DNA of 42,417 nucleotides, taken from positions 1 through 42,417 of the IMG/VR virus record IMGVR_UViG_3300041409_000037; one strand, 5' to 3'. Under the pieces are notes generated by a model that saw only the letters and a list, made by a program, of their open reading frames with translations, made no database searches and had not been told where the DNA came from. Both the position numbers and the translations under genes were made by a program. The stretch is from a virus. Below are positions 1 through 42,417 of the stretch, one piece after another. Positions within the stretch are counted from its first letter, which is position 1. Each line of letters starts with the position of its first letter.

Positions 1-91
1 CTTGGGTGAACATGGAGCCATCCGGCCTGATGACCAGGCTGCCCGGGGAGAAGGCCTCGCGGTCGGCGTAGGCAAGGCTGCGGTGATCCAC
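1..91 (-). CDS. partial small protein, 5' end of a third tandem cassette
   Basis: An open frame of 30 codons starts at GTG (91-89) and runs off the left edge. The start is supported by the junction: the upstream gene ends with a TGG-TAA preceded by a GGAGG, followed by two bases and then the start codon. This is the same geometry as the junction between the next two genes (TAA, two bases, ATG at 549). The fragment reads VDHRSLAYADREAFSPG and continues with a hydrophilic stretch. No family is recognised and the function is unknown. Confidence 0.5.
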   Translation of the reverse strand, partial: MDHRSLAYADREAFSPGSLVIRPDGSMFTQ

Positions 92-93
92 AG

Positions 94-549
94 TTACCAG
101 GCCTCCAAGACGGTCATGTGCTCGGTGCCCGGGAAGCATCCGTGTTCGAACGGGTACCGACTCAAGCCAGGCTGGTCCGCACGGGATGACCAACTGTACG
201 TTACCCCGTCCTCCGAGACGTGGAGGTAAGGAAGCGTGCCATCGTAGTGGTCAGCCTCCCTGGCCACCTTGATGCCCTTAGGCCAGGCGTGCTGGTCCGT
301 GGGCAGGGGGATGCCCAACAGCGCGTAGGTGTTGGCCGAGAAGCTCACAGCGACGTCATCCGCGTTAACCGGCTTCCCGGTGAGCTGCGAGGAGCCAATG
401 ACGAACTTCTGCCGGAACCCGTATCGGTCCTCTTCCTCCTCACCTTCCGCGTGGTCACGGGCCGCGTTGACAGCGTTGGTGAACGTTGCCAGTTCTTCGG
501 GCGTGCCCTCGTGAGTGACTCGGCCGTCGGTGTCGATGATGGTGCGCAT
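94..549 (-). CDS. hypothetical early protein, paralog of the next gene
   Basis: 151 aa with an acidic middle (residues about 35-42 are nearly all Glu or Asp). The C-terminal half carries the pattern 'W-P-K-G-I-K-V ... PYLHVS-DG' and ends in MTVLEAW. The neighbour at 552-938 has 'W-P-R-G-V-K-R ... ILHVSRDG' and ends in VTVLEVW, so the two are paralogs. A GGAGG inside the last codons of the upstream gene serves this ATG. I know no function. Their place at the far end of the early operon fits dispensable, duplicating accessory genes. Confidence 0.85.
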   Translation of the reverse strand: MRTIIDTDGRVTHEGTPEELATFTNAVNAARDHAEGEEEEDRYGFRQKFVIGSSQLTGKPVNADDVAVSFSANTYALLGIPLPTDQHAWPKGIKVAREADHYDGTLPYLHVSEDGVTYSWSSRADQPGLSRYPFEHGCFPGTEHMTVLEAW

Positions 550-551
550 GG

Positions 552-938
552 TTACCAGACCTCCAGAACCGTGACCGGGGAGTTGACCGTGAAGCTGGAC
601 GGGAACCTATCCCAGTCCGAAGACTGAGTAGGAGCGGACGAGCCTAAGGTGCGCCAGGCAGCGTGGCTACCGTCCCGGGACACGTGGAGAATGGGCCACC
701 ACACGGAGTTGTCCGTGGCCCGCTTCACGCCACGAGGCCAGTCGGGGCTGCCGATGGTCAGCACCTGGCCAACCTTGGCCACCCCGTCATCCTTGGCGTC
801 CGGCTCCTCCATCACCTCCTCAGCGGGAAGCTCGGCAGCGGGCCAGGCTGCCTGGAGGACAGCCAAGACCTCTTCGGGACTGGCACCCGTGAACTCGATG
901 CTTGATCCGAACGGTCCCTTGCTGATCTTGAGATCCAT
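552..938 (-). CDS. hypothetical early protein, paralog of 94-549
   Basis: 128 aa starting at MDLKISKGPFG. An in-frame extension upstream to 1040 exists but reads through the 3' end of the preceding gene; the ATG at 938 has a good GAGAGGA site. The N-terminal half contains 'TGASPEEVLAVLQAAWP', which looks helical. The C-terminal half shares with its neighbour the W-P-(K/R)-G-(I/V)-K segment, a (Y/I)-L-H-V-S segment and the last six residues. Function unknown. Confidence 0.85.
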   Translation of the reverse strand: MDLKISKGPFGSSIEFTGASPEEVLAVLQAAWPAAELPAEEVMEEPDAKDDGVAKVGQVLTIGSPDWPRGVKRATDNSVWWPILHVSRDGSHAAWRTLGSSAPTQSSDWDRFPSSFTVNSPVTVLEVW

Positions 939-958
939 TACATGATCCTCTCGGCTAG

Positions 959-1450
959 CTAGCTGATGATCTGGAGTTGGCGGCGAACGGCGGCCATGTG
1001 TCGTGCGAACCTTACCACACTCTCCTGTTGCACGATCCACGGCAAGTCAGACAGCAGGGTGGCCACGAGGATGGTCACAGTCCAAGTGCGGGGCATGGGC
1101 AGGTCGGCCGAGAATGAGGTCATGGGGAACTGGGCATCCAGTACGGCGTACACCCAGCAGCGAAGGACCCGTTCCGGCGACAGTTCGTCGTGCTTCGTCA
1201 GTTGCTTGGTGCGCCGGTCCAGGACTGCCAGGGTGCGAGTGTCGCAGGGAGCCTTGCTGCCTACCCACCGCTCCGTGTCCCTGTCTACGGTGCTGCGAAG
1301 GTGGTGAGCTGACGAGACATGGCGGAAGAGACGCTCGATGTCCAGGAGGACCGTACGCAACGACACGTTGTGCTCGGAGCACAGGAGGCCATGAGTCTGC
1401 TCACGCGGTTGATCTAGGACGTGAGAGCACAAGACGCAGTGATCAGACAC
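959..1450 (-). CDS. hypothetical protein with N-terminal Cys/His cluster
   Basis: 163 aa from the GTG at 1450; a TTG at 1468 is possible but lies further inside the upstream gene. The GTG overlaps the upstream stop by eight bases, a common junction in this operon. Near the N-terminus it has 'DHCVLCSHVL' and, about 14 residues on, 'LLCSEH', a C-x2-C ... C-x2-H arrangement that could bind zinc. The rest is mostly helical with many Arg and Leu. No family recognised; a DNA- or RNA-binding role is only a guess. Confidence 0.75.
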   Translation of the reverse strand: MSDHCVLCSHVLDQPREQTHGLLCSEHNVSLRTVLLDIERLFRHVSSAHHLRSTVDRDTERWVGSKAPCDTRTLAVLDRRTKQLTKHDELSPERVLRCWVYAVLDAQFPMTSFSADLPMPRTWTVTILVATLLSDLPWIVQQESVVRFARHMAAVRRQLQIIS

Positions 1451-1649
1451 CCTGCACCCCGGTGCCAACGCGGACGGCGGCCTGAAGGCTGGTGATCAGG
1501 CTTTGGGCCTCCGCAAGGGTGAGGCTGAGGGACTCGGGGAACGTGATCGAACCAGACTCGATCTGCAACTTGATGTTCACGCTACGTTGCATGACCACCC
1601 CGTTTTGGAAGGCCACAGTGGTCACCTCGGTCTTGAAGCGCTTAGACAT
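1443..1649 (-). CDS. hypothetical small protein
   Basis: 68 aa starting MSKRFKTEVTTVAFQNG, with an AAAGAGG site just upstream of the ATG. The middle looks beta-rich ('NIKLQIESGSITFP') and the end is a helix ('TLAEAQSLITSLQAAV'). It is the first gene after the repeat region and lies about 37 bases from the extended -10 promoter at 1686-1696, so it probably leads a short transcription unit with the four genes to its left. Function unknown. Confidence 0.8.
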   Translation of the reverse strand: MSKRFKTEVTTVAFQNGVVMQRSVNIKLQIESGSITFPESLSLTLAEAQSLITSLQAAVRVGTGVQGV

Positions 1650-1685
1650 GCTAACCTCTTTCCCGTCGTTTGATACTTGGCACCG

Positions 1686-1696
1686 AAGCTAGCACA
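1686..1696 (-). promoter_or_regulatory. extended -10 promoter, TGTGCTAGCTT
   Basis: Read on the minus strand the sequence is TGTGCTAGCTT (TG-n-TAGCTT). It matches the TGTGnTAnnnT motif seen at several other gene starts here and lies about 37 bases before the ATG at 1649. No clear -35 hexamer. The repeat arm begins directly upstream at 1697. Confidence 0.5.
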
Positions 1697-1904
1697 GGGT
1701 CTGACCTGCGTGGAACCGGACGCACTGGAACTACTGCAAGATCCACTAGCCCTGACTACCTCACACCGTGAGACCGAGAGCATGGTTACGGAGAGTGCGA
1801 GAATGGGTTGAGTGGCTTCCAGTTTGAGATGTTCCGGTTCCTCCGGTTCCACGCAGGTCAGGCCATGTGCCAACCCGGTGATTCGTCCGGTGCTGACCCG
1901 GTGC
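1697..1904. repeat. complex repeat locus 1, inverted relative to 15436-15645
   Basis: Two arms face each other: 1697-1743 (arm A) and 1809-1904 (arm B, opposite orientation). Each contains the core GACCTGCGTGGAACCGGA. By eye arm A matches 15599-15645 in 44 of 47 bases and arm B matches 15436-15531 in 93 of 96, both in inverted orientation. All differences fall in one six-base block (CGCACT or GGAACC), which is swapped between arms at the two loci. The 65 bases between the arms are not shared. The locus fills the gap between two minus-strand genes and overlaps no convincing CDS. Confidence 0.85.
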
Positions 1905-1907
1905 TGG

Positions 1908-2324
1908 CTACCTCGGCTGGTCACTCTCCGTGAAGAACACCCAAGGTACCCAGGTGCCGCTGAACGCCCGTCGCCCGGTCAGCGACTGTTTGTTGACCCC
2001 GTCGCCCGGGTACGCAGGGTCGGTCGGGCTGTAGCTGAAAGCCACGTTGAATCGGTCAACCCGGTGCATGTACGGGAAGTAGCCCTCGCGGTCCTCAGCG
2101 TCACGCTTCCACACCTTCACGCGAAGTGAGGGCAGGTTACCGTCCGCCGGGGTCCACCTCAGCGGCTCCATCTTGTCCGGAGTCTGAATTTCCGCGATGT
2201 CCACGTCTTCGTCCATCGCGTCCAAGTACCCGCGCAGTTCGCTGACCTGGTCCTGAGTCCACCAGCTTTCCACGCTGCCGTTGTCCAGGCAGTACCTGAC
2301 CTGTTTGGTCACCTTGACAGTCAT
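1908..2324 (-). CDS. hypothetical early protein, distant paralog of 94-938 genes
   Basis: 138 aa starting MTVKVTKQVRYCLDNGS. The ATG overlaps the DNA polymerase stop (ATGA) and has a GAAGAGGG site, so it is probably translationally coupled to the polymerase. The segment 'SLRVKVWKRDAEDREG' followed by 'FPYMHRVDRFNVAFSYS' resembles the W-P-x-G-(I/V)-K ... LHVS segment of the genes at 94-938, suggesting a third, more diverged member of that family. No known domain. Confidence 0.85.
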   Translation of the reverse strand: MTVKVTKQVRYCLDNGSVESWWTQDQVSELRGYLDAMDEDVDIAEIQTPDKMEPLRWTPADGNLPSLRVKVWKRDAEDREGYFPYMHRVDRFNVAFSYSPTDPAYPGDGVNKQSLTGRRAFSGTWVPWVFFTESDQPR

Positions 2325-4429
2325 GCCGCCCTCTTCTCGTCTTGGATTGCTTCGCTCAGCGTACCATACTCCTGGTCTCCCGTGGCGTACTTCCCCCGAC
2401 CTTTCCACGAGATCATCCCTTCACCCCACCGCACGGGGTACAGCTCCACGTCGCAGTCAAGCTGGACACCCCGGAAGTTGACCTTGAAGCAAGACTCCAG
2501 CTCCTCAAGCTGGGTGTCCAACCCTTCAAGAGGCAGGCTGAACAGGTCCTCATCGTGGACCACAAGGCGAAGGTTCTCTTCGTACCCGAGCTTGAACGCC
2601 TCCAACGTGGTGTCCACGATCAGGTCACGGGCCGTCCCCTGACACAGGGAGTTGGTGCCCCGATACTCTCGGTCCTCATCCCCGGGGACGAAGCGACCGG
2701 ATGGCAGCCAGACATCATGAGGACTCGTCATCTTGCGGATGAACCTCTTGGCCTTGGGGTACGCGGCGTAGAAGTCCTTGCGAGTGTCCCCGATCTCATC
2801 CTGACTGATCACCAAGCCGTCCAAGTCGTGCAACTGGGTCTGCAACGTTGCGTTACCGCCTGCGTACAGGCAGCCACCCAGGATGATGCGCTTACACAGC
2901 GACCGGTGACGCTTGGTCCAGTTCGGTCCGAACAGTTTCAGGGCAACCGTGCCGTAGATGTCCTGACCCCGGTTGAACGCCTCAATCAGGTCAGGGTCTT
3001 CGCACATCACGGCGAACACGCGGACCTCAATCTGTGACTGGTCCAACGAGGCCAATACGTGGCCAGGCTCCGGGATGATGATGCCCCGGGTGCCATTCTT
3101 GTTCGAGAAGGTTTGGACGGCCGGGCCTCTTGCGGTCCACCGCCCGGTCTCCGCACCAAGGACGTTGAACTGTGGGTGGATCCGGCCATCCGGGTCAGTC
3201 ATCCGGACCAGGCCGCCAAGGAAGGTGGTCAGGTTCTGCGTGCTGCCCGCCTCCTTGATCAGCTCCAAGGCCCGGTAGACCTCAGCCGAGACACCCTGCG
3301 GCTCCTCGCCCTCTGCCAACGGGGCATGCTTCGCCAGGTAGTCCTTGACGTGTTGACCGCTGAGGCCAGGTGCTCCTGACTTGGTGATGGCGCGGGGGTT
3401 GAACGGGAACCCACGGTCGCGCAGCCAGTCAATCCGCTTCGGACTCGTGGCCTTGATCCCGGTCAGCTCCTCAAACGACGCCTTTGCTGCCAGGTGACGG
3501 GGCCGTGTAGCGTCCAGACGCTCGGCAGCGTAGGTAGGGTCAGTCAACGTGCCGCGAAGCTTCACGCGCACAATGGCTTGCTCCAATGCCACCTCACGGG
3601 CAAGCGGCTTGTAGACTCCTCGCGCCTTTACAGCTTCCACGAGAATGGGCCACAGGCGGCGGGCTGCGATGGCGTCCAGACCTGCGTACGTCTGGTACCT
3701 CAAGTCGTCCCGGTCGATGTCCCGCCACCCTGACCACCCAGACTTGTAGCCACCCGAGGTGGTGAACCGGTCCTCCTCGCGGCGCGGGTACTTGGCGTAG
3801 TGTGCCTGGACGTCCCTTTGCCATTGCAACAGGCGGGTGGTTGACCATTCATAGAGACGCTCGGCGAACTCGTCCGAGGACTCCCCTTTACGGGCTGCCC
3901 GTGGCTTGACCGGCTTCCTGGGAGCGGGGACCTGAAGCGTTTGCCAATGCGAATCCTGGTCTTCTTCGGCCGCTCGGAGTTCGGGCATGTCGTAACGCGC
4001 GGCCCACTCCTTCAGTTTGTGGGACTCCAGGTTGCCGGGTCGGAGGAGGTTGGCCAGCGTCATCCCGCTGTAATATTGGCGGGTGATGTCATGGCCCAAC
4101 ACGGTGAAGGCGGCTTCAGGGTCAAAGCTTCCCCACGTGGTGAACTGGTGCCACGGGTTCGAGAAGACTTCGTCAAGCACCTGGCGATGAGACTTCAGGT
4201 TGGGGTCCAGGTTCCAGGCCATCTCCAAGTCAGCCAACTGGACCAACCGGAGCCACTTAGACCTGAGGGGCCCGTAGTGGTTCATCATGTCTTCGTGGTC
4301 AAAGGCCAGGCCTTCCTTATCGAGACCCATCAACCTCGTACGAGCAGCCCACAGCCGGAACGCCCCGACGTCCAGCGTCCTAGTCTCGTGAATGGTGACG
4401 GGCTGCCCGCCAAGCTGAGCAGTGATCAT
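2321..4429 (-). CDS. family A DNA polymerase with 3'-5' exonuclease domain
   Basis: 702 aa from MITAQLGG; the ATG overlaps the upstream stop and has a purine-rich GAGAGGGGCAAGG site. Replicative polymerase of the Pol I type. The N-terminal part carries exonuclease-like motifs: D-x-E in 'MGLDKEGLAFD', FD in 'WGSFDPEAAF' and Y-x2-x-D in 'YAGLDAIAARRL'. The C-terminal part has motif A 'SLDQSQIEVRVFA' (about residues 461-473, D463), a motif B with R and K in 'RSLCKRIILGGCLYAGG' (about 508-525) and motif C 'VHDED' (about 624-628). No 5'-3' exonuclease domain is present. Known family biochemistry implies template-directed synthesis with proofreading. Confidence 0.96.
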   Translation of the reverse strand: MITAQLGGQPVTIHETRTLDVGAFRLWAARTRLMGLDKEGLAFDHEDMMNHYGPLRSKWLRLVQLADLEMAWNLDPNLKSHRQVLDEVFSNPWHQFTTWGSFDPEAAFTVLGHDITRQYYSGMTLANLLRPGNLESHKLKEWAARYDMPELRAAEEDQDSHWQTLQVPAPRKPVKPRAARKGESSDEFAERLYEWSTTRLLQWQRDVQAHYAKYPRREEDRFTTSGGYKSGWSGWRDIDRDDLRYQTYAGLDAIAARRLWPILVEAVKARGVYKPLAREVALEQAIVRVKLRGTLTDPTYAAERLDATRPRHLAAKASFEELTGIKATSPKRIDWLRDRGFPFNPRAITKSGAPGLSGQHVKDYLAKHAPLAEGEEPQGVSAEVYRALELIKEAGSTQNLTTFLGGLVRMTDPDGRIHPQFNVLGAETGRWTARGPAVQTFSNKNGTRGIIIPEPGHVLASLDQSQIEVRVFAVMCEDPDLIEAFNRGQDIYGTVALKLFGPNWTKRHRSLCKRIILGGCLYAGGNATLQTQLHDLDGLVISQDEIGDTRKDFYAAYPKAKRFIRKMTSPHDVWLPSGRFVPGDEDREYRGTNSLCQGTARDLIVDTTLEAFKLGYEENLRLVVHDEDLFSLPLEGLDTQLEELESCFKVNFRGVQLDCDVELYPVRWGEGMISWKGRGKYATGDQEYGTLSEAIQDEKRAA

Positions 4430-5379
4430 CCTTGCCCCTCTCGCATGTCGATAGCGATCGCAAGACCCGTGCCCTTGTGATACAGGGTGAACGGGTACGG
4501 CGGCCACCCAGTGTCCTGGTACAAGACTACTTGACCGCAGTTCAGCTGGATGTAGCGGCCCGTCACGGGATGGTCATGAACGATGTCTGCCACGATACTC
4601 GGACGGTTCCGGATGGCCAAGGCTACCTGTTGCATCTGTGTCCGGATCTCCTCAGGCGTCGTTGTCCGGATAACGCCACCTGATACCAAGGTGGCCGAGA
4701 CCCGGCCCGGCGACTTCTCGATCTGCCAGCGAGGTGGGGCCAGCCAGTCCGATGCGTGCGAGTCACGCAAGACCTGAGCTGCCGTAAGCGGGAATTGCCG
4801 GGCGAACTCGGGGTCAAAGATCCCAGCGACCGTGATGGCGGACTGGTCGTGTGTCAACGTGAACCGGATCTCTCCCCACTTGGCGTCAAACCACGTGCGA
4901 ACTCGGAGCACTTCGCCAGAGTTCAGCCTGACTTGGCCACCCTTGATCAACGTAGTGGGGCTGACCGCGCCGCGAACCAGGGCGTTCCGCATACGCAGCA
5001 TGTCCGCATGCACGTCCGTCACTCCAGTGTCTTGAGTGAGGACGTCCTCAGCGAAGTTACGGAGCGCGTCTTCACGGGAGACAGGCTCCGGGGGTGCTGG
5101 CGGCTGGTACCCGAGGAAATCGAGCATCTGGGGAGCCAGCACCTTCTCAGCTTCGGTCCCGTTCGCGGAGAGGTCAAGCCACCACGCGATGTCGCGCTGC
5201 TGGTCCGCGTACAGCTTCAGCTCCTGGATTCGGGCAGCATGCTGGCGGTCAACCTTGGTAGGTCGGAAGTTGGTCTTCACGTACAGGACGCCTGCGACCA
5301 GACCGGCGGCCATCGCGCTGAGCACAGGCCCCATCGACGCAAACCAGTAGCCAAGATCGTACAACACGTCGTTCAGCAT
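4426..5379 (-). CDS. membrane-anchored protein of unknown function
   Basis: 317 aa from MLNDVLYDLGYW, with a strong AAGGAGAGGG site; an upstream in-frame start at 5406 is less likely. Residues about 12-35 form one hydrophobic segment ('SAMAAGLVAGVLYV'), followed by a basic stretch, so the long C-terminal part is probably cytoplasmic. A Pro-rich linker (QPPAPPEPVS) near residue 95 separates a helical part from a beta-rich C-terminal domain. It sits directly upstream of the DNA polymerase with a 4-base overlap, so a role at membrane-associated replication is conceivable but not shown. Confidence 0.85.
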   Translation of the reverse strand: MLNDVLYDLGYWFASMGPVLSAMAAGLVAGVLYVKTNFRPTKVDRQHAARIQELKLYADQQRDIAWWLDLSANGTEAEKVLAPQMLDFLGYQPPAPPEPVSREDALRNFAEDVLTQDTGVTDVHADMLRMRNALVRGAVSPTTLIKGGQVRLNSGEVLRVRTWFDAKWGEIRFTLTHDQSAITVAGIFDPEFARQFPLTAAQVLRDSHASDWLAPPRWQIEKSPGRVSATLVSGGVIRTTTPEEIRTQMQQVALAIRNRPSIVADIVHDHPVTGRYIQLNCGQVVLYQDTGWPPYPFTLYHKGTGLAIAIDMREGQG

Positions 5380-5409
5380 GATGGCCCTCTCCTTGGCCGG
5401 TAACAACAG

Positions 5410-5445
5410 AATGCCCCGCTACCATAGCACAGGTAGCGGGGCATT
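5410..5445 (-). terminator. 14-bp hairpin terminator with promoter in the loop
   Basis: 5410-5423 pairs perfectly with 5432-5445 around an 8-base loop. Read on the minus strand the stem is followed by TCTGTTGTTA, a weak T-rich tail. Its loop and flanking stem hold TGTGCTATGGT, an extended -10. The stem shares its AATGCCCCGCTACC core with the terminator at 19018-19056. Confidence 0.75.
5421..5431 (-). promoter_or_regulatory. extended -10 promoter inside terminator loop
   Basis: The minus strand reads TGTGCTATGGT, matching the recurring TGTGnTAnnnT motif, 42 bases before the ATG at 5379. It should restart transcription for the membrane protein and DNA polymerase genes after the terminator that contains it. 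Confidence 0.55.
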
Positions 5446-5449
5446 GGGG

Positions 5450-5647
5450 TCAGGCGGACTTGATGAGGATGACCAGGAAGCCGACCACGAGGAGGAGGGA
5501 CACCAGGGCCATCGGGATCCAGACTGGCGCGAGCACCCACCACCAAGACCACGCGATGACCCCGGTCAGCTTTAGCGCGATGAACAGGAGTGCCAGCAAC
5601 GAGCCGAACCCGATGCCGGACCCCGCTGCGGTTGACGTGTCACTCAT
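5450..5647 (-). CDS. small two-helix membrane protein
   Basis: 65 aa, almost entirely hydrophobic: 'GIGFGSLLALLFIALKLTGV' then 'WSWWWVLAPVWIPMALVSLL' and a final hydrophobic run. Small proteins with this 'FIALKLTGVIxWSWWWVLAP' pattern are widespread in actinobacteriophages and have no known function. The start codon directly follows the stop of the upstream 42-aa gene. It is the last gene before the terminator at 5410-5445. Confidence 0.9.
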   Translation of the reverse strand: MSDTSTAAGSGIGFGSLLALLFIALKLTGVIAWSWWWVLAPVWIPMALVSLLLVVGFLVILIKSA

Positions 5648-5776
5648 TTACTTCCCCTTCCGGGCAGCGCGGGCCATCTTGGCCCAACGGCGGTCGGCGT
5701 TCCGGATCCGGTCTTCGTTCCCCAAGGTCTCCAGGGTGATCGGGATACCTCGGGACTTCACAACGGGTGCACTCAT
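5648..5776 (-). CDS. 42-aa basic protein
   Basis: The ATG at 5776 overlaps the HNH gene stop (ATGA) and the TAA directly abuts the ATG of the membrane protein at 5647. The product begins MSAPVVKSRGIPITLETLG and ends in a strongly basic helix (RRWAKMARAARKGK). Its position filling the gap exactly, with coupled junctions on both sides, supports it being real. A nucleic-acid contact by the basic tail is only a guess. Confidence 0.75.
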   Translation of the reverse strand: MSAPVVKSRGIPITLETLGNEDRIRNADRRWAKMARAARKGK

Positions 5777-6297
5777 GATCGGGTGGCCTTTCGTTCCGGG
5801 GCTTTGCTGCCCTTCCTCAAGTTACATACATCGTGCGCCGGACGCAAGTTGGCAACGATGTTCAATCCCTGGCCACCTGGCTTGCTGAGCGGGATGACGT
5901 GATCCCAGTGCAGGTGGCCAGGCAGGATATAGAGGTGACACAGGTGACACTTGCCACCCCAGTACTCCCACTTCAACGCGAGGAGTTGCCAGGTGACCGG
6001 AGCGCCAGCCACGGACAACTGGCGTTCCAACGTCCTGCGTCGGTTGCTGCGGATAGCTTTGCCAACAGCCGCGCGCTCGGGGCTGCCATGCTCCCACTGC
6101 CGAGTCCTCTGGCCATGACACTGACTACAGCTCGCATCGTTGCCGAACTGCGACAGGGTCTTGAAGACTCGGCAGCGGCCACATAGCCGGATCCCCAAGG
6201 TCCGGACGGTCCGGTTGACCGCTTGCACATGGCGGGTTGACCAGTGAGTCCGGTCAACCACCTCGTGTCTTCGGACAGACCGATTGATCAGGATCAC
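5773..6297 (-). CDS. HNH endonuclease with zinc-finger N-terminal part
   Basis: 174 aa; the GTG at 6297 overlaps the resolvase stop (GTGA). Around residues 39-60 there is a C-x2-C ... C-x2-C cluster ('CGRCRVFKTLSQFG' then 'CSQC'). The C-terminal half has the HNH fold pattern: 'CHLC', then 'HWDHVIPLSKPGG' and 'NLRPAHDVCN', in which His-x-Asp-His and the later Asn/His give the metal site. Such proteins nick or cut DNA. It could be a phage-operon nuclease or a mobile homing-type gene; the coupled start argues for a resident gene. Confidence 0.9.
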   Translation of the reverse strand: MILINRSVRRHEVVDRTHWSTRHVQAVNRTVRTLGIRLCGRCRVFKTLSQFGNDASCSQCHGQRTRQWEHGSPERAAVGKAIRSNRRRTLERQLSVAGAPVTWQLLALKWEYWGGKCHLCHLYILPGHLHWDHVIPLSKPGGQGLNIVANLRPAHDVCNLRKGSKAPERKATRS

Positions 6298-6797
6298 ACG
6301 ATCGCTCCGTGGACACCCGCTGCCCAGATGGCCCGCTCCCGAGTACTGGCGATGTGCTCAGGCAGCCCGCATTCAGGGTCAAGGTCCAGTGCGATCACGC
6401 GGCACACGACCAAGTTCTCAGGTCCCCAAATCTTCGCCACCCGCCCGACCACAGCCGTCCGGTCATCCGTGAATACGAGCCCGGTCATGCTGTCTTGGAT
6501 AGGCTTCAGCAGGTTGTCCTCATCGGGCGGTTTCATGTGCCAGGTCTCGTTGCTGCGGACCTTCGGGCGGTTGGCCTCATCGAACTGGACCAGGGCGCGG
6601 ACTGCCACAGGACCGTCATACGGTGACCAGAACTCTGGCAACGCAGCCTCGCAGGCCATGCGCAACGTCCGCTTGTAGGCCTGGTACTCGTCACCGTTCT
6701 TGTAGTACTGCTGGCCACCCCGACCACTGGCCAACGCGGGTCGCGGAAGGGGCTTGTGGTCCAGCAACGCTGTGAAGGTGACCAGGACGCGGCTCAC
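6294..6797 (-). CDS. RusA-like Holliday junction resolvase
   Basis: 167 aa with the RusA signature 'KPPDEDNLLKPIQDSM' followed by 'FTDDRTAV'. Asp92, Asp94, Lys98 and Asp111/112 correspond to the metal-binding acidic residues and lysine of the family. The role would be cutting four-way junctions and branched replication intermediates before packaging. The GTG at 6797 overlaps the upstream stop by four bases. It lies among replication genes, as is common for phage RusA. Confidence 0.9.
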   Translation of the reverse strand: MSRVLVTFTALLDHKPLPRPALASGRGGQQYYKNGDEYQAYKRTLRMACEAALPEFWSPYDGPVAVRALVQFDEANRPKVRSNETWHMKPPDEDNLLKPIQDSMTGLVFTDDRTAVVGRVAKIWGPENLVVCRVIALDLDPECGLPEHIASTRERAIWAAGVHGAIV

Positions 6798-6985
6798 CGA
6801 CTACCGACCAACAGGCCGTAGAGGTACGCGGACGCCGTGGCGAACCACAGGACACCAGCCACCATGCCAACCACCGCACTTCCGACCCAGATGGCCGAGA
6901 CAGTGGCCGCGCTGGCAGCCCCGGCGCACCGGTCTTCCCACTTCTGGGCTGTCAACTCACCCAGGTTGCCTGAGGGTCTACTCAT
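6794..6985 (-). CDS. small single-pass membrane protein
   Basis: 63 aa. A hydrophilic N-terminus (MSRPSGNLGELTAQKWED) is followed by a long hydrophobic region from about residue 20 to 60 (SAIWVGSAVVGMVAGVLWFA, then ASAYLYGLL), enough for one or two helices. Four-base overlaps with both neighbours. Function unknown. Confidence 0.8.
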   Translation of the reverse strand: MSRPSGNLGELTAQKWEDRCAGAASAATVSAIWVGSAVVGMVAGVLWFATASAYLYGLLVGSR

Positions 6986-7278
6986 GACGGGTTACCCTTC
7001 TGTCGCGCCGCGCGGGCACCGAGCATCCGGTTGCGCATGGCCGCATCCTTCAACGTGTACCAGATGTTATCCAGAGCCTGGAGACCGGCCGCCCGGCGAA
7101 TCGAAACGGGCATGCAGACACCCGCGTCCTGCGAGTCCTCGTTGCGCGGCCTGACCTTGATGCCACGGTGAATGCCAAAGGCCTCTGCGCTGGCGAACCG
7201 GTGACGACACACGGAGCACCATGCACCATTCGGACTGTCGACCACGCATTCACGTGGCCAGACGTACTGGTCAGTCAT
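6982..7278 (-). CDS. FDXHR-like putative zinc-binding protein
   Basis: 98 aa from MTDQYVWPRECVV; the ATG has a GAGGAG site and overlaps the upstream stop by eight bases. It carries 'WCSVCRHRFASAEAFGIHR' and later 'AGVCMP', matching the C-x2-C ... F-x2-H-R ... C layout of small actinobacterial and phage proteins named for an FDXHR motif. Probably one zinc site. The C-terminal half is basic and helical. Target unknown. Confidence 0.75.
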   Translation of the reverse strand: MTDQYVWPRECVVDSPNGAWCSVCRHRFASAEAFGIHRGIKVRPRNEDSQDAGVCMPVSIRRAAGLQALDNIWYTLKDAAMRNRMLGARAARQKGNPS

Positions 7279-7501
7279 GCGGACCACTCCTCATCTCATC
7301 GTTGCTCGGAGCCTGAAGACCGAGGATCCGGTGAATGGCTTCCCAGTGTTCGGTACAGGCCTTGTGCATCGAGCCGTCACGGAGGACGACAGGGCCGCGC
7401 TGGTCGATGTCCGCATACTCGCAGCCAAAGAACATGCAGTAGACGTTCGACAGGGCATGCCACTCATCCAGCCGCCACGGGTCAGGGTTGACGCGCGTCA
7501 T
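7271..7501 (-). CDS. hypothetical small protein with Cys/His residues
   Basis: 76 aa. The segment 'YCMFFGCEYADIDQRGPVVL' followed by 'MHKACTEHWEAIHRILG' has Cys and His spaced as in small zinc-knuckle proteins of actinobacteriophages. The ATG overlaps the previous stop (ATGA). Function unknown. Confidence 0.75.
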   Translation of the reverse strand: MTRVNPDPWRLDEWHALSNVYCMFFGCEYADIDQRGPVVLRDGSMHKACTEHWEAIHRILGLQAPSNDEMRSGPHD

Positions 7502-7716
7502 GCTGTGAACACTTCCCAGGTGTTCTGTCCGGTGGCGAACGGGTTGACGAACCGGGCGTAGGTGTCCAGCTTCACCGCGACAGTCTTGCCCGTGACCGGA
7601 TCCTCTTGCACGGCGTCAACGTAACCGACGCGAGGAGCCGGGCTACCGGCCGGGGTGAACCTGACCAACATGCCCTTCTTGATATCTCCGCCGTCGATCG
7701 GGACCCAGCCGCTCAT
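7498..7716 (-). CDS. hypothetical small beta-rich protein
   Basis: 72 aa. 'DIKKGMLVRFTPAG' then 'RVGYVDAVQEDP' and 'VAVKLDTYARFV' give an SH3-like run of strands, similar in style to the genes at 12558 and 12938. ATGA overlaps at both ends. No domain can be named. Confidence 0.75.
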   Translation of the reverse strand: MSGWVPIDGGDIKKGMLVRFTPAGSPAPRVGYVDAVQEDPVTGKTVAVKLDTYARFVNPFATGQNTWEVFTA

Positions 7717-7907
7717 GGCAACAGACCTTTCAGCTCGTCAACCCGGATGCGAGCCGAAGCGATGTCCGCGCGCAAGGCTGCCCAGTAGCCCAGCTCTGCG
7801 ACACGGGCCCCAGAGTTGCGAGCCTCCATGCCACCCTCGAACCCCTGCCGGATGGCCCACACGTCGTCTTCCAGCCGCTTCAGGGCGGCCTGAATCTGCT
7901 CAGTCAT
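7713..7907 (-). CDS. hypothetical helical protein
   Basis: 64 aa from MTEQIQAALKRLEDD. This start overlaps the upstream stop by eight bases (ATGACTGA), which decides against the longer in-frame start at 7973. Almost all helix with charged repeats, compatible with a short coiled coil. Function unknown. Confidence 0.75.
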   Translation of the reverse strand: MTEQIQAALKRLEDDVWAIRQGFEGGMEARNSGARVAELGYWAALRADIASARIRVDELKGLLP

Positions 7908-8616
7908 CCTGGTCCCCGTCCTCATCCGTGGCCAGTCCGCCGCCGATCGGGCGATTGGGCAAGTCCTGGACAAGCACCGGGTTCATCTGAGCCGAGTACG
8001 TGCCGGACATCTCACGGACCAGCAGCGTGGCGAACACGCGACGGGCTGACGACTCTTCGTCCAGGCGGTCCTTAGCCCCGAACTTCTCGACAGCAGTGCT
8101 GGCAACCGCGTTACCGACCTGGACGGCCCGTTCGAACTCCCCCTTGAAGGCAGCGTCAAAGAAGGCGCGGACCTCCATCCGCATGTTCATCAGGACGTCG
8201 TCCTGCAAGTAGGTCAGCTGGGTGTCCATAGCCCACATGGCGTCCGGCTGGGTGTCCATCGAGAAGTGCTGGTGAGCGACACGGGCGATCTCGAACAGCA
8301 GCCCCTTGTCAATCTCGTGGCGCTCCACGTCATCCGGCTTCCACAAAGCCATCGCACTTGACATGCAATCCAGGATGACGAAGAACGAGCGGGACGGGGC
8401 CCAGTTGACCAGGCCGCCAGTGGCCGGGATCAGCGACTTGACCACTTGCTCCAACCCACGGGCCACATCGTCCAACACCCACGGGTTGTCCGAACTGATC
8501 CGCTCGGCCGCCTCGTACTCAGGCTGCGCGTCCTCCGGTTCGGGGTAGCCACTGAGTGCTGCCTGGTACTCCGAGAGCCCGGCTGCAACGGCCACGAACC
8601 ACTTGATGAATCCCAT
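7900..8616 (-). CDS. hypothetical protein with acidic tail
   Basis: 238 aa; a GATGAGG site lies upstream of the ATG. The N-terminus (MGFIKWFVAVAAGLSEYQAA) is mildly hydrophobic. The centre is mostly helical with many Met and aromatic residues; the last ten residues are acidic (TDEDGDQDD). It is the first gene after the hairpin at 8645-8685. No known family. Confidence 0.8.
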   Translation of the reverse strand: MGFIKWFVAVAAGLSEYQAALSGYPEPEDAQPEYEAAERISSDNPWVLDDVARGLEQVVKSLIPATGGLVNWAPSRSFFVILDCMSSAMALWKPDDVERHEIDKGLLFEIARVAHQHFSMDTQPDAMWAMDTQLTYLQDDVLMNMRMEVRAFFDAAFKGEFERAVQVGNAVASTAVEKFGAKDRLDEESSARRVFATLLVREMSGTYSAQMNPVLVQDLPNRPIGGGLATDEDGDQDD

Positions 8617-8644
8617 GCGGTTACCTCATCTCTGATTACTGGGA

Positions 8645-8685
8645 AGCCTGGTGGTCTCGGAGCCGAGTCACGAGACCACCAGGCT
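8645..8685 (-). terminator. 15-bp hairpin between RNA ligase and next gene
   Basis: 8645-8659 pairs perfectly with 8671-8685 around an 11-base loop. It lies after the RNA ligase gene on the minus strand. No T-run follows the stem, so it may attenuate or process the transcript rather than end it fully. Unlike the hairpins at 5410 and 10818 its loop holds no clear -10. Confidence 0.6.
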
Positions 8686-8714
8686 GTCTGCTCACTGTAC
8701 GCCGATCACGGGCG

Positions 8715-9494
8715 TTAGAGCAACTCCCACTTCCCCGCGTCCTGGTTGTCCAAGGTCACCTTGCCGATCACACGACGGGCGTGCGTATGGTAGACGACGA
8801 GACCCTCAGGTTTCATGAACCCGGGTACCGCGCGGCTGCCATTCTCCCGGAGGTCTCGCAGCAAGTCCCCCACGGGGAAGTCCGTGATGGGGCCCTCGTA
8901 CAGCACCGGGACCACCCCCAGGCCAGGCGTCTGCCAGCCCCCGGCCAAGCCACCATCCTCCGGGGGACAGAACATCTGTGGACGGGTGGACGGGTTGAAC
9001 AGGCTGAACCGCTTCTCAGTCAGGCCGTAGTTGCGGCCAACGCCTTGACCCCAGAACTCCCCGAAGTGCCGCCCTTCGCCAAGGTCCTTGATCAAGGTCT
9101 CGCCGTTGCGGTAGACCCACTTCGCGAAGCCCTGGTTGTCGTTGGCCAGGGTGATGATCCGGTTCCGGGACTGCGCGCCAACGAGCCACACGTAGCCGGG
9201 CTCCGGGTCATCACTGTAGATCACCTGCGACATGTCCGCCCCGGCACCCTGCCAAGACAGATCAAGCCACTCGCCGAAGTCGACCTTGCGGATGAGGATG
9301 GCCGCGTTCGTACCGTCGATCTTCTCGGTGACCACCACGTCCCGGAGCAGTCGTGGAGTCTTCGGCCACGCCACGAACTCGAATACCGGAGTCGGCTCCT
9401 GGTCTTCCTCGCGGAACTCCTCATCCGGGTCACGGGGCAGCGATGCGGCCCACATCTGGGTGTTGATACGAGAGATCAGGTTCCGAATACCCAT
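8715..9494 (-). CDS. RNA ligase (Rnl2-like nucleotidyltransferase)
   Basis: 259 aa with the ligase motif order: motif I 'TEKIDGTN' (Lys58 the expected AMP-accepting lysine), 'EFWG' near 146-149, 'RFSLFN' near 162-167, motif IV 'PEGLVVY' at 229-235 and motif V lysine at 245. It would seal 5'-phosphate and 3'-hydroxyl ends of RNA, for instance repairing tRNA cut by host defence nucleases. The ATG overlaps the upstream stop by one base. The phage also carries an unusual tRNA cluster, which makes a tRNA substrate plausible but unproven. Confidence 0.9.
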   Translation of the reverse strand: MGIRNLISRINTQMWAASLPRDPDEEFREEDQEPTPVFEFVAWPKTPRLLRDVVVTEKIDGTNAAILIRKVDFGEWLDLSWQGAGADMSQVIYSDDPEPGYVWLVGAQSRNRIITLANDNQGFAKWVYRNGETLIKDLGEGRHFGEFWGQGVGRNYGLTEKRFSLFNPSTRPQMFCPPEDGGLAGGWQTPGLGVVPVLYEGPITDFPVGDLLRDLRENGSRAVPGFMKPEGLVVYHTHARRVIGKVTLDNQDAGKWELL

Positions 9495-9670
9495 CAGTTC
9501 TCATCCTCCAGTTCGACATCCTGCCACGTCACGATTCCCACCTGAATATGGCAACCGGGGCCACCTCGGTAAGGCAGCGCGGCCTTGGCCCAACCAAGGT
9601 GCTTGTACCTCTTATTGTCCACCCATCCCTGTTCAGTGTGCACGATCCGGTAAACCTTGTCGTCAGCCAT
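9494..9670 (-). CDS. hypothetical 58-aa protein
   Basis: Starts MADDKVYRIVHTEQGWVDN after an AAGGGGA site; the longer frame to 9775 overlaps the upstream gene and is rejected. The C-terminal half (GGPGCHIQVGIVTWQDVELE) looks beta-rich. One-base overlap with the RNA ligase start, so the two are probably co-translated. Function unknown. Confidence 0.75.
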   Translation of the reverse strand: MADDKVYRIVHTEQGWVDNKRYKHLGWAKAALPYRGGPGCHIQVGIVTWQDVELEDEN

Positions 9671-9680
9671 CAGGCTCCCC

Positions 9681-9998
9681 TTATCGTGAAGGCAGTGCGC
9701 GGCGGACCCAAGTCGAGTCACGGAACACGGGCATTCCCAGCTTCTTGGCAACGTAGACCTCGAACTGAGCGCCACGGGAGTTCCAGTGACCGTTCAGCGT
9801 GGCCACGCCATCACAACCGAGCAAATCCATGAGGTCTCGGCGGAGACAGTCTTCCCACGTCTCTCCGAGGACCACATCGTACTGAGCCGGATTGCTGACC
9901 TCATACCCGCAATCAAGCAACCGGTTGGCCGCGCGAGTGAATGCCGGATAGTTGAGGTCAGGGTAGCCGGTCATCGGTCCAGAGACGTAGAGCTTCAC
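9681..9998 (-). CDS. DUF4406 / nucleoside deoxyribosyltransferase-like protein
   Basis: 105 aa from the GTG at 9998, which overlaps the upstream stop (GTGA) and has a GGAGG site. 'KLYVSGPMTGYPDLNYPAF' and 'GYEVSNPAQYD' with 'LRRDLMDLLGCDGVATL' and 'SRGAQFE' fit the DUF4406 family, which has the nucleoside 2-deoxyribosyltransferase-like fold. The conserved S-G-P-M-T-G and the Asp and Glu are all present. Probably acts on nucleosides or nucleotides; the substrate is not known. Confidence 0.85.
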   Translation of the reverse strand: MKLYVSGPMTGYPDLNYPAFTRAANRLLDCGYEVSNPAQYDVVLGETWEDCLRRDLMDLLGCDGVATLNGHWNSRGAQFEVYVAKKLGMPVFRDSTWVRRALPSR

Positions 9999-10177
9999 TC
10001 CACCACCTCCACCTGAGTGACCTTCACGATGCACGCCTCTGTCCCGTTGCGCCGAAGCTTGGTTCGCTGACCGCGCGCCTTGGGCAATTGGTCATACGCA
10101 CCCCACATGACTTGGCGGCCGTAGTACTTGGAGTAGAAGGTGACCAAGTACACGTTGTCGGGTGCGGGGTCAGTCAT
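9995..10177 (-). CDS. hypothetical 60-aa protein
   Basis: Starts MTDPAPDNVYLVTFYSKYYG at an ATG that overlaps the upstream stop (ATGA). Beta-rich N-terminal half, basic middle (KARGQRTKLRR), ends EVVE. A small protein coupled to DUF4406. Function unknown. Confidence 0.75.
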   Translation of the reverse strand: MTDPAPDNVYLVTFYSKYYGRQVMWGAYDQLPKARGQRTKLRRNGTEACIVKVTQVEVVE

Positions 10178-10791
10178 GTCCCCTCGCTCTCGGCAGCCGG
10201 GGCCGGGGTGAACTCCGCAGCCCAGACGTTGAAGCACACGGCTGCCGCGTGGTCCTCGGTCCGGTCACCGGTGATGTACTGCGCGACGTGGCGGACCAGG
10301 CTCCTGGCGAACCGCGCCTTGGCGACCAGACCACGGGCCTGAGTCCAGTTGTTCCGGCCGTACTTCGCGGCACCCTTCTCCATGTGGTCAGACCACCTGC
10401 GAAGGGCTTCCCACGGAAGGAGGTCGAACCCCGGCCGAGTGATCAGGGCCAACAGTTCCGGGTCCTCGTGCAACATCTCAAGAGCCGTCGCGTAGTCAGG
10501 CTTCCCGTCCTCGGTGTCGCGCACAAAGCCGTTGGCGTACTCCTCGCGCTGCCCCGAGTCCTTGACCACGAACTCCACAGTCCTGTGGCGGACGGAGGTC
10601 AAGGGGAACATGTCGGAGTCGATGTCTTCCCACCCGCAACCCGAAGACCAGGGAGCCTTACCGGGCTCGTTGAGCGAGAAGGCCCAAGCCCCGGGGACCA
10701 CACCATAGATCCACTCGTCGCCTTCACGGTCCCGGAAGACCAAGTCACGGTCCGGCTCAGCGTCCCCATGATAAACGGTGATCGTTTGCAT
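10174..10791 (-). CDS. dATP/dGTP diphosphohydrolase-like protein with N-terminal extension
   Basis: 205 aa from MQTITVYHGDAE after an AAAGAGG site. The C-terminal half has 'FDLLPWEALRRWSDHM', 'GAAKYGRNNW' and 'RSLVRHVAQYITGDRTEDH', the pattern of the small phage dATP/dGTP diphosphohydrolase family (MazG-like all-alpha fold; metal bound by the Glu/Asp/His set). Members described from phages break down dATP and dGTP, which can adjust precursor pools. The first roughly 85 residues are a separate beta-rich part of unknown role. Confidence 0.8.
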   Translation of the reverse strand: MQTITVYHGDAEPDRDLVFRDREGDEWIYGVVPGAWAFSLNEPGKAPWSSGCGWEDIDSDMFPLTSVRHRTVEFVVKDSGQREEYANGFVRDTEDGKPDYATALEMLHEDPELLALITRPGFDLLPWEALRRWSDHMEKGAAKYGRNNWTQARGLVAKARFARSLVRHVAQYITGDRTEDHAAAVCFNVWAAEFTPAPAAESEGT

Positions 10792-10817
10792 GCCAACCTC
10801 TTTCGATCTGGGGGCCA

Positions 10818-10854
10818 GGTGGCCCGTGACCAAGCTATCAGTGCACGGGCCACC
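10818..10854 (-). terminator. 11-bp hairpin with promoter in the loop
   Basis: 10818-10828 pairs with 10844-10854 around a 15-base loop, just after the SSB-like gene. On the minus strand the loop reads CACTGATAGCTTGGT, containing TG-A-TAGCTT, an extended -10. Confidence 0.65.
10832..10840 (-). promoter_or_regulatory. extended -10 promoter TGATAGCTT in hairpin loop
   Basis: TG-A-TAGCTT on the minus strand, 41 bases before the ATG at 10791, the same spacing as the promoter in the hairpin at 5410-5445. Probably drives the dATP/dGTP hydrolase to RNA ligase genes. Confidence 0.5.
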
Positions 10855-10866
10855 AAGCAAGCCGGA

Positions 10867-11343
10867 CTAGAAGGGGGTATCGCCGTCCGTGATGAGAGCG
10901 TTGTCCGCCAGCCCGAACACCTTCACAACGTGCTTCTTGAACGGGTTCTTGAAGGCCTTGTTGTCCTTGCCCTTCAAGACGTCCTCCTTGCGCAGCACAG
11001 CCACGTCATCGCCAACGTGGATCGAACCGTCGCGGCGACCGGCGGCCTTGGTGGCCTTGATCCACTCCTCGCGGACGTGGGGGATCTTCTCGACACCCTT
11101 CACGGTCTTCGTGTACGCCAGGAGGAAGCCGCCCTCTTCGCCAACCTCGGGGGCAACCAGGGTGTCCCCCTTCTTGGCCACGAGACGGCCGGTCACGACG
11201 AACACGGGGCCGTAGTCACCCTCGAACACGTCGCCCACTTCGGTCACGATGAACCGGAACTGGTCGCCCTCGCCTTCCAGCTTGATGGCGTCCGCGCTGC
11301 CCGGGCCCTCGTAGTCGTCGTCAATCAGGTCTTCGTTGCTCAT
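10867..11343 (-). CDS. single-stranded DNA-binding-like protein
   Basis: 158 aa after an AAGGAGAA site. A beta-rich body ('FRFIVTEVGDVFEGDYGPVF', 'VTGRLVAKKGDTL') is followed by Lys-rich strands and ends in DGDTPF. An acidic tail ending in Pro-Phe is the hallmark of SSB proteins, where it recruits partner proteins. The location between the exonuclease and nucleotide enzyme fits. The body is not clearly an OB fold by eye, so the call rests on the tail, size and context. Confidence 0.65.
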   Translation of the reverse strand: MSNEDLIDDDYEGPGSADAIKLEGEGDQFRFIVTEVGDVFEGDYGPVFVVTGRLVAKKGDTLVAPEVGEEGGFLLAYTKTVKGVEKIPHVREEWIKATKAAGRRDGSIHVGDDVAVLRKEDVLKGKDNKAFKNPFKKHVVKVFGLADNALITDGDTPF

Positions 11344-11346
11344 CTT

Positions 11347-11550
11347 CTATTCTCCTTCTTCTCGGTAAACATTCCCTGCGTACGTCAGGGAAGCCACATC
11401 TTGAAGCTCGGCAGCCGAAGCTCCGAGCACAGTCAGTCGGCCGTACAGCGACCGAAGGTGAGTGATGGCGAGATCGCGCGCAAGGTCTTTCCACGACCGG
11501 TTACGATCTCGATTGGGGTCCAAGCGCTTGAACCGGGCAGTCTCGCTCAC
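11347..11550 (-). CDS. hypothetical 67-aa basic protein
   Basis: Starts at the GTG at 11550, which overlaps the exonuclease stop (GTGA). 'TARFKRLDPNRDRNRSWKDL' is strongly basic; 'HLRSLYGRLTVLGASAAEL' is helical. Its stop lies three bases before the ATG of the SSB-like gene. Function unknown. Confidence 0.75.
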   Translation of the reverse strand: MSETARFKRLDPNRDRNRSWKDLARDLAITHLRSLYGRLTVLGASAAELQDVASLTYAGNVYREEGE

Positions 11551-12356
11551 GAATACCACGGCTTCAGGAGTTGCAGTTCTCCAGCTTCGGGCTCACCGAT
11601 GATCCGGTCAGCGAGGCTGAAATTGTAGGTCAGAAGACGGGCGTAACACTCACGCCAGACTTCCGGGCCTTTCAGCAGCGGGACCCAGGCGTAACCGTTC
11701 GGCCGGATCCACAGGACGTAGTGAGCGTCAGCCTTGACATTCTCGCGGCGTTCGCCAGTCTCACAGTTCAAGACCCACTCGGCATGTTCGCCGTCATAGA
11801 ACTCCAACTGCAACCCAGTGTCAGGCTTCGGGCCCCACTGGTTGGTCTTCACGTCCACCCGGCAAACGCGGCCATCGGGCAGCCTGCCCAACAGGTCGTA
11901 TGATCCGCCGTAGCCCCATCGGTCACTGACTACGGTCTGCTCCGTGTCGATGACCTCAAAGTCGGTGTCCTCCAAGAAGTCGTTCCAGTGACGAAGTGCC
12001 CAGTTCGACACATGCTCGGGATCCTTGGACAACTGTGGGACATCGCCTTTGGCCAAGGTGTCGATGACGTCGTGCGCCTCAGTACCGGCATCCCGTTTGC
12101 GGCCCCACTCTGGCAACGTGTTGTCCTCGTTCATCAACAGGTCGATGACGCCCGGGATGTTCGGCATGGTGGCTAGAGTCTTGCGGTGGCGGGCTGCGTA
12201 CTCTGCGATGCCCTTTCGCTTGGCCTTCTCCAACCACGGCTGGCGACGGGTGGCCAAGATGGCGCTGACTCCGGTCCATGTGATCGTAGGATTCGCAGGG
12301 TCCCGGTAATGCCGGTCATCCTGTTTGTCTCGATACGTTCCCGGGCGTTCCGACAT
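11547..12356 (-). CDS. PD-(D/E)XK exonuclease (Cas4/RecB-like)
   Basis: 269 aa after a strong AAGGAGG site. The nuclease core is visible: His95 in 'GTEAHDVID', Asp154 in 'GGSYDLLG', Asp168-x-Lys170 in 'VDVKTN' and Gln183 in 'LQLEFY', the usual H, D, D-x-K, Q order. Family members degrade DNA ends, often acting in phage recombination or host DNA breakdown. The N-terminal 'TITWTGVSAIL' is typical of this group. No iron-sulphur Cys set is seen, so it is exonuclease-like rather than a true Cas4. Confidence 0.87.
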   Translation of the reverse strand: MSERPGTYRDKQDDRHYRDPANPTITWTGVSAILATRRQPWLEKAKRKGIAEYAARHRKTLATMPNIPGVIDLLMNEDNTLPEWGRKRDAGTEAHDVIDTLAKGDVPQLSKDPEHVSNWALRHWNDFLEDTDFEVIDTEQTVVSDRWGYGGSYDLLGRLPDGRVCRVDVKTNQWGPKPDTGLQLEFYDGEHAEWVLNCETGERRENVKADAHYVLWIRPNGYAWVPLLKGPEVWRECYARLLTYNFSLADRIIGEPEAGELQLLKPWYS

Positions 12357-12372
12357 CTAGACCTCCTTGCTG

Positions 12373-12558
12373 TCAGTCATTGACGACTTCGGCGTACGCG
12401 TCGATAAAGTTAGCGATGGCATCCGCGCAACACTCGGCCAAGAAGTCCTGCCGTTCGTCTTCGGGCATGGCATCCCAGTCATCGGGAAGCTCGCATTCGT
12501 CTTCGTGCTCTGCCCCGGCGAAGCCTGTGTCAACCGTGATCTTGATTTTGCGCGCCAT
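12373..12558 (-). CDS. hypothetical acidic 61-aa protein
   Basis: 'MARKIKITVDTGFAGAEHED' followed by 'DWDAMPEDERQDFLAE'. Short proteins opening with this K-I-T-V-D-T-G-(F/Y)-A-G pattern are common in actinobacteriophages, with no known function. The ATG overlaps the upstream stop by one base (TGATG). Confidence 0.8.
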   Translation of the reverse strand: MARKIKITVDTGFAGAEHEDECELPDDWDAMPEDERQDFLAECCADAIANFIDAYAEVVND

Positions 12559-12938
12559 CAGGCTTCCCCCTCCTTGGGCCAGTTGAACGAGAAGATGTTG
12601 GCGACGGACGGGTAGCGCACGGTCGGGGACGGCCCGTAATACTCGCCGCCAGTAGCCCCGGAGCAGCGGATGCCAACCGTGAACTTGTCAGTCTCGTAGC
12701 GCTCCCACCTCATCGCCTTGGTGCCATCCTCAAGCGGTTCCGTGGCGACGTACCGGCCGCGCGACTCCTTGCCCTTGTAATTGATCTTCTCGACAGTCCC
12801 GACCTTGACAACCGGCGACCGGCCAGCCGTGGTGGCGTAGAGGACCGTGTCGCCCACGGAGTAGGACCGACCAACCGGGTCAATGACACGCGGGTGGTCA
12901 TCCTCACTGAGCGGGGCAACGTACTCAACTTCGCGCAT
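12558..12938 (-). CDS. hypothetical beta-barrel-like protein
   Basis: 126 aa; ATG at 12938 chosen because it overlaps the upstream stop by one base, against the GTG one codon earlier. 'RSYSVGDTVLYATTAG' then 'VVKVGTVEKINYKGKES' is an SH3/KOW-like strand pattern, shared in style with the next gene. Tyr- and Gly-rich C-terminal part. Function unknown. Confidence 0.8.
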   Translation of the reverse strand: MREVEYVAPLSEDDHPRVIDPVGRSYSVGDTVLYATTAGRSPVVKVGTVEKINYKGKESRGRYVATEPLEDGTKAMRWERYETDKFTVGIRCSGATGGEYYGPSPTVRYPSVANIFSFNWPKEGEA

Positions 12939-13192
12939 CACGTTATCCTCAATTCCGGGGCATGGTAGAGCGCGGTAACGTGGTGGTTGATCGCCCGGGC
13001 TGCTCGGCTGGGGTTGGTCTCGTCCAGGCGACAGGCCATCACGATCGGGCGGACCTTCAGCAGGTCGCCAGGCTTGTAGGTGATGCTGGTAATCCGGCGC
13101 AGCTGCAACCAGGACTGCCCGCTGGGAGACCAGATCACCACGTCTCCCTCTGCCACCTCCTGGCCGAACCGGTCAACGTACGTGTCGGGCAT
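12938..13192 (-). CDS. hypothetical SH3-like protein, first gene of the left arm
   Basis: 84 aa after a strong AAGGAGG site. 'DRFGQEVAEGDVVIWSPSG' and 'LQLRRITSITYKPGDLLKV' give several short strands. It is the first gene downstream of the promoter at 13222-13250, so it would be expressed earliest and most strongly in the arm. Function unknown. Confidence 0.8.
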   Translation of the reverse strand: MPDTYVDRFGQEVAEGDVVIWSPSGQSWLQLRRITSITYKPGDLLKVRPIVMACRLDETNPSRAARAINHHVTALYHAPELRIT

Positions 13193-13221
13193 CCTGTAGC
13201 CTCCTTGCCTGTGGTCTCGCT

Positions 13222-13250
13222 CCTATACCCAGTATCCCACGGGGGGTCAA
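13222..13250 (-). promoter_or_regulatory. sigma70-type promoter for the left-arm operon
   Basis: On the minus strand: TTGACC (13250-13245), 17 bases, TATAGG (13227-13222). The stretch ATACTGGGTA just before and within the -10 recurs in the promoter at 42314-42342. The first start codon lies 30 bases downstream. Confidence 0.7.
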
Positions 13251-13260
13251 CACCTGTAGT

Positions 13261-13291
13261 TTGGCTACCTATAGCGAGCACACGGTACACT
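13261..13291 (+). promoter_or_regulatory. possible promoter for the primase gene
   Basis: TTGGCT, 19 bases, TACACT, 47 bases before the GTG at 13339. The spacing is long and the match modest. Some plus-strand promoter is expected in this divergent gap. Confidence 0.3.
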
Positions 13292-13338
13292 GGCCACGGG
13301 ACTGCTAGGCTCCCGCGTACCTGATTGGAGGTGACCAT

Positions 13339-15714
13339 GTGGGTCTTCTTGAGGACTACCTGAAGCCACGCGGAGTAACAGACCGTGACGTGATCGACGC
13401 AAGGGGTTACGAAGAGGTCAGCGACGGTCTCAAGATCCCGCTGTACCCTGTCAGCTCGGCGGCGGGTGACGGGTTGCCGTACGGCTACGAAGTCCGACTG
13501 ATCCCACCCAAGATCACCAAGCGGGATGGCAAGGAGACGGTCCAGAAGTTCGCGAGGCCCAAGGGTCAGTCCCAGCAGATGAGTATCAATCCCATGTTCT
13601 GGGAACGTCCGCAGCCTGGCAAGCCGCTGTGGATCGTGGAGGGAACGCTGCGAGCTGACGCACTGCATGAACGCGGTGTCAACAGCGTCCTGTCTCTCAC
13701 GTCGTGTTGGGGCTGGCGTAACGGGAAGACCGGGACTGATTCGCAGCTAGACGAACTGGCCCTTAGGGGTCAAGAGGTCTGGCTGTGGTTCGACGGAGAT
13801 GTGACAACCAAGCGAGAGGTCTGGCTGGCAGCGCATCGCTTCGCAGCTGTACTGGAGAGCCGGGGTGCCGTGATCCGTTACGGCGTCGTGCCGGACGGCC
13901 TGGGTCTTGATGACTACCTCGCGGCGGGCCACGACGTCACCACGCTTCGGCTCTTGCTGGTCGATGACATCCCTGCCGTGGAGGATCCGGCCGTCACCGA
14001 AGACCAGTTCACCGAGGGGACCGGGCTGCCGCGAACCTCGGACGCTGCGCTGGCGAGAGCATGGATCTCGGTCACCGAGGATGTGTGCCACGTGGCTGGG
14101 GAGTGGTTTGCACATGTAAACGGTAAGTGGATCAAGACTCCGGGTGGCACGGCAGCACGCACCCGGTTGCTTCCGTTCATGGAGCGCGTTGGCCTCACCT
14201 ACCAGGAGATCGGCGACGACAGCGGTTCGACCCGGATGCGCGCGTTCGGCCGCAAGACACGGGAAGTCTTGGAGAGTTCGGCCAAGTGTGCTTCGGTCCT
14301 GTCGCAAGGTCTCGCGCTGCCTGAAGCGGCCCGGGACATTGATCATTTTGACCGTGATCCTTGGCTGTTGAACGTCTCGAACGGGACCTTGGACCTTCGG
14401 ACTCGGGAGTTCAGGCCGCATGACCCGCGCGACATGATCACCAGCATGGCTCCCGTCATCTATGACCCGATGGCTACAGCGCCCACGTGGACTGAGTTCC
14501 TCAACGCCTCGCTGCCGGATCCCGAGGTTCAGCAGTACTTGCAACGGATGCTCGGCAGCATGCTTCCAGGGATGACCCTGTCTCAACGGGTCCTGGTATT
14601 CAGTGGCCGGACGCGGGCAGGCAAGGGCACTGCCATCCGGGCGTTGTTCCACATGTTGGGACGCGACCTGAGCGGGGAGCTTCGCCGAGAGGTGATCATG
14701 AAAAGCGCGAGAGGTGGTGCTGATCACCAGACTCAGATCATGTGGTTGAAAGGCCGCCGGATTGCGTCCGTCAATGAGACGAACGAGGGAGAGGAGTTCG
14801 ACGCTGCGAAGCTGAAGACGTTGTCAGGTGGTGACGAGATCACGGCTCGGGGCATGCATCAAGATCAGCAGACCTTCAAGCCGACGCACAACCTGATCCT
14901 GAGTACGAATGCGCTCCCCAACGTGGATTCAAGTGACTTGGCGTTGTGGGGCAGGCTGCGAGTCATCCCGTTCCGTCAATCGTTTCTGGGTCAAGAGGAC
15001 GAGACCTTGGACCACAAGTTGGCCCTGGAATCCAGTGGATTGCTGAACTGGCTCCTTGATGGCCTAACGGTGTATCGCAACGAGGGCGGGGAAGGGAAGT
15101 TGCCCGATGACGTTGCGAAAGCAAAGAGTGACTGGCGCGACCAGGGCGACAGCGTGTCAGGCTTCGCGGAGGAAGTGCTGGGGCAGCCCGTCCCAAAAGG
15201 CCGCATGGTCGGGCGCGGTGACTTCAGGCTGTCGTATGAGAGGTGGTGCGACGAAGCGAGCATGCAACCGGTAAGCCCAACCTCGGGGAAGTTCAAGACC
15301 GGGCTGGAGGCCAAGGGGTTCGCTGAGATCCAGTTGTCCAAGAGCCAGGACCCCAAGCGGCCCCGTGTCTGGACTCATCCGGCCAAGTGGGGCCCGATCA
15401 CAGACAGTGAGGCTAGTTCGTCATCGGACGCACTGGCACCGGGTCAGCACCGGACGAATCACCGGGTTGGCACATGGCCTGACCTGCGTGGAACCGGACG
15501 CACTGGAACATCTCAAACTGGAAGCCACTCAGCCCCTTCCATCACCGCCCGTGACATCGTGGACCTCGTGGCGAAGATCAACAGTGCCAGGTCTCGCCGA
15601 TCTTGCAGTAGTTCCGGTTCCTCCGGTTCCACGCAGGTCAGACCCGGTGCCACGTCCAGTGCTGATACGGTGCGACCCGGTTCCAGGCTGTTGGATGAGG
15701 AGGCACCCATCTAA
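13339..15714 (+). CDS. DNA primase-helicase (Toprim-like plus superfamily 3 helicase)
   Basis: 791 aa; GTG start with GGAGGTGA seven bases upstream. Residues about 92-195 resemble a DUF3854/Toprim-like primase part ('PLWIVEGTLRADALHERGV', 'EVWLWFDGD', 'GLGLDDYLAAG'). The middle has the P4/D5-type primase segment 'WLLNVSNGTLDL'. The helicase has Walker A 'GRTRAGKGT' near residue 423, 'RRIASVNETNEG' and 'LILSTNALPNV' with an arginine at 'LWGRLRVIPF'. The role is origin opening, unwinding and priming for the family A polymerase. About the last 92 residues are Ser/Thr/Arg-rich low complexity encoded by the repeat at 15436-15645, suggesting the native C-terminus was replaced. Confidence 0.93.
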   Translation: MGLLEDYLKPRGVTDRDVIDARGYEEVSDGLKIPLYPVSSAAGDGLPYGYEVRLIPPKITKRDGKETVQKFARPKGQSQQMSINPMFWERPQPGKPLWIVEGTLRADALHERGVNSVLSLTSCWGWRNGKTGTDSQLDELALRGQEVWLWFDGDVTTKREVWLAAHRFAAVLESRGAVIRYGVVPDGLGLDDYLAAGHDVTTLRLLLVDDIPAVEDPAVTEDQFTEGTGLPRTSDAALARAWISVTEDVCHVAGEWFAHVNGKWIKTPGGTAARTRLLPFMERVGLTYQEIGDDSGSTRMRAFGRKTREVLESSAKCASVLSQGLALPEAARDIDHFDRDPWLLNVSNGTLDLRTREFRPHDPRDMITSMAPVIYDPMATAPTWTEFLNASLPDPEVQQYLQRMLGSMLPGMTLSQRVLVFSGRTRAGKGTAIRALFHMLGRDLSGELRREVIMKSARGGADHQTQIMWLKGRRIASVNETNEGEEFDAAKLKTLSGGDEITARGMHQDQQTFKPTHNLILSTNALPNVDSSDLALWGRLRVIPFRQSFLGQEDETLDHKLALESSGLLNWLLDGLTVYRNEGGEGKLPDDVAKAKSDWRDQGDSVSGFAEEVLGQPVPKGRMVGRGDFRLSYERWCDEASMQPVSPTSGKFKTGLEAKGFAEIQLSKSQDPKRPRVWTHPAKWGPITDSEASSSSDALAPGQHRTNHRVGTWPDLRGTGRTGTSQTGSHSAPSITARDIVDLVAKINSARSRRSCSSSGSSGSTQVRPGATSSADTVRPGSRLLDEEAPI
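15436..15645. repeat. complex repeat locus 2, inverted relative to 1697-1904
   Basis: Arm B is 15436-15531 and arm A is 15599-15645; both carry the core GACCTGCGTGGAACCGGA in opposite orientations. It lies entirely inside the 3' end of the primase frame, where it encodes a low-complexity tail. All arms can also be read as a peptide GLTCVEP followed by DAL or EEP, so the element may derive from a coding sequence. Confidence 0.85.
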
Positions 15715-15716
15715 CC

Positions 15717-15727
15717 TGTGCTACAGT
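15717..15727 (+). promoter_or_regulatory. extended -10 promoter TGTGCTACAGT
   Basis: Starts two bases after the primase stop and 31 bases before the ATG at 15758. First of the plus-strand TGTGnTAC(A/T)GT set; no -35 is evident. Confidence 0.6.
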
Positions 15728-15757
15728 TCAACTACTCAAGTGGCCAAGGAGGCCAAG

Positions 15758-15850
15758 ATGGAAGACGACGGAACGCCACGGGGGCTAGTCCGGTCGATGG
15801 TGGAGCCGGACGCTCTGGTTGACGAAGACTGGGCAAGGGGTTGGGAGTAG
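15758..15850 (+). CDS. 30-aa peptide
   Basis: ATG after a strong CCAAGGAGGCCAAG site, just downstream of a promoter motif. The product MEDDGTPRGLVRSMVEPDAL ends DEDWARGWE and is acidic. Its TAG overlaps the GTG of the next gene (TAGTG). It may be a real micropeptide or a leader that couples translation of the next gene. Confidence 0.6.
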   Translation: MEDDGTPRGLVRSMVEPDALVDEDWARGWE

Positions 15851-16140
15851 TGAGCAACCAGTACACTGGGTCGCAGACAGGCCGGTTCACCGCCAACTTG
15901 CCACCCCTGGAGTACGCGCCCCGGCTCCGAGAGCGAGTCACCACGATGGAAGTCGACGGTATCGACTCGGCCATGCACCACTGGGATTGCCGGTACACGG
16001 TGGTCCCCCGAGCGATCGCCCAGGTCATTGAGGATCACCCTGCGCCCGTGGCCAGGTGCCCTATTTGCACGGGCCAGAGCTACGGGGAGCCTGACACCCA
16101 GATGATCTGGAAAGCTGGAGATCCGGTCTTACGCTTCTAG
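15850..16140 (+). CDS. hypothetical protein with a C-x2-C motif
   Basis: 96 aa from the GTG at 15850 (VSNQYTGSQTGRFTANLPP), overlapping the upstream stop by one base; the TTG at 15841 is less likely. It contains 'HHWDCRYTVVP' and 'ARCPICTGQSYG', so two or three Cys and His could bind metal. Function unknown. Confidence 0.75.
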   Translation: MSNQYTGSQTGRFTANLPPLEYAPRLRERVTTMEVDGIDSAMHHWDCRYTVVPRAIAQVIEDHPAPVARCPICTGQSYGEPDTQMIWKAGDPVLRF

Positions 16141-16147
16141 CCCAACG

Positions 16148-16158
16148 TGTGATACTGT
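16148..16158 (+). promoter_or_regulatory. extended -10 promoter TGTGATACTGT
   Basis: TG-A-TACTGT 31 bases before the ATG at 16189. Matches the motifs at 15717, 18124 and 18482. Confidence 0.6.
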
Positions 16159-16188
16159 CTGCCTTACAACCCAAGCAACGAGGAGAAC

Positions 16189-16611
16189 ATGATGGCCAAG
16201 CTCACCGCACCGATGTTGATCGCACTCACCCAGTTGCACGACCTCGGTCACCTGTTGGGCGTCCGGACGGGTACCAAGGCTGCCCTTGTCACTCGCGGCC
16301 TGGTGGACAACCCGACGCACACGGCTGATGGCCACGTGCTGACCACGGCCGGTCACGAGGCTCTCGCGACGGCGGGCGTCCTGTCTGAGGAGCCGGTCAC
16401 GGAGGACGTGGAGGACGCGACCCTGGCCCAGGAGGCGGAAGACGAAGAGGACCGCGCCGCTTACGAGGACTCGTTGACGGCCAAGGTGGTCCCGAACCGG
16501 GCGGACAAGCGCCGGAAGGTCCGTGACATGGTTCGCGACTCCCGCCGCCAGATGCGTCTTCGCCGGACCCCCAAGGGCACCAAGCCTCAGGCTCACCTGG
16601 TCCAGAACTAA
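16189..16611 (+). CDS. winged-helix-like DNA-binding protein (candidate)
   Basis: 140 aa; GAGGAG upstream of a double ATG. Residues 1-60 read 'PMLIALTQLHDLGHLLG', 'KAALVTRGLVD' and 'GHVLTTAGHEAL', the usual layout of a winged helix (helix, recognition helix ending in L-V-x-R-G-L-V, then a T-x-A-G wing). The middle is very acidic and the tail basic (RADKRRKVRDMVRDSRRQMR). It could be a phage transcription regulator; the domain call is by pattern only. Confidence 0.75.
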   Translation: MMAKLTAPMLIALTQLHDLGHLLGVRTGTKAALVTRGLVDNPTHTADGHVLTTAGHEALATAGVLSEEPVTEDVEDATLAQEAEDEEDRAAYEDSLTAKVVPNRADKRRKVRDMVRDSRRQMRLRRTPKGTKPQAHLVQN

Positions 16612-16621
16612 CCGGATGCTT

Positions 16622-16652
16622 AGGCCGCCTGGCACCGAAGACCAGGCGGCCT
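16622..16652 (+). terminator. 11-bp GC-rich terminator hairpin
   Basis: 16622-16632 pairs with 16642-16652 around a 9-base loop, directly after the winged-helix-like gene. Followed by TTG rather than a long T-run. Confidence 0.65.
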
Positions 16653-16678
16653 TGCCCCCATGCGAGAGAAGGTTAGCA

Positions 16679-16987
16679 ATGCGAACGTTGTCCGAAGTCT
16701 TGCTGGAGTTGTCCAAGCTGACCCCTGAAGAGATCGCCCAGAAGATCAGGGAGGCTGGTGTCACGGGCATCCCGCGCCGCTCCTGTCACTGTGTCGTCGC
16801 CCAGTACCTCTGCCAGGAGACGGGTAAGGAGAGGATCTCCGTTTGCACTGACGATATCCTCGTGGTTGTGGACTCGCCTACCGGGCCGCGCGGCGAAGAG
16901 TGCCAGAGGACTCCGGAGCCTGTCGGTGATTTCATTCTCGACTTCGACGCGGGTCTGTATCCGGACCTGATCTCCAAGGAAGGGTGA
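16679..16987 (+). CDS. tandem paralog 1, C-x-C family
   Basis: 102 aa, MRTLSEVLLELSKLTPEEIA start after AGAGAAGG. Shares with the next two genes a common layout: an N-terminal helix (E-V-L-x-E-L), Q/E-I-A-x-K, a short loop, a Cys motif, then 'QETG', and a C-terminal 'FD-x-G-L-Y-P-D-L'. Here the Cys motif reads 'CHCVVAQYL' and so lacks the P-I-A of the other two. Extra Cys at 'ISVCTDD' and 'EECQR'. No known function. Confidence 0.85.
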   Translation: MRTLSEVLLELSKLTPEEIAQKIREAGVTGIPRRSCHCVVAQYLCQETGKERISVCTDDILVVVDSPTGPRGEECQRTPEPVGDFILDFDAGLYPDLISKEG

Positions 16988-16989
16988 CC

Positions 16990-17289
16990 ATGAGGACCGT
17001 TGAAGAGGTGCTGGCCGAGCTGGTCCCGATGACTAGTTCCCAGATTGCGCGCAAGTTGGTGGCCGAAGGGATCACAGGCCGCAGGAAGTACCCGTGCCAG
17101 TGCCCAATCGCCAACTACATCGTTCGCGAGACCGCTCACGACCGGGTCACGGTGTTTCCTACCGATGTCCGAGTGCCCAGCTCCGCAGAGTACTGGCCCC
17201 GGATCCTCCCGCTTCCCGTGAACGTCGCGACGTTCATCATGCTCTTTGACCGAGGGCTGTACCCGCTGCTGGATTCCGAGGAAGAGTAG
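16990..17289 (+). CDS. tandem paralog 2, C-x-C-P-I-A family
   Basis: 99 aa from ATG 16990 (MRTVEEVLAELVPM), two bases after the previous stop. The Cys motif reads 'YPCQCPIANYIV'; the end reads 'LFDRGLYPLLDSEEE'. Overall the same fold as its neighbours with diverged middle strands. The tandem arrangement implies duplication within this phage lineage. Confidence 0.87.
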   Translation: MRTVEEVLAELVPMTSSQIARKLVAEGITGRRKYPCQCPIANYIVRETAHDRVTVFPTDVRVPSSAEYWPRILPLPVNVATFIMLFDRGLYPLLDSEEE

Positions 17290-17291
17290 CC

Positions 17292-17573
17292 ATGCGAACA
17301 ATACAGGAAGTCCTGAGCGAGTTGGCTCCGTTGTCCAGTGTGCAGATCGCGGTCAAGCTGTACCGGGCGGATATCAAGGGAGACCCCGAGCACGCGTGCC
17401 AGTGCCCAATCGCCAAGTACCTGAAGCAAGAGACCGGGATCTCAGTCCTGGCTGTCTACGGGTCCACGGTCTGGGCGCTGGACTTGGAGTACACCGACAC
17501 CCCCGAAAGTGTCCGAGAGTTCATCCGTGACTTTGACAGCCACAGGTACCCGCTGCTGGACTCCAATGTCTAG
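17292..17573 (+). CDS. tandem paralog 3, C-x-C-P-I-A family
   Basis: 93 aa, MRTIQEVLSELAPLSSVQIA. The Cys motif 'HACQCPIAKYL' is followed by 'QETG', ending 'DFDSHRYPLLDSNV'. The next gene begins inside its last codons. Proteins with this C-(Q/H)-C-P-(I)-A-x-Y-(L/I) pattern are found in actinobacterial mobile DNA, to my recollection without known function. Confidence 0.87.
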   Translation: MRTIQEVLSELAPLSSVQIAVKLYRADIKGDPEHACQCPIAKYLKQETGISVLAVYGSTVWALDLEYTDTPESVREFIRDFDSHRYPLLDSNV

Positions 17574-17739
17574 CGACCCTGACCTCAACGACTACTACCG
17601 GAAGATGAACCCAATGGGAGCTTGGGCGATCAGCTACAAGGACACCCATTTGGGCTATGCCTGGACGCAGGGGGAAGTGCTAGAGTTGGTTTTGCAACAC
17701 CACAACAGCCGAGAAGCGGACGAAGTGGAGCCAAGCTGA
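17566..17739 (+). CDS. hypothetical 57-aa protein
   Basis: The ATG at 17566 overlaps the previous stop by eight bases. MSSDPDLNDYYRKMNPMGAW, then 'ISYKDTHLGYAWTQGEVLEL' and an acidic end. The TGA overlaps the next ATG (TGATG). Aromatic-rich; function unknown. Confidence 0.75.
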   Translation: MSSDPDLNDYYRKMNPMGAWAISYKDTHLGYAWTQGEVLELVLQHHNSREADEVEPS

Positions 17740-17963
17740 TGGGTAAGAAGGACGACGATGACGTGACCATGCGTCAGCGGCTGGAAGACGAGAAGAAGAT
17801 CAACGAACTCCGTCGCCAGGTCAAGGAGGAGGAGCGTCAGAAGGCTCAGCGTGAGCGGCTGGCAGAACAGGCAGCGGAGCAGCGCCGCCAGACGGAGCTT
17901 CGCCGGGCCGTCGAGAAGGCCGCCAAGGAAGCCCAGGAGCGGAACCGCAAGGACAAGAAGTGA
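17739..17963 (+). CDS. charged helical/coiled-coil protein
   Basis: 74 aa, MGKKDDDDVTMRQRLEDEKK followed by a continuous run rich in Arg, Glu, Lys, Gln and Ala to the end (NRKDKK). Probably one long charged helix. It overlaps both neighbours. Could bind nucleic acid or another helical protein; nothing specific is visible. Confidence 0.8.
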   Translation: MGKKDDDDVTMRQRLEDEKKINELRRQVKEEERQKAQRERLAEQAAEQRRQTELRRAVEKAAKEAQERNRKDKK

Positions 17964-18076
17964 TCCGCCGCCTGTGGCTCAGCTTCGTGGCCTTCTGTGC
18001 TTGTGGCTGCGGTTGCGGTAACCGGGTCAACAGCGGTCAAGTGATGTGCTCTTGGTGCGCCAACGGGCACAAGTAA
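17960..18076 (+). CDS. 38-aa Cys-rich zinc-ribbon-like protein
   Basis: The GTG at 17960 overlaps the previous stop (GTGA). The product MIRRLWLSFVAFCACGCG continues with 'CGNRVNSGQVMCSWC' and ends NGHK. The two C-x-C or C-x2-C pairs about 14 residues apart plus a terminal His form a plausible zinc ribbon. Coupled start and immediate downstream terminator support reality. Confidence 0.7.
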   Translation: MIRRLWLSFVAFCACGCGCGNRVNSGQVMCSWCANGHK

Positions 18077-18086
18077 CAGGTAGGTA

Positions 18087-18126
18087 ACGGAACCGGGCTA
18101 CTTCACTGGGGGTAGCCCGGTTCCGT
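18087..18126 (+). terminator. 15-bp terminator hairpin
   Basis: 18087-18101 pairs with 18112-18126 around a 10-base loop, directly after the Cys-rich gene. The 3' arm merges into the next promoter motif (18124-18134), followed by GTTCTCTT. Confidence 0.75.
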
Positions 18127-18134
18127 GTTACTGT
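18124..18134 (+). promoter_or_regulatory. extended -10 promoter CGTGTTACTGT
   Basis: TG-T-TACTGT overlapping the end of the terminator stem, 31 bases before the ATG at 18165. Confidence 0.55.
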
Positions 18135-18164
18135 TCTCTTACCACCAAGACAACGGAGGACATC

Positions 18165-18479
18165 ATGGCCGAGCGCATCGGGTTCGAGGTTGACGGTAAC
18201 GGGAAGCCTTTGGACTACGCCAACCTTCCGGCATCCATCCCCGTGCCCAAGCTGTACAGCCCCTCAATCATCGTCCACAACGAGGGCGGCTGCATCACGG
18301 TTTCCGTGTCCAACGGCTTGGGCACCCGCATTGTGGCATCCGTGCCGACTGGCAACCAGGCGGCCTACCCCGAAGCCGTCGCGCGCGGCCTGGCTGAGGC
18401 TAACGAGAGGGTGGACGCGCACGTTGGCCGCTACCTGCTGGTGTACCCGAACGCCACCGTGGTTCGCACGTCCGCGTAG
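18165..18479 (+). CDS. hypothetical 104-aa protein
   Basis: MAERIGFEVDGNGKPLDYAN, then a beta-rich part ('SIIVHNEGGCITVSVSNG') and a helix ('AVARGLAEANERVDAHVG'), ending in strands. The leader CAAGACAACGGAGGACATC is nearly repeated before the genes at 18524 and 18771. Function unknown. Confidence 0.8.
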   Translation: MAERIGFEVDGNGKPLDYANLPASIPVPKLYSPSIIVHNEGGCITVSVSNGLGTRIVASVPTGNQAAYPEAVARGLAEANERVDAHVGRYLLVYPNATVVRTSA

Positions 18480-18481
18480 TC

Positions 18482-18492
18482 TGTGCTACTGT
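18482..18492 (+). promoter_or_regulatory. extended -10 promoter TGTGCTACTGT
   Basis: TG-C-TACTGT three bases after the previous stop and 32 bases before the ATG at 18524. Confidence 0.6.
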
Positions 18493-18523
18493 AGCCAGAC
18501 CACCAAGACAACGGGAGACCAAG

Positions 18524-18748
18524 ATGTCGGACACCAAGGTTAGCCTAGAGCTTCGCATCCGGGCCCTCATCGACCTGTACGATGGCCAGGTGAACTACAC
18601 CCGGAGCGATGAGGTCTGGTTGACCTTGGGTGCCCAGTTCCCCGCGTACACCGATCGTGAAGGCTTCCTGGATGAACTGCGAGGCATCAAGGCTGTCTCA
18701 TGGGACCGGGCCGAGCACATCATGGTCACCGTAGACATCCAGCTCTGA
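18524..18748 (+). CDS. hypothetical 74-aa protein
   Basis: MSDTKVSLELRIRALIDLYD, two helices followed by strands ('IMVTVDIQL'). Leader CCACCAAGACAACGGGAGACC resembles those of its neighbours. No family recognised. Confidence 0.8.
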   Translation: MSDTKVSLELRIRALIDLYDGQVNYTRSDEVWLTLGAQFPAYTDREGFLDELRGIKAVSWDRAEHIMVTVDIQL

Positions 18749-18770
18749 GACCAAGACAGCGGAGGACATC

Positions 18771-19007
18771 ATGGCCGAGATCCAGAAGCGCACCCCCAAC
18801 ACGGTCACCGAGACGTTCGAGGCTGGCGGCCGGGTAGTCGAGACCGTGAAGACGTTCAAGCTCGGCACCTGGGAAGCGTGGAAGATCCAACAGGGGCTGG
18901 CAGCGCTTCCTGAAGGGGATGACAAGAACGCGATGGCCTTCTTTGAGTGGCTGATTGGCTCTTGCCCCGATGTCGAGATCACGATCGTGGCGAAGTACGG
19001 CGCGTAG
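18771..19007 (+). CDS. hypothetical 78-aa protein
   Basis: MAEIQKRTPNTVTETFEAGG; 'TWEAWKIQQGLAALPEGDDK' looks helical and 'CPDVEITIVAKYGA' ends the chain in a strand. Last plus-strand gene before the bidirectional terminator. The leader ACCAAGACAGCGGAGGACATC repeats that of 18165. Function unknown. Confidence 0.8.
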   Translation: MAEIQKRTPNTVTETFEAGGRVVETVKTFKLGTWEAWKIQQGLAALPEGDDKNAMAFFEWLIGSCPDVEITIVAKYGA

Positions 19008-19017
19008 CCAGACAACA

Positions 19018-19056
19018 AAATGCCCCGCTACCTCATCATGAGGTAGCGGGGCATTT
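19018..19056. terminator. 17-bp bidirectional terminator
   Basis: 19018-19034 pairs with 19040-19056 (loop ATCAT), with A-runs on the left and T-runs on the right, so it can end both the plus-strand block and the converging late minus-strand operon. The AATGCCCCGCTACC core is the same as in the terminator at 5410-5445. Confidence 0.9.
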
Positions 19057-19060
19057 GTGA

Positions 19061-19303
19061 TCAGACCTTCGGGTCCAGCGAGGCGCTATCCTCGTTACCG
19101 ATGTTCTTGGCAACGAGAGACTTGACGAAGGTGGCGAAAGCGGCCGTGCCGAACACGGTAGCCACCGCAACCCAGGACTTCAGGTCAACCAGGTTGAACG
19201 CCCCGGCAACCAAGACAGCCCCGACAGCCTCAGCGCCCGAAGACGTGACGCGCTCGGCAGTGTCGCGAAGCCACTTGCGGGGGTTGACAAAGGGGGAGGT
19301 CAT
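19061..19303 (-). CDS. holin-like membrane protein
   Basis: 80 aa. A basic N-terminal part (NPRKWLRDTAERV) precedes two hydrophobic segments ('AVGAVLVAGAFNLV' and 'WVAVATVFGTAAFATFV'), with a charged tail. Size, two-helix layout and location just downstream of the endolysin fit a class II holin, which would form the membrane lesions that release or activate the amidase. Last gene of the late operon before the terminator. Confidence 0.75.
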   Translation of the reverse strand: MTSPFVNPRKWLRDTAERVTSSGAEAVGAVLVAGAFNLVDLKSWVAVATVFGTAAFATFVKSLVAKNIGNEDSASLDPKV

Positions 19304-19367
19304 AACATCGTTTCCTATCTGTCGGGTGTTCAGGAAAGTTGAACCTTCACGCGAACTGAACGCGAGG

Positions 19368-20267
19368 TTACTTGGCCGCTTCCACGATGACCGACGCGCC
19401 CAAAGGAGCCACGTAGTCGATCACCAGGGCGTAGGTCTTCGCCGGGGCAGGCTGCCCGCCAGTGTCCGCCAGCGCCTTGACCACGGAGCCATCCGCGACC
19501 ATCGGGACCAGGCGGCGAGAGCCGTCGTTGACCTGCCAGTGCGCCACCTTCAGCGTGACGTCCGCGTTGTTCGCCACGATGTTGGCGTTGACGCGCGTGA
19601 TGCCAGAGAACGAGGGGTTGGGCGACCACGGTAGGGCGATCACCTTGGTAGCCACGCTGCCATCAGCAGGGCTGGCGGGCAGGTCGATAGACTGGAACAT
19701 GGGTTCGATCTCCTCTTCAATCGGTGCGGGTTGTCCGCCGCTGCCACCACGAATGGCCGCGACGTCGTTTAGCAGCACGTCCCACGGGAAGTTGGGACCC
19801 GGGTCCCAATGATCTCCGTCGCCCGTGCCAACCGAGTAGTCCACGTGGCCGAGAATTCCGGCATTGCCTTGGGCAACCTGAGCCGGGGTCAACTTGCGGA
19901 CCGGGATGTTGAACATGCGGCACATGCGGTCCACCCAGACGGCCGTGTTCTTGACCATCTGTCGCGGGTTGGGGCAGCCATCCACGGTCCCGGTCGACAG
20001 CCACTGAGCGCGAGTCCAACGGGCGAACCCGCACAGCTCCGCGTTGACCGATCGCCGGTTGCCGTTCAGCAGCGTCCAGGCGTACCGGCCGCGCGGTTCG
20101 ACCCAGTCCGGACTCACGCCATTGGCGTCAATGCCAACGTGCGAACTGGCGTTCTGGTTGTTGTTGAAGAAGGTGTACAGACTTTCCTTGGTCCGCGCAC
20201 CTTCCGCCGTGTGGACAACGACCCAGATAACTTGGGTCCCACCACGGTCGCTAGACGGTAGTGCCAT
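19368..20267 (-). CDS. endolysin, N-acetylmuramoyl-L-alanine amidase
   Basis: 299 aa after AGGAGGG. The N-terminal amidase_2/PGRP domain (residues about 12-170) has His19 in 'VVVHTAEG', 'SSHVGIDANG', His141 in 'ILGHVDYS' and Asp155 in 'DHWDPGPNFPW', the expected zinc and catalytic positions for cutting the stem peptide from muramic acid. After a Gly/Pro linker (about 180-190) a C-terminal beta-rich domain of about 105 residues is present, possibly for wall binding. It overlaps the upstream membrane gene by 17 bases. No signal peptide, so export should depend on the holin. Confidence 0.92.
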   Translation of the reverse strand: MALPSSDRGGTQVIWVVVHTAEGARTKESLYTFFNNNQNASSHVGIDANGVSPDWVEPRGRYAWTLLNGNRRSVNAELCGFARWTRAQWLSTGTVDGCPNPRQMVKNTAVWVDRMCRMFNIPVRKLTPAQVAQGNAGILGHVDYSVGTGDGDHWDPGPNFPWDVLLNDVAAIRGGSGGQPAPIEEEIEPMFQSIDLPASPADGSVATKVIALPWSPNPSFSGITRVNANIVANNADVTLKVAHWQVNDGSRRLVPMVADGSVVKALADTGGQPAPAKTYALVIDYVAPLGASVIVEAAK

Positions 20268-20628
20268 CTTCGTTCCCTCCTCTTGGAAGTCTGTTCAGCT
20301 GGGTCAGCGCGCGGGAAAGCTGACTCTCGTACTGGGCCATCTGACCTCGCAGCGATGCCACCTCATCCAGTGCCGCGCGCAATCGGCCTTCCAACGCATT
20401 GCAACGCGTCTCGGATTCGGCCAAGCGCTCGTGGAGCCGGATCACCTCAGCAGGCGTGACGGACAACAACTTGATGATGTTGTCTACGTCTGATGTCTGC
20501 CTATCCGACTGCCCGCGCATGATCTTGTTCCGCTTGTCCACTCTGGCCGTATAGACAGACTTGATGAACATGCCGATTGCGCCTAGGCCGCCTAGGGTGC
20601 CGGACCATTGCAAGATCAGTTCCCACAT
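20251..20628 (-). CDS. membrane-anchored coiled-coil protein of the lysis cassette
   Basis: 125 aa. One hydrophobic segment at the start ('WSGTLGGLGAIGMFIKSVY'), a basic stretch (RVDKRNKIMRG), then a long helix with heptad-like spacing ('RLHERLAESETRCNALEGRL', 'LRGQMAQYESQLSRALTQL'). It lies directly upstream of and overlaps the amidase gene, so a role in lysis timing or as a spanin-like accessory is plausible but unproven. Confidence 0.8.
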   Translation of the reverse strand: MWELILQWSGTLGGLGAIGMFIKSVYTARVDKRNKIMRGQSDRQTSDVDNIIKLLSVTPAEVIRLHERLAESETRCNALEGRLRAALDEVASLRGQMAQYESQLSRALTQLNRLPRGGNEDGTTV

Positions 20629-20651
20629 CTCATGGCCCCTTCGTCATTCGT

Positions 20652-21035
20652 TTAGTAGGTGGCGCGTCTCAATTGCCAGAGGCGGATCAAGGCCGCTAGA
20701 CCGATGATGGCGAGTACCGTTCCGCCTATGGCCGCCGTAGACGACATGATCACAACGGCCAGACCGTAAGTGATCCAGGCCGAAGCAATCATGAGTAGAC
20801 CGCAGCGCCACAGGAGAACTCTCGCATGAGTAACCTTGGTCAGCGTCCAGGTCATCCCGATCAGCATGGCAAGACCGCCTAGCGCCAAGGCCAAGAAGTA
20901 GACTGTGATGCCCCACCCCGGCCACAAGGTCATCAGGACGGAGTTAGCCGGTTGCTCGCTCAGGAGTCCGACCGAACCGATCACCATTGCGGCCAACGCC
21001 ACAGCAGCCTCAAACGGGTTGACTAATCTCCACAT
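20652..21035 (-). CDS. four-helix membrane protein
   Basis: 127 aa with four hydrophobic segments: 'AAVALAAMVIGSVGLL', 'GITVYFLALALGGLAMLIG', 'GLLMIASAWITYGLAVVIM' and 'GGTVLAIIGLAALIRLW'. GGGGGA lies upstream of the ATG. Found between tail tip and lysis genes; it could assist lysis or superinfection exclusion. No family named. Confidence 0.75.
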   Translation of the reverse strand: MWRLVNPFEAAVALAAMVIGSVGLLSEQPANSVLMTLWPGWGITVYFLALALGGLAMLIGMTWTLTKVTHARVLLWRCGLLMIASAWITYGLAVVIMSSTAAIGGTVLAIIGLAALIRLWQLRRATY

Positions 21036-21053
21036 ATTGAATCCCCCGACTCA

Positions 21054-21064
21054 TGTGGTATGCT
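21054..21064 (+). promoter_or_regulatory. extended -10 promoter TGTGGTATGCT on the plus strand
   Basis: TG-G-TATGCT with a TTGAAT 16 bases upstream (21037-21042). It ends seven bases before an ATG, so transcripts would start at or very near the start codon. Confidence 0.5.
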
Positions 21065-21070
21065 CACCGG

Positions 21071-21226
21071 ATGACAGTCATCACGGTGTTGTTCGCACTC
21101 GGCCTGTACCTAGGTCTTCGGGAACTAGGTCACCGCGCGGTAGACCGCCTCATCGCCATGCAACGAAGCGGCCCTGCCACACGTCGTGTCTCGCCGGGTG
21201 TTCGTCTCGCTCAGGTCCCGTCATAG
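21071..21226 (+). CDS. 51-aa putative leaderless membrane peptide
   Basis: A plus-strand frame in the only notable gap of the minus-strand late operon. MTVITVLFALGLYLGLRELG is a hydrophobic helix; the rest is basic (HRAVDRLIAMQRSG, ATRRVSPGVRLAQVPS). No ribosome site, but a promoter motif ends seven bases upstream, which would give a leaderless mRNA; these are common in actinobacteria. Its last 16 bases overlap the 3' end of the converging tail-tip gene. Could be an antisense regulator, a small membrane protein or chance. Confidence 0.45.
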   Translation: MTVITVLFALGLYLGLRELGHRAVDRLIAMQRSGPATRRVSPGVRLAQVPS

Positions 21227-21918
21227 GTGATCTGGCACACGGGTACCGAGTCACCCGCCGTCTCGACGGTGTACTTAGCGGTCGCGCTGACTGCCGAAGC
21301 AACCCAGCCGTAGAAACCGAACTGGAGTCCGGCCGTAGCCTTGAACCGGAATGGAACGGCCAGGTTGACTGAGGTCAGTGACCCAGCCTTGGACCTTGTG
21401 GTGCCCGTGGCAGTCGTCCCGGTCGCAATCCAGAGGTAGATTTCCGAGCTGGTGTCCACGCGGACCGAAGCGAAGCCGCTATACCAACCGGCAGCAACGC
21501 ACGTGAACAGCCCGGTTGTGGAGTTGTACGTGATCGCCGCGTGCGTCTCGACGGCGGAGTTCCAGATGATCCGACTGTTCTGCCCGATCAACTGGGAAGG
21601 TGCGCCGGTCAGCCGGTACTCCACGGACGGCCGCGCGGCTGGCGAACCCGAGGTCTCCAGCGTGCCGACTCGTGTCCGCAGGTTGGTGAGCTGAGCTGTA
21701 GCCGTACCCGTGGTGACGTTCGTCGTGTTGTCCACCCCGGAGCCAAGGCGGTCAGATAGCCGCTGGTTACCGATGCCAACGTTGCCGCTGACATCGGTTG
21801 TCCGAGCTTCCACGACATCCAGGGCCACGGATTCACCGTTGACGCCCGTGATGACTTCGTTCCAGATTGCCGGGGTGATCTTGTCACCCTGGTTGCGTGA
21901 CGGAATTGTGAGTGCCAC
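21211..21918 (-). CDS. tail tip / receptor-binding-like protein with C1q-like domain
   Basis: 235 aa. N-terminal 'GDKITPAIWNEVITGVNG' is typical of tail-tip proteins that trimerise. A central helix ('ATAQLTNLRTRVGTLETSG') precedes a C-terminal jelly-roll of about 120 residues with 'TYNSTTGLFTCVAAGWYSGF' and 'SVRVDTSSEIYLWI', as in C1q/TNF-like heads. It would sit at the end of the tail and may contact the cell wall. It lies right after the large tail protein gene. Confidence 0.75.
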   Translation of the reverse strand: MALTIPSRNQGDKITPAIWNEVITGVNGESVALDVVEARTTDVSGNVGIGNQRLSDRLGSGVDNTTNVTTGTATAQLTNLRTRVGTLETSGSPAARPSVEYRLTGAPSQLIGQNSRIIWNSAVETHAAITYNSTTGLFTCVAAGWYSGFASVRVDTSSEIYLWIATGTTATGTTRSKAGSLTSVNLAVPFRFKATAGLQFGFYGWVASAVSATAKYTVETAGDSVPVCQITYDGT

Positions 21919-21934
21919 CGTGTGACCCCTTTCG

Positions 21935-24553
21935 TTAGATCAAGTAGGTGGAGTCGCCAAGTTCGGTGAACCCGTCGATACCAAGCAACCATGCGCCAGG
22001 CGTCACCACCAGGCGAACCGAGAGCCGTTGCCGGTAGCCGCCGTCACCGGACATCTCTTCGGAGCGTCCGGTGATTTGGGCAATCACGGTGTCCACTCCT
22101 CCGTCCGGATCCTTCAACGTGACCAGGTCATACAGCTCCCTACGCGGGTCACCTGGAACGTCCAAGTCATCGGCCTGGGGAATCAGCTCGCTGGTCCTCT
22201 CCAGCATGGCGCCAACGGTCTTGCCGAAGGTCCAAGGTGCCGAGTGCCAATCTGTCACAGGAAGTGCGAGTAGCCTACTGCCGGTACCCAAGGTGGTCGC
22301 GACAGCCGCGCCAACAATCTTCTTGAGGCCTTCAATCCGCAGCGCGGCTGTGTTGACCTCTTGGCCACTGGCAGTCCCGAGAGCCAGATACATCTCATTC
22401 GGGTCCGCGTTGTCAATGGACAGATCGAAATAGTCCTGGGTGCCGAGGTCGAATACCAACACCTGAACGGGCAACACGGCGGGTGGGGTGGGAAAGAAAC
22501 CAGTCTTGTTGGTGGCGTGAAAGCCCTCAATCCCGTACTGATTCAGCGAGACGTCCCCGGCCCATTGCGTCACGTCACCCGGCTCAATCGAGATCACGTC
22601 ATCAGGCGTTGAGACCCGATAGGTGGTCCAGATGTGGTCACCTGGGACCCCGGCCGGAAAGATCGTGAAGTACCCAGGCGACTGGAATTGCTTCGCGTCG
22701 CTGGCTTCGTATGCAAGGCTGATGACTGCCTTAGCCGGACTGCCGCCGTACCGGATGACGTCGCGGACAGAGTCAAAGTCCGTGTGCAACGAGAGCCCTT
22801 GCATGGCATCCCCGTTGATAGTCTTCCGGGTCTCAGCGAACCGTGTTTCGATCTTCCGGTGGATGGCCTGAGGGATGATCCGCAGACCGCCAAAAGCGTC
22901 AATGAACATGGTCGCATGAGCAGCGGCGCACATCTCCTTCAGCAACTCCCAGGCGTCCACCTCGCGGCGAAGCGGGATGTGAGTGACGCATGGCATGCTA
23001 CCGGATCCGGGCGGACCGTTCTGGCTGTCGATAGCGTCGGCCCAAATCTGCAATGCGCCCGGGTAGTCACCGTTCACGATTGCAAAGTCTTTCCGACTGT
23101 ACGAGGAGTTGACCCAAGTCGGCACGCGAGGGTTAGCCCCGTTCGCGCCATTCTCTCGCCACACTTCGCCGTTCAACCAGGCCGCCTGACCGCGCGACCA
23201 CACTCGGCACTTGGACTTGTCCGCGCCGTATCCGAAGTCGCCGATGACCGTAGGGTACGTGGCCAAGGTGCCGGCCGTGGTGGTGGTCTGGAGGACGTTG
23301 TTGTACCAAATCTTGCTGTTGGCCGGGTTGCTGAAGTCGACTTCGTACGAGACGTAGACAGCCTGGTCCTTGGTTGTGGGGGTCGCCACAGTCAACGTAC
23401 GCGTGGCTGCCCCAGCCCCCGAGGAGCGGATCAGCAAGGTTGTGTTCGAGTGGTTCACCGCGAGGCGCACACTGGCCATGTTCGGCTCAGTGACGGGCTG
23501 GTACTCACCCAGGACGTACTGCCAGGAATCCAGGTACACGTCCAGCTTGACGAAGCCACCCGTGTCCGCAATGTTGGGCAGCCTTGCCCAGACACCGCCA
23601 TTCAGGTAGCGAGTCTCAGCGGGACCAGGCTTGATCTGCTGGGTTGCCCCGGCCTGTGAATACATGTCGAACAGCGTTCCGTCTCCAGTGCTGCCCTGTG
23701 TCCCGATGGCGAGAGGACTGGGGAAACCAAGCTCGGCCCACGAGTCAACCGAGCGGTCCTTGTCATTGTCCCGCCAGTTGCTCGGAAACCAGTACTTGAC
23801 CATTCCCTGTGACATGAACGTCCGGCCAGCCTGGTAATCCGAATGACTGGCCTTCTCGGGGATCATGCCACCGTAGCCGCTCGAAAACCAGACGCTGTTC
23901 GGCCGGTACGAGGGGCCGGGCATCGCGTTGCACTGCCTCATGACGTACTGCCACAACCAGGCGAACGTTAGCGGGGCATTCTCCATCCGGTCTTCGTTGG
24001 GGATGGACCACTCGTTCATGTGAGGCAACTGCGGCGTGCTGCCCGTAATCCGCGCCCAACGCGGCAACGTCACAGGCTTGCCCAGGAGGTGGAGGTGATT
24101 CGCTGCGGTCACGGTCACGATGCCCGTACGTCGGTCTACGTCCACCTTGGAGACCCAGCCGGTAAACCGCCTAGTCTCAGTCGACCCGCCAGCCGTAGCG
24201 GTCCACACGGAGTACTTGACAGCCGCGCCGCTCAGGTCCAGGCCACGGTAAGGCGAGTCGCGGTACCAGGGGCTGAAGATTTTCCACAGCGGCGTGCCAT
24301 CCGGAAGGTCACCCTTCAGCGTCGCCACGAGTGTGGTGCTACTGGCGGTCGGGCGGCCGATCACCTCATCGGGCAACCCGCTGTCCACGTTGTCATCGCA
24401 GGTGATCTTGATGACGTTGTCTGCGGAGAATGTGGTGGCCGTGCCGGTGAACGTGTCCGTCTTATTCCAGTCGACTTGGAGGACTGGCCGGATAGTCCGC
24501 TCCTGGCCAGGTGCCAATGAGGCATCCAGCGCGGTGTCCGTGAACTGAAGCAT
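21935..24553 (-). CDS. large minor tail / tail hub protein
   Basis: 872 aa, third gene after the tape measure in transcription order after the distal tail protein. N-terminal part contains 'RRFTGWVSKVDVDRRTGIVT' and 'VTAANHLHLLGKPVTLPRWA', as in baseplate-hub-like tail proteins. Residues about 290-440 look like a concanavalin-type insert ('FVKLDVYLDSWQYVLG'). The C-terminal part has 'EVDAWELLKEMCAAAHATMF' and 'VSLNQYGIEG', again hub-like. It probably forms the tail tip that binds the host; the exact role is inferred. Confidence 0.78.
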   Translation of the reverse strand: MLQFTDTALDASLAPGQERTIRPVLQVDWNKTDTFTGTATTFSADNVIKITCDDNVDSGLPDEVIGRPTASSTTLVATLKGDLPDGTPLWKIFSPWYRDSPYRGLDLSGAAVKYSVWTATAGGSTETRRFTGWVSKVDVDRRTGIVTVTAANHLHLLGKPVTLPRWARITGSTPQLPHMNEWSIPNEDRMENAPLTFAWLWQYVMRQCNAMPGPSYRPNSVWFSSGYGGMIPEKASHSDYQAGRTFMSQGMVKYWFPSNWRDNDKDRSVDSWAELGFPSPLAIGTQGSTGDGTLFDMYSQAGATQQIKPGPAETRYLNGGVWARLPNIADTGGFVKLDVYLDSWQYVLGEYQPVTEPNMASVRLAVNHSNTTLLIRSSGAGAATRTLTVATPTTKDQAVYVSYEVDFSNPANSKIWYNNVLQTTTTAGTLATYPTVIGDFGYGADKSKCRVWSRGQAAWLNGEVWRENGANGANPRVPTWVNSSYSRKDFAIVNGDYPGALQIWADAIDSQNGPPGSGSMPCVTHIPLRREVDAWELLKEMCAAAHATMFIDAFGGLRIIPQAIHRKIETRFAETRKTINGDAMQGLSLHTDFDSVRDVIRYGGSPAKAVISLAYEASDAKQFQSPGYFTIFPAGVPGDHIWTTYRVSTPDDVISIEPGDVTQWAGDVSLNQYGIEGFHATNKTGFFPTPPAVLPVQVLVFDLGTQDYFDLSIDNADPNEMYLALGTASGQEVNTAALRIEGLKKIVGAAVATTLGTGSRLLALPVTDWHSAPWTFGKTVGAMLERTSELIPQADDLDVPGDPRRELYDLVTLKDPDGGVDTVIAQITGRSEEMSGDGGYRQRLSVRLVVTPGAWLLGIDGFTELGDSTYLI

Positions 24554-24577
24554 TCCGAGTCCCCTTCCGCCTAGTGA

Positions 24578-25504
24578 TCAGAGTTCGATGGCCGTTAGCT
24601 GAGCGTTACGCAACGGCCACAAAGTGTCAGTGAATGTGAGGTCCGTGAATGAGACAACCGGGACCCCGCTACCCATGACCCAAGGCGTTCGCACGGGACC
24701 TTCCTCGAATTGCATCGCTCCGATGTCAATCGTTGCCAGGTCGCCAACGCAAATCTGCGGAATGACACCCGGCCACCCAGTCGGAATGGTGAAGGTGACG
24801 GACTGCCAAGCCCAGGTGGCGGAAGTCAGGTTGACGAATGGGATGGTCGGCTGAGTGACGTTATCGCCGTCTTCCCTTCGCCATCCACCTCGCAACCCGT
24901 TCGCTGTGGGGTCCGTTCCCCCGGCCGTCACGCGGTAAAGGCAACTCAGTGTGTACTCCCGACCTTCAATGACGGGAATCCGGGTGTTCGGGTTGGCCGC
25001 ACCCAGGCCGCTCAAGTCACCTTCCGGGATGACGAACTCGAACCCCGTGCCGTTGTTCACCATGTGAACGTATCGCGTGAGGCGCGGGAATAGCGGGTAA
25101 AGGGGATCCAGGTCGGGCCGTGGAACCTCAGGCGTAGTCACGGTGACCCGAGTCGACAGGGGGAAGTAGTGGACCGCGCTTTCACGGTGCCTCGCGACAG
25201 ACCGAGCACTCGATGCGGACCCAGTCAACAGGTTCTTTCGGTGAGGGGAGATCAGGCGGACCGGCTTCGCGCTACTGCGCACCATCGAGTAGAGTTGCTT
25301 AAGTGCGGAGCAGTCCGCCTCGTTCAAGTCTTCCCAAGACATCGTGAACTCATACCGAGCACCTTGGGTGTCCACGGTAGCCGCGCCGCTGACTCCCCGC
25401 TGGATGCTACCGAACTTCTTCAGCGTCTCGTTAAACCCGCCATTCTCCGGAATCTGCAATGAGAACATCTGACCCATTGCCCCGACTAGGATTTCATCTT
25501 GCAT
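24578..25504 (-). CDS. distal tail protein-like minor tail protein
   Basis: 308 aa from MQDEILVGAMGQMF after AAGGAGA; the in-frame extension to 25585 runs through a hairpin and is rejected. The N-terminal domain ('RYEFTMSWEDLNEADCSALK', 'PVRLISPHRKNLL') resembles the Dit-type tail adaptor seen directly downstream of tape measure genes. Residues about 110-300 look like a carbohydrate-binding module ('YTLSCLYRVTAGG', 'WAWQSVTFTIPTGWP'). This suggests a Dit with an inserted wall-binding domain. Confidence 0.75.
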   Translation of the reverse strand: MQDEILVGAMGQMFSLQIPENGGFNETLKKFGSIQRGVSGAATVDTQGARYEFTMSWEDLNEADCSALKQLYSMVRSSAKPVRLISPHRKNLLTGSASSARSVARHRESAVHYFPLSTRVTVTTPEVPRPDLDPLYPLFPRLTRYVHMVNNGTGFEFVIPEGDLSGLGAANPNTRIPVIEGREYTLSCLYRVTAGGTDPTANGLRGGWRREDGDNVTQPTIPFVNLTSATWAWQSVTFTIPTGWPGVIPQICVGDLATIDIGAMQFEEGPVRTPWVMGSGVPVVSFTDLTFTDTLWPLRNAQLTAIEL

Positions 25505-25534
25505 GGTAATCTCCTTGCCTAAGCTTGGGTAGCC

Positions 25535-25580
25535 AGTGGCCAAATGTAAGGAAACCGGGGAATCCGTACATTTGGCCACT
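25535..25580 (-). terminator. 14-bp hairpin after the tape measure gene
   Basis: 25535-25548 pairs perfectly with 25567-25580 around an 18-base loop, six bases after the tape measure stop. No T-run on the minus strand, so it may lower downstream expression or protect mRNA rather than terminate fully. Confidence 0.55.
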
Positions 25581-25585
25581 GACAT

Positions 25586-28348
25586 TTAACGGCGGTTGAA
25601 GGCCATGTCAGCCTTCTGGGTGACCTTGAATACGCCATCCTGGTTGATCTCGAACGTAGCCGTCGCCAGACCCTCGCGTACGGCTTCGGCGACACCAGTC
25701 GTCGCGCTGCCGGACTGCACGGACATCGTGTGATCCACGCTGCCCTGAATCTGACTTCCGAACGTGTCCAGGACCGGGCTGCTAGCCAGTTCCATCATCG
25801 TGGTGATGGCGTCGCGGGCAAGGTACGCACGACTGTCGATACCCTTAGCGAAGTCCTCAGCGAGCGCGCGGCCCGACCACGTCGTATACCCGCGACCGGA
25901 CAGAGGCCCCTTCTTAGCAGGGCTGAACGGGAAGTACGCAGTGATGGTCGTAACGAGGCCCTTGACCACGTTAACGGCATCGTTGAACTTGGCCTTGACA
26001 CCACTGATGAATCCGCTGATCAAGGACTTACCGGCTTCCCATAGCACGCCGTTCAGATCGCCTAGCGCACCTGGGATTCCGTTAATAAAGTCCTTGATCT
26101 TCTGGGTCCAGTCTCGATCCCCATCACCAAACAGCCCAGTCACTCGGTCGATGATCGCCCGAATCGGAGCCAGGAAGATATCCATTGCCAGGTTGAGAAT
26201 GCCCCCGATTGCGTCGATGGCTCCCTGGACAATTTGCTTGAATCCTGCCCATGCCTTGTCCCAGTCACCGGTGAACAGGCCAGTGATCAGGTCAATGGTG
26301 CCCTTGAAGGAATCAAGCATACCTCCGAATGCAGACTTCACGTCGCCGATGATGTCCTTGGCGACTTGCCCAAAGTCCTTGATAGCCGGGATCAGGCTTT
26401 CAAGAATCAGGGTTATGAATGGCGTCAAGTCGGTGACCAGTTGCACCCACATAGCCGTAAGCTCCAAGAGCATAGGCAGGATGAGGGGCAACAGGCGGAC
26501 CAGTTCGGGCAGCGCCTCAGCCACCAGCTTGGCCAACTCCGGAAGAAGCGGGATGATGGCGTTCAGGATCCCGATAAAGGCATCCATGATCTGAGGCAGC
26601 ATTGGGATGATGATCATCAGGGAGTCGAACAGCGCCGTTCCCAGCGTGTTGGCCAACTCCACCAGGACCGGAAGGCTATCCTTCAGCTTGGTCCCCAGGA
26701 CCTCAGCCATCGTGCTCAACGCCTGCAAGAACGTAGGCAGCACAGGCTCCAACGCCAACAGGGCACTGAGGACCACTTCGCTGATCACCGTTGCCAAGTC
26801 CAGGAGCAGCGGAGCCAGCGCGTCAATCGCGCCACCCGCCAACCGTCCGAAGACTTCAATGATCTTGATCAGCGGTGGGACCAGCTTCTCCACTACAGGA
26901 GCCAGAGCCATTACGGCCTTAGCCAGAACCTGAGCGAACTGGAACGCCACGGTACCGATCAACGGGCCAAGGGATGCCAAGGCCTTACCGAGAGGCTCGA
27001 TAGCAGGCACCAACGCCCGGAAACCGTCCGCGATGAACGGGCCGAGTTTCGCGAGTGCCGGGATGATGTACTGACCGATGACCGAAGCGATCTCCAGTAG
27101 GAGCGGCTTCAATCCTTCCACGACGCTGGCCACCCCGGCGAACAGGACTTGAAGCGCCTTGGTGCCTTCAGCTGACTTGAGGAAGGTGGCAACCTCTCCG
27201 GTCAGGTTCCGGAGAACCGTAAGGAAGTTACCTGTGGTCTCGCCCATGACACCGAAGATTGTTCCGATGATGCTGGCCACGTTGCTAATGATCTTGAACA
27301 GGTCCTTGAAGCCCTGGATGGCCGTTTGGATCATGTCCCGCATCTGGCCAGAGTCTTTCATCTCCTTAGCCCATGCGGCGAACTCCTTGGCCACTGCCCC
27401 GAAGCCGGAAGTCAGATCAGGGAGCATCCCAGCAGCAACGCTGGCGATGTCCCGGAGCCCGGCCAGGATAGGCTCAATGCCCTTGGCCACGTTGCCGAAC
27501 GCCAGGCGGACATCAATCAGGATGCCACTCAGCGCGCTTAACGTTTCACTGGACCGACCGAACTGCAAGACGTCCTTGGCCATGCCGTTGAAGACGCTGG
27601 CGATAGGCCCCAGGCCAGCCCGAAGACGGGGCAACAGGACTTCGCCCGTGCGCTTGATCTCGTCGCCAAGGTTCTTGAACAACCGCTCCTGGACTGCCAG
27701 TTGGAGCCGGTCGAACTCAGGCTTCAGGTCCGAGATACCGCGCGCCGCCGTAGCCGCTGCTGGGCTGAGGGTCTTCAGGGCCTCTGCGAACTTGGCCGGG
27801 TCATCCATTTGCTTCAGCACATCCGAGAAACCGGACATACCGAGCTTCAGGGTGCCGATACCAACGACAGCCGCTGCCACCACGCCAGGGATCAATCCGA
27901 CAACCGGGATGAGGCCTGCCAACGCGCTGGACAACGGAGCCGCATACGACGCCACGAACCCGAGGACCCCGGCCATAGCGCCGAGCTTCAGGGTGGCCGC
28001 GCCAACTCCGGACGCCAACCCGGTCATGTTCTTCAGCAGCGAGAGGACCGAACCACCTAGGCGGTCGGTCCCCTGCACTGCGTTGCTGGCTTCCTTGTGA
28101 AGGGAAGCCAGCGCCTTGTCAGCCTTGCGCGAGTCCAAGTCGACCTCAGCACGAAGCGACAATTCCTTGGACTGCACCAGCGCTTGGAATTCTGCGATCT
28201 GTCGCCGGGCCTTGGTAAAGTCAACCTTGCCCAGTTCAATATCAACGGTGAACTTGGTATTGACCTTCTTTAGCTCAGCCTCCAGCTTCTCGCGGAACCC
28301 CTTCATTTCGGGGAGTACGCGAACGCCAATAGACTCAACGATTTCCAT
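25586..28348 (-). CDS. tail tape measure protein
   Basis: 920 aa, the largest gene. Opens with charged helices ('GFREKLEAELKKVNTKFTVD'), has several hydrophobic Gly/Ala-rich segments (about 105-175, 'VGLIPGVVAAAVVGIGTLKL') and then long repeated amphipathic helices rich in 'LxPLIPxLAKL'-type runs, ending with beta segments. This composition and its place directly after the frameshifted chaperone pair are diagnostic. It sets tail length; at about 0.15 nm per residue a tail near 140 nm is expected. Confidence 0.95.
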   Translation of the reverse strand: MEIVESIGVRVLPEMKGFREKLEAELKKVNTKFTVDIELGKVDFTKARRQIAEFQALVQSKELSLRAEVDLDSRKADKALASLHKEASNAVQGTDRLGGSVLSLLKNMTGLASGVGAATLKLGAMAGVLGFVASYAAPLSSALAGLIPVVGLIPGVVAAAVVGIGTLKLGMSGFSDVLKQMDDPAKFAEALKTLSPAAATAARGISDLKPEFDRLQLAVQERLFKNLGDEIKRTGEVLLPRLRAGLGPIASVFNGMAKDVLQFGRSSETLSALSGILIDVRLAFGNVAKGIEPILAGLRDIASVAAGMLPDLTSGFGAVAKEFAAWAKEMKDSGQMRDMIQTAIQGFKDLFKIISNVASIIGTIFGVMGETTGNFLTVLRNLTGEVATFLKSAEGTKALQVLFAGVASVVEGLKPLLLEIASVIGQYIIPALAKLGPFIADGFRALVPAIEPLGKALASLGPLIGTVAFQFAQVLAKAVMALAPVVEKLVPPLIKIIEVFGRLAGGAIDALAPLLLDLATVISEVVLSALLALEPVLPTFLQALSTMAEVLGTKLKDSLPVLVELANTLGTALFDSLMIIIPMLPQIMDAFIGILNAIIPLLPELAKLVAEALPELVRLLPLILPMLLELTAMWVQLVTDLTPFITLILESLIPAIKDFGQVAKDIIGDVKSAFGGMLDSFKGTIDLITGLFTGDWDKAWAGFKQIVQGAIDAIGGILNLAMDIFLAPIRAIIDRVTGLFGDGDRDWTQKIKDFINGIPGALGDLNGVLWEAGKSLISGFISGVKAKFNDAVNVVKGLVTTITAYFPFSPAKKGPLSGRGYTTWSGRALAEDFAKGIDSRAYLARDAITTMMELASSPVLDTFGSQIQGSVDHTMSVQSGSATTGVAEAVREGLATATFEINQDGVFKVTQKADMAFNRR

Positions 28349-28364
28349 TATCCACCTACCTCTA

Positions 28365-28772
28365 TTACGTCAGAGTAGGTGGCAGGCCACCCCTTGCGAG
28401 AGACTTCACGATCGGGCCGAACGATGAACTACCAGGCTTCTTCGGGATAACGCGGCCCGGCCACTGAATGGGCTTAGGTGCGGTAACCCTGGCCTTCTTG
28501 TCAGAGTTGGCCTTGATAAAGTTGTACCCGTTCCACTGCGCTTGCTCCAACAGTGAAGCGATAAGGATTCGATCGGTTGTCCAGCCACGGTGAGCGAGGC
28601 CACCACGCAAGGACGCCCGGAAGGCACTATCCTCGGGTAGCCAGGTGATCAAGGCGTACAGCTCTCGCGGCGACATCGACACGTACAGGGCCTCCATAAA
28701 CGAGATGCCGAAGTAGTGTTGAAAGTCGAACGCGAGAGCTTCGCCATGTTCGTCCCGAAGCTGGACTATCAG
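28365..28772 (-). CDS. tail assembly chaperone, -1 frameshift extension (G-T type)
   Basis: This frame has no good start of its own: it opens by -1 slippage at GGGAAAC (28772-28778) near the end of the previous gene. After the slip it reads LIVQLRDEHGEALAFDFQHY and then 'FGISFMEALYVSMSPRELYA', 'LPEDSAFRASLRGG', ending in a Lys/Pro-rich tail. An internal ATG at 28697 could start a shorter product but has no evident ribosome site. The fused product is expected to bind the tape measure while the short form coats it. Confidence 0.8.
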   Translation of the reverse strand: MIVQLRDEHGEALAFDFQHYFGISFMEALYVSMSPRELYALITWLPEDSAFRASLRGGLAHRGWTTDRILIASLLEQAQWNGYNFIKANSDKKARVTAPKPIQWPGRVIPKKPGSSSFGPIVKSLARGGLPPTLT

Positions 28773-29119
28773 TTTCCCTCGGACGCCTGAGTCTCAGCGT
28801 TGTAGGCAGAGAACATGGCCATGCACACGGCGAGATCGGCAGGCTTCACGAACTCCCGCAGCGGCTGAGCCTTGTCCGCGACGACGGCCAGCAGGTTGAC
28901 AATCAGGGCCTTCAGCTCTGAGGCCTTGGGCTCCGCGTCCTCTGCGGTCTGGTACTCCGTCAGCGCCGTGTGAGCGGCCTTCAGCCGGGCCTGGTCCGAG
29001 TCGGACAGCCGGATGGAGCTGCGCAAGGTGAACAGGATCTTCCCGTCCTGGCCAACGACCTCAAGACCCTTGTAGTCTTCGTTAGCCTTCTTCTGGAAGT
29101 CTTCGTAAGAGAAACTCAT
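28769..29119 (-). CDS. tail assembly chaperone, short form (G type)
   Basis: 116 aa, MSFSYEDFQKKANEDYKGLE. Acidic helical protein with 'IRLSDSDQARLKAAH' and 'CMAMFSAYNAETQASEGN' at the end, where the slippery heptamer lies. Position between major tail protein and tape measure is conserved in siphophages. It helps fold and assemble the tape measure and tail tube and is not in the mature virion. Confidence 0.87.
   Translation of the reverse strand: MSFSYEDFQKKANEDYKGLEVVGQDGKILFTLRSSIRLSDSDQARLKAAHTALTEYQTAEDAEPKASELKALIVNLLAVVADKAQPLREFVKPADLAVCMAMFSAYNAETQASEGN
28772..28778 (-). promoter_or_regulatory. slippery heptamer GGGAAAC for -1 ribosomal frameshift
   Basis: On the minus strand the codons are GGA AAC TGA preceded by G, forming the canonical G-GGA-AAC. 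Slippage moves GGA AAC to GGG AAA and lets ribosomes bypass the stop at 28769-28771 into the open -1 frame. Confidence 0.85.
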
Positions 29120-29161
29120 GATTGTGATCCTTTCGGATGAGGCCTGAATGCCTGATAAGAA

Positions 29162-29197
29162 GCGGCCCCGTCATCTCAGGCAAAGTGACGGGGCCGC
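29162..29197 (-). terminator. 12-bp hairpin after the major tail gene
   Basis: 29162-29173 pairs with 29186-29197 around a 12-base loop. On the minus strand it is followed by TTCTTATCAGG, a weak T-rich tail. It probably reduces readthrough so the major tail protein is made in excess over the chaperones and tape measure. Confidence 0.75.
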
Positions 29198-29221
29198 CGG
29201 TCCTCCGCGCTAACGAAGGGG

Positions 29222-29800
29222 TCAGGGAAGGACGAGCAACTCCGGAGCGATCCAACGGAACTTCGGAACCGTGAGCGGGGTTGCAGAGTCCAGGATGGTG
29301 GTTCGGAGCGGCAACAGGACCGCATTTTCCACATCCTCGGTCGCCAGAGCGTCAGCGCCGATGGTGTCCGTGACGCCAGCCCAGAAACCGACCCACGTAG
29401 TCCCGTCCAGGAAGGTGAACAGGACCGCCTTGCGCGTCGGCACGCCATCGTTGGAGGCCAGCACGTCAAAGTAGCCCGTGACAGCCGCGCCGTTGCCGCC
29501 GTAGTACAGGCCGAGAGCCTCCCGGGTGAACTGCGACAGGCTGTAGGTGATGGAGCGCGTGATCTTGGAGGTCTGCGACCGGATGGCCTTCTTGGACATG
29601 GAGCCCTTGACCGTGACGTCACCGCCATCGCGCTCAAAGTTCGGCATCCCGGTACCGTCGTCCCGGCCGAGGTGGCCTGCGAGGGTCCAGGCGACCGGAG
29701 GGGCTGCCAGAGCCGAGACGGCCGGGGCCACGGTGCCCTCAGCCGCAGTGTAGATAAATGCGGTACCCGGAATGAGGTAACCCGCGTCCACGAGTGGCAT
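29222..29800 (-). CDS. major tail (tube) protein
   Basis: 192 aa from MPLVDAGYLIPG after AAGGAAG; a TTG two codons earlier is less likely. Beta-rich throughout: 'WTLAGHLGRDDGTGMPNFER', 'VTVKGSMSKKAIR', 'SQTSKITRSITYSLSQF', 'TRKAVLFTFLDGTTWVG'. Its place upstream of the frameshifted chaperones and its size fit the tube subunit of siphophages, which forms stacked hexamer rings. Confidence 0.88.
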   Translation of the reverse strand: MPLVDAGYLIPGTAFIYTAAEGTVAPAVSALAAPPVAWTLAGHLGRDDGTGMPNFERDGGDVTVKGSMSKKAIRSQTSKITRSITYSLSQFTREALGLYYGGNGAAVTGYFDVLASNDGVPTRKAVLFTFLDGTTWVGFWAGVTDTIGADALATEDVENAVLLPLRTTILDSATPLTVPKFRWIAPELLVLP

Positions 29801-29829
29801 GGTCAATCACTTCCTTACGTGTTGACGGA

Positions 29830-30252
29830 TTACCGAGACCGGTAACCGAAGGTATAGGTAGCAGAGCACCGGACGACTTGCGCCGGGATGCCTGCCAGTT
29901 GCTGGCGGTACGGTCGAACTTCGGTGCGCAACCGGCGCATGTGGCCAGCCCCCGAGGTGAACTGATTGAAGGAGGCCAGGAATAGTGCCCGCTGGACCGC
30001 GTAGGCGAACTCGATGCCGGTCTTGCGATCTCCGTACGTGTAGGACTGCACATCGAATCTCACGTTGTCTTGCAACAGATGCGACGATGTGGAGCCGCCG
30101 GTCTCCTGGACCACGATAAATTGCTTACCGTCGCGAACCACGGAGAACTGACTGAATTGAAGGGGGTCACTGGTGATTGTGGCGGACGGGAACGCGGCCT
30201 TCAGAATGTCCTCTACCAGCTGAACGGGATCTCCGAACACGGGCAACGCCAT
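29830..30252 (-). CDS. tail terminator-like protein
   Basis: 140 aa. 'DPVQLVEDILKAAFPSATIT' then strands ('QFSQFSVVRDGKQFIVVQET', 'DNVRFDVQSYTYGDRKTGIE') and 'AYAVQRALF' match the alpha-beta pattern of head-tail joining proteins that cap the tail tube. It precedes the major tail gene, the usual place. The ATG has no very strong ribosome site and may be coupled to the upstream gene. Confidence 0.8.
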   Translation of the reverse strand: MALPVFGDPVQLVEDILKAAFPSATITSDPLQFSQFSVVRDGKQFIVVQETGGSTSSHLLQDNVRFDVQSYTYGDRKTGIEFAYAVQRALFLASFNQFTSGAGHMRRLRTEVRPYRQQLAGIPAQVVRCSATYTFGYRSR

Positions 30253-30255
30253 GAC

Positions 30256-30570
30256 TTAGGCTCCGTTCTGGTAGGTCGGTAGGATGAACAGGCCGTAGAC
30301 CCAGGTTTGGCTCTGATTCCAGTGACCGAACTGGATGGACATCGGCGCACCGTTGCCAGTCCGCGCGTACAACTCGATGATCCGGGTATGGCGGTCCTGA
30401 TAGACTCGGATGCCATGCTCTCCGCTTCGCCGATGCTTGGCCAGGCGACCCCGTGACTCACCTTCAAGTCGCCGGGTCACCTGGTCAATTCTGCGCTGTA
30501 CGCCATCCAGTTCCATGATACGGCGGTTAAACCGCTTCTTGCTACCTAGGCGAATGCGCAGCTTCGGCAT
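30256..30570 (-). CDS. DUF5403-like / HK97 gp10-like connector
   Basis: 104 aa. 'LDGVQRRIDQVTRRLEGESR' followed by 'RVYQDRHTRIIELYARTGNG' and 'SIQFGHWNQSQTWVYGLFIL' fit the DUF5403 pattern of actinobacteriophage connector proteins, similar in role to HK97 gp10. Start directly follows the upstream stop (TAA-ATG in minus order). Acts between portal ring and tail. Confidence 0.8.
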   Translation of the reverse strand: MPKLRIRLGSKKRFNRRIMELDGVQRRIDQVTRRLEGESRGRLAKHRRSGEHGIRVYQDRHTRIIELYARTGNGAPMSIQFGHWNQSQTWVYGLFILPTYQNGA

Positions 30571-31011
30571 TTACCACCCCGTGTCCAGGCCCCAAGGTCC
30601 CCAACCGACGTTAAACGCGAAGGAGGGATCAAGGGTGCCCAGGTCCTCAAAGGGCATGCCGTACGGATTCCAGACATCCATTTGATGGATCCCCAGTCTG
30701 CGCCATTCCTCACCCCTGATCGAGATGAACCCTGCCCGGCCGTCTTGCATCTCTACAACGGTGCCGGGACCAGGCAACACGGTCTCCAGGCGACTGGGGA
30801 TACCAGCCGCCCGGAGAGCCACGTCACACTCAACCGCAATCAGGTTCGCGCGAAAGCGAGGATCACTGGAGGCCAAGACGGTCAGGCTGGGGATGCGGGC
30901 CGCAATCGCAGCTTCAGCATCCGCCAGCCTGGCCGTGAGGAGTTCCTCTTCGTCAGGAAGTGGCTGTCGACCTAGGCGCGCGACGACGTCCGGCAGGCTT
31001 GCTACTGTCAT
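30571..31011 (-). CDS. head-tail adaptor protein
   Basis: 146 aa after GGAGGTGAGCGGGG. The first 95 residues are helical with 'EEELLTARLADAEAAIAARI' and 'FRANLIAVECDVALRAAGIP', as in gp6/Phage_connector-type adaptors. The tail has Trp/Gly-rich 'VGWGPWGLDTGW'. Its first 59 bases overlap the gene at 30953, in another frame. Binds the portal base in siphophages. Confidence 0.82.
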   Translation of the reverse strand: MTVASLPDVVARLGRQPLPDEEELLTARLADAEAAIAARIPSLTVLASSDPRFRANLIAVECDVALRAAGIPSRLETVLPGPGTVVEMQDGRAGFISIRGEEWRRLGIHQMDVWNPYGMPFEDLGTLDPSFAFNVGWGPWGLDTGW

Positions 31012-31198
31012 CCCCGCTCACCTCCTCCTTCTCGGTTTCCTTGACTTCAGGCTCCTGGGCCTCAGGCTCCTGGGCCTCAGGCTCATCCTCGGTGAAGTAC
31101 TCCCAGTCACCAGTGGCGACCAGGATGTCAGCGTTGGTCTTGTCAGACCGGATGACATTCTCGGGGAATTCCTTGGCCCGAATGTGGACGATTTCCAT
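30953..31198 (-). CDS. hypothetical acidic virion-region protein with EPEAQ repeats
   Basis: 81 aa after GGAGGGAGATAG. N-terminal 'MEIVHIRAKEFPENVIRSDK' then an acidic region containing the repeat EPEAQEPEAQEPE, encoded by an 18-base direct repeat, and a basic end (PAGRRRAPRSTATS). The last 59 bases overlap the adaptor gene. Small proteins of this kind are common between capsid and adaptor genes. Function unknown. Confidence 0.8.
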   Translation of the reverse strand: MEIVHIRAKEFPENVIRSDKTNADILVATGDWEYFTEDEPEAQEPEAQEPEVKETEKEEVSGDDSSKPAGRRRAPRSTATS

Positions 31199-31213
31199 CT
31201 GTCTATCTCCCTC

Positions 31214-31492
31214 CTAGGCTGTCTTGCGCACGGCCACAGTGACGCGGGCCGAGTAGGTCAGCGTGCCGCTACGTGACGTGAACTTGACGAAGTTGGCGGG
31301 AAGCCAGACAGGGGAATTGGGCTCCACGGCCGAACTCCCGACTACTGTGGTCCCGTCATCGCTAAAGTATGCGGTCAGGTATCCGCCATCGCGGCACCCG
31401 ATTAGCTGAAGTGCCTCCCCAACAGGCAGCCAAGCGGTAGATTCATCCACGGCCAGGCTGCCTGTCGAGAAGATGTCACCAACGGAGGTCAT
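31214..31492 (-). CDS. hypothetical beta-rich head protein
   Basis: 92 aa. The ATG overlaps the capsid stop by one base (TGATG). 'LTAYFSDDGTTVVGSSAVEP' and 'KFTSRSGTLTYSARVTVAVR' are strand-rich. Directly downstream of the major capsid gene, it could be a head decoration or stabilising protein, but no family is recognised. Confidence 0.75.
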   Translation of the reverse strand: MTSVGDIFSTGSLAVDESTAWLPVGEALQLIGCRDGGYLTAYFSDDGTTVVGSSAVEPNSPVWLPANFVKFTSRSGTLTYSARVTVAVRKTA

Positions 31493-32439
31493 CAGGCAGC
31501 CAGCGGGTCGCCAAGGGTGAACTTGACGAACGCGCCCGTGTCCAGGACCTTGAAGCCCAGGACGGCCTCCACGCGGAACAGGGTCACGTTGTACTCAAAC
31601 GCGGACTTCTGGACGCCACCGGACGTCCAAGACGCCTCAGTGCTGACCGCGTACGAGACATCGCCAACGGTGCCCCAGACGGCCCGGTTCCAGTCGCCCG
31701 CGTAGCCCACGACGTCAGCCGTCGCCAGCGCACCGAGCTTCGCGTTGACATTCTTGGCGAAGTCAGCCGGACGCGAGAGAACGCGGCCCGGACGGTTGCC
31801 AACGAACGAGTCGCCCAGCGGGACATCCACGTACAGCGGACGCTTGGTGGTATCGCCGTCCAGGTTGAAGACCGGCTCCACGCGACCATCCCACAGCGAA
31901 CCGGTCCAGTCCTTGTTCGCGTCGGTGAGGAGCTTCAGGCCGTCGTTGAGACCGGACCAGGTGCCCTTGTCGCCCACACGACCGGCCGGGTAGGCGGTCA
32001 GGCCACCCTTCTGGAGAGACGTCGTCTTGGTGACGCCAGCCAGCGAGTCAGCCACGGAGGTACCCAGGCCAGCCTCACCCTCGAAAGCAAGCTTGTCGAA
32101 CGCCCGGTTCATCGACCGGTAAGCACCCTTCTTGATGATGTCGATCACGCCGAAGGGGTTGTTCTTCACGATGCGGTTGGACACCGGGATGACGGTCGCC
32201 CACTCGTACTTCGCGACCGTGGTGGACGTGGTCACCTGTTCGTTGACCGGCTTCTGGCCAGCCTCCGCAGCGACCCATCCGCCAGCAACGTCGGTGTCGA
32301 AAATCTGGACGTACGCGCCACCCTCAGTCATGTCCACCTTACGGGCGAACTGCTGGATGATCGAGTACTCCCGGAGGTCGCGCTGGATGGCCAGCGACTG
32401 AGCCGGGTCAAACCTGAAACTGCCAGTCAAAAGTGGCAT
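31492..32439 (-). CDS. major capsid protein, HK97 fold
   Basis: 315 aa. 'AQSLAIQRDLREYSIIQQFA' (N-terminal arm), 'GGAYVQIFDTDVAGGWVAA' (E-loop side), 'KYEWATVIPVSNRIVKN' (spine), 'MNRAFDKLAFEGEAGLG' and a final 'FRVEAVLGFKVLDTGAFV' strand fit HK97-type capsid proteins. Placed just after the scaffold gene, as expected. Ribosome site AGAGAGAAGG. The short N-terminus means no fused delta domain, in line with a separate scaffold. Confidence 0.92.
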   Translation of the reverse strand: MPLLTGSFRFDPAQSLAIQRDLREYSIIQQFARKVDMTEGGAYVQIFDTDVAGGWVAAEAGQKPVNEQVTTSTTVAKYEWATVIPVSNRIVKNNPFGVIDIIKKGAYRSMNRAFDKLAFEGEAGLGTSVADSLAGVTKTTSLQKGGLTAYPAGRVGDKGTWSGLNDGLKLLTDANKDWTGSLWDGRVEPVFNLDGDTTKRPLYVDVPLGDSFVGNRPGRVLSRPADFAKNVNAKLGALATADVVGYAGDWNRAVWGTVGDVSYAVSTEASWTSGGVQKSAFEYNVTLFRVEAVLGFKVLDTGAFVKFTLGDPLAA

Positions 32440-32460
32440 TAGGTGCCTTCTCTCTGGTTA

Positions 32461-32515
32461 GCGCATGATGCGCGAAGTATGGTTACTGCGGTGATTGCTG
32501 AAAGGCATCATGCGC
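32461..32515 (-). terminator. inverted repeat before the capsid gene
   Basis: 32461-32471 pairs with 32505-32515 (11 bp, 33-base loop); 32461-32473 is also a local palindrome (GCGCATGATGCGC). It follows the scaffold stop and precedes the capsid ribosome site, so it may be an attenuator or an mRNA-stabilising structure. Confidence 0.55.
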
Positions 32516-32517
32516 AA

Positions 32518-33003
32518 TCAGTTGTTAGCGGCGGACATCCCCAGCATGGCCTGAAGCTTCTCGCCGAGCGCGCGGGCATCGGGATCCATTCCGGAACCGT
32601 CGCCCGTGAACTCGTCACCCTGGACACCCTTGTCAACCGGCGGACGGCCGGACAGGGCACCCGGGAGGTTCTTGGCCAGCGCCTCAGCGTCAGCCTTCAG
32701 CGCGGCTTCGTCGTCACCCTGAAGCCTGGAAGCCAGGTTCTCCGGGAGCTTGGCTGCCTTGGCTGCCTCAGTCTGCCAGGTAGCCCGCTGCGCCTTCCTC
32801 TGCGCTTCAGTCAGCGTCTCCGCCGTCGTCTTCAGCGCGTCCCGCTCACCCGTGACCGTGGTCAGGTCGTGAGTGGCGGCGGTGTACTTGGACTTGTACT
32901 CGGCAGCCTCAGTGCGGTGTCCGGCAGCCTCGTTGCGAAGCTCCTGGATGTACGCGTAGGTCTCCGGGTGGTTGGTCTTGAGGTCATTCATGTCAACGGC
33001 CAT
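32518..33003 (-). CDS. capsid scaffold protein
   Basis: 161 aa after AAGGAG. Almost entirely helical and charged: 'ELRNEAAGHRTEAAEYKSKY', 'TETLTEAQRKAQRATWQTEA', followed by a Gly/Asp-rich linker and a short helix 'ALGEKLQAMLGM'. This coiled-coil plus small C-terminal helix directly upstream of the capsid gene is typical of siphophage scaffolds, which guide procapsid assembly and then leave. Confidence 0.88.
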   Translation of the reverse strand: MAVDMNDLKTNHPETYAYIQELRNEAAGHRTEAAEYKSKYTAATHDLTTVTGERDALKTTAETLTEAQRKAQRATWQTEAAKAAKLPENLASRLQGDDEAALKADAEALAKNLPGALSGRPPVDKGVQGDEFTGDGSGMDPDARALGEKLQAMLGMSAANN

Positions 33004-33018
33004 CAGTGAGACTCCTTC

Positions 33019-33777
33019 TCAGTTTCCGGCCGCTTTATCGGCAGCCTTCTTGGTTGCCCCATCTTGGGCAAATGGTTCATTGGCCTTGGCAACAGCCAGG
33101 CGGTAGGCTTTCGCGCCACCCGCGTCCTTATAGCGCTGTTGCTCGGCCAAGTACAGCTCACGGCCAGGCCAACTGTCTTCCTGGCCGTATCGGACCAACA
33201 CGACCTCGCAGGTACAGCCACCGTGATAGGTGTTGCCATCACCGCCCGCTGCCTCTTCGCTGGTGTAGACGGGGCCGCGAGATATGGTGATCCGGCATAG
33301 GGGGCAAGTAGGAGGAACGAAGTCCACCCTGGCCCAACCTTTGATCTGTTCATCGTGCACCGCGATAGCGACCATTTGGTTACGCTCAGCGTTGCGTCCG
33401 TGAAGGTCCGCGCGAACGAGAGTCCGGCTCAAGTTCGCACGGTCCACCACAGTGTCTGTAGGCATGTCCCCGTATTCGTGGAATGCCTTTCCGACAGCCT
33501 TCCGCCAGTCCTCCAAGTAGTAGGCCCGTGTTGGGGGCAACTCCTTGACGGAGGGGACAGAGGGCATGCCCATCTGAGCCGCATAGCCTTGGGCTGCCAG
33601 AGCCACGAAGTCATTGCGCATCTTCACAACCTGGTCAAAGGTCGCCTTAGCCATCGCATCGAGCGTGGCAGGGGCTACTGGTTGAGACAGGAATGGGAAT
33701 ATCAGGCGGGCAATTGCGCGGATGTACTTAAGGGAGACTGTCTGACGAGACTCCGGGGTTACCGGTTGCACCGCCAC
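33019..33777 (-). CDS. MuF-like minor head protein
   Basis: 252 aa from the GTG at 33777, five bases after a GGGGG; an alternative GTG lies at 33789. The N-terminal helical part ('YIRAIARLIFPFLSQPVAPA') is followed by 'MPTDTVVDRANLSRTLVRAD' and a Cys-containing C-terminal region ('PTCPLCRITISRG', 'YHGGCTCEVVLVRYG'), the C-x2-C ... H-x3-C-x-C layout of MuF/VG15-type head proteins. It overlaps the portal gene end by 50 bases. Likely packaged or at the portal vertex. Confidence 0.85.
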   Translation of the reverse strand: MAVQPVTPESRQTVSLKYIRAIARLIFPFLSQPVAPATLDAMAKATFDQVVKMRNDFVALAAQGYAAQMGMPSVPSVKELPPTRAYYLEDWRKAVGKAFHEYGDMPTDTVVDRANLSRTLVRADLHGRNAERNQMVAIAVHDEQIKGWARVDFVPPTCPLCRITISRGPVYTSEEAAGGDGNTYHGGCTCEVVLVRYGQEDSWPGRELYLAEQQRYKDAGGAKAYRLAVAKANEPFAQDGATKKAADKAAGN

Positions 33778-35065
33778 TTTGACCCCCACTCATCAGCGCG
33801 GCCAAGCTATCGGCCGGTATCTTCGCCAACTCCTCTTCAATCTGAGACTCTGTGAGACCCAGCTTTTCGAGGATGAATTCACGGCTAACCAGTGGCGAAC
33901 CATCGGGGCCGTACTTGGCGGAAGACAGTTTCAGCGCCATGTCTGCCAGTTCGGCACGTGTCGGGCTGTGGGCATCGAGCCACTCAACCGAAACGGTCCG
34001 CCTAGCCTCATCGGTCACAGTCATGGGAGCGAAGTCCAACAGAAGTTGCTGAACCAACTGCCACGACGAAGTGCAGTCGCGAGAGATCCTCTCCGCGCGC
34101 CGCGTGATCCGGCGATCATCTTGACGCTGTGAATCACCCGAAGCCGGATTAGCGTCGCTGGCGACCCCGAACATTGAGACCGGGATGCCGGTAACGCTAG
34201 CCGCCTGCCGAGCGTACATGTTGAGGAGAGTGGAGAACTGCTGTAGCTGAGCAGCTGCGAATTGCTCAATCGAAGCATCCGACTTTGAAAGAGTCAGCAG
34301 CCGCGCCATGTACAGGTGTTCTGTTGATTGCTTCTTCTCCTCGGGGCTGGCTCCCAGGATGACGCGCTGCGGTACGGCCATCAAGGCCCCAGCGATCGCG
34401 CCATCGGTTGCCACGCGCGTGGCCGAGTCTTGCAGGCCCCAGACCGAGCGGGCTACGGGTTCGCCGTAACCATCCTGCCGAGAGCTGCGCGCAGAGAAGA
34501 CGACGATGGGGATACGGGGGTATCCGTGGTCATCGACTCCAGTGCGGACCCAACCGTTGCGGTTTGACGACTTGGTATACGAGGTGGACCGGCCAATCTC
34601 GTAATGAGTCGCCTTTTCTCCGTCCTTGCCGTAGACGTGGAGCGCCTCGCGAAGCTCTCCGGTATCCGGGTCCATGACGTGAACGGTAGACTTGGCGGTC
34701 AGCATCGTGGCGCGCGGCGAACCATCGGGATTCGACGTTACCGCGACATACGACCGACCGGCACCGAGCATCTCATTGTGGACGCGGCTCGACAGCAAAT
34801 CGCCGTCAAGGTCACGCCACGTCTTGCGGAGCCACTTGGCAACCGTATTTACGGAGCACACCAGGTCCGCGATCGAGATGCGTTCCTCAATGGCTCCTGT
34901 GATCAGGTAGCACCAGCGGAGCGGAGTGTAATAGAGGACGCGAAGCTCTGGCGGCGCGAGGATAGAGGTAGACCGGGGCGTTTGCCTGGCGGTCAGGTAG
35001 GCTTCGGCTTGGTCAGCCTGGACGCTCTTGGCCTGCCACAGGTCATACAACTCGTTAAACGCCAT
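33728..35065 (-). CDS. portal protein (SPP1 gp6-like)
   Basis: 445 aa after AAAGGAGGTGACC. 'YYTPLRWCYLITGAIEERIS', 'LLSSRVHNEMLGAGRSYVAV', 'SKSDASIEQFAAAQLQQFST' and 'QAASVTGIPVSMFGVASDAN' match the SPP1-type portal, whose ring of 12 sits at one capsid vertex and threads DNA. Located between terminase and scaffold, as usual. Gly/Ser-rich C-terminus. Confidence 0.92.
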   Translation of the reverse strand: MAFNELYDLWQAKSVQADQAEAYLTARQTPRSTSILAPPELRVLYYTPLRWCYLITGAIEERISIADLVCSVNTVAKWLRKTWRDLDGDLLSSRVHNEMLGAGRSYVAVTSNPDGSPRATMLTAKSTVHVMDPDTGELREALHVYGKDGEKATHYEIGRSTSYTKSSNRNGWVRTGVDDHGYPRIPIVVFSARSSRQDGYGEPVARSVWGLQDSATRVATDGAIAGALMAVPQRVILGASPEEKKQSTEHLYMARLLTLSKSDASIEQFAAAQLQQFSTLLNMYARQAASVTGIPVSMFGVASDANPASGDSQRQDDRRITRRAERISRDCTSSWQLVQQLLLDFAPMTVTDEARRTVSVEWLDAHSPTRAELADMALKLSSAKYGPDGSPLVSREFILEKLGLTESQIEEELAKIPADSLAALMSGGQSGGATGNPGVSSDSLP

Positions 35066-35098
35066 ACCCGGTCACCTCCTTTGTCTGAGTTCCGGTCA

Positions 35099-36691
35099 CT
35101 AGGATGACCAATGGTGCGCGGTGATGGTCGCAGGTAGCGACTCGCCTTGTGCTGCCAGTTTCATGCCGACCATGTGGGCAAGGAGCGTTGCCGCGACAAT
35201 GTCGACCTTGGCACTTGAATGCCGGGTCTCCTTGCCGAACAGCCGCCCGTGAGCGTTCGGCCGTAGCTTGGCGTTCAACCAGTGCTGCCGCATCATCGGG
35301 TCATTAGCGAACTTGACCTTCCCCTGTTCGATGGCAGATAGCAGGGCCTCGAACGCGTAAGTCAACTCGCGGCGATTTTGCCGCATGTCATACTTGATCG
35401 CGTTGCCTGGCCGGGCCTTGACTTCCATCTCATCGCCTAGGCGACTTTCCCACTCGGCCACCAGGTCATCTAGGGGGTAGACGTCCGAAGCCATCGCACG
35501 CAACCGGGTGCCAGCGCGAACGATCTCCACGGCGTCGTCTAGAAGGTCTTCGTCCACCCGCCAACCATCGTGAAGCTTCGGCTTGAACTGGTGGTGAGCC
35601 AGGTGGAACGAGCGGTCGGAGATCCGGAATACCACTACGGCCGTGTCGTCGTCACTCAGTGACGGGTCGACTCCCAGCGCGACCAGGTCCTCAGGCCCCA
35701 AGGGACGCAAGGTCGGGTCTACCAGCTTCTCGTACGCCTGGGCGCTGACCACGCTGTCCTCCGAGACGACAATCATGTTCAGGTGTTCGCGGCGGAACTG
35801 AGACGGCGGGACGTCTGGGTCCAAGGCCAGCGCGGCCAAGGTCTCGATGTCCAGCCACCAGGCATCCCCAGCAGCCTCCAGCAGCCCCTTGCGGAGGGAT
35901 ACGGGATCGTGTAGCTTGGTGTCAGGGTCAGCTTCCAGCGAGTCATACAGGATCGAGACTCGCGCACCCTTTCGCCCCACTTGCTTGAGCCACGCCGCGT
36001 GAGTGTTCTCCGCTAGGCTGTCTTCGCCGGGGGTATACGCATTCTCCAGCTCGCAATATCGACCACCATCGGTCGACTTGGCCACGTTGCTGCGAATTCG
36101 TTTCATGGCCTCATGGCCACCGTTTGACTTGACCCACTCGCTGGCCTCTTCAACCCACACGTGGCTAGGAGTACCGCCACGCAAGGCCCGGTAGTTGTTC
36201 GCCAGCGCCTTGATACGACCACGAGGGCCGATGGTCTTCTTGACCTCAATGATGCCGATCCGCAGGCCGTATTGCTCGATAGCCTCATCGGACCAGCAGT
36301 TGAGGGCGAAGGTCATGATTGGCTTACTCTGCTCTAGCGTGGTCGCGATGATTTGGACATTCGGGCTGCGAGCGGGCCGCGCAACAGGCATCCCGTCTTC
36401 GTCCCAGTAGTCGAACCGGACGGGGCCGCAAAGTTCCGCTGCTGAGATGTAGCCTGCGATCGGGCTCTTTCCGGTTCCTCGCGCCCGTCGCAATGCGCCA
36501 CGGTCATAAAGCCATCGGCCATTTTCGTCAATGGCGTACCAGAGGTCAAGGAAGTAGGACTGTTCGTCAGTCAAGACGAGCGGCTCACCGGAGATCCCAT
36601 CGACTAGCCAGTTGGCCATCCACAATTCGACCTGTTCGCCGAGCGTGCGGTTAACCGGGGGACGGGGTGGCCGGGTGTAGATTGCAGGCAC
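35099..36691 (-). CDS. terL: terminase large subunit
   Basis: 530 aa from the GTG at 36691 with GAGGGGG upstream. ATPase Walker A is 'RRARGTGKS' (residues about 68-76), Walker B/catalytic Glu 'HVWVEEASEW' (about 177-186). The nuclease domain has 'ALGVDPSLSDDDTAVVVF' (about 331-348) with later Asp residues ('RAMASDVYPLDDL') and 'SSAKVDIVAATLLA'. It powers DNA entry through the portal and cuts concatemers. Family Terminase_1-like; length is normal. Confidence 0.95.
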   Translation of the reverse strand: MPAIYTRPPRPPVNRTLGEQVELWMANWLVDGISGEPLVLTDEQSYFLDLWYAIDENGRWLYDRGALRRARGTGKSPIAGYISAAELCGPVRFDYWDEDGMPVARPARSPNVQIIATTLEQSKPIMTFALNCWSDEAIEQYGLRIGIIEVKKTIGPRGRIKALANNYRALRGGTPSHVWVEEASEWVKSNGGHEAMKRIRSNVAKSTDGGRYCELENAYTPGEDSLAENTHAAWLKQVGRKGARVSILYDSLEADPDTKLHDPVSLRKGLLEAAGDAWWLDIETLAALALDPDVPPSQFRREHLNMIVVSEDSVVSAQAYEKLVDPTLRPLGPEDLVALGVDPSLSDDDTAVVVFRISDRSFHLAHHQFKPKLHDGWRVDEDLLDDAVEIVRAGTRLRAMASDVYPLDDLVAEWESRLGDEMEVKARPGNAIKYDMRQNRRELTYAFEALLSAIEQGKVKFANDPMMRQHWLNAKLRPNAHGRLFGKETRHSSAKVDIVAATLLAHMVGMKLAAQGESLPATITAHHWSS

Positions 36692-36703
36692 CTGGCCACC
36701 CCC

Positions 36704-38239
36704 TCACGTGCTAATGGCGACTCTACCGCCTGAACCTTGAACGATTGTAGTGCGCAGGTCTGCTGGAACAACGGTCACGCGACTGTATGGCATGGCCACA
36801 GACACCCGGTCATCCTTGTCCACCGTGACCGTTCGCAGGTCGCGCGGGACTTGGTAACGGCGCGGGTGATCCCCTGGTGTGGGGCTGACCGCAGCCATGT
36901 TCGCTTGAGCTGCCGGTCCGACCGCTTGGAGCTGGGCTACGTTGGGCAAGGTGCCCGTGCCGGATGCCTGAGCTTCGGGGCCTACCGTGGCGAGTGATCC
37001 GGTAGACTGTGCTGAAGCAAACGCGGACGACGAAGCGAAAGGCCCGACAGCCTGAAGACTCGCTGCGTTCGCCTCAACGCCAGTCATGCTGGCAACGGCC
37101 ATCGGGCCGATTGTGGCTAGGAGCGCGTCGTTGGTGCCGGGTGGAGTGTTCGTGCCAGCCATCTGTGTGGTGGCTTGCAAGCCAGTGACAGACAGCGTGG
37201 CGAGAGATTGAGCTGTGGCCGCGCCGCTGGCTACCGCTTGCAGTCCAGTCGACAGGAGCGAACCTGAGGCCTGGGCCTGGGCAACCAGGGAAGACGTGGA
37301 CATTTGGCCATTTGCGGCCATTTGCCCGGTCACGCTTGCAGTAGCCACGCCACTGGCAATGGCTTGCAAACCGACCGAAGCCAGAGTGCCCGTGACACGA
37401 GCCTGAGCAGCCATCACCGTGGTTGCCTGCTGGCCAGTCGCTTGGGTTGTGGCGGTGATGCGCGCGGTAGCTACGCCGCTAGCAACGGCTTGCAGACCAA
37501 CGTTGGCCAGGGTGCCTGTGATGCGAGCTTGCGCCGTAGCCGAGCTGGTTGCCTGAAGTCCGGCGGCCACCATAGTCGCAGTGGCCTGTGTCTGCCCCCA
37601 CGTCGTGTAGACGGTCGTGTGCACGTTGCCGAGCGGCACGATGGACCGAGTTGACGTGACGACGAGAGTGTTCGCCGAAGTGGTGGTAGGCGCGGTGTAG
37701 GCCGCCAGCCAACAGTCTTCGGTGATCGTTCCGCCATCGTACTGCTCAGTCACCGTGAGGGCTGGCGTAGCCGTCGAACAGACGTTCGTGACTGCGTTGC
37801 CGGACTCACAGCCGTCCAGGACAACTAGCATCCCGTTGGGGACGATAGCCATTGCCGGACTCGTGTTCGTGGCAGCCGCGCTGTGGACAACCTTGATATC
37901 CAGCGGCGCAGTGTGCGAGCCACGAATGACCATGTAGCCGTCACGCGAGACATCCGAACCGCTACCACTCAGCGTGACCGTACCGCCACCTGCTGTGGTG
38001 ACCGTGCCATACCAGGCGTAGAAAGGGAAGTCGCCCGTGGCGGGCTGCCGAGTTGCCAAGGCTTGCCACGTGGCTACCCCGCCACCCGAGGGCAGGCCAA
38101 AGGTGGACCCGGTGAGTAGCTCGGACTGGATAAACACGATGGCGATATCACCGACAGCCGCGCTGGCGGATAGAGCGATTGTCGGGCTGGCGGTAGCGGC
38201 GTTGGCGGCACCGGTACCCGCGACAAAGGAGACTGCCAT
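36704..38239 (-). CDS. repetitive fiber-like structural protein
   Basis: 511 aa after AGGAGG. Residues 1-225 form a beta-rich domain ('SAAVGDIAIVFIQSELLTG', 'FPFYAWYGTVTTAGGGTVTL'). Residues about 230-455 are low-complexity Ala/Gly/Thr/Ser repeats built on a unit like 'LANVGLQAVASGVATA' of about 35-50 residues per period, imperfectly repeated. The C-terminal 55 residues resume normal sequence ('HPRRYQVPRDLRTVTVDKDD'). Lying upstream of terminase with two other fiber-like genes, it may form a head fiber or tail fiber rod. Confidence 0.78.
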   Translation of the reverse strand: MAVSFVAGTGAANAATASPTIALSASAAVGDIAIVFIQSELLTGSTFGLPSGGGVATWQALATRQPATGDFPFYAWYGTVTTAGGGTVTLSGSGSDVSRDGYMVIRGSHTAPLDIKVVHSAAATNTSPAMAIVPNGMLVVLDGCESGNAVTNVCSTATPALTVTEQYDGGTITEDCWLAAYTAPTTTSANTLVVTSTRSIVPLGNVHTTVYTTWGQTQATATMVAAGLQATSSATAQARITGTLANVGLQAVASGVATARITATTQATGQQATTVMAAQARVTGTLASVGLQAIASGVATASVTGQMAANGQMSTSSLVAQAQASGSLLSTGLQAVASGAATAQSLATLSVTGLQATTQMAGTNTPPGTNDALLATIGPMAVASMTGVEANAASLQAVGPFASSSAFASAQSTGSLATVGPEAQASGTGTLPNVAQLQAVGPAAQANMAAVSPTPGDHPRRYQVPRDLRTVTVDKDDRVSVAMPYSRVTVVPADLRTTIVQGSGGRVAIST

Positions 38240-38263
38240 CAGGGCCTCCTAGCTAGCGAGTGA

Positions 38264-38674
38264 TCAGGTCCCCATCGGGAACGCGAACGATCCGGAGGTC
38301 AGGATGAGGTCCACCCCAGCGGCCACGGTGGTGGAGCTAAGGTTCAGCTCAGCGCCGGACGTCGCGACCGTACCGTCATAGACCGCAGCGCCACCACGGT
38401 CCAGGACACGGAACCATCCGGCAGTCCCGGCGGCCACGAAAGCGGCCGTGATCGGAACGCCCAGCAGCGCGGCCGAACCGGTAGCCGCTGCACCGAACGC
38501 AGGGTTGGGAAGGGTGAAGGTGGCCAGAAGCGTGCCGCTGGCAACCGTGGCAGGGGTAGCAGGCTGAGCGCCGCTTCGCACCTGGATGACCGCCGGGCTG
38601 GCTCCTGTGTTGATCTGCGCGGTGACGCCATCGACGGCCTTGTTCCGCGCGCTGTCCGCGAGTCGAGTACCCAT
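38264..38674 (-). CDS. fiber-region structural protein
   Basis: 136 aa after AAGGAG. 'MGTRLADSARNKAVDGVTAQ' then 'PAVIQVRSGAQPATPATVAS' and 'GTAGWFRVLDRGGAAVYDGT' form a beta-rich domain common in tailed phages next to fiber-tail adaptor genes. The role is probably virion structural; not demonstrated. Confidence 0.75.
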   Translation of the reverse strand: MGTRLADSARNKAVDGVTAQINTGASPAVIQVRSGAQPATPATVASGTLLATFTLPNPAFGAAATGSAALLGVPITAAFVAAGTAGWFRVLDRGGAAVYDGTVATSGAELNLSSTTVAAGVDLILTSGSFAFPMGT

Positions 38675-38685
38675 GATCTAACTCC

Positions 38686-38973
38686 TTAGCGCTCTTGCAC
38701 GCGGATGAGGATTGACCGGTCATCTGTGCGCCCGGCCGAAGTGGTGATGTGATTGGTAACGGCGTAATCCGTGTCGACGGTCCCGCCGCCAAGCCACACG
38801 GTGGTGAGACCACCCGCGTGAGATGAGGCCTGAGGTTCGGTCAGCCCGGCGGGAACGATCCACGTTGACGTGACAATCGTTTCCCCGGCCTGAAGGTATT
38901 TGATGTTCCAGTCAAGGATGTAGTCCAGGACGGCCTGAGGGTCCTTGATGTAGTTCTTCAGGAAGACAGGCAT
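38686..38973 (-). CDS. fiber-tail adaptor-like protein
   Basis: 95 aa. 'DPQAVLDYILDWNIKYLQAG', 'TIVTSTWIVPAGLTEPQAS', 'TVWLGGGTVDTDYAVTNHIT' and 'GRTDDRSILIRVQER' match the short proteins usually called phage fiber-tail adaptor (Ig-like beta fold). It would join a fiber to the virion. AGAGGAG upstream of the ATG. Confidence 0.78.
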   Translation of the reverse strand: MPVFLKNYIKDPQAVLDYILDWNIKYLQAGETIVTSTWIVPAGLTEPQASSHAGGLTTVWLGGGTVDTDYAVTNHITTSAGRTDDRSILIRVQER

Positions 38974-38994
38974 TCGGGACGCTCCTCTTTGGAG

Positions 38995-39438
38995 TTACTG
39001 GCGACGGGAGCGCGCAGCCTCAATAGCTGCGACTCGGCTAGGATTCAGGACCTCGGGAGTACGGGCGACCAGGATGTTGGCCGCGCGTCGAGCAGTTTCC
39101 GTGAACAACAGGTCAACCATGAGTTGACGGATGACCATCAGTTGCCCCGGCCGGAATCCGGTCCGATAGGAATCCTGGATCAGGTCGCACAGGTAGTAGC
39201 ACGTCTGGTAGTCCGTCGACTCGTACATTTCGCGAACGGGCGAGGTGATGAACGCGTTCCAGAAACCGAGGGGAACCGCGTCCCATGTCGGGTTCGGCTT
39301 CGGGATGACTGGCGGCGGTTCCTCTTGCTTCACGTTCAGCGTGGTTGCCTGAGCCTGTTCGGCCTTGGTCCGGTGACCGAGTCTGTCATCCGGACGTTGC
39401 TTGGCCGTGGGGCCGGACTTCGGGGCTGTGTTCGCCAT
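38995..39438 (-). CDS. terS: terminase small subunit-like protein
   Basis: 147 aa after GGAGGAG. A basic, Pro-rich N-terminus (about 1-50) precedes 'WDAVPLGFWNAFITSPVREM', 'YESTDYQTCYYLCDLIQDSY', 'RPGQLMVIRQLMVDLLFTET' and 'ARRAANILVARTPE', matching actinobacteriophage small terminases (the Y-E-S-x-D-(Y/W) and L-L-x-T-E-x-x-R-R signatures). It would recognise the packaging start. First gene of the late block after the promoter at 39589-39617; separated from TerL by three fiber-like genes, which is unusual. Confidence 0.78.
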   Translation of the reverse strand: MANTAPKSGPTAKQRPDDRLGHRTKAEQAQATTLNVKQEEPPPVIPKPNPTWDAVPLGFWNAFITSPVREMYESTDYQTCYYLCDLIQDSYRTGFRPGQLMVIRQLMVDLLFTETARRAANILVARTPEVLNPSRVAAIEAARSRRQ

Positions 39439-39588
39439 GTGAGGCTCCTCCTCGGGGTAGCGAGGCTAGGCCCCGATTACACACAGCAACAGGCCCTCAC
39501 CCTCTGATAGCTTAGCTCCTAAGATGTTTGGGAGCGATAACAGAAGGCAAGGAGCCCGTGCCTTAGATCCCTCGGGGGGAGGGTAACA

Positions 39589-39617
39589 CCCCTACCCCAT
39601 CACCGAGAGAATGTCAA
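39589..39617 (-). promoter_or_regulatory. sigma70-type promoter for the late virion operon
   Basis: On the minus strand: TTGACA (39617-39612), 17 bases, TAGGGG (39594-39589); GGGGTAGGG resembles the GGGTA(C/T)AG of the promoters at 13222 and 42314. The leader to the terS ATG is about 140 bases and could hold regulatory structure. The -10 is weak. Confidence 0.5.
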
Positions 39618-39634
39618 GCAAGTTTGCAAAGTCG

Positions 39635-39946
39635 TTATGAACTGATGTCGAACGGATGAGGCTCAGGTGCCCTTCGTCCTCGGTCACGTTGACGTTGAGC
39701 AGCACGCATGGCCTCACGCTGTGTCTTGACCTTGTGATGTGAGGGGCAGATCATCCGGGCATTGGACACGTCGCTGCCGCCACCTTCAGCGTACGGGATG
39801 ATGTGATCCACGTCGCGAGCTGGACTGCCACAGCGTTGGCCTTGCTCCACCACCTGGCAGCGCTTGCCTGACTGCGCTCGGATGGTCCGCTTGGTCTGCT
39901 CCCACACAGGGTCATGTGGTCGCTGTGTGCCTGATTGCCACGTCAT
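39635..39946 (-). CDS. HNH endonuclease, terminase-associated
   Basis: 103 aa with GGAGG upstream. 'GKRCQVVEQGQRCGSPARDV' then 'DHIIPYAEGGGSDVSNARMI' and 'CPSHHKVKTQREA' give the full HNH set (Asp-His, Asn, His) plus zinc Cys pairs. HNH proteins next to terminase genes take part in cos cleavage and packaging in several phages (HK97 gp74 is the known example), so this suggests cos-type packaging. It lies upstream of terS. Confidence 0.9.
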   Translation of the reverse strand: MTWQSGTQRPHDPVWEQTKRTIRAQSGKRCQVVEQGQRCGSPARDVDHIIPYAEGGGSDVSNARMICPSHHKVKTQREAMRAAQRQRDRGRRAPEPHPFDISS

Positions 39947-40037
39947 GGCGCTGACCTCCTCGGATGCCCTGCTGTAAGGGCTCAGACGGCCCGGAAGACC
40001 GGGACCACCTCACCCTACCAGAAGCGTTGGCAATCAG

Positions 40038-40214
40038 CTACAGCGTCCCTGTGACCTGCGAGTTTGCAGGCACGTAATCACGGTGGTCCGCACACAGGTA
40101 CAAGCCGCCATGATGTCCTACATCCGGGTACAAGGTGCCCTGCGTGCCACACGGGCGAGTGACCAGGCGATGGCCAACTCGCAGCGATCTGGCAGCCTCA
40201 CACGGCCCAGTCAT
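40038..40214 (-). CDS. 58-aa zinc-binding-like protein
   Basis: The ATG at 40214 shares its A with the upstream TAA (TAATG). MTGPCEAARSLRVGHRLVTR, then 'PCGTQGTLYPDVGHHGGLYL' and 'CADHRDYVPA': a Cys, His, Cys, His-His and C-x2-H pattern that could hold one zinc. Fills the only space between the glucosaminidase and HNH genes. Function unknown. Confidence 0.7.
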   Translation of the reverse strand: MTGPCEAARSLRVGHRLVTRPCGTQGTLYPDVGHHGGLYLCADHRDYVPANSQVTGTL

Positions 40215-40759
40215 TAGACCGGAACGCCCTTGCTGAGTTCCAGGATGATCTGTTCGATGCGCGTCCCGTAGTCCGGCGCGGCAGCCCAGCGACCAGGGCC
40301 ACCAAGCTCCGCGAACGTCTCGATGTCACCAGCCTTGAACGAAGATCGGATGTAGGAGTAGCGCGGGTCCACCAGGTCGCGTTCGCGAACATCGCCAGCG
40401 ACATAGGCGATCAGGTGTTGGACGTGAGCCCGGGCACCCTGTCGCCAGTTGGGGAAGATTTGGTGAGCGAAGCGCTCGTAGTCCGTCTCACCCTCTAGAC
40501 CGAATGCCTTGGGGTCGCGGACCTTCAGGCCACAGGTGTTGCGCCACTCCGCAGAGAGGACGCCGGTGAACTTGCCCCAACCGGTCTCCTTGGCGGACTG
40601 CGCGACCACGCCACAAGGGTCAACGTTGTAGTCCGACGCCTCTTCCCAGAGGACCGGGAACATCTCGTTGATAAAGAGAGGCGAGGCTTTCATGCGCTGA
40701 AGGTTGTAGCGAACGTTGGAGCTGGACACGCGCGAGGCAGGCCCCAGGATGAACGTCAT
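40214..40759 (-). CDS. beta-N-acetylglucosaminidase (glucosaminidase domain)
   Basis: 181 aa after AAGGAG. 'VAQSAKETGWGKFTGVLSAE' carries the catalytic Glu of the Glucosaminidase family, followed by 'NTCGLKVRDPKAFG', 'YERFAHQIFPNWRQGARAHV' and 'ETFAELGGPGRWAAAPDYG'. It would cut the glycan backbone. It sits at the start of the late block, far from the amidase endolysin, so it may be a virion-associated wall hydrolase used in entry or a second lysin. Confidence 0.85.
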   Translation of the reverse strand: MTFILGPASRVSSSNVRYNLQRMKASPLFINEMFPVLWEEASDYNVDPCGVVAQSAKETGWGKFTGVLSAEWRNTCGLKVRDPKAFGLEGETDYERFAHQIFPNWRQGARAHVQHLIAYVAGDVRERDLVDPRYSYIRSSFKAGDIETFAELGGPGRWAAAPDYGTRIEQIILELSKGVPV

Positions 40760-40780
40760 ATCGGAAACTCCTTAGCTTGG

Positions 40781-40993
40781 TTAACGAAGTCCGGCGGCCT
40801 GAAGCATGTTCATTGTCAGGCCTCGAACTTGGTCATCAGTCATCGCCGATTTGGGGATGGCCTTGCGAAGGAGGCGATAGAGCGTCGTAAAAGGGTGCTT
40901 CGCGGCACGCCATGTGCTTCCCTTGCCATGCATCCAGTAGTCCCACAGCTTGGAGCCGGGGCCATAGGGTAGCGTTGAGCCGCCAGTAGACAT
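40781..40993 (-). CDS. hypothetical 70-aa protein
   Basis: MSTGGSTLPYGPGSKLWDYW, then 'WRAAKHPFTTLYRLLRKAIP' and 'DDQVRGLTMNMLQAAG'. The opening 'G-S-x-L-W-D-Y-W-x-x-G-K-G' pattern appears in other actinobacteriophage proteins of unknown role. An AGGAGG site precedes the ATG. First protein gene after the tRNA cluster. Confidence 0.75.
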   Translation of the reverse strand: MSTGGSTLPYGPGSKLWDYWMHGKGSTWRAAKHPFTTLYRLLRKAIPKSAMTDDQVRGLTMNMLQAAGLR

Positions 40994-41017
40994 ACTGGCC
41001 TCCTGGTTACTAGGTTG

Positions 41018-41089
41018 CTGGCCACACAGGATTCGAACCTGTAACCCGCGCCTTAACAGGACGCTGCTCTGCCATTGAGCTAGTGACCA
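41018..41089 (-). tRNA. tRNA-Asn (GTT)
   Basis: A complete cloverleaf of 72 bases: acceptor TGGTCAC/GTGGCCA, positions 8-9 TA, D-arm GCTC-AATGGCA-GAGC, anticodon arm GCGTC-CTGTTAA-GGCGC, variable GGGTT, T-arm ACAGG-TTCGAAT-CCTGT, discriminator G. CCA is not encoded. Just upstream (41093-41112) the minus strand has another D-arm-like stretch (GTGGTAGCTCAGGTGGCA) with no matching partner arms, probably a remnant. Confidence 0.93.
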
Positions 41090-41149
41090 CTAATGCCACC
41101 TGAGCTACCACTACAGTAGCGCGCCCGGATGCTGACCCCAGGTGAACAG

Positions 41150-41220
41150 TGGTGCCACGTCAAGGAATCGAACCTCGCACAGCCCGGTTTACAGCCAGGC
41201 TTGATCCCAGATCACTTGGC
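41150..41220 (-). tRNA. tRNA-Tyr (GTA) with collapsed D-arm
   Basis: 71 bases including an encoded CCA. Acceptor GCCAAGT/ACGTGGC (one A-G mismatch), then only 14 bases (GATCTGGGATCAAG) before anticodon arm CCTGG-CTGTAAA-CCGGG, variable CTGTG, T-arm CGAGG-TTCGATT-CCTTG, discriminator A. The 14 bases fold as GATC-TGG-GATC, a 4-bp stem with a triloop, in place of a normal D-arm, and there is no separate 8-9 linker. The variable region is short, unlike the long arm of usual bacterial tRNA-Tyr. C32, U33, A37 and A38 are canonical. Confidence 0.75.
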
Positions 41221-41223
41221 AAG

Positions 41224-41255
41224 CACCCGGTAACGGCCTATGCGGTTACCGGGTG
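41224..41255. terminator. 11-bp hairpin between tRNA-Tyr and the next remnant
   Basis: 41224-41234 pairs with 41245-41255 around a 10-base loop; 4 bases upstream of the tRNA-Tyr 5' end. May be a terminator or a processing signal. Confidence 0.5.
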
Positions 41256-41264
41256 TGTTGTACA

Positions 41265-41340
41265 ACCAGTAGCGCTGGACGCGGGTCGAACCCTAGACGC
41301 CAGATACTGATTGTCGTTGACCAGAGGTACGGGCCGCTCC
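41265..41340 (-). pseudogene. tRNA-like remnant with T-loop
   Basis: The minus strand has GGGTTCGACCC at about 41283-41293, a T-loop-like element, but no 5-bp T-stem, no convincing anticodon arm and no matching acceptor. Probably a decayed tRNA; could be chance. Confidence 0.3.
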
Positions 41341-41680
41341 CACGGGCATACTTGGCGGTCTCACCCTACCTGGTCCACAGGGGGCTAAGCCGTATGCTGA
41401 TCTCGTGTACGCAAGCGTCCTCACTCGCGGCCCGTCCTCCGTTTAGACCGATCACCCGTCCAGCCGCCAATATGTCAAGGGCTGAAGAGGCCTAGCATTC
41501 AGGTGATCGGCGACCTAGCGGCCACTGGGGCCCGGCATCCTGTGCTGGCTGCCATACCGCCTGGTCAGTTAGTAAGGGTGCTCTGCCGCTGAGCTACCGT
41601 CGAGATCATCGCATCATCAGAGAAACTTGCAACCCGGAACTCGGTGCACCGAGAAGTACGGACAAGCTCTCCTAGCTCAC
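41341..41680. other. non-coding stretch in the tRNA cluster
   Basis: No supported gene on either strand. At 41580-41594 the minus strand reads GCTC-AGCGGCA-GAGC, a typical tRNA D-arm, preceded by ACGGTA, but no anticodon or T-arm follows. A TTGACA at about 41472-41477 (minus) has no good -10 at 17 bases. Short reading frames here lack ribosome sites. Confidence 0.4.
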
Positions 41681-41741
41681 TCGACAGGCAGGATTCGAAC
41701 CTGCGACCGCCCTTCGTCCTCCGATCAGCCACGACAGCCGA
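41681..41741 (-). tRNA. tRNA-like element without anticodon arm (1)
   Basis: Minus strand: acceptor TCGGCTG/CTGTCGA (one T-T mismatch), D-arm-like TCGT-(13-base loop with GTGGCTGATCGGAG type II style)-ACGA, then a 9-base linker AGGGCGGTC, then T-arm GCAGG-TTCGAAT-CCTGC. No anticodon arm is possible in this space. Same 9-base linker length and same T-arm core as the element at 42045-42101. Could be a pseudogene; the exact borders are uncertain. Confidence 0.4.
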
Positions 41742-41794
41742 TGCCTGGTACTTCCCTATAAGGGGTTCCCTGTGCGCCTACACCACGGAGGTTC

Positions 41795-41858
41795 CCAGGT
41801 CTTGCTCCTGAGCTGACAGTGGATCAGACTGTCAGGTTCTCTGAAGTGCCCCTCAGAG
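41795..41858 (-). pseudogene. degenerate tRNA-like three-hairpin array (Ile-like anticodon)
   Basis: Three hairpins follow one another on the minus strand: CTCTGA-(8)-TCAGAG (41839-41858), CTGACAGT-CTGATCC-ACTGTCAG (41813-41835; 8-bp stem, 7-base loop with GAT at 34-36) and TCAGG-AGCAAGA-CCTGG (41795-41811). The order and loop sizes mimic D, anticodon and T arms, but the T-loop lacks TTCGA and the acceptor is at most four pairs (GGTT/AACC). A tRNA-Ile (GAT) decayed or a non-tRNA structured RNA. Confidence 0.35.
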
Positions 41859-41898
41859 TAACCGGCTACACACCCCACTGAATAGGGCGGCCGGGTCG

Positions 41899-41965
41899 CA
41901 CCCCGTCAAGGAATCGAACCTCGCTACCCGGCTTTGGAGGCCAGGTTGATCCCAGATCACGAGAT
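41899..41965 (-). tRNA. tRNA-Trp (CCA) with collapsed D-arm
   Basis: 67 bases: acceptor ATCTCGT/ACGGGGT (three G-T pairs), 14 bases GATCTGGGATCAAC, anticodon arm CTGGC-CTCCAAA-GCCGG, variable GTAG, T-arm CGAGG-TTCGATT-CCTTG, discriminator G as expected for Trp. CCA is not encoded. The D region is the same GATC-TGG-GATC minimal stem as in tRNA-Tyr, and T-arm plus the next bases are identical, so the two arose by duplication. Confidence 0.72.
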
Positions 41966-41971
41966 AAGGGA

Positions 41972-42007
41972 CCTAGTCGCGCGCTGCTCAGTCGCAGAAC
42001 CACTAGG
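41972..42007. repeat. nested inverted repeat
   Basis: Outer arms CCTAGT (41972-41977) and ACTAGG (42002-42007) enclose an inner CTGC-TCAGTC-GCAG hairpin. It begins seven bases upstream of the tRNA-Trp 5' end on the minus strand. Could be a processing structure or a tRNA remnant. Confidence 0.4.
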
Positions 42008-42044
42008 CCATTTTTGCCTACACGATCGTACTCGCGCAGCTTGG

Positions 42045-42101
42045 ACACCCGACAGGATTCGAACCTGCGACCCTTGGGCTCTACCACTGAGCTACAGGTG
42101 C
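42045..42101 (-). tRNA. tRNA-like element without anticodon arm (2)
   Basis: Minus strand: acceptor GCACCTG/CGGGTGT (7 pairs, two G-T), TA at 8-9, perfect D-arm GCTC-AGTGGTA-GAGC, a 9-base linker CCAAGGGTC, T-arm GCAGG-TTCGAAT-CCTGT, then CCA directly after the acceptor. All elements of a normal tRNA are there except the anticodon arm. The short linker cannot form one. It cannot decode codons as written; possible roles are a decoy, a substrate for tRNA enzymes, or a recent pseudogene. Confidence 0.6.
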
Positions 42102-42150
42102 GGCCCGCCTGTTCAGCATATCCGCTGCTGGCGGGTATTCGGTTGGAAAG

Positions 42151-42200
42151 TCCCCCGGTCGCCTGTTACCCGCGTGAACGGGGATGTTGCGACCGGGGGA
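42151..42200 (-). ncRNA. strong structured leader hairpin
   Basis: 42151-42162 pairs perfectly with 42189-42200 (12 bp, GC-rich); the 26-base loop holds an inner CCCG/CGGG hairpin, and flanking GAAAG and CTTTC can extend the stem across a bulge. It lies between the promoter at 42314-42342 and the first tRNA-like element, so it is part of the cluster leader. It could be an attenuator or a small stable RNA; no family match is claimed. Confidence 0.45.
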
Positions 42201-42313
42201 ACGTCTTTCGACGTGCTAGAGGCAGATCACCTGGCCTTGGCGACTAGCTGACTCAAGTGCCCGTGTGAGGGGAAACCTTGGTCTGGAGTAGCGGCGTGCG
42301 AAGTGTCTTTACC

Positions 42314-42342
42314 TCTGTACCCAGTATAGCAATGGCTGTCAA
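42314..42342 (-). promoter_or_regulatory. sigma70-type promoter for the tRNA cluster, with operator-like palindrome
   Basis: On the minus strand: TTGACA (42342-42337), 17 bases, TACAGA (42319-42314), with ATACTGGGTA before the -10 as at 13222-13250. Just upstream of the -35 is CAGGTC-A-GACCTG (42341-42353), a perfect palindrome that could bind a repressor; GGTCTGACCTGC also occurs in arm A of the complex repeats. Confidence 0.65.
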
Positions 42343-42360
42343 CAGGTCTGACCTGCTAGT

Positions 42361-42417
42361 TTACCACTCCCGGTTGCGCACGATCACCTCCAACCAAGAA
42401 CACCTCGCCAGCGTCGC
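42361..42417 (-). CDS. possible 3' end of a gene entering from the right edge
   Basis: Minus strand: an open frame from the edge ends at TAA (42363-42361) and would finish LEVIVRNREW. A second open frame ends at TAG (42358-42356). Neither can be preferred with certainty from 57 bases; GC-rich third positions favour the first slightly. The tRNA promoter lies directly downstream, consistent with a gene ending here. Confidence 0.3.
   Translation of the reverse strand, partial: ATLARCSWLEVIVRNREW

Follow-up and report, generated by a model that had tools for sequence, protein, structure and literature searches.

The window, as we call the whole stretch of DNA that was analysed, is a virus record of 42.4 kb, whose genes include those for terminase, portal, capsid, tape measure, polymerase, primase, endolysin and an RNA ligase. 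A tRNA array of 1.1 kb occupies the minus strand at 41.0–42.1 kb and consists of tRNA-Asn, tRNA-Tyr, tRNA-Trp and several tRNA-like pieces (Table 1). Overall, the terminase is 31–38% identical to those of actinobacterial phages and of a few viral contigs. Since the nearest terminases (37–38% identity) stem from phages of Curtobacterium, Streptomyces and Arthrobacter, the host is likely actinobacterial. Comparison of both DNA and terminase revealed no close relative of the phage.

Table 1 Features of the tRNA array and the RNA ligase gene.
Feature	Position	Strand	Remarks
RNA ligase	8715-9494	-	PF09414
Ordinary tRNA-Asn(GUU)	41017..41089	-	array member; 61.9 bits
tRNA-Tyr(GUA), compact D-arm	41150..41220	-	GCCAAGT-GATC-TGG-GATC-AAG-CCTGG-CTGTAAA-CCGGG-CTGTG-CGAGG-TTCGATT-CCTTG-ACGTGGC-A-CCA (41220 to 41150); class I variable loop (5 nt); CCA encoded at 41150-41152
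D-arm of tRNA-Tyr, GATC-TGG-GATC	41203..41213	-	immediately 3' of acceptor nucleotide 7
Inverted repeat	41224-41255		CACCCGGTAACCGCATAGGCCGTTACCGGGTG
tRNA 5' half	41574-41610	-	CTCGACGG-TA-D-arm-A-CCCTT
tRNA 3' half	41677-41714	-	AAGGG-CGGTC-T-arm-CTGTCGAG
tRNA-Trp(CCA), compact D-arm	41899..41965	-	ATCTCGT-GATC-TGG-GATC-AAC-CTGGC-CTCCAAA-GCCGG-GTAG-CGAGG-TTCGATT-CCTTG-ACGGGGT-G (41965 to 41899); A1-U72, G73; CCA unencoded
D-arm of tRNA-Trp, GATC-TGG-GATC	41948..41958	-	
tRNA without anticodon arm	42044-42101	-	acceptor, D-arm and T-arm present; Rfam tRNA 43.7 bits

A few nucleotides (CCAAGG) replace the anticodon arm in the last tRNA of Table 1. The two tRNA halves are arranged in permuted order, the 3' half lying 5' of the 5' half, and pairing of their acceptor and anticodon stems spans a linker of about 70 nt. 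A circularly permuted tRNA was considered for these halves (41714/41604) and appears doubtful: a 7-bp acceptor and a 5-bp anticodon stem pair, but U33 is unplaceable. Their leader/trailer duplex reached only 17 to 183 of 1000 shuffles. The halves could represent either a relic or a Y-RNA-like RNA. Because the array contains these halves and the tRNA devoid of an anticodon arm, parts of it may be decaying. A group I intron within the array was discarded after an Rfam search had given no match, and no TROVE gene was found within the window. Furthermore, a strong and near-perfect inverted repeat lies immediately upstream of tRNA-Tyr. The RNA ligase possibly serves the repair of cut tRNAs.

Sequence and fold of tRNA-Tyr and tRNA-Trp

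Reading of the sequences confirmed the unusual D-region originally predicted for both tRNAs: the spacer between acceptor and anticodon stem measures 14 nt, composed of GATC-TGG-GATC and AAG (Tyr) or AAC (Trp), and nucleotides 8 and 9 are missing. The D-arm consists of a 4-bp stem and a TGG loop, which retains G18G19, and the anticodon stems can be extended to 7 bp (AGCCTGG/CCGGGCT in Tyr, ACCTGGC/GCCGGGT in Trp). Both genes display the features of elongator tRNAs, namely a 7-bp acceptor, a 5-bp T-stem with a TTCRANN loop and a 7-nt anticodon loop with U33. The claim that the acceptors pair well needs qualification as to one mismatch in Tyr (A5.G68) and two G.U pairs in Trp. The discriminators suit the anticodons, with A73 in Tyr and G73 in Trp; the latter and the encoded CCA of Tyr were correctly predicted, and Trp itself lacks an encoded CCA. 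With respect to bacterial tRNATrp, the CCA anticodon, G73 and A1-U72 are present and nucleotide 9 is absent. With respect to bacterial tRNATyr, GUA, A73 and G1-C72 are present and the long variable arm is absent. Owing to the A5.G68 mismatch and the missing long variable arm, Tyr is less certain as a functional tRNA.

ARAGORN in its metazoan-mitochondrial mode returned both tRNAs with the predicted ends, whereas its bacterial mode missed Tyr and called Trp with different ends, acceptor and D-stem. Dinucleotide shuffling of the window, repeated 200 times, never produced a cloverleaf with the 14-nt short-D layout. The unconstrained MFE structure of both RNAs is a rod and not a cloverleaf (−29.1 for Tyr and −26.1 for Trp).

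In agreement with the duplication proposed for the pair, the D-arm (11 nt) and the T-arm (17 nt) are identical in Tyr and Trp over their full length, including the G.U pair in CGAGG/CCTTG. Elsewhere, 13 loci hold several short-D tRNAs apiece, and within them the arms differ from one tRNA to the next. As the short-D Tyr tRNAs of other phages have quite different D- and T-arms, a duplication must be local. Judged from these sequences, local duplication or gene conversion would be the simplest reading, one tRNA probably having been copied from the other and then altered at anticodon and acceptor.

A recurrent compact D-arm class in phages

Viral contigs were scanned for GATC-N3-5-GATC followed by a T-arm, which unveiled many contigs with the same layout, including a number of Trp tRNAs that combine GATC-NGG-GATC with G73. 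Two further viral scans admitted other D-stems, and pooling resulted in 110 distinct short-D tRNAs with 15 anticodons. We define the class by a connector of 0–2 nt, a 4-bp D-stem, a loop of 3–5 nt with GG and a spacer of up to 17 nt; Tyr and Trp of the window belong to it. D-stems found in the class include GATC/GATC, GGTC/GACC, GTTC/GAAC, GCTC/GAGC, GGCC/GGCC, CCGG/CCGG and CCTC/GAGG, combined mainly with NGG or NGGT loops. The layout recurs in many unrelated phages, predominantly among Trp, Tyr and Met(CAU) tRNAs.

Alignment of 15 short-D Trp/Tyr tRNAs, those of other phages included, showed the D-stem cells to be 100% paired; at each of the four D pairs both positions vary, a pattern of compensatory change. 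Since most members of this alignment were selected by D pairing, a test free of such selection matters more. For this control, viral Trp/Tyr tRNAs were fetched by anticodon loop and T-arm alone. Among the matches listed, 24 of 33 cloverleafs with a spacer of 13–16 nt contained a 4-bp hairpin with a GG loop, whereas 2.2 were expected by chance and 2000 shuffles never gave more than 8. The D-arm had been described as collapsed in the sense known from mitochondria. This description finds no support: because the D-stem is intact, with covariation seen among phages, and GG is retained in the loop, these are tRNAs with a compact D-arm and not D-armless tRNAs.

Isotype bias, identity bases and compensation

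In the sample drawn with no D-arm criterion, and among the matches listed, short-D tRNAs accounted for 10/100 Trp, 10/36 class I Tyr, 6/106 CAU and 9/1121 other tRNAs, corresponding to an enrichment of Trp and Tyr with a Fisher p of 6e-14. By these counts, the two isotypes noted at the outset are the two well-sampled ones with the highest short-D share. Synthetases that make no core contacts were considered as the cause of the bias and rejected as only a partial fit: for Asn, Lys, Val and Thr no bacterial core determinants are listed (PMC9976931), yet among the matches listed no short-D cases occurred for them.

The discriminators in the pool of 110 tRNAs are highly uniform, with G73 in Trp (31/31), A73 in Tyr (13/13), U73 in Cys (12/13) and U73 in Gly (7/7); smaller groups carry C73 (His, 2/2), U (Thr, 3/3) and A (Ala, 3/3). 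Known bacterial determinants (PMC9976931) match the discriminators found for Trp, Tyr, Cys, Gly, His and Ala. CCA is often encoded in the class, for short-D Trp in seven out of ten cases.

The loss in the D-region appears together with additional pairing next to the anticodon stem. A 26:44 pair is possible in 64% of the short-D tRNAs versus 25% of 2227 canonical tRNAs, and both extra anticodon-stem pairs are possible in 39% versus 11%. Trp and CAU members show this trade clearly; Tyr members are not enriched (26:44 in 31%). Some of the short-D CAU tRNAs exhibit an initiator-like mismatch or weak pair at 1-72, and those with a mismatch (loci L115, L159, L158, L151 and others), some of them with GGG/CCC anticodon stems, are likely phage-encoded initiator tRNAs. 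Phage tRNATyr(GUA) with no long variable arm is common in its own right (viral loci L448–L567), and 40 of 45 good class I Tyr tRNAs in viral contigs carry A73. Among the 13 pooled short-D Tyr tRNAs, 4 have C1-G72, the archaeal/eukaryotic type, and 9 have G1-C72.

Occurrence and annotation

Short-D tRNAs are also present in cultured, named phages. Acinetobacter phage YMC13/03/R2096 carries a good example, itself without annotation (CCTC-TGG-GAGG, CCA encoded), in an array between Thr and Met genes that are annotated, and Aeromonas phage LAh_6 an unannotated short-D tRNA-Trp. The place corresponding to the LAh_6 match in Aeromonas phage 4_4572 (MK813943 17169-17210), similar to the Trp gene of the window, is labelled tRNA-Ser. 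In Streptomyces phage GiJojo (PP725410) a short-D tRNA that begins near 9118, with a predicted 5' end at AGGGTAC, is annotated as tRNA-Trp with other ends. Consistent with these records, ARAGORN in bacterial mode found the correct 5' end for 20/44 short-D Trp/Tyr tRNAs and for 63/110 of all short-D tRNAs, compared to 194/200 canonical ones. Standard annotation thus often misses compact D-arm tRNAs, which constitutes a blind spot.

The layout is absent from the 26 readable chromosomal tRNATrp genes of Actinomycetota, all of which possess a spacer of 19–20 nt. A Trp tRNA pattern was matched by 221 of 246 genomes; the short-D Trp pattern gave 12 matches in the 246 genomes, not more than its control, and no tRNA is among these matches. 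Short-D Trp tRNAs do occur on a few MAG contigs, sometimes with a normal tRNATrp elsewhere in the genome. In two MAG contigs an RtcB RNA ligase adjoins short-D tRNAs (L255:2929-4152 and L271:2657-3862). A general link to RtcB was dismissed, as the gene occurs in only 3/32 records.

Reduced D-arms were originally thought to be unfamiliar in phage tRNAs. This holds insofar as the openly searchable literature gave no description of a compact D-arm class in phages. A restriction to this phage finds no support, given the wide recurrence of the layout.

Comparison with known tRNAs and tRNA-like RNAs

The trade of a short connector and small D-loop for a longer anticodon stem is known from tRNAPyl and mitochondrial tRNASer(UCN) (PMC7609411; rules cited in PMC4394434). 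As in the phage class, tRNAPyl of Methanomethylophilus alvus has no gap between acceptor and D-stem (0 nt), a 4-nt D-loop and a 6-bp anticodon stem, and in Methanosarcina barkeri the connector measures 1 nt and the D-loop 5 nt (PMC7609411). Unlike tRNAPyl, the phage tRNAs keep G18G19, a canonical T-loop, sense anticodons and a variable loop of 4–5 nt. For the window tRNAs an identity as tRNAPyl was rejected, their anticodons being GUA and CCA rather than CUA and their variable loops 4–5 nt rather than 3 nt long; no PylRS was found among the scanned window proteins. tRNASec, characterised by a long acceptor branch, a 6-bp D-stem and a long variable arm, was excluded as well (Rfam tRNA-Sec 24.6 bits, below the gathering threshold of 47; variable loop of 4 nt, no long variable arm). 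Type I mitochondrial tRNASer(UCN) shares the short acceptor/D connector, the small G18G19 D-loop, the longer anticodon stem and the short variable loop (PMC7609411), whereas the phage tRNAs are phage-borne and Trp, Tyr or Met(CAU) instead of Ser. Mitochondrial tRNAs that retain a D-arm have a spacer of 16–20 nt (PMC4394434), versus 14 nt in the window. The compact D-arm tRNAs of phages thus resemble tRNAPyl and mitochondrial tRNASer(UCN) and belong to neither. With D-armless metazoan mitochondrial tRNAs they share the shortened acceptor-to-anticodon spacer and detection by the same ARAGORN mode; those, however, have no D-stem, which in the phage tRNAs is present and covarying. Ordinary phage tRNAs have the location in arrays, the canonical T-arm, the anticodon arm and the identity bases in common with the class and differ in the spacer (18–21 nt versus 14–16 nt), and in the class the 8-14 and 15-48 layers are impossible.

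Permuted tRNA modules, consisting of a 3' half, a linker of 2–15 nt and a 5' half with the break at nucleotides 28/29, were observed at other phage loci (L467:379, L565:3925, L381:3362, L431:4917, L152:5640, L015:709, L311:2739; L626, L627, L628), several with paired leader and trailer. They also occur, unannotated, in the hit regions of Xanthomonas phage Olaya and Caulobacter phage CcrColossus. Orphan half pairs in other phage loci were complementary in 15/23 cases. Rfam gave only tRNA matches for the modules. Since TROVE (Ro60-like) genes are found in 9/15 records with permuted modules, permuted tRNA genes were rejected in favour of Y-RNA-like mimics, which we presume to be comparable to the YrlA type of Y-RNA-like tRNA mimics; the modules are probably phage Y RNAs.

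Alternative explanations

A misread D-arm, with a standard D-arm hidden in an alternative fold, would be suggested by the canonical fold that ARAGORN draws for Trp. This fold amounts to −13.0 kcal/mol compared to −24.5 kcal/mol for the short-D fold, i.e. it is 11.5 kcal/mol weaker and has a broken acceptor, whereas for Tyr the default bacterial mode offers no fold at all and most other class members have no scoring canonical alternative; we regard a misreading as extremely improbable. Decaying relics, meaning disused genes whose D-arm is partly lost, would be in line with the neighbouring fragments in the array (42044-42101 and the 41714/41604 halves) and with the acceptor mismatch of Tyr. The original prediction had argued that the genes do not look decayed, and the survey supports this: layout, pairing and discriminators are conserved in many unrelated phages and across 15 anticodons, and several short-D tRNAs, such as 7/10 Trp, encode CCA. 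Decay would not be expected to leave identity signals so well preserved, and we consider relics quite unlikely.

Similarly doubtful are tRNA mimics with no part in translation, whether they act as decoys against host defences that cut tRNAs or as regulatory or protein-binding RNAs. The RNA ligase of the phage belongs to an enzyme type that mends cut tRNAs, some short-D loci adjoin RtcB, and Y-RNA-like mimics are likely in other phage arrays; a decoy, however, would need neither the agreement of discriminator and anticodon nor the frequent CCA, and RtcB is confined to three of the 32 short-D records. Published work on phage tRNAs evading tRNA-targeting defences points to a further explanation, by which the compact D-arm would have arisen as protection from host nucleases or toxins gripping the elbow or the D-arm, the tRNAs being otherwise normal. 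The concentration in few isotypes would be expected if particular tRNAs are attacked; no nuclease preferring the D-arms of Trp, Tyr and Met(CAU) was identified in the analysis. Although unlikely, it would refine and not exclude the reading as translation tRNAs.

Proposed function and significance

Based on sequence and pairing, both window genes are probably phage tRNAs for translation with a recurrent compact architecture. Its layout would comprise a 7-bp acceptor, a connector of 0–1 nt, a 4-bp D-stem with a G18G19 loop of 3–4 nt and about 3 nt partly pairing onto the anticodon stem; an ordinary anticodon loop, a variable loop of small size and a T-arm of canonical form complete it. With nucleotides 8-9 and the A14/R15 side of the D-loop gone, the 8-14 and 15-48 layers would be lost, G18G19 could still dock into the T-loop, and the longer anticodon stem probably restores the distance from the anticodon to the CCA end. 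During infection, the tRNAs would be processed and used by host RNase P, CCA enzyme, TrpRS or TyrRS, EF-Tu and the ribosome. A9 is a Trp determinant in bacteria (PMC9976931), and the absence of nucleotide 9 from short-D Trp tRNAs counts against use in translation. So do, for the window Tyr, the A5.G68 mismatch and the lack of a long variable arm such as bacterial tRNATyr has, and for both window RNAs the rod-shaped MFE structure.

As a more far-reaching proposal, which we regard as speculative and rather improbable, phages may have repeatedly evolved a compact, compensated tRNA form, mainly for Trp, Tyr (with no long variable arm) and Met(CAU), which escapes a host factor gripping the core and is still charged and decoded, a bacterial-virus parallel of compact mitochondrial tRNAs. 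Canonical tRNAs build their core with nucleotides 8-9 and a full D-loop, and the phage class lacks these with its identity signals intact. If these tRNAs are functional, bacterial ribosomes and synthetases would accept a mitochondria-like core, and the class would offer engineers a ready-made collection of small natural tRNAs.
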